A program made the position numbers and the translations under genes. From Myxococcales bacterium (lineage in GTDB: Bacteria > Myxococcota_A > UBA9042 > UBA3505): a stretch of DNA of 64,000 bases. How positions within the stretch are numbered: the first letter of the stretch is position 1; each line of letters opens with the position of its first letter. Where the stretch lies: assembly GCA_002728755.1 (NCBI GenBank), contig PBVT01000041.1, positions 1 through 64,000 of the forward strand, in the 5' to 3' direction. A model generated the notes under the pieces. It saw nothing but the letters and a program-made list of their open reading frames with translations, did no database searches and was not told where the DNA came from. This document shows, piece after piece, positions 1 through 64,000 of the stretch.

Positions 1-1509
1 CTACCGCAGACCACTTGTATCGACGGCGAAGAGGTCTCCTGCGATCCCCTACTCGGCGCAACCAACGAGATCTGTGATGGAATCGATAATGATTGTGACG
101 GGTCTATCGACAACAACCTGGGCTATGGGACCTGCGGCGTCGGAGCCTGCGAACATACGGTCCCAACCTGTATAGACGGCGAACTGAACCTCTGCGATCC
201 TCTCGAGGGTGCCAAAGATGAGCTCTGTGATGGTGTGGATAACGACTGTGACGGAGCCATAGACGAAAGCCTCGGAGACATCATCTGCGGGGTTGGTATA
301 TGCGCCAATTCGGTGCCTTCATGCGCCAATGGTAGCCCCCAGACCTGTACACCTCTGGAACCAGGCGAAGAGATCTGTGATGGCTTGGACAACGATTGCG
401 ATGGTCAAACCGATGAAGACGCAGGCACGATTGTATGTGGCGAAGGTGCGTGCCTTGTTGAGGTCCCGGCCTGTGTCGGTGGAAACACACAATTCTGTAT
501 GCCGAACCTCCCGGAAACCGAAGTCTGCGATGGCATCGATAACGATTGCGACGGTCAAACCGACGAGGACCTGGGAACGATCACCTGCGGTACCGGCCCC
601 TGCACCAACACTGTAAATATGTGTATCAACGGTTCTATGGGGACTTGCACTCCATTCGAAGGGACCTCCGAGTTATGCGACGGGATCGACAACGACTGTG
701 ACGGCTTGGTCGACGAAGAGCTGGGAACCTTCAGTTGTGGTACGGGTGCCTGCGTGACTGTGGTTGACTACTGTACTGACGGGCAGCAAACCGCCTGTGC
801 CCCACAGGATCCAGTCACAGAGAGCTGCAACGGGATCGACGACGACTGTGATGGAGACACCGATAACGGAGCGGGCGCCACCTGCCCCCATGGAGTCTGC
901 GCCGAAGGTACCTGCCAGGAGCCAAGTTGTGTGGACGGGGTTCAAAATGGTGCAGAGACTGGTGTGGACTGTGGTGGCGGCTGCGTCGCATGTGGTGGCT
1001 CTCCTACCGCCACCGGTCAACTGGTCATCAATGAGATCATGAAGGAACCCAAAGATGTATGGTGGGCACCGGTCGGTCCGGAGTGGATTGAACTATATAA
1101 TGCGACTTCAGATATCACCCTGAATCTGCACAACTGCAGTATTCGCGACAACCACAGCAATTATCTGGTCATCAACAAACATATTCACGTGATACCAGGG
1201 GGCTACGCCCTACTCGCCACCGGGTCTATCTCTGGATATACCGTGCACCTTGATTATGATGGAGATGCGTTCGAACTGGATAATGGTTCCGATGAAATCA
1301 TCTTCGAATGCAACGGCGTGGAGATCGATCGAGTCGAGTTCAACGACGCCAATTTTCCGGATAAGGAAGGTAAATCGTTGAACCTGAACTCGCCCACCAA
1401 CGACAATAATAACGGGGCCAACTGGTGCAAAGGGAAATTTGTCTACACCTTTGATCCCAAGAACCATGGTACCCCAGGATTTCAAAACGATCCCTGCCCC
1501 CAAAACTGA
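1..1509 (+). CDS. MopE-type DNDCDG-repeat surface protein with C-terminal lamin-tail domain (5' end outside window)
   Basis: The reading frame is open from the first base, so the start lies upstream; about 502 residues are visible. Six copies of a Cys-rich motif (CDGxDNDCDGxxDExxG) run to about residue 290. The alternating Asp residues resemble a calcium-binding loop, and the motif is known from MopE-like and other secreted proteins of Myxococcota. After a GVDCGGxC segment, residues ~339-502 (VINEIM, EWIELYN, GYALLATG) look like a lamin-tail domain, a beta-sandwich common in exported bacterial proteins. It is probably extracellular or anchored to the outer surface. Metal binding is inferred from the family. 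The next gene starts 87 bp downstream on the same strand. Confidence 0.85.
   Translation, partial: LPQTTCIDGEEVSCDPLLGATNEICDGIDNDCDGSIDNNLGYGTCGVGACEHTVPTCIDGELNLCDPLEGAKDELCDGVDNDCDGAIDESLGDIICGVGICANSVPSCANGSPQTCTPLEPGEEICDGLDNDCDGQTDEDAGTIVCGEGACLVEVPACVGGNTQFCMPNLPETEVCDGIDNDCDGQTDEDLGTITCGTGPCTNTVNMCINGSMGTCTPFEGTSELCDGIDNDCDGLVDEELGTFSCGTGACVTVVDYCTDGQQTACAPQDPVTESCNGIDDDCDGDTDNGAGATCPHGVCAEGTCQEPSCVDGVQNGAETGVDCGGGCVACGGSPTATGQLVINEIMKEPKDVWWAPVGPEWIELYNATSDITLNLHNCSIRDNHSNYLVINKHIHVIPGGYALLATGSISGYTVHLDYDGDAFELDNGSDEIIFECNGVEIDRVEFNDANFPDKEGKSLNLNSPTNDNNNGANWCKGKFVYTFDPKNHGTPGFQNDPCPQN
67..870 (+). repeat. Six tandem ~150-bp coding repeats (DNDCDG motif)
   Basis: Units begin at 67, 220, 370, 520, 670 and 820. 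The last five are spaced exactly 150 bp (50 codons); the first interval is 153 bp. Each unit carries the Cys-Asp-Gly / Asn-Asp-Cys-Asp-Gly core followed by a Thr/Cys-Gly-x-Gly-x-Cys segment. DNA identity is partial, so these are diverged protein repeats and not a recent expansion. Further units probably lie upstream of the window. Confidence 0.85.
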
Positions 1510-1596
1510 CCGTCGATTCGCCTTCGAGGCCAGTCCATAGTACAAATACCACGGTATATGTTTCGATAGCGAATCAAACCAAGGGCAGGGAATTCC

Positions 1597-3030
1597 ATGG
1601 AAAAACTGGTATTGGGAGCCGGGCTCTTCGTGTTCACAGCCCACCTTCTTGATGTCGTCTTCAAGAAGACACGTATTCCGGACATCCTCCTTTTGATGAT
1701 TCTTGGAGTGCTGGCTGGTCCCTGTTTTGAATGGCTGGACTATCGCGAATTTGGAACCATGTGGCCCCTATTGGGCGCGATTACTCTGGTTGTAATCCTT
1801 TTTGAGAGCGGCTTATCTCTGCCCTTAGGATCGTTATTAAAAGCAGCCGGGCGAGCTGTTCCCTTCGCATTGCTCACCTTCAGCCTTACCGTAAGCCTAC
1901 TTACCGTTGTTTGTGCATTGATTCTCGGATTATGGGGGTGGGAAGCGGTTATGGCCGGGTTCATACTCGGTGGAACCTCGTCGGCCGTGGTAATTCCCAT
2001 TGTAAAAGGACTCGGTTGCAGTGAATCTACGGCGTCAATTCTCACTCTCGAAAGCGCTATAACCGATGTTCTTTGCATTATCGGCACGGTCGGTATTGCC
2101 ACCGGTATCGCCGGAGAAGCAGCCGTCAACACCGAGAAATTGGTAGAACACGCTGCCTTGTCGTTTGCCCTGGCGCTCGTCTTCGGGATCGTTGCGGGTC
2201 TTCTCTGGTCGTTTATCCTGGGTCTTATGCGGCGCGTCGACAACGCCATGTTCACCACTCTGGCCTATGCAATGGTCGTATATGGCAGCGCAGAGATGAT
2301 GGGGATCAGCGGAGCCATCGCGGCTCTGAGCCTTGGTATTACCATGGGGAATGTAGGCAAACAGACCGAATCAGCAGCTGACCGTGACGATCTGGAGGAA
2401 GAAGATTCGCAGGCCTCGGAAGAAATCGAGGAAGTGAATGAGCCAGAGGAACAGAAACCGAGCGGGTTTGGACTGTCCCGGCTGTCGGATACAGAACGTG
2501 TCGCCTACCGAGAGGTCGTCTTTCTACTAAAGGCTCTTTTCTTCTTCTTTCTGGGACTGACTGTAGCCCCCTCCTCTTTCCTGAGTCGCCCAGGACTATG
2601 TGCGCTGATCCTGGCCCCTCTTCCCCTTATTCCACGGATCATACCGGTTCGTTGGGTGTTTCCCCGTAAGGCCCCCCTGAGTGAAGCCTTACTGGCCTGG
2701 GCTATGGTGCCACGAGGGTTGGCGGCAGTGGTTCTCGCCACAGTACCCTTATCCCTGGGGCTCGAAGGGGCAGAGCTCATTAAGGACACGGTAGCCTTGA
2801 CCGTATTCCTGAACATTACTCTGGTGGCTGTTCTTGTATTTCTCATCGAACGTGGCTTTCTCGATGAATTCGGCGCGGGGATGTTTCCAAAATTCCAGAC
2901 CGAATCGTCATCGGCTCCACTGGAGACACCTGTCCCCGAGATAGAATACCCGCCGGAGATAGAGCTTCCACAGGAACCCGAAGCCAATGCTCCTGACGTT
3001 GAATTGGAGATCGACACCGACGAAATCTAA
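1597..3030 (+). CDS. Cation/proton antiporter, Na+/H+ exchanger family
   Basis: A 477-residue polytopic inner-membrane protein predicted to exchange Na+ or K+ for H+. Hydrophobic segments start near residue 3. The TSSAVVIPIVKGLG segment and the LESAITDV segment match the TM4/TM5 core of the exchanger fold. The acidic transport residue is Asp157, in an Ile-Thr-Asp context instead of the common Asn-Asp or Asp-Asp. An acidic hydrophilic loop (residues ~258-295) interrupts the membrane part, and a Pro/Glu-rich tail of ~45 residues ends the protein; both are probably cytoplasmic. No RCK/TrkA-N domain is attached. Start ATG at 1597 follows a purine-rich GGGCAGGGAA. Substrate ion cannot be told from sequence. 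Confidence 0.85.
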   Translation: MEKLVLGAGLFVFTAHLLDVVFKKTRIPDILLLMILGVLAGPCFEWLDYREFGTMWPLLGAITLVVILFESGLSLPLGSLLKAAGRAVPFALLTFSLTVSLLTVVCALILGLWGWEAVMAGFILGGTSSAVVIPIVKGLGCSESTASILTLESAITDVLCIIGTVGIATGIAGEAAVNTEKLVEHAALSFALALVFGIVAGLLWSFILGLMRRVDNAMFTTLAYAMVVYGSAEMMGISGAIAALSLGITMGNVGKQTESAADRDDLEEEDSQASEEIEEVNEPEEQKPSGFGLSRLSDTERVAYREVVFLLKALFFFFLGLTVAPSSFLSRPGLCALILAPLPLIPRIIPVRWVFPRKAPLSEALLAWAMVPRGLAAVVLATVPLSLGLEGAELIKDTVALTVFLNITLVAVLVFLIERGFLDEFGAGMFPKFQTESSSAPLETPVPEIEYPPEIELPQEPEANAPDVELEIDTDEI

Positions 3031-3148
3031 CGAAACCAACCTTGGTTTTGGGCCCCAGACTCCACAGGTACGCACGGATCGCGTAGGATACCCGGTATGG
3101 AATCGACGCATAGCCTAAGAAACGCGGCCGCTGGCCGTTTCGCTCGAT

Positions 3149-3246
3149 TGGCGGAGACGCAGGGGAATCGAACCCCCCTGAGATACGGTGACGTACCTCA
3201 CACCGGCTTTGAAGGCCGGGCAGCCCACCAGGACCGACGCATCTCC
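3149..3246 (-). tRNA. selC: tRNA-Sec (anticodon TCA), 3' CCA encoded
   Basis: Read on the minus strand this folds as a selenocysteine tRNA. It has an 8-bp acceptor stem (GGAGATGC with GCGTCTCC), a 6-bp D stem with a 4-base loop (CGGTCC-TGGT-GGGCTG), a 5-bp anticodon stem CCGGC/GCCGG with loop CTTCAAA giving anticodon TCA, a long variable arm with a 9-bp stem (TGAGGTACG/CGTATCTCA), a 5-bp T stem with loop TTCGATT, then G73 and an encoded CCA. The 8+5 acceptor/T geometry and 6-bp D stem are the hallmarks of bacterial selC. It lies 38 bp from the divergent kinase gene, so its promoter must overlap that gene's 5' region. Confidence 0.95.
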
Positions 3247-3284
3247 GTCAGCCATGCTGCCCCAGTCCTTAGCGGGACGCAACT

Positions 3285-6200
3285 ATGAAGCGTGGAGACC
3301 GTATTGGAGAGAGTTTCCTTCTTGCCCGACAGATCGGTAAAGGTGGCATGGGTGAGGTGTGGCTCGCCGAAGATATTGGCCTGAAACGAAAGGTTGCCAT
3401 CAAGTTTTTTACGGCGCCCTTCGGTGATCAGAAGAAACTGGAAGATCGCTTTCTTCGTGAAGCAAAGGTTGTAGCTCGCTTGCAAAGCCCCCATATCGTG
3501 GCAGTACATGGCTACAAGATCGCGAAGAACACGCCTCCGTATATCGTCATGGAATGGGTCAACGGTGAATCTCTTCAGACACGACTTACCCGTGAAAAAC
3601 GTATCGACGTAAAGACCACGATTCACGTCGCCATACAGGTCGCCTTAGCTCTCGAAGCCGCCCAACAGGAGGGCATCGTCCATCGAGACTTGAAGCCCGA
3701 AAATGTTTTGATCTGTAGCCTTGCCGGAGATCCATGGTTTGTGAAGGTCGTCGATTTCGGTCTGGCCCGTTCCTACGAAGACGAACACCAACATGACCTC
3801 GGGCGACTCACCACTGCATCCGTTGTTCTGGGTACACCTGCCTATATGTCACCCGAACAAGCGATGGGAAAACGACTTGAGGCTGCCAGCGACCTCTATT
3901 CCCTGGGCGTGATGATGTACCGAATGTTGGCCGGTCGTACTCCCATTAAGGCCGCCAGCGCCCAGGAATATCTCGTCGCACATCAGATACAGCCACCAAC
4001 ACCACTCGAAGAGCAAAAGGGTTGCGCGGATCTCCCCACCGATCTGGTGCAACTCATCATGTCTCTATTGGAAAAACGACCCGAAGCCCGTCCCTCTACA
4101 CCAGCCGTAGTCGTCGATTATCTGCGAACCATTCAACGCAACTCAAAGGAATACCGACAGGAACCAGTACAAGTCACAGATCATGAACTCGAACCGGCCC
4201 TCAACGATCCAACCATGGAATACAAGATCGCCGAGCCGCAGCCAGAGATAAATTGGGAAGAATCACAAGCCAAGGATGTCGAACAGAATATGGGGAATGT
4301 GGACACCATGGTGATCCCCCCTTCTTTTGACGCCAATAATTCGATACTGACCGGACCAGCTCTCGTGCCCAAGCACTTCGTGGGCCGGACAGATGAGCTT
4401 GAGCAGCTCGAAAAACATCTCTCCCACGTAACCCAGAATTCCATCTCCCGCTGTGTGATCGTACGTGGGCCATCCGGCGTGGGCATATCCCGACTTCTGG
4501 TTCAATTTCTAGCCGTCACACGGAAAAAGAATCCCAAGACCCATACAATTCGATTGTATCCCTGGAGTGGCCCCGTCGATCTATTCGGCCGGCCCTTCAG
4601 CGAGCTGCTTCTTCGTGCCACGAAACTGGACACCACCGCATCCAGCGAGGAGTTGAAGGCTCGGTTTGGTCAGGCCGTAAAAAAACTCGTTAGTGCTGGC
4701 TTTGTGGGAACCCCGGAAGAGCAGCTTCACCTTGTCCGTCGATCCGCCGCAGCTCTCGCCGCCCTGTCGGGCGCCGAACAGAGATCGCATATCAATGCGA
4801 TGGCGCCTGAACAGGTAATGGACGATGTCCTGGAATATAGCGCTCGTTTCCTGCGTGGAGTGTTTAAGGACACCCCAACGATTCTATCGATCGATCGGGC
4901 CGAATTGCTTCGACCGGGTGCGATACGCCTACTCTCGAATTGGCTGGACCGTATACGGCCGGGCCGCTGGCTCGTACTGCTCGGAATGCGCGACGATGCG
5001 CCTTCAAAGGCAAAATTGAAGGCAAAATCAAACGTTGGCCGATATGTTATCGATGTCCCTCCTCTTCCAGATGAGTCAGCAAAAGAGCTCCTGCAACACT
5101 ACTCGACCGCGCTCAAGAAGAAAGATGTAGACTGGGATCAGGTTCTGGAGCAGTCCAAGGGCAACCCAGGCAGTATGCATACCGCCGCTCTGGAAGCCAT
5201 GCTTGGCCAGCCTCTGTCCAGCTATCTGGACACGCCGGGGCTCTTCGAGACCACCGTTTTGAACGCAGTCGCAGCATGTGGAGGGCCGGTTCCCACCGAG
5301 ATGTTGGAATCTATTTTAGGCCCAAGCGCGGACGCAGCACTTCGCCTTTGGGCCCGCCACGGGGTCCTGGTCCCCTGCCGTGTACACGAGCTCGGAGGGC
5401 GTCAGGGATATACCTTCGACTCCCGCCGCTATTTCCGGGCCGCACCAAGAATTCGGGACCGCTTTTTGCGCATCTCCATCCACGATGGAGCCGTAGCCTG
5501 GTTGAACACCCACACATCCAATGATTCCCTGGGTACGGCCAATCGACTCTTGGAACATCATGTGGGACGAGGAAAACTCCGCGAAACTCTGCAGATAGCA
5601 GAGCGGATGGCAACACATGCCCTCACGATCGGAGCGTATTCCGACGCCTCGGACGCTGCCTCCAGGATCGTGCAGGCCCTGAGTACACGCGCCGAACGAA
5701 GTCCGTTGAATCAACAGGAATTCACCCTCTATATACGCGGGGTTGTTCTCACCGCAGAGGTGAAAAGTCGTATCGGACAAACCATGGAAGCTTTTGAAGT
5801 GCTCGAGCGTGCCGCCCGGCTGGCCCAGGCCTACCCGGCCGAACAATTTGGCCATCATTTGGCTGAGTTGCTCACAGTTCGAGCCGAACTTACGAGTACG
5901 GAGCAGGAACGGAACACCTATATCCAACGTGCAGAAGCGGCTCTGGAGGGCGTCAGTGATGAATCCCTTCAGGAAAGCCCGCAACAATCCGTATCCCTGA
6001 TGGTTCGACTGGCAGAAAACAAGATGCATTCCGAACAATCGGCCGAAGCGGAACAACTGCTACATCGAGCGAACGGCCTGGCAAAATATAGCGAGGATCT
6101 GGACCTCCACTTGGAGGTAATTCTCGCACAAAGCCGCGCAGCGCAGCGTCGAGACAACTTCTCGGGTGCGGAACAACGCTTACGTGAGGCCTATGAGAAT

Positions 6201-6869
6201 TCGGAGAGCGCCCACCAAAAGGCACGCCTACATCTAGAACTGGCACGACTTCTCGGAGGAATGCACCGATTCGAAGACGCCTTGGAATTAGCGCAAAACG
6301 CCCGTTTCGAATTCGAACGCTTGAGTGAAATGCCCGATGCCTACGAAGCCACTCTAGTGGAAGCGGGGCTCCTAATGGCACGCCCAGACGCCTGGGCAGC
6401 GCATCGTGTGCTGACGAAGACCGTGATCGATCCAGCGACACAGCCTGGAACCGAAGCAAGAAGGCTGGAACTCCTGGCACAAACAACCAATATTATCGGT
6501 GAACCGGACCAGGCGGGCCGTTGGGCCAAGAAGTCCATTCAGCTGGCACTCTCTATTGGCGACAAGCAGACCGCGTTACGGGCAAAACTGACCCTGATCA
6601 AGACACAGAGCCAGAGGAACGAAGACGGACGAGCGATCCATCGTGCGCTCAACGCCCTGCTGGAACACCAACGAAACATCCAGGATCTGGAAGGTCTAGC
6701 TCGTACCTACTATTTTCTGGCGGAAGAGGCTGTACGCGGACATCTGCCCGGGGTAACACGTACCGCCGCGTCCGAAATGATCCATCAGTCGACCCGCTTA
6801 TTCCGAAAGGTCGGCCTCAATGGAGAAGTAAAGCGGGTCCAGGAATTTCAGCACCGAAATGGGCTATAG
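3285..6869 (+). CDS. Large Ser/Thr protein kinase with AAA-type ATPase and TPR regions
   Basis: 1194 residues. Residues 1-~285 form a Hanks-type kinase: glycine loop GKGGMGEV (18-25), Lys40 in VAIK, HRDLKPEN (133-140), DFG (157-159) and SPE (189-191), all intact, so catalysis is likely. A low-complexity acidic linker (~290-360) follows, then a signalling-ATPase domain beginning FVGRTDELEQL. Its Walker A reads GPSGVGIS at 395-402, with Ile401 where Lys is needed; the presumed Walker B (ILSIDRAE) is also degenerate. Residues ~700-1194 are helical TPR-like repeats. No membrane segment is seen, so it is probably cytoplasmic. This architecture is typical of Myxococcota kinases. ATG 3285 lies 38 bp from selC on the other strand. 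Confidence 0.9.
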   Translation: MKRGDRIGESFLLARQIGKGGMGEVWLAEDIGLKRKVAIKFFTAPFGDQKKLEDRFLREAKVVARLQSPHIVAVHGYKIAKNTPPYIVMEWVNGESLQTRLTREKRIDVKTTIHVAIQVALALEAAQQEGIVHRDLKPENVLICSLAGDPWFVKVVDFGLARSYEDEHQHDLGRLTTASVVLGTPAYMSPEQAMGKRLEAASDLYSLGVMMYRMLAGRTPIKAASAQEYLVAHQIQPPTPLEEQKGCADLPTDLVQLIMSLLEKRPEARPSTPAVVVDYLRTIQRNSKEYRQEPVQVTDHELEPALNDPTMEYKIAEPQPEINWEESQAKDVEQNMGNVDTMVIPPSFDANNSILTGPALVPKHFVGRTDELEQLEKHLSHVTQNSISRCVIVRGPSGVGISRLLVQFLAVTRKKNPKTHTIRLYPWSGPVDLFGRPFSELLLRATKLDTTASSEELKARFGQAVKKLVSAGFVGTPEEQLHLVRRSAAALAALSGAEQRSHINAMAPEQVMDDVLEYSARFLRGVFKDTPTILSIDRAELLRPGAIRLLSNWLDRIRPGRWLVLLGMRDDAPSKAKLKAKSNVGRYVIDVPPLPDESAKELLQHYSTALKKKDVDWDQVLEQSKGNPGSMHTAALEAMLGQPLSSYLDTPGLFETTVLNAVAACGGPVPTEMLESILGPSADAALRLWARHGVLVPCRVHELGGRQGYTFDSRRYFRAAPRIRDRFLRISIHDGAVAWLNTHTSNDSLGTANRLLEHHVGRGKLRETLQIAERMATHALTIGAYSDASDAASRIVQALSTRAERSPLNQQEFTLYIRGVVLTAEVKSRIGQTMEAFEVLERAARLAQAYPAEQFGHHLAELLTVRAELTSTEQERNTYIQRAEAALEGVSDESLQESPQQSVSLMVRLAENKMHSEQSAEAEQLLHRANGLAKYSEDLDLHLEVILAQSRAAQRRDNFSGAEQRLREAYENSESAHQKARLHLELARLLGGMHRFEDALELAQNARFEFERLSEMPDAYEATLVEAGLLMARPDAWAAHRVLTKTVIDPATQPGTEARRLELLAQTTNIIGEPDQAGRWAKKSIQLALSIGDKQTALRAKLTLIKTQSQRNEDGRAIHRALNALLEHQRNIQDLEGLARTYYFLAEEAVRGHLPGVTRTAASEMIHQSTRLFRKVGLNGEVKRVQEFQHRNGL

Positions 6870-6879
6870 GCCCATCGTC

Positions 6880-7770
6880 TCAATGGGATTGAAACTCATC
6901 CTCCCCGCCCCAATAGATATCGAGCGGATACGATCCTGGCACAAACTCTACGACCGCTCCCCACGGAACGAGCACCTCTGCACGTGGCCCATCTACGAAT
7001 AGGAAGCCATCCTGCATGCGATTCTCGATACGAATCGTCTCACTATGGATACCTCGCCGTAAGCGCACCTCAACGCCAGGTTGGGGATAGGGCTCGCGGA
7101 TCAGGTATTGAAGCTCCTGCATCCCCGCCGGCATGGGGCTACCGCCCGCCGATCGGATGGCGGCTGTGGATCCGGTCGCCGTTGCAATCCAGATACCACT
7201 CGACTTTTGACGTTCGGACCGATCACCGACGGTTAAGATATAGCGAGAGGTTCCGGCCGGCATTTTATGGGCGAATAACACCTCATTCAAAACCGGCGGC
7301 ACGACGACCTCATCATTGATCTTAACCTGCAGTCGATACACACGAGAAGGCTGCTGCTCGCCCGATATGATGCCGGCCAAAACGTCCCCAAACGTCTCTA
7401 TGTTGGCCCCACAATACCGCCCAACACTGAACGTTGTAGAGCTGTTCACACCGATAATTGGAATATCCTCCACCGAATGGGCCGTACTCAAGAAGGTGCC
7501 GTCGCCGCCGACACTGACCACTAGATCGAAAGAGTCACTGCCCTTCACTTTTTGAATCGGCCGCTCCTGAACCTCATACGTACAGCCTGTAGTTTCCAAC
7601 GCTTCGCGGACCGCAGCTATGGTCGCTTCATTTTCTGTGTGGGCGCGTTCATGACGCTCACGTACGACCTCATGCTCGTCCACCATGGCCTGGAAACTCG
7701 CGTCACCGTCCTCTCCCCCGAGTAATTCGAGCAGCGAACGTTTACATACAACCAGTACGTGTGGTTTCAC
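6880..7770 (-). CDS. nadK: NAD kinase
   Basis: 296 residues; phosphorylates NAD+ to NADP+ using ATP or polyphosphate, in the cytoplasm. The GGDGT motif is at residues 88-92 with the following FLSTAH; the NE motif is in PVLNEVLFAH; and the glycine-rich GIWIATATGSTAA corresponds to the conserved TPTGSTAY region. A ~35-residue N-terminal segment with a charged stretch precedes the usual core, and the C-terminal beta-rich region is present, so length is normal. It converges on the kinase gene with 10 bp between the stop codons, and it is divergent from htrA across about 190 bp. Confidence 0.92.
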   Translation of the reverse strand: MKPHVLVVCKRSLLELLGGEDGDASFQAMVDEHEVVRERHERAHTENEATIAAVREALETTGCTYEVQERPIQKVKGSDSFDLVVSVGGDGTFLSTAHSVEDIPIIGVNSSTTFSVGRYCGANIETFGDVLAGIISGEQQPSRVYRLQVKINDEVVVPPVLNEVLFAHKMPAGTSRYILTVGDRSERQKSSGIWIATATGSTAAIRSAGGSPMPAGMQELQYLIREPYPQPGVEVRLRRGIHSETIRIENRMQDGFLFVDGPRAEVLVPWGAVVEFVPGSYPLDIYWGGEDEFQSH

Positions 7771-7905
7771 GATAATACCTTCCAGATAACGGCCAGGGCT
7801 ATTGGCCGTATAGACACGATGCGCCCCATGATAGGTCGCGAACGAAAGGGGTGCAAGAGCACAAATCTGGGAATGAAATACAAATTGAATCGATTATATG
7901 TACAA

Positions 7906-7922
7906 GCTCCCCTTCGGGGAGC
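7906..7922 (+). other. Perfect 7-bp hairpin in the htrA leader
   Basis: GCTCCCC-TTC-GGGGAGC is a perfect inverted repeat between an upstream in-frame ATG (7898) and the ATG with a good ribosome binding site (7961). There is no T-run, so it is not a terminator. Its presence in an RNA leader fits the later start for htrA. Function is unknown. Confidence 0.4.
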
Positions 7923-7960
7923 AATGTCCGTCGCAACCCGTATCGAGGAGATCAGGCCTG

Positions 7961-9427
7961 ATGCAGAACTCTTCCTATCGACAAATCTCTCGCCACCCAA
8001 GCCTCCGATGGGGGATCTTTCTATTGGTGCTTGGAGTCATCGTAAGCCAGGTACTACCCATCGGCCGAACCAACGGATCCGCCCTGGCCGCTTCCGGTCC
8101 AATGTACGGGTCCCCCGTTCATAACTCTGGCCAACTGCGAGCAAATCTCCGTCTGTCTTTTGCCGATGCGGTCGACAAATCCATCGCCTCGGTCGTGAAC
8201 ATATCGGCGGAGACAAACCGGTCCAATCACCCCATGTATCGCATGAACCCATACGGTCAACGCGGACTGCGAGGACAGCCTCCGACCAGTTCCGGCTCGG
8301 GAGTCATTGTTAAGAGTGATGGCATCATCTTGACCAATAATCATGTGGTAGAGGGAGCTACCAAGATCCATGTAAAACTCCATGACGGACGTAGCCTGGA
8401 AGCTGAAATCGTAGGAACCGATAAAAAGACCGATATCGCCGTCCTACGAATCCCGGCGAAAAAACTACCCGCAATCTCTCTTGGTGATTCCCGTTATCTT
8501 CGGATTGGTGATGTGGTGCTAGCGATCGGCAACCCATTTGGCGTCGGGCAGACCGTAACCATGGGCATCGTAAGTGCGCTACAACGAACGAACGTCAACA
8601 TCACCGATTACGAAAACTTCATACAGACCGATGCCCCCATCAACCCAGGCAACTCGGGTGGCCCACTGGTTACAACGGATGGTCTTCTTGTAGGTATCAA
8701 TACGGCCATCCTGAGTCGCTCCGGTGGCTCCCAGGGGATCGGATTCGCAATTCCCTCAAGTATGGCCCTTCCCATTATGGAAACCATCCTGAAAGAAGGG
8801 CGCGTTGTGCGGGGTTGGCTCGGAGTTGGTATTCAGGACATCGGCCCTGAGCTCCAAAAAGCGCTCGGCTTTCAGACCAATGAAGGAGCCCTGGTCTCCT
8901 ATGTAGAACCCCAGAGCCCAGCCGACCGTGGCGGAATACGTCGTGGCGACGTGATCGTCTCCGTCGATGGAACTCCCACCCGAACCGTACAGCAATTACG
9001 AAACGAGGTTGCTCTGATACGGCCCGGAACCGTAAGCCAGCTCTCTATCATTCGAGATGGTCGGCGCATGCAGCGGAAAATCAAGATCGGCAACCTGGAT
9101 CGAGGAATTACAAAGCGACCATCGAGACTCTCCAAATCAACAAAGATGCTCGCCGGCATCGAAGTAAAGCGGCTGTCACGTCAAATGGCACGCGAAGAAG
9201 GACTACCCCGCGACGCTGTCGGCCTTGTCGTCACAGCGATCCAGGCGGGTAGCCCTGCGGAAGACGTCGGAATGGAACCAGGCGATGTTATTCTTGAGGT
9301 CAATCAAGTGGAGCTCGATCGGCCAAACGAGTTTTATACTCTGGCAAGGAAGCTGCAAGGGCCAGCGGTTCTACTGGTATACCGGGAAGGCCACGCGCGC
9401 TACGTTGTGATCCAGGCCCAACGCTAG
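7961..9427 (+). CDS. HtrA/DegP-type periplasmic serine protease
   Basis: 488 residues from ATG 7961, which has AGGAG 10 bp upstream; an in-frame ATG at 7898 lacks a Shine-Dalgarno and would add 21 unlikely residues. Residues ~16-36 are a signal anchor or signal peptide. The trypsin-like domain has the full triad: His128 (TNNHVVEG), Asp158 (KKTDIAVL) and Ser232 (NPGNSGGPLV). Two PDZ domains follow (~290-375 and ~395-485). It degrades or refolds misfolded envelope proteins. The surface loop after the anchor is rich in Met, Pro and Asn. Single gene, convergent with the membrane protein at 9440. Confidence 0.93.
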   Translation: MQNSSYRQISRHPSLRWGIFLLVLGVIVSQVLPIGRTNGSALAASGPMYGSPVHNSGQLRANLRLSFADAVDKSIASVVNISAETNRSNHPMYRMNPYGQRGLRGQPPTSSGSGVIVKSDGIILTNNHVVEGATKIHVKLHDGRSLEAEIVGTDKKTDIAVLRIPAKKLPAISLGDSRYLRIGDVVLAIGNPFGVGQTVTMGIVSALQRTNVNITDYENFIQTDAPINPGNSGGPLVTTDGLLVGINTAILSRSGGSQGIGFAIPSSMALPIMETILKEGRVVRGWLGVGIQDIGPELQKALGFQTNEGALVSYVEPQSPADRGGIRRGDVIVSVDGTPTRTVQQLRNEVALIRPGTVSQLSIIRDGRRMQRKIKIGNLDRGITKRPSRLSKSTKMLAGIEVKRLSRQMAREEGLPRDAVGLVVTAIQAGSPAEDVGMEPGDVILEVNQVELDRPNEFYTLARKLQGPAVLLVYREGHARYVVIQAQR

Positions 9428-9439
9428 AACCAACGTTCT

Positions 9440-11572
9440 CTATTTGCCCTCTGGAAGGTATACCCCCGGGCTTGGTGCGTTGGGTCGACGGGGGTGAAAC
9501 CACAGGGGTAAACCGGCGAAGCCTTCCGGTAACGCCGGCATCGTGACCAACGGACGATAGTTTCGACCGAGGGCACGAGCACACCCGGCATCCAACGGAT
9601 CCTGGGCACGTGCCCCCTCGTCGGGTTGGGTAATACAGCCGGTCGTAATCAATACCGGGATTGTCGGCGACTTGCCCTGTTGTACTCGATACAGCGCACC
9701 CAGATCCCGGGGCGCGCTCTCGGGCAACACCCACCAGGGACGGGCTGCCTTATGCCGCGTATGGATTCGTTCTCTCGGGCTGGGCACGTCCAACCCACGG
9801 ATAAGATGGCCCTGGTTCGCCGCCTCTTCGGCCGTCAGAACCACGGCCGTCTCCGGATCGGCCACCATGATTAAGGGCAGACTCGGAACGATTGTAAATA
9901 GAACCATTCCATTCAATATCCGGACTCGTATACGCTCCCCATCACCACTGCCCCGACAGAGCCTCCAGAGTCCGTAACTCGCCAATACAAGCAATACCAC
10001 GGCGAGAGGTGCCTGGTACCGAACAACATCGGAGAGCGTCTGGGTCGTGCTTACGGCCAGAGGGAACATCGTCAGGAGGGTTAACAGGACAATCCAGCGC
10101 AGAGTCCCCTGCAACTTAACCAGGGCGACCACAGTCAACGGTAGAAAGGCGAATGGGATGATAAAGGGGTTCAAAGGACCAATGCCCGCATGACCCATCT
10201 GATGCGCAACCCTTGCAAGAGGATTGGGGGAATCCACGTCCCCGAACATGAAGGTACGGAAGGCATGAATCAAGTGCGGGGCCGTAACGATAAGTAGCAA
10301 CCCTACAAATACAAAGCCCCAGCGACGTTTTCCCGCTGGGAAAAGAAGAGGAGCCAAGCCTATGGGCACCAGCCACGCCACGGTGACGATATGCGTTTGA
10401 ATCGCCAAAGCGGATAACGCCATCGCTAGACATAGCCATTCCCAACGCTCCTCCGCCACCGCACGATGGGCAACCAGTATCGCCATAAGAACAAAGAGGG
10501 TGGCACATAGCAGTGGGCTCTCGGTCGGTGCAGAGCGCACTGCGATCGGTAGTATGGCGTACCATACCGCCGCCATACGACACATGGCCTCACTCCGCGT
10601 CATCAAAAAGGTCACCCGCGCGATCACCAGGGTGCCAAAGGCCATCAATCCACCCATCCAGGATAGAAGCTCTGTGCCTACGGAGCCTGTAAAGAGCGCC
10701 AGGAAGCGGTAGATCGTGCTGCCAGCGTAACCATATGGGCCATCGGGCCAGGCCGCATCGATGGGCCCTAAAGACGCCGGCATATAGGCAGATAGCTCGC
10801 GGATGCCGTGCTCGTTCGCATGTATCGGTCCCGCTATCGGGCCAAAGAACCGGATGAGCAGAGCTCCGAGGGTAATCGCGGCAAAAAATGCCAGCCGTTC
10901 CCTTGTGAGAGTGGACACAGTTCGGACACTACTACTCAAGTACCAGATGGAGAGGAACACCACCCACCAGACAAGAAAGTCTACACTATATCGCACCAAC
11001 CTCTCGGGTTGCGGCTTACCGACCTCTTTCCCTGTTTTATGAACTTCTCGTCCGCCCCTATTACTACCCTGACGAAACCTTTCTCCCCGTCGGGCCCGAA
11101 AAAACTGCCCATTATCGACCGCACCAAGAATCTCCACGACTCGGCGAGCGATAGGCTCCAGATCGGACTCCGGTGGCGCCCTGCCCTTTCCGGGGGCGTG
11201 CGCACGGACACTGAAGCTGGGTAACGCCAGTCCATCCGAATAGAGCCCTTTTCGTCCCAACACGACAGTCGAAACCACCGACTCTTTGCCTGTCGCAGGA
11301 TCTGTCTGTACCACGTCCAGCTCAACGGATTCGGGCCCGATACGACTATTCGGAACCTTCACTCCAGCCTCGTTGAGCACCTTCATCCAGTGAACAACCG
11401 TCGCCTCTCGATGTTCTGAGAGGCGGCCCACCTCTACATCATGCCATACCCGCTCGTGTAGTGGCCCAAAGACCATTGTACAGACTACGGCCACCACCAA
11501 TGTGGCGGCCAGACCGAGTCCACGAGCACGAAGACCTGGCGCGGGAAATGGTTCAGTCACTTGGCTCCTCAT
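9440..11572 (-). CDS. Polytopic membrane protein, GT-C glycosyltransferase-like
   Basis: 710 residues. A hydrophobic segment near residue 20 is followed by a ~150-residue soluble region, then about ten hydrophobic segments, then a ~180-residue C-terminal soluble domain. The layout, with a large first outside loop (ELSAYMP, DGPYGYAGS) after a membrane segment, recalls lipid-linked-sugar glycosyltransferases of the PMT/ArnT type, but no diagnostic motif was matched with certainty. Substrate unknown. Its start overlaps the end of the Cys-rich gene at 11553 by 20 bp, so the two are co-transcribed. Confidence 0.6.
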   Translation of the reverse strand: MRSQVTEPFPAPGLRARGLGLAATLVVAVVCTMVFGPLHERVWHDVEVGRLSEHREATVVHWMKVLNEAGVKVPNSRIGPESVELDVVQTDPATGKESVVSTVVLGRKGLYSDGLALPSFSVRAHAPGKGRAPPESDLEPIARRVVEILGAVDNGQFFRARRGERFRQGSNRGGREVHKTGKEVGKPQPERLVRYSVDFLVWWVVFLSIWYLSSSVRTVSTLTRERLAFFAAITLGALLIRFFGPIAGPIHANEHGIRELSAYMPASLGPIDAAWPDGPYGYAGSTIYRFLALFTGSVGTELLSWMGGLMAFGTLVIARVTFLMTRSEAMCRMAAVWYAILPIAVRSAPTESPLLCATLFVLMAILVAHRAVAEERWEWLCLAMALSALAIQTHIVTVAWLVPIGLAPLLFPAGKRRWGFVFVGLLLIVTAPHLIHAFRTFMFGDVDSPNPLARVAHQMGHAGIGPLNPFIIPFAFLPLTVVALVKLQGTLRWIVLLTLLTMFPLAVSTTQTLSDVVRYQAPLAVVLLVLASYGLWRLCRGSGDGERIRVRILNGMVLFTIVPSLPLIMVADPETAVVLTAEEAANQGHLIRGLDVPSPRERIHTRHKAARPWWVLPESAPRDLGALYRVQQGKSPTIPVLITTGCITQPDEGARAQDPLDAGCARALGRNYRPLVTMPALPEGFAGLPLWFHPRRPNAPSPGVYLPEGK

Positions 11573-12050
11573 GGATAGACACGACCGGGAATTCCGGTAC
11601 AGGCTTTATATCCGATACCTGATACCTGCGAAAGCCATTCTCGTCGAAGCGGGTACCCAGAACCTCATAACCTGCGGCCCGGAGAATGTTTTCCACTCCA
11701 TACGCCGTAACCCAGCGAGGCACCCCCTCAGCCAGTATTTGCTTAGCAATCGCTGGTGCTTTCTCCCGAAGAAGCCTTGGGTGTAGCCTGGTTTTGCCTT
11801 CGGGGTCGTCCCACCCTTCATGGTAGGGACAATCCCTGGATAAAAGATGTTCTCGACCGGCCTCCTCTGCCGACAGACACCAGGGTGCCTGCTCGTAACG
11901 GTTCGCATACACCGTACATCGGGATTCGCCGTTCGGTTCATAGGCCAGAAACTGACAGTGTACACCGGGAATAACGACGCGAAGTTGACCCAATCGAACG
12001 GCTGGATGACAGCTAATACCACAGCGTCGGCATCTCTCCTCGCTCGTCAT
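11553..12050 (-). CDS. Cys-rich protein, YkgJ-like cysteine cluster (tentative)
   Basis: 165 residues. Seven cysteines lie in the first 75 residues (7, 10, 14, 32, 45, 58, 74), in the pattern CxxCxxxC...C...C...C...C, followed by a Cys-free C-terminal half. This recalls the YkgJ-type family of putative zinc- or iron-binding proteins, whose role is unknown; assignment is by pattern only. It has no signal peptide. It is the first gene of a two-gene operon with the membrane protein at 9440 (20-bp overlap). Confidence 0.6.
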   Translation of the reverse strand: MTSEERCRRCGISCHPAVRLGQLRVVIPGVHCQFLAYEPNGESRCTVYANRYEQAPWCLSAEEAGREHLLSRDCPYHEGWDDPEGKTRLHPRLLREKAPAIAKQILAEGVPRWVTAYGVENILRAAGYEVLGTRFDENGFRRYQVSDIKPVPEFPVVSIHEEPSD

Positions 12051-12349
12051 CCCAACTCCACTGAATTCGGGGTAATACCCCGGTTCATCACCCGTAACTG
12101 CTTACACAATACCATAGGCTCCGAAATTCCTTAACACGTATAGGCCCTGCTAAATCGACAAATAATGCGGCTTCGATTGGATCTGACCATAGGAAATGGT
12201 ATTAGCCCGCAACCTTTTTGAAGATTGTATTGGGCATATTGACCAAGAAAGAACTTTGTTAACTGATTGATTTGGAATAAAAAATGATTCCAGCACGATT
12301 GGTAGTCCACAAAGTGATTTTGTTTGCGAATTGGACCGGGAGGCCACGT
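12051..12349. other. Divergent intergenic region, AT-rich on its right side
   Basis: 299 bp between the Cys-rich gene (minus) and the lipoprotein gene (plus). A short hairpin CGGGG-TAATA-CCCCG lies at 12068-12082, in the leader of the minus gene. The stretch 12200-12300 is AT-rich and probably holds the promoter of the plus-strand operon; the best match I see (TTGTTA, 16 bp, TAAAAA near 12256-12283) is weak. No small gene, tRNA or long repeat is visible. Confidence 0.4.
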
Positions 12350-13186
12350 ATGAAGATTTTGAATTTGAAAGCCCTGGGGGCAGCAGTGCTTGGACTGAGC
12401 ATGCTCTTTGCCCTGCCCGGCTGTGTTGACGAGGGTGGTACTTCATCTCTCTCTGGCGGCAAAGCCGATTGCCCGGACTGTGATCCCTCGGGCCCCAGCG
12501 CCTTTATCCAGGCCGGTCTCTCCTCGCGCTTTTACGCGACCGGAGACACCTTTTACGTCGGTTGGCGCTACTTCGATCGCAACGATATGGACAAGTCGCT
12601 TCGCCTCGCCGACGAGCGCGTAACCATGAGCGATTTCTACCTGTTCAAATATGAGGTGGTATCGGTCGATGAGCGTATCATTGATAGGACCCGTCGCCAG
12701 GTAGCGACCATTCGTATCAGTCAAGCGTTTCCATCCCAGACCGCTGGGTTTGCAAGTGTATCATCGCTCTTTGCTAACCACGCTCTGACTCGACACCAAT
12801 ATAGGCTGACATTCGAGATGGACGATCTTCTTCGCCCGATCTCCGAAACACTATATTCCAAACAATTCCCCAACGGTCGCACCGTGCAGACCGACATTGA
12901 TTCCTCTCTGAATGGGAATTCGGACATCTTCCCACGCACCATTCCCCGAATCTACCGATCGGAGGGTTCGGATACAATGTTGCAGCTTCCCGATGAACTT
13001 CATCAACTGACGAAGACCTTCTTCCCCTCGTATGAGGAACAGACGGTGCGTCAGTTCAAGTTCAAAGACAACGGTGACCTCGTGTACTGGCGCGATGGTG
13101 ACCTATGGCCGTTCTTTACGCGTACGAGGCAGGGAGAAGGAGTACTTCTTCTGCAGAAACTCGTAGGCAATTCGGCTGGGCAATAA
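12350..13186 (+). CDS. Lipoprotein of unknown function, operon partner of the transglutaminase-elicitor protein
   Basis: 278 residues from ATG 12350, preceded by GGGAGG at a 6-bp spacing; an upstream in-frame ATG at 12284 has no such site and would place a poor sequence before the signal peptide. Residues 1-~25 are a lipoprotein signal ending FALPGC. A Gly/Ser-rich linker with CPDC follows, then a ~240-residue soluble domain that I do not recognise. It stops 10 bp before the next gene, so the two are surely co-transcribed and may act together in the envelope. Confidence 0.75.
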   Translation: MKILNLKALGAAVLGLSMLFALPGCVDEGGTSSLSGGKADCPDCDPSGPSAFIQAGLSSRFYATGDTFYVGWRYFDRNDMDKSLRLADERVTMSDFYLFKYEVVSVDERIIDRTRRQVATIRISQAFPSQTAGFASVSSLFANHALTRHQYRLTFEMDDLLRPISETLYSKQFPNGRTVQTDIDSSLNGNSDIFPRTIPRIYRSEGSDTMLQLPDELHQLTKTFFPSYEEQTVRQFKFKDNGDLVYWRDGDLWPFFTRTRQGEGVLLLQKLVGNSAGQ

Positions 13187-13196
13187 GGAGGGAATC

Positions 13197-15068
13197 ATGA
13201 AAACTACATTACGTATTGCACACTTTCTCTTCGTCCTCTCTCTCTTCTGCTTCGTAGCCTCCTCTGCGACGGCACAAGAGGGGTTCACCAATAGCGATAA
13301 CGACCGGTATGGTGAAACACGATGGAATAAATTGCCCAAGGCAGCCACCATTTCAAAAGACATCTGGGTCGGTTCCTGGTGGGCCTACAAGAAAGACGGC
13401 ATCGCCTGTCGTTGGCATGCCGGCACCTACGGTTGTACCAATTCGGCGACCAATATGGACCGTTGGAGCAAAGAAAATGCCGACGCCTTAGAGATCGACA
13501 AGCATTCTCCGTCGGAGAAGTTTGACCGCTTGATGGGTCGTTCAGACAAGATCGAATACGACAAGATCGTAACCTATCTGGGTGGATTGCATGCCAAGAC
13601 CGCAGAGATCAACGAGCTCATTCTGGAGCGCCGCGATCTCATCTACAAGCTGAACGCATGGATCGAAGAAAATGCCGGTGAGGAGTGGCGTGAGACCGAG
13701 GATGGCAAACGCTATCTGGAGATCACCAAGACCATTGATACGGCGCAGGACGAGACCAAACATGACTTTGAGATCGATACTGCGACCGAGTTTGAGATTC
13801 TCCACCATGGAAATGGTCAGTTTGGACTTGAGAGCTGGTACGGCCACTGCAACGCATGGGCTGCGGCGTCCGTCATGGATCCAGAACCACGCTATCGCAC
13901 CGAGGTTGACGGTATTCCCTTCGAAGCTGCTGATGTGAAGGCCCTTCTGACCGAGACCTGGATGGAAGCCCATTCCTCGTTCTTTGGTAGCCGTAACGAT
14001 TACGATAAGGACAGCGCCGCTCGTGAGAAGATCAACTTCAAAGACGTAACTCCTGCTGCGTTCCATATCTTTTTCGCCGACCAGGTCGGTAATAAAGACC
14101 GCTCGTTCGTCATCGACCGATACACGGGTTCGCAAGTATGGAACCAACCCGTAAAGGCCTACCGTGTTCTCAGCGCAGAGCCCCTGTATGAGACCCCGGA
14201 AGAAGAGAACGCAGAAGCCATTCCCGTAGAGGTCGACCTGAAGGTGACTCGTTATAGCTGGACGGGTGCTGAAGAGGTCGAGTTGGGCAAAAAGAAGGTC
14301 TACCCCGTAAAGATTACGACCACGATCCATTGGATGACCGATGGTGTTCCCCCGGAAGAGCTCACAGTGGAATATACCAGTGAAATCGACGACGAGACCT
14401 TTGCGGACACCATGCGCATCAATGAGATGTTCGACGACCAGGTCGAAATACGTACCCTGGGATACACCCTCTATCTGGACCGCCCCATGGACGATCCGGA
14501 CGCACGCATTATCGGCGACGGGGAGTGGAACCATGGTCAGACCGGTGGTTATACAGCTCTGCATCCGGATTTCATGTGGCAACCACAGTCCAATCGCCCC
14601 AGTGGTTCCCGTGAATACGAGAACCCCTTCATCGATTACGAGGTCCTCCTTGAGAAGATCCTTCCGGGAGCTACTACCTCGCCGGAAGAGCTCGCCGCGA
14701 TCCCGGTTGAACCTACAATCGTAAGCGCGCAGGACCTGCCGGTAGCCATTCCGGACAACGACGAAGCGGGTATCATCAGTGAGCTTATCATCGCCGATGA
14801 GCTGATGATCACCGATACCCACATCCTTCGTATTACTGTGGAACACACCTATATCGGTGATCTTCGCGTACGACTGCTAGGCCCCAATGGGCGTACACGT
14901 CTTGTGAAGCATTTCGGCTCTGGAGGCTCCGCAGACAACTACACGAAGGTTCTGGATCTGAAGAAGTGGCTCGACACCGATGCACAGGGCACCTGGAGCC
15001 TGGAAGTGATAGACAACGCCGGAATCGACACGGGCGATATCACGCAGTTCGAGTTCGAAATCAAATAG
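13197..15068 (+). CDS. Secreted transglutaminase-elicitor-like protein with C-terminal P-domain
   Basis: 623 residues with a signal peptide cleaved near residue 26 (SSATA-QEG). Cys218 in WYGHCNAWAAAS, the following EVDGIPFEAADVKALL, and His456/Asp458 in GGYTALHPDFMWQP match the Cys and His segments of the transglutaminase-elicitor family (named for Phytophthora GP42, also seen in bacteria). Residues ~515-623 resemble a proprotein-convertase P-domain (HTYIGDLRVRLLGPNG, GTWSLEVIDNAGIDTG), usually found on secreted proteases. Protein crosslinking or peptide hydrolysis is possible but not proven. SD GGAGG lies just upstream of ATG 13197. A strong terminator follows at 15091. Confidence 0.75.
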   Translation: MKTTLRIAHFLFVLSLFCFVASSATAQEGFTNSDNDRYGETRWNKLPKAATISKDIWVGSWWAYKKDGIACRWHAGTYGCTNSATNMDRWSKENADALEIDKHSPSEKFDRLMGRSDKIEYDKIVTYLGGLHAKTAEINELILERRDLIYKLNAWIEENAGEEWRETEDGKRYLEITKTIDTAQDETKHDFEIDTATEFEILHHGNGQFGLESWYGHCNAWAAASVMDPEPRYRTEVDGIPFEAADVKALLTETWMEAHSSFFGSRNDYDKDSAAREKINFKDVTPAAFHIFFADQVGNKDRSFVIDRYTGSQVWNQPVKAYRVLSAEPLYETPEEENAEAIPVEVDLKVTRYSWTGAEEVELGKKKVYPVKITTTIHWMTDGVPPEELTVEYTSEIDDETFADTMRINEMFDDQVEIRTLGYTLYLDRPMDDPDARIIGDGEWNHGQTGGYTALHPDFMWQPQSNRPSGSREYENPFIDYEVLLEKILPGATTSPEELAAIPVEPTIVSAQDLPVAIPDNDEAGIISELIIADELMITDTHILRITVEHTYIGDLRVRLLGPNGRTRLVKHFGSGGSADNYTKVLDLKKWLDTDAQGTWSLEVIDNAGIDTGDITQFEFEIK

Positions 15069-15090
15069 TTCGACGCCCTTATAGCCAAGC

Positions 15091-15131
15091 AAAGGCCCGA
15101 GGAGGAAAACCCCTCGGGCCTTTCATTTTTT
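15091..15131 (+). terminator. Rho-independent terminator
   Basis: A 12-bp perfect stem, AAAGGCCCGAGG at 15091-15102 with CCTCGGGCCTTT at 15112-15123, around a 9-base loop, followed by CATTTTTT. It ends the lipoprotein/transglutaminase-elicitor operon 22 bp after the stop codon. Confidence 0.92.
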
Positions 15132-15213
15132 GCGCCGCATAAAAACGCATCAATCATCTTGTGAAGTTGAACTTCATAATATATGGTGTCGGCACATTTG
15201 CACGGAGAGCACT

Positions 15214-16365
15214 ATGACGCAGAAGGATCCCCAATTCACGGAAGATCACGGTATCTTTCGAACCGCGTTTCGCAAGTACGTTGAAAACGAATTGGCTCCC
15301 CATGTAGACAGCTGGGAGAAAGAGAAGATCTTTCCACGCGAAGTCTTCACGGACATGGGACAACGAGGCTATCTGGGGATGCGCTATCCGGTAGAGCTGG
15401 GTGGTTCGGGGCTGGATTACTGGTTCACAGTGGTCTACGCCGAAGAGCTCGTCCGATGCGGGTGTGCTGGTGTACCCATGGCACTTATGGTGCAAACCGA
15501 TATGGCGACACCGGTCATTGAGGATCTGGGGACAGAAGAACAGAAACAAGAGTTCCTGATGCCGGCAATTACGGGAGAGAAAGTCGCTGCTCTCGGTGTA
15601 TCCGAGCCCAATGCTGGTAGTGATGTCGCAGGTATCCAGACCACCGCACGACGCGATGGTGACGATTATATAATCAATGGTGCGAAGACCTTCATAACCA
15701 ATGGTACGCGGGCCGATTTCGTCACATTGCTTGTCCGCACCGGAGACCAACCAGGTTACGGTAGTATCAGCATCTTCCTATTCCCAACGGATACAAAAGG
15801 CTTCTCCGTATCCAAGAAACTCGAAAAGATCGGGAACCACTCCAGCGATACGGCCGAACTCGTCTTTGAGGATTGCCGCGTACCGGCTCGCTATCTCCTC
15901 GGACAGGAGAATATGGGCTTCTATTACCTCATGCGGAATTTCCAGGGGGAACGGCTTATTGGCTCCGTATCTGCCATGGCTGGATCCAAACTGAATATGG
16001 AACGAACCCTGGAGTACTGCTCGGATCGAAAGGCGTTCGGTCGCCCCGTCTCCAAATTCCAGACGAGTCGCCATCTTTTTGCGGAGATGGCTACCCGTAT
16101 CGAGGCCGGTCAACGGCTTGCCTACCATGCGGCGGACCTCTACGACCGCAAGATAGAAGCAGTAAAAGAGATCAGTATGGCCAAACTCTACTGTGGCGAG
16201 ACCTCGTGTTGGGTAGCCGACCGTTGTCTACAGCTCCACGGTGGCTGGGGTTATATGGACGAATACCAGGTGAGTCGAGCCTGGCGCGATTCTCGTCTTG
16301 TAACCATCGGCGGCGGTACCAGCGAAGTCATGCGTGAGATCATCTCGAAGTGTATGGGTGTATAA
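15214..16365 (+). CDS. Acyl-CoA dehydrogenase
   Basis: 383 residues from ATG 15214 (GGAGAG just upstream); the open frame runs back to 15130, through the upstream terminator, so that part is not coding. It is an FAD enzyme that oxidises acyl-CoA to enoyl-CoA. Family signatures are clear: ALGVSEPNAGSDV, NGAKTFITNG, and the C-terminal QLHGGWGYMDEY with the candidate catalytic Glu, then RDSRLVTIGGGTSEVMREII. Length is normal for the family. Chain-length or branched-chain specificity cannot be told. It is a single gene and its neighbours do not form a beta-oxidation operon. Confidence 0.93.
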   Translation: MTQKDPQFTEDHGIFRTAFRKYVENELAPHVDSWEKEKIFPREVFTDMGQRGYLGMRYPVELGGSGLDYWFTVVYAEELVRCGCAGVPMALMVQTDMATPVIEDLGTEEQKQEFLMPAITGEKVAALGVSEPNAGSDVAGIQTTARRDGDDYIINGAKTFITNGTRADFVTLLVRTGDQPGYGSISIFLFPTDTKGFSVSKKLEKIGNHSSDTAELVFEDCRVPARYLLGQENMGFYYLMRNFQGERLIGSVSAMAGSKLNMERTLEYCSDRKAFGRPVSKFQTSRHLFAEMATRIEAGQRLAYHAADLYDRKIEAVKEISMAKLYCGETSCWVADRCLQLHGGWGYMDEYQVSRAWRDSRLVTIGGGTSEVMREIISKCMGV

Positions 16366-16374
16366 CCCGGCGAG

Positions 16375-19146
16375 TTATTTCGAATCGATCTCGTTGGATA
16401 GAGACTGTACGCGAGGATGATCAGGGTCCGTAACACGAAGCTGACGAAGAAGTTTTGCGGCCTTCCTCTTCTGTCCCAATTGTATTCGACAGTCCACTTC
16501 ATCCAACAGTTCATCCTGTTCGAGGACCGCGCCAAGCTCCCGAGCACGCTCGAACGCCACAAGAGCAGGCTTACACCCCTTCTTGCCCTGTAGATAGAGC
16601 CGGCCAGCCATCGCCCATGTCGTTCCTTCTAACGGCCGGACCTCCATCAAGCGCCCCAACCAGTCTTTCGCCTTAGCATCACCCACACGTTGGAGATCTC
16701 GTAAAAGGGACGCTCGTAACGACCCGTCGTGCTCCTTCACAAGAGCCAAACGTTTCCTCGCCTTCAGAGCTAGTGCTTCTACACCCTGCCCCTCATAGAG
16801 ATCGACGAGGTCCTCGAGAATCGCGATATGATCTGGGACCACGGCCAGGGCCTCCTCCAGATGTTGGGCCGCACCTTCCGGTACGCCTTCCACCCGGTGG
16901 ATTCGCGCCATCAACCAGGAGACCTCAAAGCCTCCATGCCCGTCGTCCTGCAAAGAACGAACGATCTCTTTGGCTCGCTCTGTGTCTTCCTCGTGCAACG
17001 CAAGATACCCTTGCAATAAACGCCCCTCCGGCGTTCCTCCCACGAAGGGTTTCGCCAATAGGGTTCCAAGTGACTTCCAATCTCCACGTCGACGTGCGTG
17101 TTCTGCCAATAAGGCTCCGGCCCGACCATCTCCACGCTCCATACGCGACAACAACGTACGGGGCGATGGTATCGCCCCGGACACAGACGGATGGGGAGCG
17201 AGATAGGGCTCCAGCCTAGTCTCTACCCATTTAAGAAAGGCCTCATCGACCGCTGTACAACCGAGCGAAAGAACATTCTCCAGGGCATCGTCCACTGTTT
17301 CTCCATTACGGAAGGCCGTCATAAGCGCGTTGATCGCTTTGCCACCACCACGAACCTGAATCCATTCCAACACCAGACGCGCCTGCATATAGGCATGCAA
17401 CATCGATCGCTTATCACGGGCCTGCTCAAACGCCCTTGAGAGAATACATATGGGCTGCATCTCCTTCTGTCGGAAACGTTCTGCCATATGCGGATCGATC
17501 TCACGCGCCAGAGTGGGGTCAATACGCATGGTCTCAAGTTCAGCAAGCCCTTCGGTAACCCATCGCGGCACGCGACCGCCGGTATATTGAAGATGATAGG
17601 CATGGGCGAGCTCATGCAGAATGACTTCTCTTGCATTGAAATCACCCGACCGTGGCGATCGCATGGCCAGGACATGGCCAAAACACACCCCATGAGCCCA
17701 GAATTGAGGGAGACCAACGGTTCGCACCGAAAAGGTCTCTGGCTCCTTAAACACCTCGATTTGGACCGGTGGCTCGAGTTGGAACCCATAGCGTCGCTGA
17801 TAATACGTTCGTCCGGTCTCTATCCAGCTGGAAATCAGAGGGAACAGAATGGGCTCTTCGGAACGCTCGAACCGATAACCTATCCCCGCATGCATCTTCA
17901 TTCGATAGTCTTTCAAGATCGTATGATAGAGCCGTTCCGTCATGAAATAGGCTCGCTTATCGAAGGGGTCGGCTTCCCGGGCCTTACTGAGAAAGACACG
18001 TGCACGCTCGTCATTCGCCATCCGGCTATAGGCGACTCCAAGCTCTACCAGCGCAGGCACATAGTCCGGATCTAAACGTAACGCACGCTCGAGAATAGGA
18101 ACCAGCAAATCATAGCGGTGAAAACGCGTCGCAAAATGTGCGATCTCATACCAGAACCCGGCGTCTTTAGGCTGTAACACGCGTACCCGCTTCCAATACC
18201 CTTCGACCTCGTTGGTTCGACCTAGCAGAAAGGAACGGGCGGCGAGAATCGCCAAGGCCTGCCTGTGGTTTGGGTTTCTTTTGAGTACCTGCTCCGCTCT
18301 TCGCTTGGCGCCCTCAAAGTCTTCGAGAAACAGCGAGATGCGTGCATCCAACACCAATGCTTCCAGGAGCTCAGGATTGTACGAGAACACTCGCTGCAAT
18401 ACGTTTCTTGCCTCCGGAGCGCGAGCCCCACCCTGGAACAGCACCCGGGCTTTTCCAACAAGGGCGAGAGGATGATCTGGCCAAATCTTGAGAACCTTCT
18501 CATATTCGGCGATGGCCTCCTCTTGATTGTGTTTCGCGAGAAGCAGATCGCCCCACCCCATATGGGCATCCACACGCCCCGGATCCTTCCGAACAGCTTC
18601 TCGAAAGATGTCATTGGCATCTCGGGGGTGATTCAGGAGATGAAGAGATCGGCCCAACCAGACCAGATCTTCCGAGCTTCGTAGGGTCCCCGCATCATAG
18701 AGTTCGGATAGGCGATCCAAGACTGCATTCCCACGGGTAGTCTGACCCAATAGATGATGTAGTCGACCCAATTCATAATGAACGAAGAGCCAGGTCGGAC
18801 GGTTTCGAGCGATTCGTCTCAGTGCACGAACGGCGTCCTCATACTCTCCAATACGAGCTTTCTCAAGGGCATCTGATGCACGCGCATAATCCTTCCCCTC
18901 GAGCCCCATCCCCATAAGCTCTGTGCGGCGCTCCGTAGCGCGCTCGGCGTCGCCATATAACAGCCAACAACGTAGCTTCTCGTACGTTCCACGAGCGTCA
19001 TCGGGGTAGCGATCACAGGGGATAGAGCCCGCCAATGCATAGGAATGGCACAACAGGAGTGCCAGTGTCAGCGCCACCGTTCTCCAGCGCCCTACCGCCA
19101 GACACCAAAGCCCTCTATCGTTCAAAGGCCCGACCGAATACGCCAC
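16375..19146 (-). CDS. Exported TPR protein with a peptidase MA-like metalloprotease domain
   Basis: 923 residues with a signal peptide (hydrophobic residues ~23-38, ending ALAG). Residues ~90-410 are TPR repeats. A gluzincin-type zinc site follows: HELAH at 511-515 and the third ligand Glu532 in WVTEGLAELE, the arrangement of the peptidase MA-like family. The rest of the protein is again TPR-like helices. It is probably a periplasmic or outer-membrane-associated protease; substrates are unknown. The start overlaps the end of the lipoprotein gene at 19122 by 25 bp, so it belongs to the minus-strand group with the barrel protein at 19719. Confidence 0.8.
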   Translation of the reverse strand: MAYSVGPLNDRGLWCLAVGRWRTVALTLALLLCHSYALAGSIPCDRYPDDARGTYEKLRCWLLYGDAERATERRTELMGMGLEGKDYARASDALEKARIGEYEDAVRALRRIARNRPTWLFVHYELGRLHHLLGQTTRGNAVLDRLSELYDAGTLRSSEDLVWLGRSLHLLNHPRDANDIFREAVRKDPGRVDAHMGWGDLLLAKHNQEEAIAEYEKVLKIWPDHPLALVGKARVLFQGGARAPEARNVLQRVFSYNPELLEALVLDARISLFLEDFEGAKRRAEQVLKRNPNHRQALAILAARSFLLGRTNEVEGYWKRVRVLQPKDAGFWYEIAHFATRFHRYDLLVPILERALRLDPDYVPALVELGVAYSRMANDERARVFLSKAREADPFDKRAYFMTERLYHTILKDYRMKMHAGIGYRFERSEEPILFPLISSWIETGRTYYQRRYGFQLEPPVQIEVFKEPETFSVRTVGLPQFWAHGVCFGHVLAMRSPRSGDFNAREVILHELAHAYHLQYTGGRVPRWVTEGLAELETMRIDPTLAREIDPHMAERFRQKEMQPICILSRAFEQARDKRSMLHAYMQARLVLEWIQVRGGGKAINALMTAFRNGETVDDALENVLSLGCTAVDEAFLKWVETRLEPYLAPHPSVSGAIPSPRTLLSRMERGDGRAGALLAEHARRRGDWKSLGTLLAKPFVGGTPEGRLLQGYLALHEEDTERAKEIVRSLQDDGHGGFEVSWLMARIHRVEGVPEGAAQHLEEALAVVPDHIAILEDLVDLYEGQGVEALALKARKRLALVKEHDGSLRASLLRDLQRVGDAKAKDWLGRLMEVRPLEGTTWAMAGRLYLQGKKGCKPALVAFERARELGAVLEQDELLDEVDCRIQLGQKRKAAKLLRQLRVTDPDHPRVQSLSNEIDSK

Positions 19147-19601
19147 TGACCATTCTCACGCAATAGCTCCAACCGGTTTACATCCCGCTTGGTGTGGAGC
19201 CGGGTTTCCGCCCCATCTTTATAACGAAAGGTAAGATCGTATTCGTAATCTACGAACGCCACATTGGACCTTCGCTGTATCTTCAAAACCTTCAGCTTGT
19301 GGTCCACGCCCTGCACCTTCTGGGTAAACTCTGGAATATGTTTCGCTACCAACTCTCGAAGGCCGTAATCGTCATCCGAGATATCGGTTGTCGAAGCGTT
19401 CTCGAGGTAGCGAGGGCTCACCAACGACAACAGCAGGTCGTTGTCACGATGCTCAATTGCTGTCCGGTAGCGCTCTACGAAGGTCACGATCTCTCGATTC
19501 TCTGGCGTATTGGGCACCTTCGTATTCTCAATATAGGTCGGTGCACAACCCAACATCAGCACACCCAGAAGAGCAATTATCATTAGACGATGGACTTGCA
19601 C
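19122..19601 (-). CDS. Small lipoprotein, possible NTF2-like fold
   Basis: 159 residues from GTG 19601, chosen because GGAG lies 6 bp upstream and the protein then begins directly with a lipoprotein signal (VQVHRLMIIALLGVLMLGC). The frame is open to 19691, but that part would put 30 hydrophilic residues before the signal. After the Cys, the sequence (EIVTFVERYRTAIEHRDND... NGQWRIRSGL) has the layout of an NTF2/SnoaL-like domain. Function unknown. It sits between a barrel protein and a TPR peptidase. Confidence 0.7.
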   Translation of the reverse strand: MQVHRLMIIALLGVLMLGCAPTYIENTKVPNTPENREIVTFVERYRTAIEHRDNDLLLSLVSPRYLENASTTDISDDDYGLRELVAKHIPEFTQKVQGVDHKLKVLKIQRRSNVAFVDYEYDLTFRYKDGAETRLHTKRDVNRLELLRENGQWRIRSGL

Positions 19602-19718
19602 GACACACTCCGGTTTTCCGTTTGACCTGTCTCTTTTTGCATCAACAGAGGACGTTGGCAACTCATTCCAATGTTTTTCCCACTCTAGCACGGCATTTTC
19701 GTGAAGAATAAAAAGCCA

Positions 19719-21089
19719 TCAAAGTGTAAAGTCGGCCACTAGACCCGCCTGCCAGGTATCTACTGTATCAAAAGCGGTTCCAGATTCCTGCGATGTACGC
19801 CATTCTCGAGCGAATAAGACCTGCAGGGCTAAAGCGCCAAAAACACGATAGCGGACATCTCCCACCAGGAGGGCCCCGTCCAGGTCAAAGACTTCTCCGA
19901 GACTCGCAGCATTACGCTTGATGTAGGTGGCAGACGCTCGGACTTTCCCGAGATACGGCATTGTGGCTTGCAACCACACGGCGTCATCCTGGTTACGTTC
20001 GGAAGCCATATACCGGCCACGAACATGCAGCGCGTCGAAAATCTTCGACCCGAGCTCCACCATAACCCCATTGGCCGATTGGGGAGTCTGATCTTCGAGA
20101 ACCGATAGTTTCGTCTGCGATCCCAGATATTGGAACCGCTCCACCTCGTAGAGGTTATTGATATAGGAGGGAATATACCCTTCACCCAGTAGCTGGTATT
20201 CCAACCGAAAGGTCAGCTCAAAAACAGTGCTGGGGAGCCAGATATTACGCAAGCCCAGATGCCCTCCAGCGCCCTGACCAATATGACCATTTATGTCCAG
20301 GTATGGGATGACATGAAACTCCTGAGTAGATACCAGCGGCATCTCCATATCGAGCCCTAGAAAGGTTGTGCTCTCTCTCGAAGCCTGTGGAAGCCCCACA
20401 TCATTTTGCACCACACTCCCGTCTGGATTGATTTCCAATGTACGGGGGGCGTTTAGATCCGACACTACCGTTAAACCAACGGCCGTTCGACCCAGGATAT
20501 CCGTACGGGGGTTGCCAAACTGCAAGGGACGAACAAAGGTGCGAAGCCCTATGATTTCGGGACCGGCCAGATTATCGATAAGAAATTCCGCACCATACTT
20601 ACGGAGATCCAGACGGAATTGGATACCTCCCTGGTAGTGGTCAGGATCCAGAGTATTGTAATAGCCATCCACGATTGTCCCATGACCCATAGTGGCTGCC
20701 ACAAGCTCGCCATACCGGCCATAATAGGGGCCCGTATAGGGCGATCCCACCTCGATAAAGCGGATCACACGGAACCAATCGCTCACCTCATCCCAGTCTT
20801 CTTTCCGAACAATCCCATCATCGGCTACGCCACCATCGTGCACCCGGAGATTCAAGGGAACATGTAAACCCACACGAAAGGCCCGCAGATTCACCACAGT
20901 GCCCACATCCATGGACACAAAATGATCACCGGAATGCTGCGTCCATCCGAGACCACTGGTTATCGATCCGGATTGATAACCAGCCTGCGGTAATAGATAG
21001 GACTGCGGTTGTGCGGCCAAGGCCATCCCCCAGCCCAGAACAACCAGGGAAATAGAAAAAAGAAAACGTGTACAATATCGAATAAGCAT
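19719..21089 (-). CDS. Predicted outer-membrane beta-barrel protein
   Basis: 456 residues with a signal peptide (cleavage near ALAA-QPQ). The mature part is an alternation of short polar and hydrophobic strands with many Gly, Tyr and Arg, typical of a barrel, and the last strand ends VADFTL. I do not recognise a specific family. Its position ahead of a lipoprotein and a TPR metallopeptidase on the same strand suggests an envelope operon. It is divergent from queE across about 170 bp. Confidence 0.6.
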   Translation of the reverse strand: MLIRYCTRFLFSISLVVLGWGMALAAQPQSYLLPQAGYQSGSITSGLGWTQHSGDHFVSMDVGTVVNLRAFRVGLHVPLNLRVHDGGVADDGIVRKEDWDEVSDWFRVIRFIEVGSPYTGPYYGRYGELVAATMGHGTIVDGYYNTLDPDHYQGGIQFRLDLRKYGAEFLIDNLAGPEIIGLRTFVRPLQFGNPRTDILGRTAVGLTVVSDLNAPRTLEINPDGSVVQNDVGLPQASRESTTFLGLDMEMPLVSTQEFHVIPYLDINGHIGQGAGGHLGLRNIWLPSTVFELTFRLEYQLLGEGYIPSYINNLYEVERFQYLGSQTKLSVLEDQTPQSANGVMVELGSKIFDALHVRGRYMASERNQDDAVWLQATMPYLGKVRASATYIKRNAASLGEVFDLDGALLVGDVRYRVFGALALQVLFAREWRTSQESGTAFDTVDTWQAGLVADFTL

Positions 21090-21262
21090 CTACCTCTTTG
21101 ATAGGACTCCTGACGGGACATGTCGAATTTCATTCAGAATAGATATGCTCTTAGTCAACGTAACCGGCCATAGAGACGGCTTTACACAACAAATTCCAGG
21201 ATCTTTTTTCATGGAACTGCTAAGAGACCGTGACTCTTCCCGGTGCCCAGCGGAATCTGGCC

Positions 21263-21937
21263 ATGAACGTAATCGAAATCTTCCATAGCATTCAGGGCGA
21301 ATCGACCCTCACGGGGATCCCCACGACCTTCGTTCGTTTTGCGCGCTGCAATCTACGCTGTGTCTGGTGTGATACACCCTACTCCTTTGGAGGCGGCACC
21401 CCAATGACCCAGGAGGAAATCCTGGGCGAAATCAAAACCGCCGGACTCCAGCATATATGCCTTACGGGTGGCGAACCTCTACTTCAACAAGACCTGCCTG
21501 AATTCTGCTCCAGACTACTGGCCGAGGGATATGTTGTATCCATTGAAACCGGCGGCCATATGGACATCTCCGTTCTCCCGGAAGGGGTCAAGCGGATCTG
21601 CGATATCAAAACACCGGGTGCCTTTGGCAACGCCATCACCGGAGACTCAACAGAACTCTTTGTTAATACAGAGTTTCACGAGGAAAACATAAAGCACTTA
21701 ACCTCCTTCGACGAGGTCAAGTTTGTGGTGATGTCCCTCGAAGAATTACCCTGGGTTAAGAGCGTCTTGGAGACCTATTCGCTGGCGGATCGAGTGGGCG
21801 CCGTACATATAAGCCCAGTCCATGGAACCATCGAGCTTGAAGCGTTGGCTCGCTTCCTCGTCGAGGAAAAGCTCCCAGCACGACTACACCTTCAGATGCA
21901 TAAGTTTGTCTTTGGTGAAGACGCGATCGGTGTTTGA
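21263..21937 (+). CDS. queE: 7-carboxy-7-deazaguanine synthase (radical SAM)
   Basis: 224 residues from ATG 21263 (an in-frame GTG at 21230 would add 11 residues). It makes the ring-contracted precursor of queuosine from 6-carboxytetrahydropterin. The opening EIFHSIQGEST is the QueE substrate-binding segment, followed by the cluster motif Cys29-x3-Cys33-x2-Cys36 with WCDTPY. ICLTGGEPLLQ is the SAM-binding GGEP motif. No preQ1 riboswitch is visible upstream and the other que genes are not in the window. Confidence 0.9.
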   Translation: MNVIEIFHSIQGESTLTGIPTTFVRFARCNLRCVWCDTPYSFGGGTPMTQEEILGEIKTAGLQHICLTGGEPLLQQDLPEFCSRLLAEGYVVSIETGGHMDISVLPEGVKRICDIKTPGAFGNAITGDSTELFVNTEFHEENIKHLTSFDEVKFVVMSLEELPWVKSVLETYSLADRVGAVHISPVHGTIELEALARFLVEEKLPARLHLQMHKFVFGEDAIGV

Positions 21938-21962
21938 CGTACAAAGCCGATCTGGGTGCCAG

Positions 21963-23285
21963 CTATTTTTCGTTCAATCTCGTTTCCAGTAGATCTCGCT
22001 GGGTTTTGTATCGCTGTGATAACGAGGGCTCGAGATCCTTCAACTGGTTCAACAGGGTACGTGCCTGGTTGCGCTTACCGTTCTCCATGGCGATCTCAGC
22101 GTATAATAATAAAAAGGCTGGATTACGCTTCAGACCAGGAATATCGGCGGCAAATTTTTCAGCTCGCTCCAGAGCAGTCTTCCAGCTTTTTTGCGTAATA
22201 AGAGCACGGAGATCGGTTTGCCAATTGACCTGTGGTGTGGATTTTTTGGCCTTCGCCTTCGCGACACCACCGCCGCCCACACCGGTACCACGACTTCCCA
22301 ATCCATGGTCCTCTACGCTTCGTATACCGCCGCCTCCCGAACCTTTACCAGAACGCCCCACCCCTTCGCCCTCTACGAAGGCCATAGCCGTCTCCGCAGC
22401 GGGACTGGAATCACTACGCTCCACCCGTCCACTCAACTTCGGATGTTCCGTAGGCAGTTCGCTAAGCTGAGGTTTTACGCCGCCCGGAGTTGGTTGCTTC
22501 AATCCAACCGCGACCTCCTTCGTTGTCTCCGCTCTTGTCGGCGCAGGGGCGATCGCCGCTGGCTCCGGAGCCGCGGGAGGAGTCGTATATTTATTGCGCT
22601 GGGCGATCTTCCGACGTGCTTCTGGCCGGTTACGCCGGCTATTGGGTTTTGATTTTCGAAGGCGAGTCGGAGGCGCTTCACTCGCATCAGCATTCTCATC
22701 CAGACTGCCAATGCCCTTAGCGCTATGAAGAGTACCGCTCGGGGACTCGTCCATTATGCCGTCAACCTCTTTCGAGCGACGAGCACGCTCGTTCAATTTC
22801 ATCTCTTCTGGTGCCGCTGCAGCCATTTCCGCCACCGGTTCATCCAGAACTTCTTCCATTTCCTCATCAAGCTCTTCAGACGTGCCGGACCCATCCGTCG
22901 CTTCGGCGAACTGATCAACAGCCTGTTCCTCATCTTTCTGATCTGCGAGCCGCATCACGGCCACAGAACCGATAGCAAGAATTACCACCGCCGTGGCTGC
23001 CATTAACAATGGTTGATTAAAAGATGTAAAGAAGCGCTGCCAGACATTCGATCCGCCGCGCTCACGACGAATGGCCTGGGCCGCGGAATCAATGATCTGA
23101 GCTCCCAGCTCTGGTGGGGGTTGTACCAACGGCATCGCGTTGGCTGAATCCATGATCTGGCGATAGAAGGAGAGCTCCGACTGGAGCTCCGGATCGGCAG
23201 ACATCTCCGCTTCGAAGGCGGTAGCCTCCTCTGCCGAAAGATCACCCATAAGGTAATCAAGTATTCGTCCGTCCGTCGGTTTCAC
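21963..23285 (-). CDS. Anti-sigma factor with one membrane segment and a long extracytoplasmic part
   Basis: 440 residues. Residues 1-75 (RILDYLMGDLSAEEATAFEAEM) look like an anti-sigma domain without the zinc HxxxCxxC motif. One membrane helix spans ~91-111. The outside part begins with an acidic Glu-rich region, then Pro/Ala- and Gly-rich low-complexity sequence, and ends (~residue 350 on) with TPR-like helices. The ATG overlaps the sigma gene's stop as ATGA, so the two are translated together. It should hold the sigma factor at the membrane until a signal arrives. Confidence 0.8.
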   Translation of the reverse strand: MKPTDGRILDYLMGDLSAEEATAFEAEMSADPELQSELSFYRQIMDSANAMPLVQPPPELGAQIIDSAAQAIRRERGGSNVWQRFFTSFNQPLLMAATAVVILAIGSVAVMRLADQKDEEQAVDQFAEATDGSGTSEELDEEMEEVLDEPVAEMAAAAPEEMKLNERARRSKEVDGIMDESPSGTLHSAKGIGSLDENADASEAPPTRLRKSKPNSRRNRPEARRKIAQRNKYTTPPAAPEPAAIAPAPTRAETTKEVAVGLKQPTPGGVKPQLSELPTEHPKLSGRVERSDSSPAAETAMAFVEGEGVGRSGKGSGGGGIRSVEDHGLGSRGTGVGGGGVAKAKAKKSTPQVNWQTDLRALITQKSWKTALERAEKFAADIPGLKRNPAFLLLYAEIAMENGKRNQARTLLNQLKDLEPSLSQRYKTQRDLLETRLNEK

Positions 23286-23881
23286 GACTCTCCCCCATCC
23301 GGCGCATACTTCGCTAAGGCTTCACGAAGTTTTAACAGCGCATATCGCATTCTAGATTTTACCGTGTTCACGTTCACATTCTGGATATCTGCGATCTGCT
23401 GGAAGGACAAGCCCTCCATCTGTCGCAATAGAAACACTTCTCGCTGTTCCTCGTCCAACAGGGGAATGGCATCCTCTAACGACGCGAGAAACTGTTTACC
23501 GTAGGTAGCCCCATCCGCGGGTATCGTGGTGGGATCGCCGGTCTGCTCCAATCGACTCGAAGAATCGGAGTCATTTCGAATCGGTGCATCGAGAGATTGA
23601 TGACGTCGAAACTTCAAACGCCGAAATGTATCGATACTCAGGTTATGGGCTATTCGCCACATCCAGGTGGCAAACTTCGACTCGCGACGAAACTTCTTAC
23701 GCCCTTTTACGATCCGCATAAAGGTGTCTTGGGTAAGATCACTCGCCACATCGGGCTTCCCAAAGGTGCGTAAAAAATAGTTGTAGATTCGGACTTCGTG
23801 ACGTTCGAGTAGCGAGCCAAAGGCACGAACATCACCCCGTTGATAACGTTCCATGAGTTCTTCATCTGTGGGTTTCAACAC
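23282..23881 (-). CDS. ECF-type RNA polymerase sigma factor
   Basis: 199 residues. Region 2 (FGSLLERHEVRIYNYFLR, VASDLTQDTFMRIVKG) and region 4 (LLDEEQREVFLLRQMEGLSFQQIADIQNVNVNTVKSRM) are intact, with only a linker between them, as in extracytoplasmic-function sigma factors. The start is GTG at 23881 (TTG one codon on is also possible); GGGGAAAG lies upstream. It is followed by its anti-sigma partner with a 4-bp overlap. The regulon is not apparent from the neighbours. Confidence 0.92.
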   Translation of the reverse strand: MLKPTDEELMERYQRGDVRAFGSLLERHEVRIYNYFLRTFGKPDVASDLTQDTFMRIVKGRKKFRRESKFATWMWRIAHNLSIDTFRRLKFRRHQSLDAPIRNDSDSSSRLEQTGDPTTIPADGATYGKQFLASLEDAIPLLDEEQREVFLLRQMEGLSFQQIADIQNVNVNTVKSRMRYALLKLREALAKYAPDGGES

Positions 23882-23997
23882 TTACTTTCCCCAGTAGACG
23901 AATCAGTGGCCTGTACGATCTTCAAATTCGGCTCGCAACCGTTAACAGTCCTAGAATCATACCCATCAAACAAACGCTGTCCACCTGTTCGCAAAAC

Positions 23998-24030
23998 GAA
24001 AAAAGCACCGGTCCTAAGACCGATGCTTTT
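23998..24030 (-). terminator. Terminator of groESL (works in minus direction)
   Basis: On the minus strand AAAAGCATCGGTC-TTAG-GACCGGTGCTTTTTT forms a 13-bp stem with one G-U pair and a T-run. It lies about 90 bp past the groEL stop and before the sigma gene. The opposite strand also ends in a T-run, so it may act both ways. Confidence 0.88.
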
Positions 24031-24117
24031 CTCTGGGTTGGTCGGGTCACATCAGGGAGGATGCACCAGGTATAAGCGGGGCAGACTCCTAGATATTCCC
24101 ATTTTTTTCTGAACGGC

Positions 24118-25785
<1,668 letters not shown>

Positions 25786-25824
25786 TTATCGTTCTAATCG
25801 CGATTCTGTTTCACAGAATTTCGC

Positions 25825-26115
25825 TTACTCTTCTACAATTCCGAGTACGTCGTCTTCGCGAACAATCAGGTACTCCGTACCTTCAATCTTCACTTCTGTA
25901 CCTGCGTACTTCGAAATCAAAACACGATTTCCTACCTGTACCGTAAGTGGACGTACATCCCCTTCATCAGACAATCGACCCGCGCCTACGGCTTCGACAC
26001 TGGCAACCAGTGGCTTTTCCTTCGCGGTGTCAGGGATGATGATTCCACCCTTGGTACGCTCCTCTGCTTCTACTCGACGAATCAGGATGCGATCGTAAAG
26101 CGGTCGAACCTTCAT
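25825..26115 (-). CDS. groES: Co-chaperonin GroES (10 kDa subunit)
   Basis: 96 residues from ATG 26115, which has GGAGG five bases upstream; an in-frame ATG four codons earlier would overlap that site. [24 protein letters not shown], the mobile loop [13 protein letters not shown] and the C-terminal [15 protein letters not shown] are typical. First gene of groES-groEL, with a candidate promoter at 26195-26223. Confidence 0.97.
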
Positions 26116-26194
26116 GAGTACCTCCATCAGTGCTAATCTTTTTGCGCGTTCTCAATCCTTTTGAAACGCGACATCCAAACAATCAGAGAGCGGA

Positions 26195-26223
26195 CATAAA
26201 AGGCACAGAATCGATTTCGTCAA
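26195..26223 (-). promoter_or_regulatory. Candidate sigma-70-type promoter of groESL
   Basis: On the minus strand TTGACG (26218-26223) and TTTATG (26195-26200) are separated by 17 bp, about 80 bp upstream of groES. Only one half of a CIRCE-like element (TTAGCACT, just before the ribosome binding site) is present, so HrcA control is not supported. The surrounding spacer has long A and T runs. Confidence 0.5.
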
Positions 26224-26352
26224 GGGTTGACCGTGTTTTTTTTTCTAGAGACACAAAAAAAAAGACTATTTCGAACCAACCAAATTGTTGAATTAGTCTA
26301 ATATTCCCTGATGGTTACAACCACCCGAGCACTAGAAGAAACCGTTCCGGGA

Positions 26353-26381
26353 CTGACAAGACATAAAATGATCAGTATGCT
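26353..26381 (+). promoter_or_regulatory. Candidate promoter of the small Lys-rich gene
   Basis: CTGACA (26353-26358), a 17-bp spacer and TATGCT (26376-26381), about 40 bp upstream of ATG 26421. It is the best match in the 305-bp spacer between groES and this gene; the rest of that spacer is AT-rich without other clear features. Confidence 0.4.
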
Positions 26382-26420
26382 TGTTTCTATGGTGTCTTAC
26401 GGAGAGGAGAGACGAGGGAA

Positions 26421-26642
26421 ATGAGCGAAAAAAAGGCTACCAAAAAAAAGACATCCAAAAAAAATGACGACGATGCGAAAAAGAATGCGTCGGCAATTGA
26501 ACATGAAAAACGAGATGGGGATGCCCTTCCCAAACCGAAAGTAGAGGTCAATTACCACGTACTTCAACGTAAGCGGCGTGGTGAGACCGAAAAACCCCCG
26601 ACGTCTCCATCGGATGCCTTTCGTCGTCTAACCAGTCGTTGA
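26421..26642 (+). CDS. Small Lys-rich hydrophilic protein of unknown function
   Basis: 73 residues. The start has a long purine-rich site (GGAGAGGAGAGACGAGGGAA) directly before ATG 26421 and a candidate promoter, which support it as a real gene. The first 25 residues are Lys/Asp-rich and would be disordered, like histone-like tails; the second half (VEVNYHVLQRKRR, SPSDAFRRLTSR) is basic. Nucleic-acid binding is only a guess. Its last 15 bp overlap the end of the minus-strand gene at 26628. Confidence 0.6.
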   Translation: MSEKKATKKKTSKKNDDDAKKNASAIEHEKRDGDALPKPKVEVNYHVLQRKRRGETEKPPTSPSDAFRRLTSR

Positions 26643-26837
26643 TTCGTCTGGAGCCGCCGTCTCGACTTCCTTAGCCGCAGACACCTCTGCGCGTTTCTTA
26701 CGACGATCCGCCCTTCGTTGCTCCTGCTCGTTCTTGGCAAGAATATAGCCAATACCGGCTTTCCGCCCGAGGATAAAGCCAACCACGAGGCCAACAAGTA
26801 TCATCAGAGGGATATAGAATAGATGCGACGATGTCAT
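26628..26837 (-). CDS. Small membrane protein at the end of the ccm operon
   Basis: 69 residues: one N-terminal membrane helix (FYIPLMILVGLVVGFILG), then a basic helical stretch rich in Arg, Lys and Glu and an acidic tail. Its ATG overlaps the stop of the ccmD-like gene by 4 bp, so it is translationally coupled to the cytochrome c maturation operon. It may assist heme handling, but no family is recognised. Confidence 0.7.
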   Translation of the reverse strand: MTSSHLFYIPLMILVGLVVGFILGRKAGIGYILAKNEQEQRRADRRKKRAEVSAAKEVETAAPDESTTG

Positions 26838-27223
26838 TCGTTCGTCTTATCAATCGCCGTCCGCAACTCTGCAAGATTACCTTCCAGGCGTACAACCTTT
26901 CGGTGGGTACCCCATAGAAATGCCAGAGGGCATAACCACATAAGAATATATGCGACGAGCATAAAGGTACCACCCGGTATGTTTTCTTTCGCAGGCGGTG
27001 CACCACGGTCTACTGGAGGGGCCTCGTCGGTAGGCGCCGTGACCGAAGGTTCTGCAGCCTTTTCCACGTCTTTTGTGCCACTCGTATCGTTGGTCGACAC
27101 TACATCACTCGACGCAGTTCCCACGTCCGCAAATACTGGCGTGACGCTCACAACAAAGCCTAGAAGGCAGATGGACAAAAAGGTGTTTCGGAAAAAGTTC
27201 AGCGAGTTCATCATCTTGCTCAT
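26834..27223 (-). CDS. CcmD-like protein with signal peptide and Pro-rich linker
   Basis: 129 residues from ATG 27223 (the open frame runs 57 bp further up into ccmC, without a better site). A signal peptide (~residues 10-31, ending VFA) is followed by a Thr/Pro/Ala-rich outside segment, then a membrane helix (TFMLVAYILMWLCPLAFLWG) and a short charged coil (HRKVVRLEGNLAELRTAID). The last part matches the layout of CcmD, the small protein that helps release holo-CcmE from CcmABC. The long N-terminal part is unusual for CcmD. Confidence 0.6.
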   Translation of the reverse strand: MSKMMNSLNFFRNTFLSICLLGFVVSVTPVFADVGTASSDVVSTNDTSGTKDVEKAAEPSVTAPTDEAPPVDRGAPPAKENIPGGTFMLVAYILMWLCPLAFLWGTHRKVVRLEGNLAELRTAIDKTNE

Positions 27224-27248
27224 AGGGTTCAGGTCTAGAGAAACAGGC

Positions 27249-27974
27249 TTACAGAACAATATCGGCGTCCTGCGCAGCATGCCAACACGACTCCACGGAG
27301 TCCTCTGCTTGGCGAATTCGTTTTCGCAGAAGGACTACAGCCAGCGAGAAAACCAGAATCGTCAGAATAGACACATAGAATACTGTCTGTATCTCCGGTG
27401 CTGACGAAGCGAATTCACTCTTATCGCTGTTGAGATTCTCTGGGTGTAGCTTTCTACCCCATAGGTTCACAGCGATTCGAATAAAGATGATAGCCGGTAT
27501 TCCAAGCACAGAGATACCAGCTGCCAGCTTCCTCGTGAACATATCCGTCCCACCAAAGCGGCGCATTGCTGCGTAGCCGAGGTACATCAGGAATACCAGG
27601 AGCACCAACATAAGACGGGGTTCGAAGTTCCACCAGGTACCCCAGGCCTTTTTGGCCCATAGGGGGCCGGAACATAGGACCATCATACCAAGAAGGGTTC
27701 CTGTATCGGCACAAGCCCCTGCCCAATGGTCGTACTTCAGATCTCCTCGTATGAGGAACATAAGGGAGAAGATGCCCGCAGCCAGCAATATGATCAGCAT
27801 ATTCATTGCCGATCCCACGTGGAAGTAGAAGATCTTCTGTACAACGCCATTCATGTCGCTCGAATTACTTTCCGGCAACGTCGGTGCGTAGAAGAAAATC
27901 ATCATCAACACCACAGGAATAGCCACCGTAGCTATGCCCATGAGCACCAAATGCGTAGTATGCTTGCGAGACAT
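27249..27974 (-). CDS. ccmC: Heme exporter/handling protein CcmC
   Basis: 241 residues with six membrane segments. It presents heme to CcmE in system I cytochrome c maturation. The tryptophan-rich WGTWWNFEPRL motif binds heme (the usual form is WGTWWVWD), and the two candidate axial histidines are in YFHVGSAMN and GRKLHPEN. It follows ccmB by 14 bp and is followed by the ccmD-like gene. Confidence 0.9.
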   Translation of the reverse strand: MSRKHTTHLVLMGIATVAIPVVLMMIFFYAPTLPESNSSDMNGVVQKIFYFHVGSAMNMLIILLAAGIFSLMFLIRGDLKYDHWAGACADTGTLLGMMVLCSGPLWAKKAWGTWWNFEPRLMLVLLVFLMYLGYAAMRRFGGTDMFTRKLAAGISVLGIPAIIFIRIAVNLWGRKLHPENLNSDKSEFASSAPEIQTVFYVSILTILVFSLAVVLLRKRIRQAEDSVESCWHAAQDADIVL

Positions 27975-27988
27975 TATCGCTCCTCAGC

Positions 27989-28696
27989 TCACCCTCTATC
28001 TCGCATGAGATAAGGGAATATCCAGGTGGTACCAAACACGAACACCAGATTGAACGCAAGCATTAGTCGCAACCACGTCCATATATCTGCCAACGCGTTA
28101 TCAACAAACCGAGTCTCCGCAGATAAGAAAATTAGAGACGTGGCCTCTACACCAGCCAGGAATAGTGGAACAATCAGAGGGAAAACGATGAGCGGGTAGA
28201 GAACCTCGCGGAACGCAAGGCGGGTCACAAGCCCTGCAAATAGCGTCCCAACGAAACAAAACCCGAGGACCCCAAGGAACACGGCTAGTACGAGTAGACC
28301 CATATGCGGGATGTTCGGATCGAAAAAGACGATGACCAGGGGGATCACAAGAGTCACCATAGCCAAACTGAATCCCAGGGCGAGGATCACTTTACTTAGA
28401 TAGACGACTCGCAGGTTCGCGCATCCCATCATAAGACCCGCCAGACAATCGTTCTGCTGCTCACGATCAAAGATGCGTCCCGTGCCCAGGGTGGACGAGA
28501 ATAAAATCACAATCCACATCAAACCAGGCACATACGCCTCGGCATTGGATTCGTCGTTCATCACATAAAAGGCAAACCCAAAGATGACCACCTGAAGCGC
28601 TGCAAACAGCAACATCGTGTACAAAATACCGGGATTTCGCACTTCAATCCGCAGGTCCTTTACCAGGACAGCCTTCAGTTGACTGCCAAAGCTCAT
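27989..28696 (-). CDS. ccmB: Heme ABC transporter permease CcmB
   Basis: 235 residues with six predicted membrane helices; VLVKDLRIEVRNPGILYTMLLF at the N-terminus and STLGTGRIFDREQQND are typical of CcmB. It forms the membrane part of the CcmAB complex that drives release of holo-CcmE. The ATG overlaps the ccmA stop (ATGA). Confidence 0.9.
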   Translation of the reverse strand: MSFGSQLKAVLVKDLRIEVRNPGILYTMLLFAALQVVIFGFAFYVMNDESNAEAYVPGLMWIVILFSSTLGTGRIFDREQQNDCLAGLMMGCANLRVVYLSKVILALGFSLAMVTLVIPLVIVFFDPNIPHMGLLVLAVFLGVLGFCFVGTLFAGLVTRLAFREVLYPLIVFPLIVPLFLAGVEATSLIFLSAETRFVDNALADIWTWLRLMLAFNLVFVFGTTWIFPYLMRDRG

Positions 28697-29352
28697 GACC
28701 TGTCCTCGCCATCATGAAACCGTCCCTGCTTGAGCCGATGCACGGTCGCCTGCAATGCATCGAGGTCCTTAAGATGGTGGGAAACCATCACGACCATTCG
28801 GCCCGCTGCAGACATATCTCTTATTCGCGCCAATAACTTTCCACGGGTCTCTTCATCCAGGCCGGTCGTTGGTTCGTCGAGCAAGATAAAATCCGGTTGT
28901 TGCAGCTCAAGGCGTGCGAGCGCCACTCTCTGAACCATTCCTCGGGAGAACGTGCCCACGGGCCGCTCCAGTACATCTCCTAAACCAATGTCCGTAAGAA
29001 TCGGAACGATCATGCTCCGATCCCTGTCATATAGATCCGCGGAGAGCTCTAGATTTTCGCGGGCCGTCAGCTCGGGGTACGTAAAACTCTTATGCCCCAG
29101 GAAACCCAGTCGCTTTCGAAGTTGCCAGGGAAGCGCATCCCCTGGCCCAATCTCCGTAGAACCATATCGGATTCGCCCTGCTTCAAAGCCAAGGCTGCCC
29201 GCCAGAACCTTCAATAGAGTACTCTTCCCACAGCCATTGGCACCAACTACCGCGTGTACAGTACCTGGCTCCCAGGTAGCCTCCAGCTTGCGTAGAATCC
29301 GCTGGCGACCAAAGGCTCGTATCAGCCCTTGTATATGAATCGGTTCCGTCAA
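28693..29352 (-). CDS. ccmA: Heme ABC transporter ATP-binding protein CcmA
   Basis: 219 residues. Walker A is GANGCGKST, the signature is TFSRGMVQRVALAR (a CcmA-like variant of LSGGQ), Walker B is FILLDEPTTGLD, and the H-loop is in MVSHHLKD. All ATPase motifs are intact. It lies 23 bp after the rhomboid gene and overlaps ccmB by 4 bp. The later-acting genes ccmE, ccmF and ccmH are not in the window. Confidence 0.92.
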   Translation of the reverse strand: MTEPIHIQGLIRAFGRQRILRKLEATWEPGTVHAVVGANGCGKSTLLKVLAGSLGFEAGRIRYGSTEIGPGDALPWQLRKRLGFLGHKSFTYPELTARENLELSADLYDRDRSMIVPILTDIGLGDVLERPVGTFSRGMVQRVALARLELQQPDFILLDEPTTGLDEETRGKLLARIRDMSAAGRMVVMVSHHLKDLDALQATVHRLKQGRFHDGEDRS

Positions 29353-29375
29353 AGTAGCCCCTCAAATACCATACA

Positions 29376-31328
29376 CTACCAGCGGGTCTGGGTCTGGTGT
29401 TGGAGTATCCGATAGAGCGATAACACTACCGGCACCGTTGAGGATGTTGTCCTGGTAGGCAATGCCCCGGTGGACGTGACCAGTTCCTGTACAAGATTTA
29501 CCGCCTGCACACTCAGCATATGCGTTCGGGCCCAGTCCTCGTTATATGGAGTTCTACGAGTCCCGGCATGGTATTTCTCATACTGGACCAGCTTCTCTAT
29601 CTGGCTATTTGCCCTGGTCAATAGGGGTTGCGCCCTTTCTTTGAGGAAGGAGCGAGCCTCCTCATCGGAGAGAATACCGAGTTGGTGTTTGTTCTCCATA
29701 TCATCCAACTCGAGCACCAGGTTCGCTAGCTCTGGTTCCATGCGATGAAGGCTGGCAAATAGAGTCGCGGAAGCACGAGGGGTCAGGCCAATAACAAGAA
29801 GAACCCCCACAAGACCAATAACAGCTACAAGTATACGACGTAGACTATAAAAGACTCTGGGGGGAGTGGAATCACCGGCCAGAACAATCCCCACAAAAAG
29901 TCCGGTCATGAACCCTGCGAGATGACTTCCTACAGCGAGGCTACTTGTACTCAGAAATTGTATAAGGAGATAGATGGGAACAAGGAGAACCTGGGCCAAC
30001 ACGGTAATCAGCGCGATTCGCCGATCTCCTCCAAGGCTACGCAGCTGAATGCCAATTGAACCACCCCAGATAGCAATAACTCCTGCAGACGCACCAAAAA
30101 ACACAACGGTAGGTGGACTATGAAAGAGTGTTGCTACGACACCTGCCGCCCCGCCTAGCACATAGGTCAACAGAAGCGCCCATGGGCCCACATCTGCCTC
30201 ATAGCGACGGCCCCAGAACCGTATTGCCCATAGATTATTGAGCAGATGAATCATGCTGATATGGACGAGGCCGGCTGTAAGCACACGCCAGTATTCCCCC
30301 GCCAGGACATGATTCGACAGGCTACCCCCGAAGCCAACGGCTCGACTCTCCACATAGCCCAGGATCGCACCACCAAAGCCCACCACATAAATGACAAACC
30401 AGAGTATATTCACCCAGATAAGAGCTCTTGTACCTGGGAATTCCGATGGCACACGCTGCTTCGGAGGAGCGGCTACTTCAGCAGCCTCTTTCCGTGCAAA
30501 GCGCACCCAGACCATCGACACCACTCCGAAGATAAGAAAGGCCAGCACAAGCACCAACCATTTCCAATACGGGTTGACCCGTGGCAGATTGGACACAGTG
30601 ATCCGAATCAGACGGTGCGGAGGAGTTGTCGTACTCGAACGAAACACCTGGCTGACTTCGGACGAATTATTCGGGTTGGGCTCCACCAGATGTTCACCCG
30701 GAATATCGACTCGAATCGTGGGTTGGTAGCGCTTGGGTCCAAGGACCCGAAGAAACAGCCCATCCAAGGGGACATCCGTGAGTAAGCCGAGCCGTGTCTC
30801 TTTTCTTTTGAACAGAGATTGCCAGAAAGGGCCCTCCTGGTGACTTATAAAGTACCCCATCTGTCCACCGACCTGGACAATCAACGGCATACCCGGTTGG
30901 AGAGCGCCTGCGCCTAGATACATACCACGAGCGGAACGTACGATCTCCGGCTTCCCCTGTGTTTCTCCCTCACGTTCAAGTACACGGACCTGAAAATGGG
31001 TATAGTTTCTATGGGTGACAAACTCGTCCAGAACACCGCGAGGGCCTGTCGCTAAACTAAGCATCGGCACTCGAACAACATTCTCCGGGATCACCAACGG
31101 TGCCCGTCGATTCACCAGATAAAAGTAAACGTTACAGGATATGACGGTGACGCTCTCACGGACTCTTAAAGTACATTCAACCGAGGTTCGGAGATGCTCC
31201 GCTATCTGCTGACTCGATGCTTCTGCGCCCACGCCAGTATTCCCGGGCTCGTGCATGGGGTTCGCTACTGCCGATATCGTCCCCGCTATGAGCAGCAACG
31301 CCGCTCCTATGATCCGTAAACTTCTCAT
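29376..31328 (-). CDS. Rhomboid-family intramembrane serine protease with a large N-terminal outside domain
   Basis: 650 residues. A signal or first membrane segment (~4-22) is followed by ~230 residues of beta-rich extracytoplasmic sequence and a membrane helix (~255-275). The rhomboid core follows: the HISMIHLLNN loop, catalytic Ser414 in GASAG, and His469 in GSHLAG, so the Ser-His dyad is complete. A ~150-residue soluble tail ends the protein. Most bacterial rhomboids are much shorter. Its start overlaps the preceding small gene by 4 bp and ccmA follows, so it is part of the ccm operon. Substrate unknown. Confidence 0.85.
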   Translation of the reverse strand: MRSLRIIGAALLLIAGTISAVANPMHEPGNTGVGAEASSQQIAEHLRTSVECTLRVRESVTVISCNVYFYLVNRRAPLVIPENVVRVPMLSLATGPRGVLDEFVTHRNYTHFQVRVLEREGETQGKPEIVRSARGMYLGAGALQPGMPLIVQVGGQMGYFISHQEGPFWQSLFKRKETRLGLLTDVPLDGLFLRVLGPKRYQPTIRVDIPGEHLVEPNPNNSSEVSQVFRSSTTTPPHRLIRITVSNLPRVNPYWKWLVLVLAFLIFGVVSMVWVRFARKEAAEVAAPPKQRVPSEFPGTRALIWVNILWFVIYVVGFGGAILGYVESRAVGFGGSLSNHVLAGEYWRVLTAGLVHISMIHLLNNLWAIRFWGRRYEADVGPWALLLTYVLGGAAGVVATLFHSPPTVVFFGASAGVIAIWGGSIGIQLRSLGGDRRIALITVLAQVLLVPIYLLIQFLSTSSLAVGSHLAGFMTGLFVGIVLAGDSTPPRVFYSLRRILVAVIGLVGVLLVIGLTPRASATLFASLHRMEPELANLVLELDDMENKHQLGILSDEEARSFLKERAQPLLTRANSQIEKLVQYEKYHAGTRRTPYNEDWARTHMLSVQAVNLVQELVTSTGALPTRTTSSTVPVVLSLYRILQHQTQTRW

Positions 31329-31651
31329 GCGTCCGTCAAACTCGATACATCCGGTTCTATACCCATTTCGATTAATTGATTCAGCACCCGTTCAAGACTT
31401 GTTTCGAGTTCCGCCCGTAACTCCTGGTGATCGGCCTCCGATATTTTTCGGATGGCATGATCAAATTGGAGATCCTTGATGTTCAAAAGAAGCTGATCTC
31501 GTTCATCCAAGAGGGCCTGGACCCTTGCCTCACGTTCGATCGGCGAGCGATCCTGGTCAAATAGACGGCTAAAGCCGCGAACCGCCATCACAAAGGAAAA
31601 CAGAAACGCGAGGCCAACTCCGAGACCATATGCCCATCCGACGAGCGACAT
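31325..31651 (-). CDS. Small membrane-anchored coiled-coil protein, first gene of the ccm operon
   Basis: 108 residues from ATG 31651, with AAGGAG six bases upstream; a TTG five codons earlier overlaps that site. One membrane helix (WAYGLGVGLAFLFSFVMAV) is followed by a charged helical region (ERDQLLLNIKDLQFDHAIRK) and a short tail. The helix-plus-coil layout resembles the N-terminal part of CcmI, which would suit the operon, but there is no motif to prove it. Confidence 0.7.
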   Translation of the reverse strand: MSLVGWAYGLGVGLAFLFSFVMAVRGFSRLFDQDRSPIEREARVQALLDERDQLLLNIKDLQFDHAIRKISEADHQELRAELETSLERVLNQLIEMGIEPDVSSLTDA

Positions 31652-31693
31652 TCGTTTCTCCTTCAACGTTTCTTGGTTTAAAATTGGCGGCCT

Positions 31694-31723
31694 ATACTAG
31701 CCAGGCATACACACACATGTCAC
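31694..31723 (-). promoter_or_regulatory. Candidate promoter of the rhomboid-ccm operon
   Basis: On the minus strand GTGACA (31718-31723), an 18-bp spacer and TAGTAT (31694-31699), placing transcription start about 35 bp before ATG 31651. It is back-to-back with the tRNA-Met promoter. Confidence 0.45.
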
Positions 31724-31736
31724 GCGTAAATCCCTC

Positions 31737-31766
31737 TTGACAGTCTATGTGTCAACAGCCTATAAG
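31737..31766 (+). promoter_or_regulatory. Strong promoter of the initiator tRNA gene
   Basis: TTGACA (31737-31742), an 18-bp spacer and TATAAG (31761-31766). The -35 is perfect and the -10 differs from TATAAT by one base. The tRNA begins 10 bp after the -10 box. Confidence 0.8.
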
Positions 31767-31775
31767 CCCCGTAGC

Positions 31776-31847
31776 TGCGGGGTGGCGCAGAGGTAGCGCG
31801 CCGGGCTCATAACCCGGAGGTCGTTGGTTCGATTCCAGCCCCCGCGA
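31776..31847 (+). tRNA. tRNA-Met (CAT), initiator type
   Basis: Cloverleaf: acceptor TGCGGGG/CCCCGCG, D stem GCGC/GCGC, anticodon stem CCGGG/CCCGG with loop CTCATAA, 5-base variable loop AGGTC, T arm GTTGG-TTCGATT-CCAGC, A73. The three G-C pairs next to the anticodon loop mark an initiator. The 1:72 pair is U-G, not the usual C-A mismatch, and 11:24 is C-G as in elongators. CCA is not encoded (ACCC follows). Confidence 0.9.
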
Positions 31848-31895
31848 CCCGAACAGGTGTTCCGTACGCCTGAATCAAAAAAGAGCATCCATGTC

Positions 31896-31922
31896 GACAG
31901 AATCAACAAGCTTGATTCTGTC
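31896..31922. terminator. Strong hairpin between tRNA-Met and the aminomutase gene
   Basis: GACAGAATCAA-CAAGC-TTGATTCTGTC is a perfect 11-bp stem with a 5-base loop. It lies 48 bp past the tRNA and 21 bp past the stop of the minus-strand aminomutase gene. On the minus strand a T-run (TTTTTT) follows only 13 bp later, so it may be a terminator or an RNA-stabilising or processing hairpin. Confidence 0.5.
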
Positions 31923-31943
31923 CTCATGGTAATTCCGCGATGA

Positions 31944-33050
31944 CTATTGCGGTTGTGTGAGACCATGGACTCGCCCCTGGTAATTGCGAAATACAACCTC
32001 TTGTGGGCCTTCAGCAATCAAGTAGTCGGGGACAACCGGAACCTTTCCCCCGCCACCACTCAGGTCTACGACGTATTGTGGAACGGCGAGACCACTTACA
32101 TGTCCGCGTAAGGCTTTTATAACCCGACGACCGTCATCGAGCGTGGTTCGAAAATGAGCCACACCCGGTGCAGCATCACAATGGAGAATATAATACGGAC
32201 GGCAACGGTGACGAAGGAGCCAACGATTCAATTCTACAACAACGGCTGGCTCGGTATTCACTCCCTTCAACAGCACCATCTGGTTCCCAAGAACACAACC
32301 GGCATCTGCCAGCATATCAAGCGCCCTTCCCGCTTCCGGAGTACACTCCTTGGGATGATTGAAGTGCGTGTGCACATAAAGTGAACGAGAGGTTCGAAGC
32401 ACAGCACAGAGTTCCTCGTCAATCCGTTGTGGCAACGTGACAGGGTTTCTTGTTCCGATTCGTATAAGATCAAGATGAGGTATGCGACCCAGACGCTCCA
32501 AAAGCCGACCAAGAACCTGGTTCGACAACGTGAGCGGATCCCCACCGGAGATCAACACATCATGGATCTTGTCGTTCTGCTCAATATAGCGAATCGCCGC
32601 ATCAAGTCGTTGTCCGGCAGGAGTTGAACTGGGATCCCCGACTTTCCGCTTCCGCGTACAATGTCGACAATACACGGGGCAATTATGACTCACATATAAG
32701 AGCACCCGATCCGGGTACCGATGAACAACACCATCCACCGGGCTATGAGCTTCCTCTGCCAGAGGATCGTCTGACATCCCAGGGTATGTAAGGCATTCAT
32801 CCAGATGAGGAACCGCCTGACGGCGTATCGGACAATCCGGATCGGTCGGATCCATCAACAACGCGTAATATGGAGTGATCGCCATACGAAACCAGGCTTT
32901 GCACTCGCGAATCGCTTCTCGCTCCGACGCCGTAACATCGATCACAGATTCCAACATTTCAAGACCATCGATACGATGGCGCTGTTGCCAACGCCAATCG
33001 TTCCAATCGTCGTCTATGACGTCAGCCCATACTCCACGGCCAGTGCTCAT
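31944..33050 (-). CDS. epmB: Lysine 2,3-aminomutase family radical SAM enzyme, EpmB-like
   Basis: 368 residues. The cluster motif is CPVYCRHC (Cys124, 128, 131). GGDPL binds SAM, and VVDLSGGGGKVPVVPDY is the family's C-terminal signature. The C-terminal zinc-binding cysteines of clostridial lysine 2,3-aminomutase are absent and length is close to EpmB, the enzyme that makes beta-lysine for attachment to elongation factor P. An EpmA-like ligase at 47.6 kb supports this; efp is not in the window. The ATG overlaps the stop of the 33047 gene. Confidence 0.82.
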   Translation of the reverse strand: MSTGRGVWADVIDDDWNDWRWQQRHRIDGLEMLESVIDVTASEREAIRECKAWFRMAITPYYALLMDPTDPDCPIRRQAVPHLDECLTYPGMSDDPLAEEAHSPVDGVVHRYPDRVLLYVSHNCPVYCRHCTRKRKVGDPSSTPAGQRLDAAIRYIEQNDKIHDVLISGGDPLTLSNQVLGRLLERLGRIPHLDLIRIGTRNPVTLPQRIDEELCAVLRTSRSLYVHTHFNHPKECTPEAGRALDMLADAGCVLGNQMVLLKGVNTEPAVVVELNRWLLRHRCRPYYILHCDAAPGVAHFRTTLDDGRRVIKALRGHVSGLAVPQYVVDLSGGGGKVPVVPDYLIAEGPQEVVFRNYQGRVHGLTQPQ

Positions 33051-33490
33051 TCTACCACCCGGATACTTCCATTCTGTCGTAAAACCGACTCTACGAAATT
33101 AGAAACATTATTGAGCCATTGTACGAATTCGTCACCCTCTAACCGCGCTCGTAACTTACGCACAAATTGTCGGGAACGGCGCAGGGGGTCCATTGTCAGG
33201 CTCGCATCACCCAGGGCTTCGGTAGAGCGGCGCGCCGTTAGCAAATCCGCCGCAGACTCCAAAACCTCAAGAAATCGCCGCGTGTCCTCTATAGACAGCT
33301 GTGTACCCACGGTCGTCAGCTCACCCAACAAGGCTTCATGGCGCGCGTCGAGAGAGAGCAAAACATCCAACATCGCCGGATCCACATCAAAGAATTGATG
33401 GGTTCTGGAAACGTTGGTTGTTTCCGTTTTATTGGTAACTACCCACAGCACTAGAAAACTCAGTAAATTTAGGGTGGAGTTGACACTCAA
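33047..33490 (-). CDS. Helical protein of unknown function coupled to the aminomutase gene
   Basis: Up to 147 residues. The start is uncertain: TTG at 33490 is the longest, GTG at 33451 is possible, and none has a clear ribosome binding site. From about residue 35 the sequence is helical and charged (AMLDVLLSLDARHEALLGEL ... RSRQFVRKLRARLEG), with no Cys or recognisable motif. Its stop overlaps the aminomutase ATG (ATGA), so the two are translated together. Upstream lies the spacer with DnaA boxes. Confidence 0.55.
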   Translation of the reverse strand: MSVNSTLNLLSFLVLWVVTNKTETTNVSRTHQFFDVDPAMLDVLLSLDARHEALLGELTTVGTQLSIEDTRRFLEVLESAADLLTARRSTEALGDASLTMDPLRRSRQFVRKLRARLEGDEFVQWLNNVSNFVESVLRQNGSIRVVE

Positions 33491-33790
33491 ATTCTAAAGA
33501 TCAATGATCTCCGGGAACTGCGGGCCTTGGCACAGGATTTCGGGATTGTCAACACCCTCAGAATTCAGAGGGTTTTCCACATGAATCCCGTAAAGCATTG
33601 AGTTTACTCATCTTTTTTATCCACAAGAGCTAACGTTCTGTGGATAAAGGGTTTTTCACAAAGTGGTATTTTGTAAACGGCGACTACCGAAATTTCTCGG
33701 TTTTGCAGAAAACCTCTTGTGTTCAGTACCTTACGTTTCCACAGGCAAAAAATAGCCGATTTTCCCCTGGATTCCCACTGGAATTCATGC
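33491..33790. other. 300-bp intergenic region with DnaA-box-like sites (possible oriC or DnaA-controlled promoter)
   Basis: Contains a perfect TTATCCACA at 33617-33625 and a perfect inverted TGTGGATAA at 33639-33647. Related sites are TTTTCCACA (33573-33581), TTTTTCACA (33652-33660) and GTTTCCACA (33735-33743). The region is AT-rich from 33600 to 33770. Two small hairpins are present: ACCCTC/GAGGGT around 33554-33573 and ACCGA/TCGGT around 33686-33701. dnaA, dnaN and gidA are not nearby. It also serves as upstream region for the minus-strand genes at 31944-33490. Confidence 0.5.
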
Positions 33791-35728
33791 TTAAGGTCCG
33801 GAGCCGCAAATCTTGGCTGCTTCCTCGGTCCGTCCGAGGGCCTTTTTCAGGTCGCAGCGACGAGCGCGCAACCGCTGATTATCCGGGTAAACCGCGATAG
33901 CACGCTCCATTATAACATCCGCATCAGCGAACTTCTGCTGTCCATAGAGAAGTTGGATGAGGTTTCCATATACAAAGATTTTCTGGCTCCCGTGCTTTAG
34001 CGCAGTGCGGAAGGCGTGGATTGCCTCATCGCGCTTGTTCAGATTCAATAAGACCGCCCCATAGGCTTCGTGGGATTTCGCTAGTTGCGGTGCAACTCGT
34101 ACGGCCATCGCACACGCGTTCTCGGCTCTTTGTAGATACTCCCCACGGGTCGGATCATCTCTGGTGAGTGTGCCCTGGTGTTGTAGATATGCCTCACAGG
34201 CCGCAATGATAGCCTGCACATCCCCACCGCGACTCTTCGTAAATGCCTCTGCATAGTAGCGCGCCGCGTCTAGAAAGTTCCGAGCTCTACGGGCCAGATC
34301 ACCCAGTCCGCGTAGAGCAACAACGCTCCCTGGATCATTTCGTAGCGCCTTTTCAAAGGAGGCTTGTGCAGATTCGGGATCGGTTTCAATCATAGACGCG
34401 CCCAACATAGTATGCAGGCGAGCGGATCCGGGGGTAGCCTCCAGGGAGGAGCGAGCCAGGGTCTCGGTATCTTTATAGTCTGCAACACGCTCCGCCGTAC
34501 GTACGCTCCCCAGAACCAAGACCAAGCCCATAGAGGCCACAACCAAACCACGCATAGCGGTTATCCGCGCGGCAACGGCCGGGAGAACACAGGCCAATCC
34601 AACACCTAGAAACGCTGTCGGTAGATAGAGTGCTCGCTCGGAAAACAAGATGGTGGAGCAAACTACGACGTTGGAAGATACGCCGTAGACAAGAAGCGCG
34701 GCTCCAGACGTAAGCATCACTCGTCTTCGGCCTACAACGAGTGCGCGTAATACAAACAATATAGCCCCAATCAAAAGAACCAGTCCCACAATCCCCAGCA
34801 GATCGGTAGAGGATAATCCCCCCTGAAAACCATCACTCAGCTCCACCGAACCGCGGCTATAATCGGCAGATAGGGAGGCCGGCCAGACAAGCAATCGAAG
34901 GGTGTGAATCACAAGAATACCGGCGGAGAAGAGACGTGCGCTAAACGAGCTGTCCACCAGAGGGTTGTCGGATGGGGAAATCAGACCGGAAAAGCGGCCA
35001 TCAAGAGCAGCCATTCGAAGGCCGAGATACACCACAGTGCCCAGCAGAGACAGCCCCACAAGCCAGGGCCGCCAGTTTTCTTTCATTGTGCGTTCCTGGC
35101 CTTTTTTTCCTGCAAACCAATCCGCCACCAACGGCGCCGCAAATAATAATGGAGCCAATACGCCCTGCTCTTTTGAAAGCCCTGCAAGGAATCCAAGGGA
35201 AACCGCTACTATCCCCAGACCTATCGTCCGGGCTCGCCACCAGAGGGCCAGACCAGCCAATAAAAAGATCGCACAAAGCATCTCCGAGCGATTATTGAGT
35301 GGCACTACTGCGTCCACATGAACTGGATGGACAGCGAATAGGAGTGTCGCAACGGTCACAGCCCAGAGGGGTGAACCTAAGATAAGTGCCAACCAGAAGA
35401 CCAGCGCCGTCGCCCCTGCGTGGAGTACGATATTCAGCCAGCGCTGTAGGTATAGATCTCCAGCAGGAACCAGTCGGTAACTAAGGGTCGTTACGGGGCG
35501 ATACCCACCGGCCCCCTCCCGGCCCGGCTGACCACCATAGATATTGGTGGAAAAGACGGCCCCAAGGTTCAAGGGGCCCTGCACCACCGGATTCTCAAGA
35601 ACCACGGCATCATCATCAAGGACCGGCTCTCCATCCAGAGCCTCCAGATGAAGAGTCATCGCCAGACCGATACAAATTAGCAGTCCCAATACCAGGCGCA
35701 TCAGTCGGGGGTCGGAGGGAACAAACAC
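33791..35728 (-). CDS. TMTC-like protein O-mannosyltransferase with C-terminal TPR repeats
   Basis: 645 residues from GTG 35728, which overlaps the preceding gene's TAG stop (TAGTG) and has GGAGGAGG just upstream. After the first membrane helix comes LDDDAVVLENPVV, which matches the Asp-Asp...Asn-Pro-x-Val segment of TMTC/DUF1736 glycosyltransferases, then FAVHPVHVDAVVPLNNRSEML, also typical. About ten membrane helices are followed by TPR repeats (~residues 440-645) outside the membrane. Lipid-linked mannose transfer to exported proteins is expected for the family. Coupled to the MFS gene. Confidence 0.82.
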   Translation of the reverse strand: MFVPSDPRLMRLVLGLLICIGLAMTLHLEALDGEPVLDDDAVVLENPVVQGPLNLGAVFSTNIYGGQPGREGAGGYRPVTTLSYRLVPAGDLYLQRWLNIVLHAGATALVFWLALILGSPLWAVTVATLLFAVHPVHVDAVVPLNNRSEMLCAIFLLAGLALWWRARTIGLGIVAVSLGFLAGLSKEQGVLAPLLFAAPLVADWFAGKKGQERTMKENWRPWLVGLSLLGTVVYLGLRMAALDGRFSGLISPSDNPLVDSSFSARLFSAGILVIHTLRLLVWPASLSADYSRGSVELSDGFQGGLSSTDLLGIVGLVLLIGAILFVLRALVVGRRRVMLTSGAALLVYGVSSNVVVCSTILFSERALYLPTAFLGVGLACVLPAVAARITAMRGLVVASMGLVLVLGSVRTAERVADYKDTETLARSSLEATPGSARLHTMLGASMIETDPESAQASFEKALRNDPGSVVALRGLGDLARRARNFLDAARYYAEAFTKSRGGDVQAIIAACEAYLQHQGTLTRDDPTRGEYLQRAENACAMAVRVAPQLAKSHEAYGAVLLNLNKRDEAIHAFRTALKHGSQKIFVYGNLIQLLYGQQKFADADVIMERAIAVYPDNQRLRARRCDLKKALGRTEEAAKICGSGP

Positions 35729-36924
35729 TATGCCTCCTCCACGCGTCTTTCCATTACAAGAATTACAATACCAAAAAGCAGAATTCCGAGAATGGACGGC
35801 CATAACCAGAAGACGGCATCAGCCGCATTCGACCGGGCTTCCATCCAACCGGCGTAATAGACCCCAACCGCGCCGATTCCAAAGCTGAGGATGAATTTCA
35901 GCCCGTAACCAACCCCACGCCATCGTGGAGGGATAAATCGCGCAACAAGACTGTTCTCAAAGGGCTGCATACCAAGACTGAAGAATGCGAAACCAGCGGC
36001 CGCGACTGGCACCATGAAACCATCGAGCAAGGCCACCCCAAATAAGAACGGAATGCTCAACAGATGAAACAAAATATAGCCACGGACTAGAGGAATACGA
36101 TCCGCGAGCCGACCACCCACCAATTGGCCAACCGTTCCCACCAATAACGCCACACCAACGAAGACTCCCCCCCAGAGATTGGCCTTCCCAGAGGCAATGG
36201 ATTTGGCATCCGACAGCAGAGTTTCTCCCAGATGTTTGGGGGCCAACGAATGAAACGCCCGGTATACAAACCCTGCCAGAACCATGGCCAGGGCTAAGAC
36301 AAGAAAAAGCTTCAGCCGTCCCATAAACCCTGTCGTCACCTCGTCCTGATGACGGCTCGTAGGCGCAACGACCGATTCGTCAAAACGCTGACTGATAAGC
36401 AGAAAAAATACGAGAAAGCCAAGAATACCCAGAACACCAAATCCCCAACGCCACCCCGCCAGATAGGACACCAATGCGCCACAAAGAGGAGCGCCGGCTA
36501 TACCTATATTTCCAAACACTCCCTGTATGCCAATCGCTCGGCCCCTCGCGCGTATATTATTGGAGATCAATGTCATGCCCACCGGATGATAGACACCGGC
36601 TCCAATTCCAACACCCAACCACCACCAGGATAGATTTTGTTGATCTCCCCAGAGGGCTGCCCCCAGGGCCGCTATACCGATGGTTCCATTCCCGATTATG
36701 AGTAGTGTGCGAGCCGATACACGGGTCGTTACAAAGCCAATAGGAAGCGCGACCAGACCGAACGCCGCATATCCAGGGCCAGAGAGGGCCAGAGCGTCCC
36801 TGTAGCTGATATTCAAATCCACGCCAATCGGCACCGCCATCGCTGGAAATAACAACATGGCGAAATGCGCCATAAAATGGGACGCCGACGTTAGTATGAG
36901 AATTGTGCGTTCGCGTGGATCCAT
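35728..36924 (-). CDS. MFS transporter, fosmidomycin-resistance-like
   Basis: 398 residues with twelve predicted membrane helices. The GIGAGVYHPVGMTLISNNI segment with RGRAIGIQGVFGNIG recalls the Fsr group of drug efflux carriers. The substrate is not predictable. The stop overlaps the GTG of the TMTC-like gene by one base, so the two form an operon; a link between transport and glycosylation is not evident. Confidence 0.82.
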   Translation of the reverse strand: MDPRERTILILTSASHFMAHFAMLLFPAMAVPIGVDLNISYRDALALSGPGYAAFGLVALPIGFVTTRVSARTLLIIGNGTIGIAALGAALWGDQQNLSWWWLGVGIGAGVYHPVGMTLISNNIRARGRAIGIQGVFGNIGIAGAPLCGALVSYLAGWRWGFGVLGILGFLVFFLLISQRFDESVVAPTSRHQDEVTTGFMGRLKLFLVLALAMVLAGFVYRAFHSLAPKHLGETLLSDAKSIASGKANLWGGVFVGVALLVGTVGQLVGGRLADRIPLVRGYILFHLLSIPFLFGVALLDGFMVPVAAAGFAFFSLGMQPFENSLVARFIPPRWRGVGYGLKFILSFGIGAVGVYYAGWMEARSNAADAVFWLWPSILGILLFGIVILVMERRVEEA

Positions 36925-37071
36925 TATTCGAGACTATCCTAACAACCGTTCACCTGCCACTTCGTGAACTCGACGCGCTGGTCATCAAACCCACCGATCG
37001 TTACCACTGGGGTAGAATTCGCTTGAACAGAGTTGTGCGAAACGATGGAAGCTGGTATTCCCGCGCGGCAT

Positions 37072-37150
37072 GCCCCCGTAGCTCAGCAGGATAGAGCCGG
37101 GGATTCCTAATCCCTGTGAGCCGGAGGTTCGAATCCTCTCGGGGGTGCCA
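37072..37150 (+). tRNA. tRNA-Arg (CCT)
   Basis: Acceptor GCCCCCG/CGGGGGT (1:72 is G-U), D arm GCTC...GAGC, anticodon stem GGGGA/TCCCT with loop TTCCTAA (anticodon CCT), 7-base variable loop, T arm GGAGG-TTCGAAT-CCTCT, G73 and an encoded CCA. metG starts 37 bp downstream on the same strand. Confidence 0.93.
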
Positions 37151-37187
37151 GTCGAACGCAGATTCCGTAGGTAGAGTTAGACCGAAA

Positions 37188-39116
37188 ATGACCAAGCGTA
37201 GTTACTTCACAACCCCGATCTATTACGCCAATGGGCGTCCCCATATCGGACACGCCTATTGCTCGGTGTTAACAGACACATTTCGCAGGTACCACGCTCT
37301 ATTCGGCTACGAGACACACTTCCTCACAGGAACAGATGAACACGGCCAGAAGGTACAAAAGTCTGCAGAGAACGCGGGTGTCAGCCCTGCAGAATACGTA
37401 GATAAAATGTCGCAGGCCTTCCGCGATCTACTCCCGGACCTTCATGTAGAAAACGATGATTTCATTCGGACTACAGAGCCACGTCATACCGAGATCGTAC
37501 GTGAGGCACTGCAAAGCCTTTACGATAAGGGTGACATCTACCAGAACCAATACGAGGGCTGGTATTCGGAACGGGCCGAACGCTTCTGGACGGAAAAAGA
37601 TCTGGTGGACCAGAAATGCCCGGAGACAGGAGGTCCTGTCGAGCGCGTGAGCGAGAAGAATTACTTCTTCCGGATGAGCAAATACCAGCCGCAGCTCATC
37701 GAGCATCTTGAGAAGAACCGCGACTGGATTGTTCCGGCAAGTCGTTGGCAAGAAGTCCGCTCTTTCCTGGAAAACCCTCTACTGGATTTGTCGATTTCAC
37801 GTCCGAAATCACGGCTATCGTGGGGTATCCCCCTGCCCTTCGATGAAGATTTCGTGACCTATGTATGGTTCGACGCGCTATTGAATTATTGTTCCGGTAT
37901 TGGGCTCTACCGCGACGATCAGAGGTTCCAGACCTGGTGGCCCCACGCCAACCACTTCCTGGGGAAAGATATTCTGACTACCCATTCGGTGTATTGGGGC
38001 ACAATGCTGTTGGCCCTCGACCTACCTCTGCCGAAGCGATTGGTTACAACCGGAATGTGGCTGATTGATAATACGAAGATGAGCAAGTCTCTTGGGAACG
38101 TGGTCGACCCCCTCTCCCTTGGAGATAAATACGGCGCAGAGGTGCTTCGCTATTTTCTGATGCGTGACATCGTCATAGGACTCGACGCGTCCTTCAGTGA
38201 AGAGGCCGTTGTTCGCCGAAACAACAGCGATCTAGCCAACGACCTGGGTAATTTGCTTCGGCGCACCATAACCCTTGTGGAGCGCGGCTTTGACAGCAAG
38301 ATCCCTGCTCCAGGCCCAAGTGGTGATGAAGACGCAGAGCTGGAACAGCTCATTAACGCTGTGCCGCGTGTAGTCGAAGAACATATCATGTCCCATCGAC
38401 TCCACGACGCGATCGAGCAGACCATGCAGGTCGTACGGGCCATGAACCGTTATATCGATCATACGGCACCGTTCAAAGTTGTGAAGGAAGACCCAGCCCG
38501 TGCCGGTGAGACCCTACGCCATATCCTTGAAGGGTTGCACGTCGTCGCAAATCTGCTTCACCCCATCATGCCCGAAAAGATGAACGAGCTCTTGTCGAAT
38601 CTTGGTTGTGCAGGACCGGTAAAGACAGCACAGGAATTACATTACGGCATGCTGGAAGCGGGAACACCGATCAAGGCGGGACCACCACTATTCCCAAGAC
38701 TGGAATTTGAAGCTCCGCCCGAATCCGAGGCACCGCCGAAAAAAGCAGAAAAGAAGGCGAAACCCACCCCCAAACCCGATCCAGGTGACGGCATGGCCAG
38801 TTTTGACGACTTTTTGAAACTACAGCTCGTAACCGCAACGATCGTTACCGCGGAACCCATTGAGGGAGCGGAGAAGCTATTGAAGCTCACCGTTGACGCT
38901 GGAGAAGAGAGCACCCGAACTGTCGTGGCAGGTATTGCGAAATCCTATGCTCCCGACGATTTACCAGGAACGTCGATAGTCCTTTTGGCAAACCTCCAAC
39001 CTCGAAAGATCTTCGGTGTCCTGTCTCAAGGCATGGTGCTTCTCGCAGAATCGGATAATCGCATGGTCTTTGTACAACCCGCCGAGGCATTGCCAACAGG
39101 AGCGAAAATCCGTTGA
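37188..39116 (+). CDS. metG: Methionyl-tRNA synthetase
   Basis: 642 residues from ATG 37188; the open frame extends back into the tRNA and is not coding there. It charges tRNA-Met, including the initiator at 31.8 kb. The class I signatures are PHIGHAY and NTKMSKSLGN. The connecting peptide lacks the zinc-knuckle cysteine pairs of the E. coli type. A Lys/Pro-rich linker (~residues 525-550) joins a C-terminal OB-fold tRNA-binding domain (FLKLQLVTATIVTAEPI ... LQPRKIFGVLSQGM) that promotes dimerisation. The stop overlaps the next start by 4 bp (TTGA). Confidence 0.97.
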   Translation: MTKRSYFTTPIYYANGRPHIGHAYCSVLTDTFRRYHALFGYETHFLTGTDEHGQKVQKSAENAGVSPAEYVDKMSQAFRDLLPDLHVENDDFIRTTEPRHTEIVREALQSLYDKGDIYQNQYEGWYSERAERFWTEKDLVDQKCPETGGPVERVSEKNYFFRMSKYQPQLIEHLEKNRDWIVPASRWQEVRSFLENPLLDLSISRPKSRLSWGIPLPFDEDFVTYVWFDALLNYCSGIGLYRDDQRFQTWWPHANHFLGKDILTTHSVYWGTMLLALDLPLPKRLVTTGMWLIDNTKMSKSLGNVVDPLSLGDKYGAEVLRYFLMRDIVIGLDASFSEEAVVRRNNSDLANDLGNLLRRTITLVERGFDSKIPAPGPSGDEDAELEQLINAVPRVVEEHIMSHRLHDAIEQTMQVVRAMNRYIDHTAPFKVVKEDPARAGETLRHILEGLHVVANLLHPIMPEKMNELLSNLGCAGPVKTAQELHYGMLEAGTPIKAGPPLFPRLEFEAPPESEAPPKKAEKKAKPTPKPDPGDGMASFDDFLKLQLVTATIVTAEPIEGAEKLLKLTVDAGEESTRTVVAGIAKSYAPDDLPGTSIVLLANLQPRKIFGVLSQGMVLLAESDNRMVFVQPAEALPTGAKIR

Positions 39117-40276
39117 CGGAACCATCGCAACGGCAGTTTGTGTCCATGCTCCGAAGCTGGGCTGAAGCACGGAATGAGCCCTCCTGGCTGATCGATCAGC
39201 GAACCCATGCGGCGCTGAATATGTCCCCTTCAAGAATTGATGAACTGGGGAACGAAGAGTGGCCAATCCTTCCGACAGGAGCTTCTCTTGGCCGGATCAA
39301 ACAACCACAGCATCGAGAATTACAAGACCTGGGCGGCACCAGCACACCTCTTCACGCCCCTGAGGCTCTACCGGCCATCGAAGGCTTCGCCAACCCTCTT
39401 TTACGACGGTGGTCGACTTCTCTCGCAACTCGCGCCTTAGCTATCTGGGAAGATGGTCTCTTTCTGCATGTGCCCCAACATAAGGAGACGACAATCTCCC
39501 TGGATCTCTTTCCTCACCATCTGGGGGAAGCGAATGTTGTGCGCCACGTAATCGTTCTGGAACCGGGTTGTCGTGTGCAGATCATTGAAGGTTGTATCGC
39601 ACCGCGCTACATCAACCATGGCCCGGAATTGGTCACTGTCGAGTTATTCCTCCATGAAAATTGTTTCGTTGAATACTTCAGCCTGAGCCATCGTACTGGC
39701 CAGCATCAACGCAATATTCTCCGCTCTACCTGGGTTGCCAACGGATCACATCTTCGCTTTACGGACTGCACACTGACATCGGACCAGGAACACCACGATT
39801 CGCATTTGAATCTGCACGGAAACGATGCATCCGTGGACTGGCATTCCTTTCAATGGGCGCAAGAATCCGGACGGTCGACCCATATGTTTCAAGCGCTTCA
39901 GCTCGGTAACCACTCGGAATCGAATATTCAGATTCACAATATGGCGTCAGACCAGGCTTCAAGTCATACCGATTGCCAAGTCGATTTGGAAGCCGTTCAG
40001 GGTACTACAACCAGTCGCATCAGCTTAGCCACTCTGTCGACCGATCCCTCAGCAACTGCCACCCACCGCGTGGATGGTCCACAATCCAATGATGAGTTCA
40101 TATGTGAGGGACAACCCCACCAATCTGTTCATATAGAGAATCCCGAATTGTTGAATACAAAAGTCTCCGACGAGGTCGAAGACTTCGTTCGACCTTCCAT
40201 CCAACGTCTTCCTCAAGACATCGGTGTAGAACTATCGGAGATTGTCCGACGTGGCCTCTCCGGCCCAATTCGATAA
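39113..40276 (+). CDS. sufD: SufD-like Fe-S cluster assembly protein (divergent)
   Basis: 387 residues from TTG 39113, overlapping the metG stop; AGGAG lies 10 bp upstream. SufD forms the SufBC2D scaffold for iron-sulfur cluster building. The beta-helix core is recognisable (VRHVIVLEPGCRVQIIEG, SDQASSHTDCQVDL, TTSRISLATLSTD), and the end (ELSEIVRRGL) fits the family's last helix. The conserved Ser-His-Gly-Ala segment near the C-terminus is missing, so this is a divergent member. First gene of a SUF group with Rieske, sufS, sufU and sufT but without sufB or sufC. Confidence 0.75.
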   Translation: MTEPSQRQFVSMLRSWAEARNEPSWLIDQRTHAALNMSPSRIDELGNEEWPILPTGASLGRIKQPQHRELQDLGGTSTPLHAPEALPAIEGFANPLLRRWSTSLATRALAIWEDGLFLHVPQHKETTISLDLFPHHLGEANVVRHVIVLEPGCRVQIIEGCIAPRYINHGPELVTVELFLHENCFVEYFSLSHRTGQHQRNILRSTWVANGSHLRFTDCTLTSDQEHHDSHLNLHGNDASVDWHSFQWAQESGRSTHMFQALQLGNHSESNIQIHNMASDQASSHTDCQVDLEAVQGTTTSRISLATLSTDPSATATHRVDGPQSNDEFICEGQPHQSVHIENPELLNTKVSDEVEDFVRPSIQRLPQDIGVELSEIVRRGLSGPIR

Positions 40277-40361
40277 GGATTTCCTGTGGATAGCCCCCTA
40301 CAGGCTTGAAACGATCTATAGGCCCTGATACCAACAGCCCGGTTCATGTCTGACGAGTCAT

Positions 40362-40679
40362 ATGCCAAATAAATATACGATAGGGGAAGAGAAGGATTAT
40401 CCAAACGGTAGCATCACTCCGTTGGAAATCGCAGGCCAGGACTATGTCGTAGTGCGCGCTGAGGATGGCAGCTTGTCGGTCCTCCGTGACGAATGTAGTC
40501 ACCTGCAGCTACCGATTTGCGAAGGCCATGTCACTGAAAACCGGCTGGTCTGCCCCTGGCACGGCGCTTCGTTCGACATCTCGACCGGAGCAGCCTTGAC
40601 CCTGCCCGCCGACGAGCCCATTCCCTGCCTGCGTCATGAACTGACCGATGGTAAGCTCATCGTTCATCTGGAGGAATAG
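40362..40679 (+). CDS. Rieske-type [2Fe-2S] ferredoxin in the SUF cluster
   Basis: 105 residues. The two cluster motifs are Cys45-x-His47 (ECSHLQLPICEGHV) and Cys64-xx-His67 (VCPWHGASFD), so the cluster site is complete. There is no membrane helix; it is a small soluble electron carrier of the kind found inside actinobacterial-type suf operons, where its partner is not settled. The stop codon TAG is followed at once by the sufS ATG. Confidence 0.92.
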   Translation: MPNKYTIGEEKDYPNGSITPLEIAGQDYVVVRAEDGSLSVLRDECSHLQLPICEGHVTENRLVCPWHGASFDISTGAALTLPADEPIPCLRHELTDGKLIVHLEE

Positions 40680-41918
40680 ATGCTGGATGGACGAAAAATA
40701 AGGGACGACTTCCCCATCTTTGAGAGAAAGATTCGTGGTCGAGACCTGGTCTTCCTGGACACAGCGGCCTCTTCGCAGAAGCCAAACTGCGTTATCGATT
40801 CCTTATCGCAGTTCTATCGCGATTCGAACGCCAATGTGCATCGTGGCCTCTACGTGCTGTCCATGGAGGCTACACATAAGCTTGAGCAGTCGCGAAAACA
40901 TGTCGCGGAGTTCGCCGGCGCCAATCCCGACGAATATTATACGGTTTTCGTACGGGGCACGACCGAAGCGATCAATCTTGTGGCGTGCTCCCACGCGCTA
41001 CAAAGCCTTGGTAGTGGCGACGAGATTCTGATCACGGAGCTTGAGCATCACGCCAATCTGGTGCCCTGGCAGATGGTGGCAAAACAAACCGGTGCCACAC
41101 TACGCTACGCACAGATTGATGCCGACGGCCGCCTGGACCTGGACCATTTCTTCGACCAGGTCAATGATAAGACCAAGCTGGTCAGTTTTGTTCACGCCAG
41201 TAATGTGCTGGGCACCATCAACCCAGCGAAAGAGATCGTATCGCGCCTCAACGAACGCGGTATTGTCACGATGATCGATGGCGCACAGGCTGTCCCCACG
41301 ATGCCCGTGAACGTCTCGGACATAGGCTGCAGCGCGTACGCATTTTCCGCCCATAAGATGCTCGGCCCCACCGGTGTGGGTGTTCTCTTCCTGAAGAAAG
41401 ACCTTGCGGATAATATGGTGCCCTACCAGCTGGGTGGCGGCATGATCTTCAAGGTCAAATATGACACCACCCGCTTTGCCGACCCACCGGAGCGCTTTGA
41501 GGCCGGAACACCGGCCTTTGCGGAGATCTCCGCCTTCTCCTCCGCGCTCAGTTATCTGGAAGAGCTCGGCATGGACAATGTGCTGAAGCATGAACAACAG
41601 ATGGCCTCCTACATGGTGGAGACCCTCGGAAAGATCGAAGGGCTTAAGCTCTTTGGACCGCCAGACGACCACGATCGATTAGCGATCGTCTCCTTTGAAC
41701 TCGACAATATTCACGCACATGATCTCGGCATGTTCCTCGATTTCCAGGGAATCTGCGTCCGTGTTGGGCATCATTGTGCACAGCCTCTAATGGAAAAGCT
41801 GAATACAACGTCGACCACAAGAGCGAGCGCCTACATCTATAATTCCGAAGAGGACATCGACATCCTTGCATCGGCCCTTCGTGAAGCACAGTCCTATTTC
41901 TCACGAACTCTGGGTTGA
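40680..41918 (+). CDS. sufS: Cysteine desulfurase SufS
   Basis: 412 residues. PLP enzyme that takes sulfur from cysteine as a persulfide for Fe-S cluster assembly. The PLP lysine is Lys226 in SAHKMLGPTGVG; the persulfide cysteine is Cys366 in RVGHHCAQP, with the short loop of group II (SufS) enzymes. Starts directly after the Rieske stop and precedes sufU by 4 bp, the usual partner that accepts the sulfur. Confidence 0.95.
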   Translation: MLDGRKIRDDFPIFERKIRGRDLVFLDTAASSQKPNCVIDSLSQFYRDSNANVHRGLYVLSMEATHKLEQSRKHVAEFAGANPDEYYTVFVRGTTEAINLVACSHALQSLGSGDEILITELEHHANLVPWQMVAKQTGATLRYAQIDADGRLDLDHFFDQVNDKTKLVSFVHASNVLGTINPAKEIVSRLNERGIVTMIDGAQAVPTMPVNVSDIGCSAYAFSAHKMLGPTGVGVLFLKKDLADNMVPYQLGGGMIFKVKYDTTRFADPPERFEAGTPAFAEISAFSSALSYLEELGMDNVLKHEQQMASYMVETLGKIEGLKLFGPPDDHDRLAIVSFELDNIHAHDLGMFLDFQGICVRVGHHCAQPLMEKLNTTSTTRASAYIYNSEEDIDILASALREAQSYFSRTLG

Positions 41919-41922
41919 TCGT

Positions 41923-42393
41923 ATGCATCGCGAAGGACAACCGGGAACCGAGGTTCATCTGTCGCAACTCTATCGCGACACCATCGTGCGGCACGCTAGA
42001 AATCCCAAAGGCACCATGCCAATTGGTACAGCGCAGATTCAGCGCGATGGATACAATCCCAAATGCGGTGATGAATTACTCCTCCGATTGCGCCTGAAAG
42101 ATGGTGACACCGATCCCATCATTGAAGCGGCACAGGTCGAAGTACATGGCTGCACCATCTGTCGCGCCAGTGGAAGCCTGCTTTGGCCTCATCTGACGGG
42201 GAGTAGAATCTCCGAGTGCCAGACGAAACTCACTCGTTTTCGGGAAATGTTTACAGACAGCAACCCGGATACGGCGTTACTGGAGGAGGCTGCTATACTA
42301 CAAAGCGTAGCGGCGTTCCCCGCTCGTATCGATTGCGCTCTTCTACCCTGGACCACGGTCGAAGCAGCATTTCGTGCCTGGTCCAAACCCTGA
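41923..42393 (+). CDS. sufU: SufU-like sulfur-transfer/scaffold protein
   Basis: 156 residues from ATG 41923, 4 bp after sufS; a longer frame would start inside sufS. Zinc/sulfur ligands are Cys48 and Asp50 in NPKCGDELLL, Cys77 in HGCTICRASGSLL, and the last Cys in RIDCALLPW, the SufU pattern. In the position where SufU usually has Ser there is a second Cys (Cys80). It accepts persulfide from SufS. Confidence 0.9.
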   Translation: MHREGQPGTEVHLSQLYRDTIVRHARNPKGTMPIGTAQIQRDGYNPKCGDELLLRLRLKDGDTDPIIEAAQVEVHGCTICRASGSLLWPHLTGSRISECQTKLTRFREMFTDSNPDTALLEEAAILQSVAAFPARIDCALLPWTTVEAAFRAWSKP

Positions 42394-42417
42394 CCCGGTC
42401 ATCGCTACGGAGTGATC

Positions 42418-42756
42418 ATGTCATCAAATTCGCCATCGCTTCCCACCGCCAGCGACCTCAAATCATCATTGAATGAGGTCATCGACCCCGAACTCGATGT
42501 TGGGTTGGTGGATCTCGGGTTGATCTATACAGTGACTGTAGATGAAGACCACGCCGATATAACTATGACCTGGACCAGCTACGCCTGTCCGTACGGCCCA
42601 CAACTTGTGGCAGCAGTGCGCTCCCATGGTCTTAATGCAGGCTTCCCACGCTGTGATGTCCATGTAACATTTACACCCCCATGGAACCCTCGAACTATGG
42701 CGACCCTGGAGGGTAAAATGAAGCTGGGCATGTGGGATGATATGGACACCGATTAG
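42418..42756 (+). CDS. sufT: SufT/MIP18-family (DUF59) Fe-S maturation protein
   Basis: 112 residues from ATG 42418 with GGAG five bases upstream. The family core is VIDPELDVGLVDLGLIYTV, with the conserved Cys in MTWTSYACPYGPQL. Such proteins help maturation of iron-sulfur proteins and are a standard last gene of sufU-type operons. Converges on the SRAP gene with 7 bp between stops. Confidence 0.88.
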   Translation: MSSNSPSLPTASDLKSSLNEVIDPELDVGLVDLGLIYTVTVDEDHADITMTWTSYACPYGPQLVAAVRSHGLNAGFPRCDVHVTFTPPWNPRTMATLEGKMKLGMWDDMDTD

Positions 42757-42763
42757 TCCAGAT

Positions 42764-43450
42764 TCAGAACAGCTCCTGCTGTACTTCCACTGGAGCGATA
42801 CAACGTGGCCCATCGTTCTGAATGCGGTTCACATGATTCGATACCGCGATGGCTTGCACATCTGGTGCTGAGTCACCCTCCAATACCGCATGGAGAGTAT
42901 CGGGGGTAGAATTGGTCGTATCCAGCCAGATATCGAAATGTGCTGGGGCTACCATCAAGGGCATACGCCCATGAATCGACTCGATATCTGGGTGAGCCGG
43001 CTTTGTGATGATGGTGCAGGATTCCACCACCAGACCATCCCGGCCTTGCCAGCTCTCCCATAAGCCTGCAAACGCCAGAAGTCGATTTTCATTCGACCGG
43101 ATATGATAGGCTTGTTTGCCCGCCCCCGTGCCCTTCCATTCGTAATAACCAGACGCTGGTATAAGGCATCTCCGGTCCCGAAACGAAGCACGAAAAGACG
43201 GCTTCTCCTGTACGGTCTCCACACGCGCGTTGATAAGCTGCGTGTCCATTCTATGGTCTTTTACCCAACGAGGAACCAGGCCCCACTTGAAGGCGTCACA
43301 GTGCCGCTGTCCGTCCGGCGTCTTTACGATGCCCAGGACACTCTGGGTTGGTCCAATATTGAACCTTGGCTCGATCTCGTCGAGGCCGTCGACAGCAAAG
43401 AACCCTTCCAGATCGTCTGTTTCATGGACCAGCAGAAAACGTCCACACAT
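42764..43450 (-). CDS. SRAP-domain protein (YedK/HMCES-like abasic-site DNA protease/crosslinker)
   Basis: 228 residues starting MCGRF, so Cys2 becomes the N-terminal nucleophile after Met removal. Asn in INARVET, Glu in SGYYEWKG and His in IHGRMPLMV are the other active-site residues. It crosslinks to abasic sites in single-stranded DNA to shield them. It follows the beta-propeller gene by 8 bp on the same strand but has no evident functional link to it. Confidence 0.95.
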   Translation of the reverse strand: MCGRFLLVHETDDLEGFFAVDGLDEIEPRFNIGPTQSVLGIVKTPDGQRHCDAFKWGLVPRWVKDHRMDTQLINARVETVQEKPSFRASFRDRRCLIPASGYYEWKGTGAGKQAYHIRSNENRLLAFAGLWESWQGRDGLVVESCTIITKPAHPDIESIHGRMPLMVAPAHFDIWLDTTNSTPDTLHAVLEGDSAPDVQAIAVSNHVNRIQNDGPRCIAPVEVQQELF

Positions 43451-43458
43451 GATGCTCT

Positions 43459-45609
43459 CTATTTGAGTTCGACCCCGTCAACGATCCAATTCCCCATGGC
43501 ATCAAACGCACGGATTCGCACCATACCAGCGCCCGCACCATCCAGATCCCTGAGGTTCACCTGGAACGATTCCTTATCTCCATCGACAATGCCATCCCGA
43601 GGTGCGACCTCTCTCCAGATACCATTATCCACGGCCACCTCGACAGCTCGTAGAGAGCTCCCTGCGTCCCGCACCGTGAAGTGAACCTTCTTATCGCGCA
43701 CCTTGATCTCCGCGACCGACGGAGGATGATTGTCAATAAGCACCGGTTCCGAGATGAGATGGTCGCGTTTCTCTTGACCCGGTGGATTCCCCAGCGCATC
43801 GGAGATGCCAACTCGAACCTCGTACCGGCCGTCCGGGAAATCCGCCGATATCCAATCTACGTATAGCCGGGTGGTGCCATCTTTCCCGGTGATTGGAATC
43901 CATGCCTGGGTACCGATGCGTCGAACCGACACAAATGCCCGCAGTTTATCGCCGTTCAGATCCTGCACATCGTAGCCGATCCGCTTGATCCCCGTATATC
44001 GTTTAGCAGTACTTGATTTGAGCCTCTTCGTCCCTTTCCGAACACTACGACTACGCGAGGGAGTCTTCTTCTTACTGGGACTGGATGATTTCATCACACG
44101 GTCTACCACGACTACACGGTGTACGGACGGTGCGAGATTGGGCGAGCGGAACGCGAGTCGTATCGCACGTGCATGGGCTTCCTTACCGCTCAAATCCAGA
44201 CGATATTGATAGAACCTCTGTGGCGTCACCTTTGGAACTCCGCCGCCAGCCGGAACCTTTACAAATCCGCTCCACGTATCCGCCTGCACTTCATAGGTAG
44301 AGCCGGTCCGGACCCACGCTGAGAACCCTTTCCCAACCATATCCACTCGCCCCATCGACGCCATACCACCCGAATCTCGGACCTTGGAATAATACCGTGG
44401 CTTGGAGGTGACTGGTCGCAACTCGTAGAGTGCCGCACCACCGGTTGTGGCCACATAGCCCGTACCATCGGGATTCAACAGAATGTCCGAGATCGCTGCC
44501 TGTGGCGTATCTATATATAGACTGCTGGCACCTTTCGGATTGAAAAGAAACGCGCGCCCTCGATCGGCAAGGCTGAGAAGAACCGCTACTCCATCCGCAC
44601 GTTCCATAGAAAGAATCGGTGGCAGACCCGCCAGCTCGGGGCGATTGGTCCCGGAGGAATCCACGAACCATACGGACGATCCTTTCGGTAAAGTCAGAGG
44701 GGCGGTAGCGACCACCGGTGAGCCAAATGCACTCCCCGTTCTAACGCTCTTAGATTTCTTACTATCGCTTCCTCCTGCCGATTTACTCGGGGCCGGAGCT
44801 GTCGTACCAGACTTTCTTGGATTGACGGCCGCATACATCCCCCCTTCGACCGGCTGCAAGCGGCGTACTTCGGTCTTCATGCCCATATCGAGCAGAACTC
44901 GTCGCACAGGGATCGAACCATCCTTTGCTACTTTGCCCCCGGACAACTCGAGAACTCTACCGGGGTACGAAGTTGCAGCCCAACGCTTTTTCCCGATCTG
45001 CAACGTGTCCATCACATGTTCTGCTTGCAGCGTACCGCTACGGCGCACCTTTCCTTTCGAATCGGCGAACACCAGCCCACCGGGGCTTCCTGTAGAGATA
45101 ACGACGCCCTTCTTTCCATCGGCTCGAATCGACCAGATATATGTCGCATCCCCGTCATACACCACATGGGATTTTCCCTGGGCGTCAATACGGATTACAC
45201 GACCGGATGGGGACAAGCCGACCCATAACGCTCCATGGTGCCAGGCCAGGGCCGTCACACCGATATCGTTCTCATGGGTTCCCTTGAAGACCGAGACAAA
45301 CTTCCCCTTCCGCAGGCGCAAAACCTGCCCACTTGCGGTGGTACCGACATATACGTCTCCACCGCCACGGGCGACCGCTGTAAAGCCATCAATTGGCTTC
45401 CCGTCGATCTCGGAGACCATATGCTCCTTGAGCCCTGGCCCCGATAGAATCAAACCGTCATGACTCAGCACCGTTCCTTCGAACGTTCCCTGATCAAAGG
45501 ACTGGACGCCCTGGTCCACCACAAGCTCGGTTCCTCCGGCCTGCGCGGACACAACGATGCCCATCAATCCAAGACAACTAATAATAACGATAAATTTCTT
45601 CACACCCAT
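43459..45609 (-). CDS. Exported beta-propeller-like protein, partner of the S55 peptidase
   Basis: 716 residues with a signal peptide (cleaved near SAQA-GG). Residues ~30-420 hold repeated short segments such as VYVGTTASGQVLRL, LWVGLSPSGRVIRI and GYVATTGGAALYEL, typical of propeller blades, interrupted by a Ser/Lys-rich insert (~270-295). The C-terminal ~270 residues have another Lys/Arg/Ser-rich linker (~520-545) and Ig/Fn3-like strands (DGRYEVRVGISDALGN). It follows the S55 peptidase gene by 5 bp. Role unknown. Confidence 0.72.
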   Translation of the reverse strand: MGVKKFIVIISCLGLMGIVVSAQAGGTELVVDQGVQSFDQGTFEGTVLSHDGLILSGPGLKEHMVSEIDGKPIDGFTAVARGGGDVYVGTTASGQVLRLRKGKFVSVFKGTHENDIGVTALAWHHGALWVGLSPSGRVIRIDAQGKSHVVYDGDATYIWSIRADGKKGVVISTGSPGGLVFADSKGKVRRSGTLQAEHVMDTLQIGKKRWAATSYPGRVLELSGGKVAKDGSIPVRRVLLDMGMKTEVRRLQPVEGGMYAAVNPRKSGTTAPAPSKSAGGSDSKKSKSVRTGSAFGSPVVATAPLTLPKGSSVWFVDSSGTNRPELAGLPPILSMERADGVAVLLSLADRGRAFLFNPKGASSLYIDTPQAAISDILLNPDGTGYVATTGGAALYELRPVTSKPRYYSKVRDSGGMASMGRVDMVGKGFSAWVRTGSTYEVQADTWSGFVKVPAGGGVPKVTPQRFYQYRLDLSGKEAHARAIRLAFRSPNLAPSVHRVVVVDRVMKSSSPSKKKTPSRSRSVRKGTKRLKSSTAKRYTGIKRIGYDVQDLNGDKLRAFVSVRRIGTQAWIPITGKDGTTRLYVDWISADFPDGRYEVRVGISDALGNPPGQEKRDHLISEPVLIDNHPPSVAEIKVRDKKVHFTVRDAGSSLRAVEVAVDNGIWREVAPRDGIVDGDKESFQVNLRDLDGAGAGMVRIRAFDAMGNWIVDGVELK

Positions 45610-45614
45610 CTCCC

Positions 45615-47423
45615 TTATTTCAAAGAGGGTTTTCTAGGAGCTATCTTCACTTTCATGTACGTCTTACCCAACAGGACCCAGGGCACCGTTTTCGAAACCG
45701 TCTGAAAGGTCGGATGCGGACCGACCATTACCCTGGAGGCCTTTAAGGCTGCACTGAACGAAGGCGGCGGGCTCGGAAACAATCCTCCCCCACTATCGAG
45801 AGTCACAGCTCCCGGCTTCGGTATTCTCACTACCAGATCACGTTTGGTTCCGAGAGGACGAATCGATTGGAGATAGGATTCGAAATCGATCGGCTTGGCG
45901 CGTTTTGATACCAACAACTGTTTCGCTGTACCGACTTCAATTTTGATTACACCCGTCGGGTAATCCGCCGGTATGGCCAAATCCACATATTCCGTCACAG
46001 CCTCGTCCTTTCCATAGGGGCGAAGGTGGATACCAAGCCGCAGAGTTTCCCCCGCCTCAACCTCCGTCGTTGCAGAAGACACGCGAAGAATCTGGGCTGT
46101 CTTTTGTTCTGGAATGACCTCTACATCCACCGACAACGACGCTATCTGAATCGATTGATAGGGGTTCAGCAGTAGCTTAACCAATGCACCGAGCACCTCC
46201 CGCATCATCCCCATCTTCGGTGCCTTAATCATGCTATAGCTGACGACGGTGTCGGAGTGACCATCCTTCAATTTCCAGTCAAGAGTGACTCGATAAAGAT
46301 ACGGTAGCCCGTGGGGCAACGCATTTTGTACGGAACCTCCGATACCTCCTGCCAGAACCAGAGGTAGAGTGAGGGGCATTGGCGACAAACGCATCGAGTA
46401 TTTTCGATCCACCCCGAGCTCTTTCGAGCGAACCCGAACATCAAGCGGCACCATCTCTGGACGATTCGCCATCGTACCGACCACGGACGCCTGAAAATCG
46501 CCCGTCAGCTGACCGATTACCGGGCCTGCATTGGCGACTTTGAACGAGATCTTCTGTGTAGCCATGATGTGTTGGATCGAGGCATCCACAATGGGGAAGT
46601 TGGTGGCACCTATCTTTAAGAAGGGATGACCAAAACCGATTAACCGGTCTCCTTCGACGTGGGTAACGGTTCCCACGCCCACCATATTCAGATCGCCTAG
46701 CATAAAGGCGATCCCCAACGATCCCCCCGGCACAAGACGCCTGCCTTTCGAATTGCTCTGGCCACCGCCTCCACCACTGATCGGTGTCATCCCCATACGG
46801 CTTAAACCGCTATGAAAGGCACTCGATAATCCATCCGGCAAATCCGGTAGGATAAGGGGCATTGTCATCGCCATTGGCCCTTCGGACTTTGGCGTAGATC
46901 CTATCCCCATTCGCTCCATGGCGGCAGCAAGATCGCCATCGACGAGATAGGGGCCCCAGACCGCCCCAACCTTATCCGGCCAATGTCGATCCGAGATACT
47001 TCTGGGGTCACGATCCAGATCATCGAGCATATTGGAAATCGGTGTAATTCCCGCGATCGGATCCTTTCCAAAGGCCCAGGCATAGGATAACGCGCCTACC
47101 AACTTACCGTTGGGGTAGGAACCAATATAGATTGGGCTCCCGCTCATGCCCGCTACCGTTCCACTATGTTCCAACCCCCGTCCGGCCACGCGAACCAGAA
47201 TCATGCCCTGGTGTGGAAATTTATTGTCGATCTTTCCGATTACTTCCACATCGAAGCGTTGCGGATCGTAGCCTTGAAAGACCGATAACCCGTACCCCTG
47301 CATACCGCGTTGCACATCCTGGTATTGCATGATGTCGACACTACGGCCCGACTTGGCGTGCAGGTCCGACATCGGAAACCAGACCATCGATATTAAAAGC
47401 CAGAACCAAATCCTATGGATCAT
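45615..47423 (-). CDS. SpoIVB-like peptidase S55 domain protein
   Basis: 602 residues with a signal peptide (ending DLHA). Residues ~28-150 and on match the S55 serine peptidase domain of Bacillus SpoIVB: GMQGYGLSVFQG, the GMSGSPIYIG nucleophile segment at 92-100, and GKLVGALSYAWAFGKDPIAGITPI. The region 200-270 contains GDLNMVGVGTVTHVEGDRLIGFGHPFL, also seen in this family. The remaining ~350 residues are beta-rich. This is not a spore former by context, so the role must differ from SpoIVB. First gene of the operon with the propeller protein and SRAP. Confidence 0.78.
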   Translation of the reverse strand: MIHRIWFWLLISMVWFPMSDLHAKSGRSVDIMQYQDVQRGMQGYGLSVFQGYDPQRFDVEVIGKIDNKFPHQGMILVRVAGRGLEHSGTVAGMSGSPIYIGSYPNGKLVGALSYAWAFGKDPIAGITPISNMLDDLDRDPRSISDRHWPDKVGAVWGPYLVDGDLAAAMERMGIGSTPKSEGPMAMTMPLILPDLPDGLSSAFHSGLSRMGMTPISGGGGGQSNSKGRRLVPGGSLGIAFMLGDLNMVGVGTVTHVEGDRLIGFGHPFLKIGATNFPIVDASIQHIMATQKISFKVANAGPVIGQLTGDFQASVVGTMANRPEMVPLDVRVRSKELGVDRKYSMRLSPMPLTLPLVLAGGIGGSVQNALPHGLPYLYRVTLDWKLKDGHSDTVVSYSMIKAPKMGMMREVLGALVKLLLNPYQSIQIASLSVDVEVIPEQKTAQILRVSSATTEVEAGETLRLGIHLRPYGKDEAVTEYVDLAIPADYPTGVIKIEVGTAKQLLVSKRAKPIDFESYLQSIRPLGTKRDLVVRIPKPGAVTLDSGGGLFPSPPPSFSAALKASRVMVGPHPTFQTVSKTVPWVLLGKTYMKVKIAPRKPSLK

Positions 47424-47593
47424 CTCTTCTCCCTACCATACACTCGGGCAAACCACGGATGTCTTGTCCGAATCCCGGTCATACTAGCAGGGATCGACAC
47501 AATAGAGAAAGCCGGACCAGGCATCCGGTTCGTTCTCTCCTTTTGATCACCGTCTGGACAAGATACATACGCCACACACACGCAACGGAAAAT

Positions 47594-48907
47594 TTGTTGG
47601 CAACAGAAACGCAAACAGACAACGCTGCTCGAAAAGTCCTTCGGGTTCGAGATCTCCACCAGACATCGGGACATCCCTGTCAGATCGTGGGGAGGCTCCA
47701 TCAAAAAGAGCAGAGTTGGTATCTACGGGACTGGAGTGGTGAAGTGCCGTTGAACCTTCCCAAAGACACGGCAGACATTCGTAATCATGGGATGGGCCGG
47801 GTCTTTGGAAGCTGGGACGGCCAAAGACTTACGGTGGATTCCTGGGTATCTCTTTGTCCAGAGACAAGGCAAACCATCGCAGAGCCCGAGTTACCACCAG
47901 GACCCGAACGGGCACTGACAGATACGGACTTTATTCGACGAATTCAGCTACGGACAGAATACATACGGAGTACGCGGCAGTATTTCGACGAACTCGGATT
48001 TCTGGAAGTCGATACTCCATGCCTCGTGGCGGAGCCTGGGTGCGACCCCCACATTCAGCTATTTAAGACCACCTATCAGCCTCTGGCAGGCACGGGGCAG
48101 TCCACCGAGCTCTATCTACACACCTCCCCGGAGTTGGCCATGAAACGCCTTCTCGTCTCAGGTGCCAAAGCCATATACCGGGTTGGTTCCGTGTTTCGAA
48201 ACGGGGAAGCGGACGCCACTCACCGGCCCGAGTTCCTTATGCTGGAATGGTATCGCGTCGGGGACACCCTTGATGACCTGATGAATGTCACCGAGGGGCT
48301 CTTCCACCGACTCTATGAGCACGCCCTGAGCCAGGGATTCAATCCACCTCCTCTGCCCAGCGCATTCCAACGACTTCCTCTCCGCGATGTCTTTTTCGAA
48401 GCCACAGGTGTTGACCTCCTGGAGACATTCGACCCCGCGGGCTTTGCGACGTTGCTTACGAAACAGGGGTTGGGCCCCTACCCTGAGAAGTCGGACTATA
48501 GTCAGATCTTTCATCAGGCCTGGGTCGAATCCGTAGAAGAGCTGGTCACCAAGTACTCTCCCTGTTTTCTTTTTGATTATCCGGCCCCCTTGGCATTGCT
48601 GAGTAGGCTTCATCCCAAAGAACCTCGCCTAGCCCGTAGAGTCGAGGCCTTTTATGGCGGCCTGGAGATGGCGAATGGATTTGAAGAGTTAACGGATCCA
48701 GTAGAACAGCGTCACCGCTTTGAACAAGATCGACACAAGGCAGTACAGGCGGGTCATACTCCGCCTCCTCTCCCAGAGGGTTTTCTTCGCGCCCTGGAAC
48801 TCGGATGTCCTCCCACCGCAGGCATTGCCATAGGCCTCGACCGGATGGTGCAACTCACAACTGGAGTATCGGCGCTTGCCGATGTCAATCCCCTGGTGAT
48901 TCCCTAA
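47594..48907 (+). CDS. epmA: EF-P lysine ligase-like protein (EpmA/GenX) with N-terminal OB-like extension
   Basis: About 437 residues from TTG 47594 or 47597 (GGAA upstream); an ATG at 47459 is possible, but its first 45 residues look non-coding. The class II lysyl-tRNA-synthetase-like core has motif 2 (RVGSVFRNGEADATHRPEFLMLEWY spans it) and motif 3 (AGIAIGLDRMVQL). EpmA attaches beta-lysine to elongation factor P. Known EpmA proteins lack the anticodon-binding domain; here residues ~10-100 (IVGRLHQKEQSWYLRDWSGEVPL) resemble an OB fold. The EpmB-like enzyme at 32 kb completes the pathway. Confidence 0.82.
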   Translation: MLATETQTDNAARKVLRVRDLHQTSGHPCQIVGRLHQKEQSWYLRDWSGEVPLNLPKDTADIRNHGMGRVFGSWDGQRLTVDSWVSLCPETRQTIAEPELPPGPERALTDTDFIRRIQLRTEYIRSTRQYFDELGFLEVDTPCLVAEPGCDPHIQLFKTTYQPLAGTGQSTELYLHTSPELAMKRLLVSGAKAIYRVGSVFRNGEADATHRPEFLMLEWYRVGDTLDDLMNVTEGLFHRLYEHALSQGFNPPPLPSAFQRLPLRDVFFEATGVDLLETFDPAGFATLLTKQGLGPYPEKSDYSQIFHQAWVESVEELVTKYSPCFLFDYPAPLALLSRLHPKEPRLARRVEAFYGGLEMANGFEELTDPVEQRHRFEQDRHKAVQAGHTPPPLPEGFLRALELGCPPTAGIAIGLDRMVQLTTGVSALADVNPLVIP

Positions 48908-49043
48908 AACACCTATGGGAAAGTATCCCCTTTACGATTTGTGAGCAGGTGTTCGATTGCCAGAAAGATGAAACAAAGACTTGCACTTTCAACTGTCGCG
49001 AATATGATGCGGTGTTAATCGGCATCCAAGGGAGGGGAAACCC

Positions 49044-49802
49044 ATGGTAGAAAGTGGTAATACAGATCACGCACTTGTTGCCCTACATGTGCAGGCCAAG
49101 AAGCGACAGCGATTATTGCGCATTGTCTTTATGCTTGTGGTCCTGTTCATAGTCGGAGCCAACGTCTGGTCCATGATAAACCAGGCACGAGCCACTCTTG
49201 AGAGCCCTGAGCTTCAAGAGGAAGGCACCAAAAAACTGGATGCCGTGTCAAAACACCTCCAGCCACGCTACGAAAAGGAATTCCGTATTCAGAAACCGGA
49301 AATCAATAAACAGTTCGATGCGCAGGTAGACAAAGAGACCGCAATCTTCAAGACCAACGCGGAGGAAGACTTCAACCGCGAGTTGGACAAGTCGATGGCG
49401 GAAGAAGAGAGTCGTCAGCAGAACATCCTCGCGAACAACGGTATTGGCTGTACCGACCACGATTGGCTTGCCTACCAGGACAGTCGTAGAAAAGCGAAAG
49501 TAGACGACGGAAAGCCCATTCCAAACGAACCAGATCGGAAGGTGTGTTCTAACGCACAGCAAGAGATGCAAAGTGCAATACTTACGGAGCTACGAGTAGC
49601 AATCCGCAAGCATCTCGCGGAGGTCTATAACAACACGATGGTAGCCCATGCCGCTCAATTGACCTCTATGGAAGGTAGTCTGAAGAAATATTACGGCGCA
49701 GACAATAACGAAACGATTTATCCCCATGATGTGATGTGGTTATGGCTTGAGCTTCTTGGCGAAGCGATTGGTGGCGACAACACAATCCTTGGTGATGACT
49801 AA
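49044..49802 (+). CDS. Single-pass membrane protein of unknown function (first of a pair)
   Basis: 252 residues; GGGAGGGG lies just before ATG 49044. A basic N-terminus is followed by one membrane helix (IVFMLVVLFIVGANVW, ~27-43), then a long charged helical domain outside with two cysteines. No family recognised. The next gene, 38 bp on, has the same layout (short basic cytoplasmic end, one helix, helical outside domain), suggesting that the two work as a pair. Confidence 0.72.
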   Translation: MVESGNTDHALVALHVQAKKRQRLLRIVFMLVVLFIVGANVWSMINQARATLESPELQEEGTKKLDAVSKHLQPRYEKEFRIQKPEINKQFDAQVDKETAIFKTNAEEDFNRELDKSMAEEESRQQNILANNGIGCTDHDWLAYQDSRRKAKVDDGKPIPNEPDRKVCSNAQQEMQSAILTELRVAIRKHLAEVYNNTMVAHAAQLTSMEGSLKKYYGADNNETIYPHDVMWLWLELLGEAIGGDNTILGDD

Positions 49803-49840
49803 TAGCTGATGCCCGAATTCTGGCTCGTAGGGAGAACGAC

Positions 49841-50617
49841 ATGAATACCATCCAAGACCATTTGAAGAGTGAGGTCGAAACCGCGCAACGGCAATTCCGG
49901 CGTGGAGTCATTGTCCTCGTGGTGGTTACCATTGGTCTAATCGCATATTTCCAATGGATTAAGGGAAAGATGGGAGTGCTCTTTGACCCCGCCAATCTCG
50001 CAGAAGTAGGCGGTAATGTCGTACAAGACACGCTCGATCACAATAAGACAGACCTCGTATCCGCAACGTCTACGATGTTTGTAACCTATACAACAGAGCT
50101 GGTTCGAATGGGTGTCCAGCAGATGTTCCGTGAGGAGTCCCAAGAGATTACTCGGGGGCATATGCAGGCCACCACCAAAATGTTCGAAGAGATCGTGCAG
50201 AACAATAAGCCGGAGCTAATGGAGTTTGCTGCTAGCGACACTGTACCGGGGCAATATACACACCCACTTCGATTGGCCAATGGCTGGAAAGACGCTCTAA
50301 ATCGGGAGCTGAATAAGAAGTATAATGATGTTCCGGAAGAGACAGCACAATACAAGATGCGTCGAAGTCTCTCGGCTATGAAAAACACCCATAAAGCGAT
50401 TGATCGTATCGGGAAAAAGCAGAAGGCATGGCGTGATCATCAGACGAAGCGTGGCCTCGACAATCCGAAACGTTGGGATCGTTCCCTGGAGCCGAGCCGA
50501 AAGGACAAGTTGACCTATCGCTTCATCCGCGGCACCTGGCACCTTATGCAAAAGGGACCGCAGGATAGCAGTCTACAACGCGGTAGCCAGCAGCGTCTGC
50601 CTATTCCGAAGAAGTAG
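49841..50617 (+). CDS. Single-pass membrane protein of unknown function (second of a pair)
   Basis: 258 residues with GGGAG upstream of ATG 49841. One membrane helix (GVIVLVVVTIGLIAYFQW, ~22-39) precedes a helical domain (~70-150, TSTMFVTYTTELVRMGVQQMF) and a basic tail rich in Lys and Arg. Not recognised. It is probably co-transcribed with the 49044 gene. Its 3' end overlaps the convergent PP2C gene by 17 bp. Confidence 0.72.
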   Translation: MNTIQDHLKSEVETAQRQFRRGVIVLVVVTIGLIAYFQWIKGKMGVLFDPANLAEVGGNVVQDTLDHNKTDLVSATSTMFVTYTTELVRMGVQQMFREESQEITRGHMQATTKMFEEIVQNNKPELMEFAASDTVPGQYTHPLRLANGWKDALNRELNKKYNDVPEETAQYKMRRSLSAMKNTHKAIDRIGKKQKAWRDHQTKRGLDNPKRWDRSLEPSRKDKLTYRFIRGTWHLMQKGPQDSSLQRGSQQRLPIPKK

Positions 50618-51404
50618 ATTCTACGGCAAGCAACAACGCGGTGATGTTGTCGACCCCTCCTGCTCGGAGTGCGGCTTCAACATAGGCTTCGGATAATCGG
50701 GCCAGATCGTCTAGCCCCATTTCTTCGGCTATGGATTCTAGAGTCGGATCATCAATTAGATCCGTTAGTCCATCACTACATAGGAGATAGACATCTCCAG
50801 GATGTTTACGCCGAATAATCACATCGGGTTCTACCTCCGGGTTCACCCCCAGAGCCTGTAGAATGATATGCTTATGAGGAAAATACGGGATCTGCTCCTG
50901 GGTGATCCACCCCTGGTCCAGATAGTAGTTGAGGAGTGAGTGGTCACGCGTAACCGGCGCAATCTTCTTGTCTCGGAATCGATAGATCCTGGAATCTCCT
51001 ACATGACCAAAGGCAAGATGTTCACCGGCTCCAACGACTGCCACAACGGTCGTTCCCATCCCATCTAATTCCGGATTCGCCACCGAGGATTGATAGATGG
51101 AGCTGTTTGCAAAATGGATCGAGTCCAAGAGCGCTTCACGAAGACGCTCCTTCACCAGATCTTCGGGTATAATTCGAAGAGTACTCTGTATCTGGGACCA
51201 CCCCTCCAGGTAATTGTCACGGATGGCACTCACCGCCATTGCGCTGGCAACAGCACCAGCGTTATGACCGCCCATTCCGTCGGCCACAATATATATTTCG
51301 GGTGACTCCAGGGTGAAGAACGCGTCTTCATTTTCCACGCGCACGAGCCCAACATCTGTCAGTCCCGCCGCGCGAATCTGAAATTCTTTCGTTAATTCAC
51401 TCAT
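50601..51404 (-). CDS. PP2C-family protein Ser/Thr phosphatase
   Basis: 267 residues. The metal-binding motifs are present: VRVENEDAFF, IVADGMGGHNAG, FGHVGDSRIYRF, and LLCSDGLTDLI with the C-terminal GGVDNITALLL. It is soluble. It removes phosphate from Ser/Thr and would counter Hanks-type kinases such as the one at 3.3 kb. The ATG overlaps the lipoprotein gene's stop (ATGA), last gene of a four-gene operon. Confidence 0.95.
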   Translation of the reverse strand: MSELTKEFQIRAAGLTDVGLVRVENEDAFFTLESPEIYIVADGMGGHNAGAVASAMAVSAIRDNYLEGWSQIQSTLRIIPEDLVKERLREALLDSIHFANSSIYQSSVANPELDGMGTTVVAVVGAGEHLAFGHVGDSRIYRFRDKKIAPVTRDHSLLNYYLDQGWITQEQIPYFPHKHIILQALGVNPEVEPDVIIRRKHPGDVYLLCSDGLTDLIDDPTLESIAEEMGLDDLARLSEAYVEAALRAGGVDNITALLLAVESTSSE

Positions 51405-51871
51405 TGAGGCGGAGGACTATTGGAATCGCGGTGGATTGTAGTTCTTGCTTCTGGGCCGGATACAATCTGTATGGAATAGGGGGTAGCTCTTCTATCGAGA
51501 GAGCGGATGCGAACATAGTATGTTCCATCCCGCAGTTCATCGTGCAGATCCATTCGATACCCATCATGAGCAATCACCGGTCGCACCGCGTGTTTTAGAA
51601 GAATCCCACGGGCCTCATACAGCCCGACATCCACGTTGGCCAGCTTACGTTGAACAACCACACGTACACGCACCGAGTCGCCTGCATCCAAATCAATACG
51701 GCGCCAATCTGTCGTATCACCGGGCTCCCCGATGTTATCAGGAATCCACTCGCCCAGCGTGGCCATTGCCGCCTGATCTCGATATCCATCGGGTCCAGAA
51801 TTCTTTTCGGGGTGCACAAAACAACCGGAGCACACCACAATACAAATCAGCCAAAGTCCGAGCCGTACCAT
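51401..51871 (-). CDS. Small lipoprotein with a pre-peptidase-like beta domain
   Basis: 156 residues. The lipoprotein signal ends VVCSGC. The mature part (DAGDSVRVRVVVQRKLANVDVGLYE ... GTYYVRIRSLDRRATPYSIQIV spans it) has the layout of a bacterial pre-peptidase C-terminal (PPC) domain: a sandwich ending in a YxVRI...YxIxI strand pair. Ends Ser/Pro-rich. Coupled to the PP2C gene by a 4-bp overlap; 13 bp after the preceding gene. Confidence 0.7.
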   Translation of the reverse strand: MVRLGLWLICIVVCSGCFVHPEKNSGPDGYRDQAAMATLGEWIPDNIGEPGDTTDWRRIDLDAGDSVRVRVVVQRKLANVDVGLYEARGILLKHAVRPVIAHDGYRMDLHDELRDGTYYVRIRSLDRRATPYSIQIVSGPEARTTIHRDSNSPPPQ

Positions 51872-51884
51872 CTAACGCCCTTTC

Positions 51885-52331
51885 TCAGTCCAGCTCCAAC
51901 ATACTGAATCGATCGCTGCTACCTTTATCTTCGGTACCAGGGTTCGCTTCTGAAGTTGAAGGTGACTCCGCTGCGGGAGCAGGCTGGGTCGGGTTGTGTG
52001 CACTTTGGGGTTCTGGTGTCGGGACTGGCGCAGAGGCAGCGTTCGTTTGGAGCTCTTTCCAATCATTTTCGATGCTAACCTCCACAGCACCATCGCGTAC
52101 CCGGAACTGATCTAGCTCGGATAGAAATAGATTCTGTTTCATCCATTGCATCAACTGTACAAAGCCCATCTCACGGATTTCGCGGGGTATGGATAGCGCA
52201 TCCCCTTGCCCGGCCGACTTGGCTTGTACCCCGTATGTGAGCATCAATTCAGCGCAAAGCTCGGCCAGATCATCCGGATTTCGAGATCGTAACGCCTCTT
52301 TAAGCTCATCTCTCTTATCTTGCTCAGTCAT
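51885..52331 (-). CDS. Soluble protein of unknown function with Pro/Ala-rich tail
   Basis: 148 residues from ATG 52331 (AGAGAGG upstream); the frame is open to 52400, but that part lies inside the pentapeptide gene. The N-terminal ~95 residues are helical (RDELKEALRSRNPDDLAELCAEL ... FVQLMQWMKQNL spans it), the C-terminal third is disordered. No family recognised. It overlaps the pentapeptide-repeat gene by 8 bp and is followed by the lipoprotein and PP2C genes. Confidence 0.65.
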   Translation of the reverse strand: MTEQDKRDELKEALRSRNPDDLAELCAELMLTYGVQAKSAGQGDALSIPREIREMGFVQLMQWMKQNLFLSELDQFRVRDGAVEVSIENDWKELQTNAASAPVPTPEPQSAHNPTQPAPAAESPSTSEANPGTEDKGSSDRFSMLELD

Positions 52332-52989
52332 GGGAAATCCTCTCTCTGTCTGCACCTTCCATTGCGCAATCAATACATGTAGCCCCAGAAAAATCTGCAT
52401 CTACTAAATTCGCCTCGCGCAAATCAACCTGCACCAGAATCGCATCACGAAACGAGGCTCGATAGAGATTGGCTCCACGAAGGTCACAGTCTAATAAGGT
52501 CGCCCCGGTAAAATCCGCTCCCGTAAGATTCGCATTCCCTAATCGCAAATCTTTAAAACGACAACGCAGGAGTGTGGCATCCATAAAACGAGTATGGGTC
52601 AAATCACATCCATCGAATTCCAATTCCGTAAGATGCGCCGTATCAAATCGCGCATTGATAAATTGGCTGTCCCGAAACGTCCCTATTCGAACGTTACCTC
52701 TCGCAAAAGAGGCTTCAATAAAGTCACTGGATGCGATCTCCAGATGATCGGCTCGTACGCCCCCAAGAACAGCTTGTCGTGCATCAGCGCCAACCACCCC
52801 AAGATGCACCATACGACATCCACGGAAATCCACACTTTGGAGGCCTACAGACTCCATCTTTACACGCTCAAGCGCGGCATCAGAAAATACGACACCTCGC
52901 AGATCGGTTCGCTCGATTGTCATATCGACGACCTGACCACTGTTCAATGAACGTTGCAGATCTTCTGTTGCGCTCAAATTGGAGTACAT
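52324..52989 (-). CDS. Pentapeptide-repeat protein
   Basis: 221 residues from ATG 52989 (AGG upstream). The frame is open to 53187; a TTG near 53046 could give 19 more residues (CPLGYDAWVGFSRYL). From about residue 40 the protein is built of A(D/N)LxX-type five-residue repeats (TDLRGVVFSDAALERVKM, NANLTGADFTGATLLDCDLRGANL), which fold as a right-handed square helix. Some such proteins mimic DNA, others are scaffolds; nothing here decides. First gene of the operon ending in PP2C. Confidence 0.85.
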   Translation of the reverse strand: MYSNLSATEDLQRSLNSGQVVDMTIERTDLRGVVFSDAALERVKMESVGLQSVDFRGCRMVHLGVVGADARQAVLGGVRADHLEIASSDFIEASFARGNVRIGTFRDSQFINARFDTAHLTELEFDGCDLTHTRFMDATLLRCRFKDLRLGNANLTGADFTGATLLDCDLRGANLYRASFRDAILVQVDLREANLVDADFSGATCIDCAMEGADRERISHD

Positions 52990-53144
52990 CAAATACCTAC
53001 TGAATCCAACCCACGCATCGTACCCTAACGGACAACTTGGCGGCAACCCTGCCAACCCTCTCCAGGTGGGATCTGGATCAGGCTCTTGCGAGACGGAACC
53101 GTTTTGGAGTACTTCCGTAGCAGAACAACAATATCGTGGTAACC

Positions 53145-53921
53145 ATGCGAATCGTATCTTGGAATGTAAACGGTCTCCGTTCGGCACTTAAGAAGGGTTT
53201 TCTCGACTACCTCAGTACGGACAGTCCGGATATCCTGGGATTACAAGAAGTACGTGCCCTACCGGACCAACTCCCCACAGATATCGTCGACCCATCCGGC
53301 TACCACGCCTTTTACCAGCCCGCCGAGAAGAAGGGATATAGTGGAGTCGCCCTATTCTGCCGCGAGAAACCCAAACACACCTGGACCGATCTCGGCGTCA
53401 GCGAATTCGACAGAGAGGGGCGGATCATCGCCGCAGAGTTCGATGACTTTGTTATCCTGAACATCTACTTCCCCAATGGTTCTGGTAACCGCGACAATAG
53501 TCGTGTGCCGTTCAAATTGGCGTTTTACAAGGCCGTCTTTGAGCGAATCGCAGAGATCCGCCGGTCCGGTCTAGAGGTCATCGTGATGGGGGATTTCAAT
53601 ACCGCCCATCGCCCGATTGATCTAGCCCGCCCCCAAGCAAACCGGAACAATTCCGGATTCCTTATGGAAGAATGCGATGCCTTCCAGGATTGGTTAGATG
53701 CTGGATTGGTGGACACATTTCGCCATATTCATAAGGACGAACCAGACCGTTATACATGGTGGACTTTCCGTGCGGGAGCCCGTGCCCGTAATGTAGGATG
53801 GCGTATCGATTATGTGTTGGCCACGCCGGGCCTGGCAGGTCGGATCGAAGATGCAGATATCCACGACCAGATTCACGGCTCGGATCATTGCCCTATAAGC
53901 CTTACTCTTACAGAGTCCTGA
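53145..53921 (+). CDS. xth: Exodeoxyribonuclease III / AP endonuclease
   Basis: 258 residues from ATG 53145 (an in-frame GTG at 53136 would add 3). Cleaves DNA at abasic sites and degrades 3' ends in base-excision repair. Motifs: SWNVNGLRSA, GLQEVR (metal Glu), GDFNTAH, GWRIDYVLA and GSDHCPI (catalytic Asp-His). Length normal. It is divergent from the pentapeptide gene. Confidence 0.96.
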   Translation: MRIVSWNVNGLRSALKKGFLDYLSTDSPDILGLQEVRALPDQLPTDIVDPSGYHAFYQPAEKKGYSGVALFCREKPKHTWTDLGVSEFDREGRIIAAEFDDFVILNIYFPNGSGNRDNSRVPFKLAFYKAVFERIAEIRRSGLEVIVMGDFNTAHRPIDLARPQANRNNSGFLMEECDAFQDWLDAGLVDTFRHIHKDEPDRYTWWTFRAGARARNVGWRIDYVLATPGLAGRIEDADIHDQIHGSDHCPISLTLTES

Positions 53922-53939
53922 CGACGCGACGCTCTATCC

Positions 53940-56552
53940 CTATTTCAGGGAGCCACCAAGAATCATATACGCGTTCTCGCGGAAGATATCAGAGATGTTG
54001 ACGTTGATACTCGTTCCCTCTGGGATATCCGGGCTTACACTGCTCAGGTCTATGGACGGTATAGCAAACCCTCCTAGGCCTCCGGTTAGCGAGGAGAGCA
54101 TCTCCCCCAACAAGGTGGATTTGATCAGGGAGATAATACCCTCATCATTCCCTTCAAATGGGCCTTCATTGATGACGACCTCCAGATAGAGGGGGTCGAG
54201 ATCAAGTAACTCGAAGCCGATCTCGTTCTCGCCTTCCTCGTTCTGGGTCACGACGATCTGAACTGGCGCTTCGCCCTGAATCCAGAATCCAAAATGTGCT
54301 TCCTGGCCAATCAGGTTCATGGATGCATCGAGATACAAATCACCGATCTCCACAACATCACCTTTTTCCGTACAGGAATTGAAGACGATCGGCATAAGGA
54401 AGTCTGTGGAAATAACCAGATCTGTTATGCCGTACTGGCTGACATCGATATCACCGATACCAGCACTGTCGATTTGCAGATTCAAGGTACCACCGTCCCA
54501 GGCACCAAAGACAAGCTGGTTGAGCATATCGTCGTGCATTGCAATTTTGAGTGGGTTTTCCGGTGGTGTAGAGGGTTGTCCGCTAGGCCCACAGCCAGCA
54601 TAACCAATACTTCCCAGAACCTCATGGGGCCGCAGAGAATTCACGGCATAGGCGGTTGAATTCATCGTCAGTTGTAGGAAGGCTGGTTCGAAGTAAATGG
54701 AAGCTACCTCCGTCTCCAACTGCAGCTCATTGGGGGTACCACCCTCCGAAATCGCCGGGAGCTCAAACGTCTGGTTGAAGGCCATAGCCGCGAAAAGTTC
54801 ACCGATCGTATTTGAGATCTGGTCACTGATCACAAACTCAAAGGTTGTCTCCAGGAACGGCGTAATCAACCCCGAAATCAGATTGAGCAACGGACCAGAA
54901 AAGCTCAGATTTTCGATACTGACATCGGTATTCTCAGCGCTCGATTCGATCTCTCCATTCGGCATCGAAATCAAGATATCCGAGGCGATGGTGACACTCG
55001 CCAAGGTGATGGTTTCGTTTGGTACACACCACCACTGGCCGGAATTCTGCATATCGAGGCTCAGATCGTACAGGGTAATCACCATGTTGACGCCACCATC
55101 GATCAGGGTCAGCGACACAGCAGAGTCCGCGAACTGCATATTGTTTATGGAATAGCTACAGCCAGCAAACTCTCCGATAGGATTGCCAACGAACTGATTC
55201 AGATCCATAGACTCCATCATGATCTCAAATATTGTGGCGAAATCATTGATTTGCGACGGATCATGATCGCCATCATCGAGGGCTTCCTGGGTAAACATAA
55301 GAAACATGCCATCCGTGATGCCATTTGTTGCCAACGACGGCGGATCCATCGGGTACCACTTCGTTGACCAGGCAACCGAGCGTGCCACAAGGCTCTCGTT
55401 GAGGAATGGATCGGCCGCCTCCACAACAATCATGTTAATCCCATATTCGAGGGGGATGCTGGTCGTGAAATAACCACCCTTCTCAATATTCACATAGCTG
55501 TCATTGATCCGGACCCATTCCACCTCGCCCAGATTGTCCGACACTTCACCGGATACGACGACCTGGGGATCCCCATCCATCGTCAATCCTCGCTCCGGCT
55601 CAATTATCACGATATCCGGACCGGACTGATCAACCGTAATTTCAATCGATGCTGTTTCGTCCGGGTTATCCTTCAGTACCGCGGTGAGAAGCACTACACC
55701 TTCTTCTTTGAAGCGAACACGGTTGTCATCGTCCCCAAAAATCACATGGTCGAGAGCGGGCTCTATTCCGATGACGGTCACAAGCACATCGGATACAAAG
55801 TTGCCATAGCTATCTTCACCATATCCGTGCACCGTAATTTTATCTTCGAGTGTGTAGGCAAGCTGCTCTGGTAAATCTTCCAGATCGGGATCCAGGGTAA
55901 GCCCATCTAACGTCACAGCCACACCAGGCTCAACAGTCCATATGGCAGTATCTTTGGCCCCGACATCCGCACCTTCTGGTACACAAACCACCTCGTAATC
56001 ACCGGTGCGAGTGGAACTCACAACCATACCTGCGACCGTGACATCCAGATCTGGTTGAACCTGAGCCACCATCGACGAACCAGACACTTCATTACCGTAG
56101 GCGTCCTGGACCTCGCAGGTAACAACGGCCTCCTCGTCCACCACTGTAACTGCTGGCTCAATGAACGCTACCGTCTTCGAGGCCGGCCCGGGTGTAACCT
56201 CAACCGACACCGGTGTATCATCCACGAGACCCGTGGCCTCCAACGAACAAGCAATGTCCACAGTACCGGCCAGAGTCAATGTGACCTTCAAATCCTCTGT
56301 GGATGCTCCCTCATTGGGCTCTATCTGGAGAGAAAACCCTTCTACATTCAGAACTCGTCCCGCCTGATCGCGACCTATACAGCTTACATCGACGGAATCG
56401 CCCGCCTGAACGGTCGTAACCTCGACCTCTGTATCTATCGAAACCACCTTAATGGGATCGACAGGCCCACCATCTGCCGAATTACCACAACTACAAAACA
56501 GGCCATAGCTAACCAACAGTAGCAACCATAGACCTACCCGATTCCACATCAT
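53940..56552 (-). CDS. Large Ig-like-domain lipoprotein of unknown function
   Basis: 870 residues from ATG 56552 (GAGG seven bases upstream). Signal ends FCSC, so it is probably lipid-anchored. Residues ~30-300 look like two or three bacterial Ig-like units (VQAGDSVDVSCIGRDQAG, VVDEEAVVTCEVQDAYGN). A Glucodextranase-B-like module follows (IIEPERGLTMDGDPQVVVSGEV ... GINMIVVEAADP spans it). The C-terminal ~480 residues are unrecognised and rich in hydrophobic beta strands. Divergent from the lipoprotein at 56736. Confidence 0.72.
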   Translation of the reverse strand: MMWNRVGLWLLLLVSYGLFCSCGNSADGGPVDPIKVVSIDTEVEVTTVQAGDSVDVSCIGRDQAGRVLNVEGFSLQIEPNEGASTEDLKVTLTLAGTVDIACSLEATGLVDDTPVSVEVTPGPASKTVAFIEPAVTVVDEEAVVTCEVQDAYGNEVSGSSMVAQVQPDLDVTVAGMVVSSTRTGDYEVVCVPEGADVGAKDTAIWTVEPGVAVTLDGLTLDPDLEDLPEQLAYTLEDKITVHGYGEDSYGNFVSDVLVTVIGIEPALDHVIFGDDDNRVRFKEEGVVLLTAVLKDNPDETASIEITVDQSGPDIVIIEPERGLTMDGDPQVVVSGEVSDNLGEVEWVRINDSYVNIEKGGYFTTSIPLEYGINMIVVEAADPFLNESLVARSVAWSTKWYPMDPPSLATNGITDGMFLMFTQEALDDGDHDPSQINDFATIFEIMMESMDLNQFVGNPIGEFAGCSYSINNMQFADSAVSLTLIDGGVNMVITLYDLSLDMQNSGQWWCVPNETITLASVTIASDILISMPNGEIESSAENTDVSIENLSFSGPLLNLISGLITPFLETTFEFVISDQISNTIGELFAAMAFNQTFELPAISEGGTPNELQLETEVASIYFEPAFLQLTMNSTAYAVNSLRPHEVLGSIGYAGCGPSGQPSTPPENPLKIAMHDDMLNQLVFGAWDGGTLNLQIDSAGIGDIDVSQYGITDLVISTDFLMPIVFNSCTEKGDVVEIGDLYLDASMNLIGQEAHFGFWIQGEAPVQIVVTQNEEGENEIGFELLDLDPLYLEVVINEGPFEGNDEGIISLIKSTLLGEMLSSLTGGLGGFAIPSIDLSSVSPDIPEGTSINVNISDIFRENAYMILGGSLK

Positions 56553-56735
56553 ATTTACCTCACGAGTTGGGCAAATCCTAACAGTTGGCCAGGAAGGATG
56601 CCACATTATATGATGGATCTGGTTATTTTCGGTGGCGAGGAGGACCGTAGGAGAGCAGTTGTAACGATGGGAAGTTGGACTGTTACTAGAAAGCCAGTAC
56701 GATATTTCTGTAAATTGGGATGTAGGGATCGGAAT

Positions 56736-58688
56736 ATGGGTATTTATTTTTTGAAACAGAAAAAAATAGCGGGAGGCTCGTCAAAACTCCTGCAGAGCCT
56801 GACCATTGTATTATTGTCAGTCTTTGTCTTGGCGGCCGGTGGCTGTGGTGAAACTGTCACAGACCAGACACCGATCCTGCCGGGAACCCCGGGAACTCCG
56901 ATGCCGGACACCGGAACCCCGCCACCGACCGGATTCCCAAATCTTCTGTCATTCCATCAGCACGTAGCCAGCGATGGCCAGGTCTGTACAACGGCATGTG
57001 TCATCGATGCCTCGGCAGGAATGACCTTTCAAATTAATATCCGATATACCGATTGGCAGGGCGTTCCATTACCCAATGGTCTCATCCAATACCAGACAAC
57101 AGCTCCCGAGAGCCTGGTTAAACTCCTTAGTAACTCGTCTGTCACCCAGATCGACGGCACTGCGAGTGTGACCATTCAAACTGGAGCCCAATCAAGCGGT
57201 ACCGCGGAAATCAGTATCACATCTGCCAATGACCCACAGGCTGGAGTCTTACGATTCTTTATAAACCTCGACTCCCCCAACCCACCGGTACTCACGGTCT
57301 CAATGCAGATGGTCGGCAGTTCCAATCTGCCCTCCTACAACACCAATGTATATGCCACGGCCAACGGACAACCGAGTTGCGCAACAGTTCACCCGGATAG
57401 TTTTGAACAGGCCATACCGACGGCGGTGCAAGGCCCCTTGGGCATGAACAACACAGCGGTGTTCCAAACACTGCCTGGAACCCTGCCCACGGAAGATCGA
57501 TATTATACGGTGCAGGTCGTGGGACCCGCGTCCGGAGCTATCACAGCGACAGGATGCCTCGATAATGTGCCAATACGCGATGGAGTCGCGCAACAAGTCC
57601 AGATTGTCGTCGACGACCTCCCCCTGAAGACCGTGGGTGTCTACAATATCGACACCTATATGGATATGGTCACCGGAACGAAGGGCAACACTTCGGCGAC
57701 CTATCAACTGCTGACGGATCTGTTCAACAACCCGGGCGAGCTCCTTGTCACAAGTGTCTGTGAAAACGCTGGAGGGTTCCTCGGAACGATCTGTGGTCTA
57801 CTGACAAACTCCAATGGGCTCTCACCAGTAGGTTATATTGTAGCCGAATATGCAGACCAGGCTCTGCTCAACCTCATGGCGGACATGCTCGGTCAAAACA
57901 CTGTGTTCACGGGTCAATCGTTAACACAGTTGCTGTCCAACATCCGGTTTGCGTCTACGATGGTTGTCTCAAAAGAAGCCGTCCCAACTTCACAACCGGG
58001 AGTCTACGAATATCCCAAGAGCTCCGTCGCAGAACGCTGGGATAGACTCGGTTTCTATTGGCAATACGATCTCAACTGCCCACCCAACGACGCAAACTGT
58101 GGGTTCTACGAGGTGGAGCTTACCGAGGTTCTGGGCGTCTATCCCCAGTCCAGCCCGAACGCAGGTACTATCGGAACCAATCTATGGATCGAAGACCATG
58201 ACGTTCCTAATTTCAACTACGCTCTGATCCTGGACTATCTGATCGAAAAAGAGGTCCTTCCACGTGTTCTTGGGGACGGAAGCAACGGCCTTCCAGTTAT
58301 CGACACCTTTGAAAAAATGGTCGCCGTCTTATTTGGTGGAGGCGCATGTATCGATAATAACGGCAGCTATCTGACCTGTTGCGCCAACTTTTCCCAGACC
58401 ATCGGACCACATATCCCGCCGATTGTAGCCTGGGCCGCAGATCCGGCCTGCCAGGCCGCTATTGGAGTGGGTGGTGCCTATCTTCGAAATGAGATCATGA
58501 AGAATGGTGGGAATCTGTCCATCGGTACTCCAAGTGAAGCCCCCTGCCCCCTGATTGATATCGGCTTTGACCGTATCACGGACACCATCGGCATGGTGGG
58601 AACACATTGCCAATGGGACGCTACCTTCTATATGACCGACGCCCTTTTCGAGCCTATTTCGTCGTTCTGGGGTGAACGGACACAATAA
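56736..58688 (+). CDS. Large lipoprotein of unknown function, divergent partner
   Basis: 650 residues from ATG 56736, chosen because it begins the signal peptide (VLLSVFVLAAGGCGE); the frame is open to 56598 but overlaps the divergent gene there. A Pro/Thr-rich linker precedes an Ig-like domain (~60-190) and a ~450-residue Cys-containing domain that I do not recognise. The pairing with the large lipoprotein at 53940 across a 183-bp shared promoter region suggests joint regulation. Confidence 0.7.
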   Translation: MGIYFLKQKKIAGGSSKLLQSLTIVLLSVFVLAAGGCGETVTDQTPILPGTPGTPMPDTGTPPPTGFPNLLSFHQHVASDGQVCTTACVIDASAGMTFQINIRYTDWQGVPLPNGLIQYQTTAPESLVKLLSNSSVTQIDGTASVTIQTGAQSSGTAEISITSANDPQAGVLRFFINLDSPNPPVLTVSMQMVGSSNLPSYNTNVYATANGQPSCATVHPDSFEQAIPTAVQGPLGMNNTAVFQTLPGTLPTEDRYYTVQVVGPASGAITATGCLDNVPIRDGVAQQVQIVVDDLPLKTVGVYNIDTYMDMVTGTKGNTSATYQLLTDLFNNPGELLVTSVCENAGGFLGTICGLLTNSNGLSPVGYIVAEYADQALLNLMADMLGQNTVFTGQSLTQLLSNIRFASTMVVSKEAVPTSQPGVYEYPKSSVAERWDRLGFYWQYDLNCPPNDANCGFYEVELTEVLGVYPQSSPNAGTIGTNLWIEDHDVPNFNYALILDYLIEKEVLPRVLGDGSNGLPVIDTFEKMVAVLFGGGACIDNNGSYLTCCANFSQTIGPHIPPIVAWAADPACQAAIGVGGAYLRNEIMKNGGNLSIGTPSEAPCPLIDIGFDRITDTIGMVGTHCQWDATFYMTDALFEPISSFWGERTQ

Positions 58689-58697
58689 TCCGGGTTA

Positions 58698-59870
58698 TCA
58701 ATCCAGCGTACAACGAAGAGCGAACTCACAAAGCAGCTCGACTCCAAACGGTAAGGCGGCTTCGTCGATCTCAAAGCAGGGATGGTGATGTGGGTATTGC
58801 GCACCTACCGCTTCATTTCCAGCGCCAACAAAGAAATAGATTCCCGGACATTCGTTTAGAAAGTACGCCATATCTTCACCAGCCATGGTGCGGAATCCTG
58901 GCTCGCCAAGGGTCATGGTGCTGCTCTCTTCGACAACCTGACGGACGACACCGGCATACCGTGCATCATTCACAGTCGGAACCGTCATACGGGTATAGTT
59001 GATATCGACATCCAGCCCCATGGCTTGGGCGATACCGGTCACTATCCTACGAATCGAATCTTCGACGGCGTCCTGGGCCGACGCTTGAAAGGTTCGTACC
59101 GTACCGGAAAACCGAACGCTGTCCGGTATCACATTGAAAGCCTCTCCACCGGAGATCTGACCGATGGTAACGACCACGGAATCCGCCGGATCCATGGCGC
59201 GTGACACAACACTCTGTAAGGCGACGACCATTTGTGCAGCCGCAACAATCGGGTCCTTCGCTTCATGGGGAATTCCCCCATGTCCCCCTTGTCCGTTCAC
59301 CGTAATCTCAAACTGATCAGCGGACGCCATGAACGGTCCATCCGTCACCAAAATGGTACCCGTAGGAGCCAAGGACCAGAGATGAAGACCAGCACAACAG
59401 TCGGGCTTATAGGTCTCAAAAAGGCCCGCTTCGATCATGGCCTTGGCACCTCCGGCAAGCTCCTCTGCAGGCTGGAACACGAATAAGACACGCCCCTGTT
59501 GCAGTGCACCCGATTCTTTCAACCAACGAGCTACACTAAGCATTATCGCGGTATGACCATCATGTCCGCAGGCATGCATTACCCCATCGTTCTGTGACCG
59601 GTAGGCGTGCGTGTTTTCTTCCTGTACTGGCAACGCGTCTGTATCTGCCCGTAACATCACAGTACGACCAGGACGACCGGAGTCCAACACTGCCACAACG
59701 CCTGTGTCAGCCATCATCTCTGGCTCCATTCCCAAAACTTCGAGCTGTTCGTAGACCGCACGCGCTGTCTCTCTCTCCTCGTAAGAGAGTTCTGGGTAGG
59801 TATGGAAACGCCGTCGGAACGCAATGAGTTCCTTCTGCTGGATATCCGACAATTCAACTCGATTGGCCAT
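58698..59870 (-). CDS. M20-family amidohydrolase (N-acyl-amino-acid / IAA-amino-acid hydrolase-like)
   Basis: 390 residues from ATG 59870 (GGAAGG upstream; a TTG four codons earlier overlaps it). Metal ligands typical of M20D: Cys and His in HACGHDGH, Glu-Glu in QPAEELAGG, His in CAGLHLW and the C-terminal HHH. A lid/dimerisation domain is present (GQGGHGGIPHEAKDP). It hydrolyses acyl-amino acids or related amides; exact substrate unknown. Convergent with the 56736 lipoprotein with 9 bp between. Confidence 0.9.
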   Translation of the reverse strand: MANRVELSDIQQKELIAFRRRFHTYPELSYEERETARAVYEQLEVLGMEPEMMADTGVVAVLDSGRPGRTVMLRADTDALPVQEENTHAYRSQNDGVMHACGHDGHTAIMLSVARWLKESGALQQGRVLFVFQPAEELAGGAKAMIEAGLFETYKPDCCAGLHLWSLAPTGTILVTDGPFMASADQFEITVNGQGGHGGIPHEAKDPIVAAAQMVVALQSVVSRAMDPADSVVVTIGQISGGEAFNVIPDSVRFSGTVRTFQASAQDAVEDSIRRIVTGIAQAMGLDVDINYTRMTVPTVNDARYAGVVRQVVEESSTMTLGEPGFRTMAGEDMAYFLNECPGIYFFVGAGNEAVGAQYPHHHPCFEIDEAALPFGVELLCEFALRCTLD

Positions 59871-59933
59871 GATCCCTTCCAATTTCGATGGGATCTGTGG
59901 ATACCACGCTAGGCGGGTAGAGGGTCAAGCCAC

Positions 59934-60653
59934 TCAGCGCTCGTCGGCCTCGAAGACTTCCACAATACGCCAGGGGGAACAGTCGAAATGAAAATGGTCC
60001 TTATGCCCTGGATAGGACGGCCCAAGAAGAACCCGAAAGATGTCGTCTCGCGCGATGAGTCGACGTGCAAGTGTTTTCAGGAACCGGGAGTGTATCGCGT
60101 TCCGCCCCTTGCCATCCCAATGCTTTAACATACGCACCTTAAAGGAACGCTTGAGTCGCTTTGAGACCCCTTCCGGTAACTCCTCACCTCGTGGAAGGCG
60201 GCCGAAATCAAAGCCCGCAATATCAATCCCATTACCCAGTCCATGCTCGCTGATGAAGGTGGGATACCCGCCTATCCTACGGCAGTTATAGGTTCCAATA
60301 TGCCGGATACGACGCGGTGCTCGCCCATAGACCTCAATCGCCACCTCTTCGACAACCTTCTCAAACTTTTTGAGACGGTCCTTAAAGCCAACAAAGACCT
60401 TTACTGGCTTATGGTACCGAATGACATCACCTCGATATCGTACCAGCTCCACTTTCGGGCACTTCACTCGGCCTGTGGGCTTCACCTCTCGGCTCACGCT
60501 ATCAAGGGGGTAGTCGTCCAGGGTCGCGGATTCTGGCGATTCCTGGGCCGAAGCCACTGCCGTCATAGTCAAGGGTACAAGTAAAAACGCCAGACATCCC
60601 ACCAGGACAAGTGGGATAACGTTCCGTAGACGGTATGGGGCATGATGCAGCAT
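59934..60653 (-). CDS. Exported LAS-type metallopeptidase, extensin-like/VanY-like
   Basis: 239 residues from ATG 60653 (GGAGG five bases upstream); the open frame upstream to 60839 overlaps sfsA. A signal peptide (~residues 10-36, ending ASAQ) leads to a domain with SEHGLGNGIDIAGF (zinc His and Asp) and HKDHFHFDCSP (catalytic and zinc His), the pattern of LAS/D-Ala-D-Ala peptidases as in the extensin-like C-terminal family. It probably acts on peptidoglycan. Confidence 0.82.
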   Translation of the reverse strand: MLHHAPYRLRNVIPLVLVGCLAFLLVPLTMTAVASAQESPESATLDDYPLDSVSREVKPTGRVKCPKVELVRYRGDVIRYHKPVKVFVGFKDRLKKFEKVVEEVAIEVYGRAPRRIRHIGTYNCRRIGGYPTFISEHGLGNGIDIAGFDFGRLPRGEELPEGVSKRLKRSFKVRMLKHWDGKGRNAIHSRFLKTLARRLIARDDIFRVLLGPSYPGHKDHFHFDCSPWRIVEVFEADER

Positions 60654-60760
60654 TGGAACCTCCGTGGTGTAATTGAGCAACAAGCCCAGCTCTTTGTCCA
60701 TTCCCTGCACCTGAATTATCCCCACTTTTACCCCCGTAATGAACCTGGTAGGGTCCTCCT

Positions 60761-61489
60761 GTGAGCAATTACGAAACAATCTTTTCCCCTCCTCTACACG
60801 CCGGCACCCTGGTCCGGCGTAGCAAGCGCTTCCTGGCATACGTCAATCTGGACGACGGACGTGAAGTCGTCGCCCATTGTATGAATACAGGAAGTATGAT
60901 GGGCCTTATAGAGCCCGGGAGCCGGGTCTGGCTCTCCCCCCAGGACAAGCCAGAACGAAAGCTGAAATGGACCTGGGAGATCGCCTCCCAGGGAGATGTG
61001 CTGGTCAATGTAAACACATCAGCCCCCAATCGAATCGCAGCCGAGGTGATTGAAAAGGGCCATATCAGCTCTTTGGCTGGCTATCGTAGCCTGCGCCGCG
61101 AGGTCCGGTATGGGAACAAATCCCGGATCGATATCCTGCTGGAAGACCACCCGGACGATCCACGCCCCTGCTATGTCGAGCTGAAAAATGTAACTCTGGT
61201 GGAGAACGATTGTGCGATGTTCCCCGACGCGGTAACCGCTCGCGGTCTGAAACACCTCCATGAACTGGCTGGGATGGTGAAGGAAGGAGCGCGCTCAGTG
61301 CTTTTCTTCTTCGTCAGCCGCGCCGACGTAACATCGTTTCGCGCCGCCGCGCATATCGACCCTAAATACTCAGAAGCTCTCGCTGCGGTGTCGAAACAAG
61401 GTGTCGAGATCTGCGCCTGGACCTTCCCACCAAGCCCGGAATCCATCGGACTTGGGCGCGAAATACCCATCCTCCTCGATCCATCCTGA
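60761..61489 (+). CDS. sfsA: SfsA-family protein (sugar fermentation stimulation)
   Basis: 242 residues from GTG 60761 with AGGGTCCTCCT just upstream. SfsA signatures: RRSKRFLAYVNLDDG, AHCMNTGSMMGL, YVELKNVTLV and MFPDAVTARGLKHLHEL. The family has an OB fold plus a nuclease-like fold and binds DNA non-specifically; the name comes from an E. coli maltose phenotype and the true function is open. Divergent from the LAS peptidase. Confidence 0.95.
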   Translation: MSNYETIFSPPLHAGTLVRRSKRFLAYVNLDDGREVVAHCMNTGSMMGLIEPGSRVWLSPQDKPERKLKWTWEIASQGDVLVNVNTSAPNRIAAEVIEKGHISSLAGYRSLRREVRYGNKSRIDILLEDHPDDPRPCYVELKNVTLVENDCAMFPDAVTARGLKHLHELAGMVKEGARSVLFFFVSRADVTSFRAAAHIDPKYSEALAAVSKQGVEICAWTFPPSPESIGLGREIPILLDPS

Positions 61490-61589
61490 ATCTTCCTTTG
61501 TACCTTCCTCTTGCATCTGGGTCCGGGAAGGTCCTATGGTACGACGCCAGAACCAACCATCGTTACGAATCCAGCCCATGAGGTACGCA

Positions 61590-61982
61590 ATGAGTTCTTC
61601 CGGGATCAAGGTATATAAATGGCCCCATAAGACCGATCCTACCGCAGAATCCGTAGCAGACGAGATGCGCCGGTTTGGTTTCGCCTGCTACGACCTTCAG
61701 ACGGTGGAGCCATGGTTTCTTCGTAGTCGTCATAGTCATGATGAGGACGAAATCCGCGGTGCCGTGGAGGGCGTGATCACCTTTCACTTCGACAACGGAC
61801 CGGTAACCATCGAAGCGGGTGATATTCTCGTTATCCCGGGCGGTACTCCTCATGAGGTCCGATCCCATAATGGGCGACCTTTCTCCGCCTATAAGGGCTC
61901 AACCAGCGGCGAGCGCAAAGTTACCGAGCACGGGGACGGCCACGGTAGTATTGAAGACCTGACCAAGACGTCCGCATCATGA
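61590..61982 (+). CDS. Cupin-domain protein
   Basis: 130 residues from ATG 61590 (GAGG seven bases upstream). The first cupin motif is HSHDEDEIRGAVEGVITF and the second is PGGTPHEVRSHNG, giving the metal ligands His, His, Glu and His. Single-domain cupin, substrate unknown. Ends with a His/Gly-rich tail. Its TGA overlaps the ATG of the HAD gene (ATGA), so the two are coupled. Confidence 0.85.
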   Translation: MSSSGIKVYKWPHKTDPTAESVADEMRRFGFACYDLQTVEPWFLRSRHSHDEDEIRGAVEGVITFHFDNGPVTIEAGDILVIPGGTPHEVRSHNGRPFSAYKGSTSGERKVTEHGDGHGSIEDLTKTSAS

Positions 61983-62641
61983 ACGTGATCGCCCTCGACC
62001 TGGACGGTACGCTGGAAGATAGCCGTACCGATATGGTGGCTGCTGTTCATCGGGTTCGAGAACACTTTGCACTGGACCAACGTGCGGCAGATGCAATTCG
62101 CCCCTACGTAAATAAGGGTATGCCGACCCTGTACAAGGTCTGTTTCTCCGAACTCTGGGATGGTGAGGGAGACATCCCTGCTAAGGTCAAAGACGCCTAT
62201 GAGTCCGATTACCTGAACAACGTAGCCGTAGATACCGAGCTCTACGCGGGAATCGCCCCTGCCTTACAGCAACTGCAGAGCCTGGCTCCCCTCGCCCTCG
62301 TAACCAACAAGCCCGAACATATCTCGCGCCGCCTCCTGGAAGCCCTGGGGGTCGCCGACCATTTCAGCGCTGTGGTGGGTGGTGACACCTGTAGCGAGTC
62401 CAAGCCCAGCATCATTCCGCTCCAGGCCGCCGCGGAACAATGCGGATACCAGCCCGAGAACGGCACCGTCGTGATGATCGGTGATAGCGCCGGAGACATA
62501 CGAATGGGTCGGGCCTTTGGGGCCACGACACTGTGGTGTGCCTGGGGCTATGCAACAGAACCTGGGGAGCTCCAACCCGACTATCAGGCTTCAAACCCAG
62601 AGGACTTACCGGGGCTGGTTGCTTCGATACTATCGCGCTGA
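61979..62641 (+). CDS. HAD-family phosphatase, phosphoglycolate phosphatase-like
   Basis: 220 residues. Motif I DLDGTLED holds the nucleophile and acid/base Asp residues, motif II is ALVTNKP, the Lys is in SESKPSII and motif III is MIGDSAGDIRMG. The alpha-helical cap sits between motifs I and II, as in Gph. Substrate uncertain. Coupled to the cupin gene; converges on the hemY-type gene with 14 bp between stops. Confidence 0.9.
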   Translation: MNVIALDLDGTLEDSRTDMVAAVHRVREHFALDQRAADAIRPYVNKGMPTLYKVCFSELWDGEGDIPAKVKDAYESDYLNNVAVDTELYAGIAPALQQLQSLAPLALVTNKPEHISRRLLEALGVADHFSAVVGGDTCSESKPSIIPLQAAAEQCGYQPENGTVVMIGDSAGDIRMGRAFGATTLWCAWGYATEPGELQPDYQASNPEDLPGLVASILSR

Positions 62642-62655
62642 TTCCGTTCCGGGAG

Positions 62656-64000
62656 TCAACGAGAGGGACGGCTCGACTCGATCCGTTCCGCGAGAGCACC
62701 TGAGGTTCGGATACAATCGTTTACGCTTACGCCCTCATAGGCGTTGCCATGAAGAAACAATCCCTTGTCCTCCAACGGCTCACGGATTGTCGCCACAAGA
62801 GCCTGATGTCCCAGATGGTATTGCGGTATGGCTCGCTCCCATCGAACCATTTTCGACCAATGCGGCTCGCCTTTGATCCCCAGGGGTCCGCGAATCGCAT
62901 CCAGCGCACGCCCGATCACCTCAGTTTCACTCCCCTCAATCGCTTCCGGGTGGCGGATCCCACCAAGCATAATGCGAAGTAGAACCTGATCATCCGCGGC
63001 ACGATTCCCTGCATATATACTGGATGAAAAGAGACATCCTAGAATGGCTTGCCCTTCCTTTTCGGGACACAGATAACCGAAGCCGTCGAGGGCATGACCA
63101 ATATGCTCGCGTGCGAAACCCAGACCCACTACGCCAATCGGGGCATAGGGTATCTCCAACAGTCGGGATGCGCTCTCGGCATGAAACTCTTTGATAAGAT
63201 CCGATGCACAATGGGCAGGAGTGGCAACAACAACCGTTTGGGCCCGAACAGACTCGCCATCGACGTATATTTCCCAGCCTTCGTCGGCTTGTTTCAACGC
63301 ACGCACGGGCGTATCGAGTTGCAACCCATCGGACCCGAGCTGGTCCTCGAGGGCCCGTACCAGCACGCCCATTCCGCCAGAAAAACTCAGTAGACCTTTT
63401 GGAATATCGGCGTGGGTCTTCTTACGCGCTCGTGCCGCCCGTATTCCCCCACGGACAAGACTTCCATGCGTGGCCTCGGTCGTCACCATTCCCGGGAAAG
63501 CCGCATCTACCGAGAGGCGATTCGGATCTCCAGCAAAGACCCCCGACACAAAGGCGTCGGCGTAGGAGTCCACAAGAGCGTGTCCAAGTCGTCTTCCTAC
63601 AAATTGAGCGATCGTCTCTTCTCGGACATCCGTTGGACGTCGTCCCACGAACGGTTCTTTTAGCACTCGTAGTCGAGCACCAAAGGGCAACGTCGACGTA
63701 CGGAGAAGAGCCAACAAGCCGGATGGCAAGGCTCTGAGCTCCCCACCCATACATAGATATCGTGTTTTCGCCGAAGGAGACGCGCTGATAACCTGTTCTT
63801 CGAGCCCGAGCCTCTGGGCAAGCCGATAGGTATCTGGCACCCGAGAGAGGAAGCCGTTGGGACCGGTCTCAAAGAAGAAGCCCTGCTCCTCCACCGTCTG
63901 AATATTTCCGCCAGCCACGGGCTTCGCCTCGAAGACTCGCGCCTTCAATCCGCGTTCACCCAGTTCATATGCTAGAGTCAGGCCACTGATCCCGCCTCCG
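62656..64000 (-). CDS. hemY: Protoporphyrinogen oxidase, HemY type (5' end outside window)
   Basis: About 448 residues are visible and the frame stays open to the window edge, where GGGISGL with LAYELGERG is part of the FAD-binding fold, so only a few N-terminal residues are missing. VAGGNIQT and TGPNGFLSRVPD correspond to the family's FAD-contact and substrate region, and the GNAYEGVSVNDCI end is the conserved C-terminal FAD motif. It oxidises protoporphyrinogen IX to protoporphyrin IX in heme synthesis. Confidence 0.9.
   Translation of the reverse strand, partial: GGGISGLTLAYELGERGLKARVFEAKPVAGGNIQTVEEQGFFFETGPNGFLSRVPDTYRLAQRLGLEEQVISASPSAKTRYLCMGGELRALPSGLLALLRTSTLPFGARLRVLKEPFVGRRPTDVREETIAQFVGRRLGHALVDSYADAFVSGVFAGDPNRLSVDAAFPGMVTTEATHGSLVRGGIRAARARKKTHADIPKGLLSFSGGMGVLVRALEDQLGSDGLQLDTPVRALKQADEGWEIYVDGESVRAQTVVVATPAHCASDLIKEFHAESASRLLEIPYAPIGVVGLGFAREHIGHALDGFGYLCPEKEGQAILGCLFSSSIYAGNRAADDQVLLRIMLGGIRHPEAIEGSETEVIGRALDAIRGPLGIKGEPHWSKMVRWERAIPQYHLGHQALVATIREPLEDKGLFLHGNAYEGVSVNDCIRTSGALAERIESSRPSR

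Follow-up and report, generated by a model that had tools for sequence, protein, structure and literature searches.

A predicted exported S55-type serine peptidase with an apparently permuted chymotrypsin-type domain, encoded beside a propeller protein

Related protease and sensor systems

Several described systems resemble parts of the locus analyzed here. HtrA proteins are PA-clan proteases with unpermuted barrels and a PDZ domain in cis, while CtpA-LbcA and Prc-NlpI each combine an envelope protease of class S41 with a dedicated partner of TPR fold. Hybrid two-component sensors have Reg_prop ectodomains (3v9f, 4a2l, 3ott) in which a propeller is followed by an Ig-like domain. The remaining system is SpoIVB, the sporulation protease of B. 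subtilis (MEROPS S55, structure 9lnf); PMC8841776 mentions wide detection of the S55 SpoIVB peptidase among other acidobacteria.

The locus lies in a 64,000-nucleotide stretch of DNA (the window), with gene A upstream of gene B on the same strand:

45615..47423, minus strand: gene A (602 aa), predicted S55-type serine peptidase, exported and with swapped barrels (open reading frame and PF05580 match)
45610..45614, no strand: spacer GGGAG, 5 bp between the A stop (TAA) and the B start (ATG), read from the sequence
43459..45609, minus strand: gene B, predicted exported propeller and Ig-like partner (716 aa; open reading frame and family alignment)

An earlier note on this DNA had described an S55-type motif with an adjoining propeller gene, and both are confirmed by GMSGSP in A and by B lying 5 bp downstream. 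Each protein begins with a hydrophobic stretch resembling an export signal, and no further TM-like segment was found in either. A promoter scan of positions 43300-47600 found no sigma-70-like site, which says little for this organism.

Protein A is a variant of the S55-type peptidase and its partner B is previously undescribed. Both the Ser and the His halves of SpoIVB align to those of A, and the two proteins have in common the GMSG motif and a GxGTxT...GH pattern around the His, whereas A has the halves in inverted order, lacks a PDZ domain, adds a C-terminal region of ~250 residues, occurs in phyla not known for endospores and has a propeller partner that appears obligate. The proteases HtrA, DegS and MucD are likewise extracytoplasmic with PA-clan barrels, the C-terminal one of which is matched by the Ser barrel of A in alignments; A differs from them in having a separate propeller partner instead of a PDZ domain and the unpermuted order. 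B shares its propeller followed by an Ig-like domain with the Reg_prop sensors, but is paired with a protease and has no TM segment, kinase or receiver domain. The separate dedicated partner in CtpA-LbcA and Prc-NlpI is a mechanistic parallel only, as their protease class and partner fold are unrelated to A and B. At the level of titles and abstracts, the open-access PMC literature yielded no description of the A-B pair and no natural circularly permuted PA protease, and the accessible text of PMC6524800 mentions none of permut, S55 or SpoIVB.

Co-occurrence and neighborhood of A and B

A survey of both families found A and B in identical sets of genomes, 66 of 235 in the phylum of the window and 38 of 149 in a second phylum, with no genome in either set having only one of the two; these genomes are not independent samples. 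Neither phylum is known for endospores, and the survey of non-sporing bacteria proposed earlier strongly bears out the pairing. The pattern scan for the family gave 556 relatives, and the pair is also present in the cultured species Sorangium cellulosum (So ce26) and Minicystis rosea. The earlier note would have been contradicted had the genes not been neighbors elsewhere, and B is directly downstream of A in 61 of the 66 and 34 of the 38 genomes. Counted by match position, B adjoins A at 75 of 80 named loci; at the remaining five, B was found elsewhere in every case, including G006 and G056/L067, in which A and B are mid-contig and far apart. At one of the 80 loci the two are fused into a single protein of 1442 aa, in which a linker replaces the signal of B. 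Tree distances of A and B were correlated (r=0.91, with 0 of 2000 permutations as high, and no species-tree baseline) across 74 loci and the window, leaving out L092, where B is only a fragment, and the five loci without an adjacent B. This near-perfect linkage makes the hypothesis that B is a partner of A directly testable.

We found no third conserved gene beside the pair across the 80 loci. Excluding A, B and opposite-strand shadow ORFs, the widest neighbor clusters cover 19, 13 and 13 loci, then 12, with the second 13-locus cluster overlapping the place of B itself; the clusters scanned were kinases, an ABC transporter or without assigned identity. A search of plasmids, made for A only, found no relatives.

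Family assignment of protein A

Protein A can be divided as follows:

47355..47423, minus strand: residues 1-23, probable signal peptide (SDLHA|K), from a hydrophobic N-terminal stretch; cleavage site predicted
46998..47345, minus strand: residues 27-142, Ser barrel, counterpart of the C-terminal barrel in SpoIVB and further PA-clan proteases (hhalign, Foldseek, VIA)
46464..46739, minus strand: residues 229-320 (approximate), His barrel, counterpart of the N-terminal SpoIVB barrel, here placed after the Ser barrel (hhalign, shuffles, model)
45618..46373, minus strand: residues 351-602, beta-rich C-terminal region (secondary structure; weak fold matches only)

In a Pfam scan, A matched PF05580 (Peptidase_S55) with 34.8 bits, above the cut-off of 25 bits, and all 27 aligned A members matched this family at E<=1. 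The match covers only profile positions 105-201 of 210, compared with 2-210 for the SpoIVB sequence L132, and the order of the whole domain, His half and then Ser half, is not that of A, in which the His half is downstream. Against the SpoIVB equivalog model TIGR02860, A scored 30.8 bits, for a threshold of 305.25 bits, and no PDZ family was found at E<=1 in any of the 27 aligned members, while PDZ was detected in the SpoIVB control. Given the missing PDZ domain and a score far below the equivalog threshold, A is not SpoIVB-type in architecture, and its identification as SpoIVB proper was rejected. Of the earlier description of A as a SpoIVB-type peptidase with a long beta-rich part, the S55 motif therefore stands and the SpoIVB architecture does not. 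The beta-rich part also has to be revised: the middle of A is not a foreign fusion, since residues ~229-320 make up the missing His half of a peptidase domain that appears permuted.

These members are in alignment A1, which contains 26 of 29 relatives from the search of the window's phylum and the window sequence, leaving out the near copies L006, L012 and L016; L001 and L002 are from the window's own genome. A second alignment, A2, has the window sequence and 26 of the 72 loci with the motif found by our first pattern. The eight loci missed by that pattern all have the His.

Order of the two barrels

Of the two chymotrypsin-type barrels proposed for A, the Ser barrel is clear. It matched the SpoIVB alignment by hhalign (E=5e-12) and the SpoIVB structure 9lnf by Foldseek (prob 1.00, 25% identity), and in VIA rows it aligns to SpoIVB 312-426, MucD 163-271 and DegS 140-250, with Z of 7.1 for DegS and 6.9 for MucD. 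By hmmsearch, the Ser and His parts of SpoIVB fall on A in inverted order. The match of the His block to SpoIVB is modest when taken alone (hhalign E=3.3e-4, probability 38; 2.9 bits against a single SpoIVB by hmmsearch), and its VIA Z is only 7.0 or less, in rows that align it to C-terminal barrels.

An alternative is that A is not permuted, with S55 likeness confined to the Ser barrel and the GFGHP domain unrelated, its motif a coincidence. In its favor, Pfam gave no match for the His block even at E<=10, and SpoIVB was not among the matches when the profile of this block was searched against the PDB. We regard this alternative as quite unlikely. The His block score of 30.3 was reached by none of 150 column shuffles (best 22.1), and a profile rearranged to His and then Ser is collinear with SpoIVB over 188 columns, compared with 89 in the natural order. 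Modelled separately, the His block had a pLDDT of 89.4; PA-clan proteases dominate its best structural matches among those listed, where SpoIVB has the highest Foldseek probability (0.84). Moreover, a PA-clan active site is impossible from the Ser barrel alone.

The barrel order of the PA clan, His first and Ser second, is thus reversed in A (Ser 27-142, His 229-320), and with the Ser half preceding the His half (GFGHP), the chymotrypsin-type domain of A appears circularly permuted relative to SpoIVB at the profile level. In our judgment the balance tips slightly toward a natural family, spread over several phyla, of swapped-barrel proteases with the chymotrypsin fold (Ser-His-Asp order), always inherited with a dedicated propeller subunit and not described in the open-access PMC literature. 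If true, it would exemplify a rearranged chymotrypsin fold retained by evolution across phyla.

Proposed active site of protein A

The proposed catalytic residues fall in both barrels:

47142..47144, minus strand: S94, proposed nucleophile (GMS94GSP), equivalent to SpoIVB S378 in 9lnf numbering; 81 of 81 sequences
46626..46628, minus strand: H266, proposed catalytic His (GFGH266P), equivalent to SpoIVB H236; 81 of 81, matched to the His of SpoIVB GALGH by hmmsearch and hhalign
46497..46499, minus strand: D309, proposed catalytic Asp, 43 residues past H266; 81 of 81 sequences

All three residues were invariant, although the count for S94 is partly set by selection because one of our two scan patterns was GMSGSP itself. 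Variation of the peptidase residues, which would have spoken against the earlier proposal, was thus not seen. D309 is at the canonical Asp distance, whereas the SpoIVB homologues show Asn, Asn, Asn and Ser at the aligned position. Co-occurrence far beyond chance and unvarying catalytic residues together point to a conserved, undescribed extracytoplasmic module, in support of the envelope module that the earlier note had envisaged.

The best reading of the sequence is that A would be an active extracytoplasmic serine protease. This activity is a prediction, and A might instead be a structural scaffold that has kept the protease fold and lost proteolysis, with A and B together making up an assembly in the envelope; its GMSGSP loop has Met where the chymotrypsin motif, GDSGGP, has Asp, and structural Gly and Pro account for several invariant positions in A. 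Such a scaffold seems distinctly improbable to us, because decayed proteases usually lose a catalytic residue, and A keeps all three in every sequence, with a spacing that fits a triad.

In the crystal structure of SpoIVB, as given in the accessible text of PMC12502668, Asp363 is ~24 A from His236 and its role is doubted by the authors; the equivalent position is not conserved in the A sequences either. If our reading of A is true, it bears on an open point about SpoIVB, whose crystal structure offers no usable Asp, while in this sister family an Asp is invariant at the canonical position.

Protein B and its proposed role

Protein B consists of the following parts:

45538..45609, minus strand: residues 1-24, probable signal peptide (VSAQA|G), from a hydrophobic stretch; cleavage site predicted
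44335..45498, minus strand: residues ~38-425, propeller part, approximate bounds (family alignment, PDB profile matches)
44731..44817, minus strand: residues 265-293, Lys/Ser-rich linker 1, inside the propeller part (sequence)
43462..44322, minus strand: residues ~430-716, TRSGNT...TWSxWS segment and Ig-like C-terminal domain (alignment; weak Ig-like Pfam matches in members)
43999..44091, minus strand: residues 507-537, Lys/Ser-rich linker 2 (sequence)

The B of the window matched no Pfam family above the cut-off, including PF07494 (Reg_prop), and is not among the 24 of 30 aligned B members that match PF07494 at E<=0.1 (alignment A4, comprising 29 of 75 B loci and the window sequence). The B family profile finds solved propellers in the PDB, including the three Reg_prop ectodomains, and the Pfam scan of B found no kinase or receiver domain.

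The Lys/Ser-rich linkers claimed earlier are present, two in number, and both sites are variable inserts at matching alignment places in other B members. Long, low-complexity linkers of this kind, together with the strict co-occurrence and adjacency, would suit B as the main substrate of A, a propeller trimmed or released at its linkers in an envelope processing step. This reading, one of those offered in the earlier note, is weakened and we think it unlikely: the linkers align by position and not by sequence, and the natural A-B fusion fits a complex better than an enzyme and its substrate, although the fusion linker could self-cleave. The best role for B is still that of a receptor or adaptor, both also suggested earlier.

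We consider it fairly probable that A is an exported PA-clan serine endopeptidase with swapped barrels and B its obligate associated partner. The propeller protein accompanies the protease across several phyla, so that a joint role as a single undescribed machine outside the cytoplasm is very probable, presumably with contact between the two. A would be an exported serine endopeptidase of chymotrypsin fold and SpoIVB (S55) kin, with the Ser barrel (S94) followed by a linker of ~85 residues and the barrel carrying H266 and D309. B would be exported to the same extracytoplasmic space and bind A there, most likely as a sensor, substrate-recruiting or activating subunit, and may take the role that the cis PDZ domain has in SpoIVB and HtrA proteases. 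If this is true, a large family under the name of a sporulation peptidase would turn out to be a two-subunit protease system in its own right, and one of phyla that are not known for endospores.

At the start of B, a lipobox-like IISC (residues 9-12) is within the hydrophobic stretch, and an alternative GTG two codons inside the gene has better Shine-Dalgarno spacing than the ATG.

Genes A and B in the window

The pair consists of A, a putatively exported S55-type serine peptidase, and B, its propeller partner, separated by a gap of 5 bp:

43459-45609, minus strand: gene B, 716 aa
45615-47423, minus strand: gene A, 602 aa

The contig that carries the window is 79,905 bases long and belongs to a draft genome of 4.14 Mb, 93% complete. 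A matches the S55 family model (PF05580) above cut-off, covering the C-terminal half of the model only. Judged from sequence, B is a propeller plus Ig-like protein: its family profile retrieved solved propellers, and Reg_prop was matched by 24 of 30 aligned members (E<=0.1), with no match at that threshold in the window's own B. By hydropathy only, both A and B start with an export-signal-like stretch; such a stretch also precedes the Ser barrel (A residues 27-142) in 79 of 80 named A relatives, none of which has a later TM-like segment by the same measure. A simple pattern picked out twin-arginine-like signal starts in 12 of the 80 (L032-L111), so that A may fold before export in some lineages.

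S55-type proteins beyond sporeformers are already known to annotators, and a 2022 paper (PMC8841776) describes SpoIVB peptidase as widely detected in acidobacteria. For the apparent permuted order and the propeller pairing described below, we found no paper in the open-access literature searched.

Pairing of A and B across genomes

The earlier note suggested checking whether the two families co-occur, as neighbours, in other genomes, and this is borne out in two phyla. Within the window's phylum, A relatives are present in 66 of 235 genomes and B relatives in exactly those 66, with B immediately downstream of A on the same strand in 61. The five non-adjacent genomes are G006 and G056, with A and B on separate contigs, mid-contig and far apart, G226, with 3.4 kb past A lacking B, and G061 and G046. 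In the second phylum (that of G236, Phycisphaerales by title), A was found in 38 of 149 genomes (E<=1e-10) and B in those same 38, adjacent in 34. The stricter B threshold (E<=1e-40) was fixed ahead of the search to exclude other propellers, and all 38 best B matches reached 2.6e-99 or better. One of these genomes, G321, carries two copies of each gene, every A beside its own B.

The named loci, the best 80 of 556 A relatives from a genome-contig scan, partly overlap these genome sets (e.g. G004 is L041 and G056 is L067) and come from Myxococcota (39 by title), Planctomycetota (12), Verrucomicrobiota, Acidobacteriota, Spirochaetota and others. In 75 of the 80, B is either fused to A or starts no more than 301 nt past its end, and each of the remaining five has a near-full-length B elsewhere in the genome. 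The only fusion among the 80 is L079, a single 1442-aa open frame with A at 21-642, a Ser/Pro/Asp-rich linker and B at 764-1436. Tree distances of A and B correlate at 0.91 over 75 pairs, a value taken without a species-tree baseline. Around the pair, no further conserved gene emerged. A myxobacterial-type pair was also seen in L082, titled as a Klebsiella pneumoniae MAG, a record that is probably mislabelled.

Probable swapped order of the SpoIVB halves in A

A PDB search with the A profile retrieved the SpoIVB crystal structure 9lnf (E=2.4e-9) in two parts of inverted order. In profile positions, A 52-136 aligns to chain positions 232-317 and A 256-276 to 118-140, the last residue being a His; by our own count chain position 140 is SpoIVB residue 236, named as the catalytic His in the crystal paper (PMC12502668). 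The second part had a score of its own below zero, and the His block (A 229-320) was therefore given further tests. Aligned with four SpoIVB sequences, the block covers 101 columns (E=3.3e-4, probability 38), and its score of 30.3 exceeds those of 150 column-shuffled blocks (mean 13.7, maximum 22.1). Rearranging the A profile to His+Ser gave one collinear SpoIVB alignment of 188 columns, against 89 in the natural order; the total score is 97.6 for both, so rearrangement gains coverage only. Because 4 of the 150 shuffled constructs still reached the His region, alignment length carries less weight than the score of the His block.

Structure comparison of the full A model (pLDDT 79.2) pairs residues 27-140 with the C-terminal barrel of PA-clan proteases, SpoIVB reaching a Foldseek probability of 1.00. 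For the His block modelled alone (pLDDT 89.4), SpoIVB was the highest-probability Foldseek match among those listed (0.84, E 0.55), and the first 16 VIA matches were nearly all PA-clan proteases, the block aligning to their C-terminal barrels, at Z 7.0-5.3, a range that the tool calls common. The predicted folds thus support a permuted A, short of proof.

Proposed active site of A

Rather than varying, the putative catalytic residues S94, H266 and D309 are invariant among 81 A sequences, as is K295, and D244 is kept in 80; the constancy of S94 comes partly from selection, while H266 and D309 played no part in the search. H266 and D309 are 43 residues apart, near the 45 between His57 and Asp102 of chymotrypsin. 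In our reading of the alignments, three SpoIVB homologues carry Asn at the D309 place and a fourth carries Ser. In SpoIVB, the crystal paper (PMC12502668) reports Asp363 displaced by ~24 Å, doubts its role and suggests Thr393 instead. Neither place is conserved in A, with G/H/D at the first (column 81, to within one place) and A/S at the second (column 113).

Proposed working of the module

Both proteins would be exported, and A would fold with its two barrels in exchanged order and its active site rebuilt. In SpoIVB and HtrA proteases regulatory peptides are bound by a PDZ domain, which A does not have. Most likely B supplies recognition or regulation in trans, delivering substrates to A or gating it; proteolysis by A and contact between the two are putative. 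The earlier note had seen B as a possible substrate, receptor or adaptor. The fusion, together with the retention of B after operon break-up, makes a durable complex more likely than B as a substrate processed once, leaving recognition or regulation as the preferred role.

Other features of the window

3149-3246, minus strand: selenocysteine tRNA, anticodon tca (ARAGORN prediction)
37116-42756, plus strand: SUF-type iron-sulfur cluster gene run
47459-48907, plus strand: class II aminoacyl-tRNA synthetase (match to PF00152), judged by eye to be of lysyl type

The SUF run lies beyond a SRAP gene adjoining B, and its translations appear by eye to be SufD-like, ferredoxin-like, SufS-like, SufU-like and SufT-like. 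A gap of 35 bp separates A from the start of the synthetase, which is on the opposite strand.
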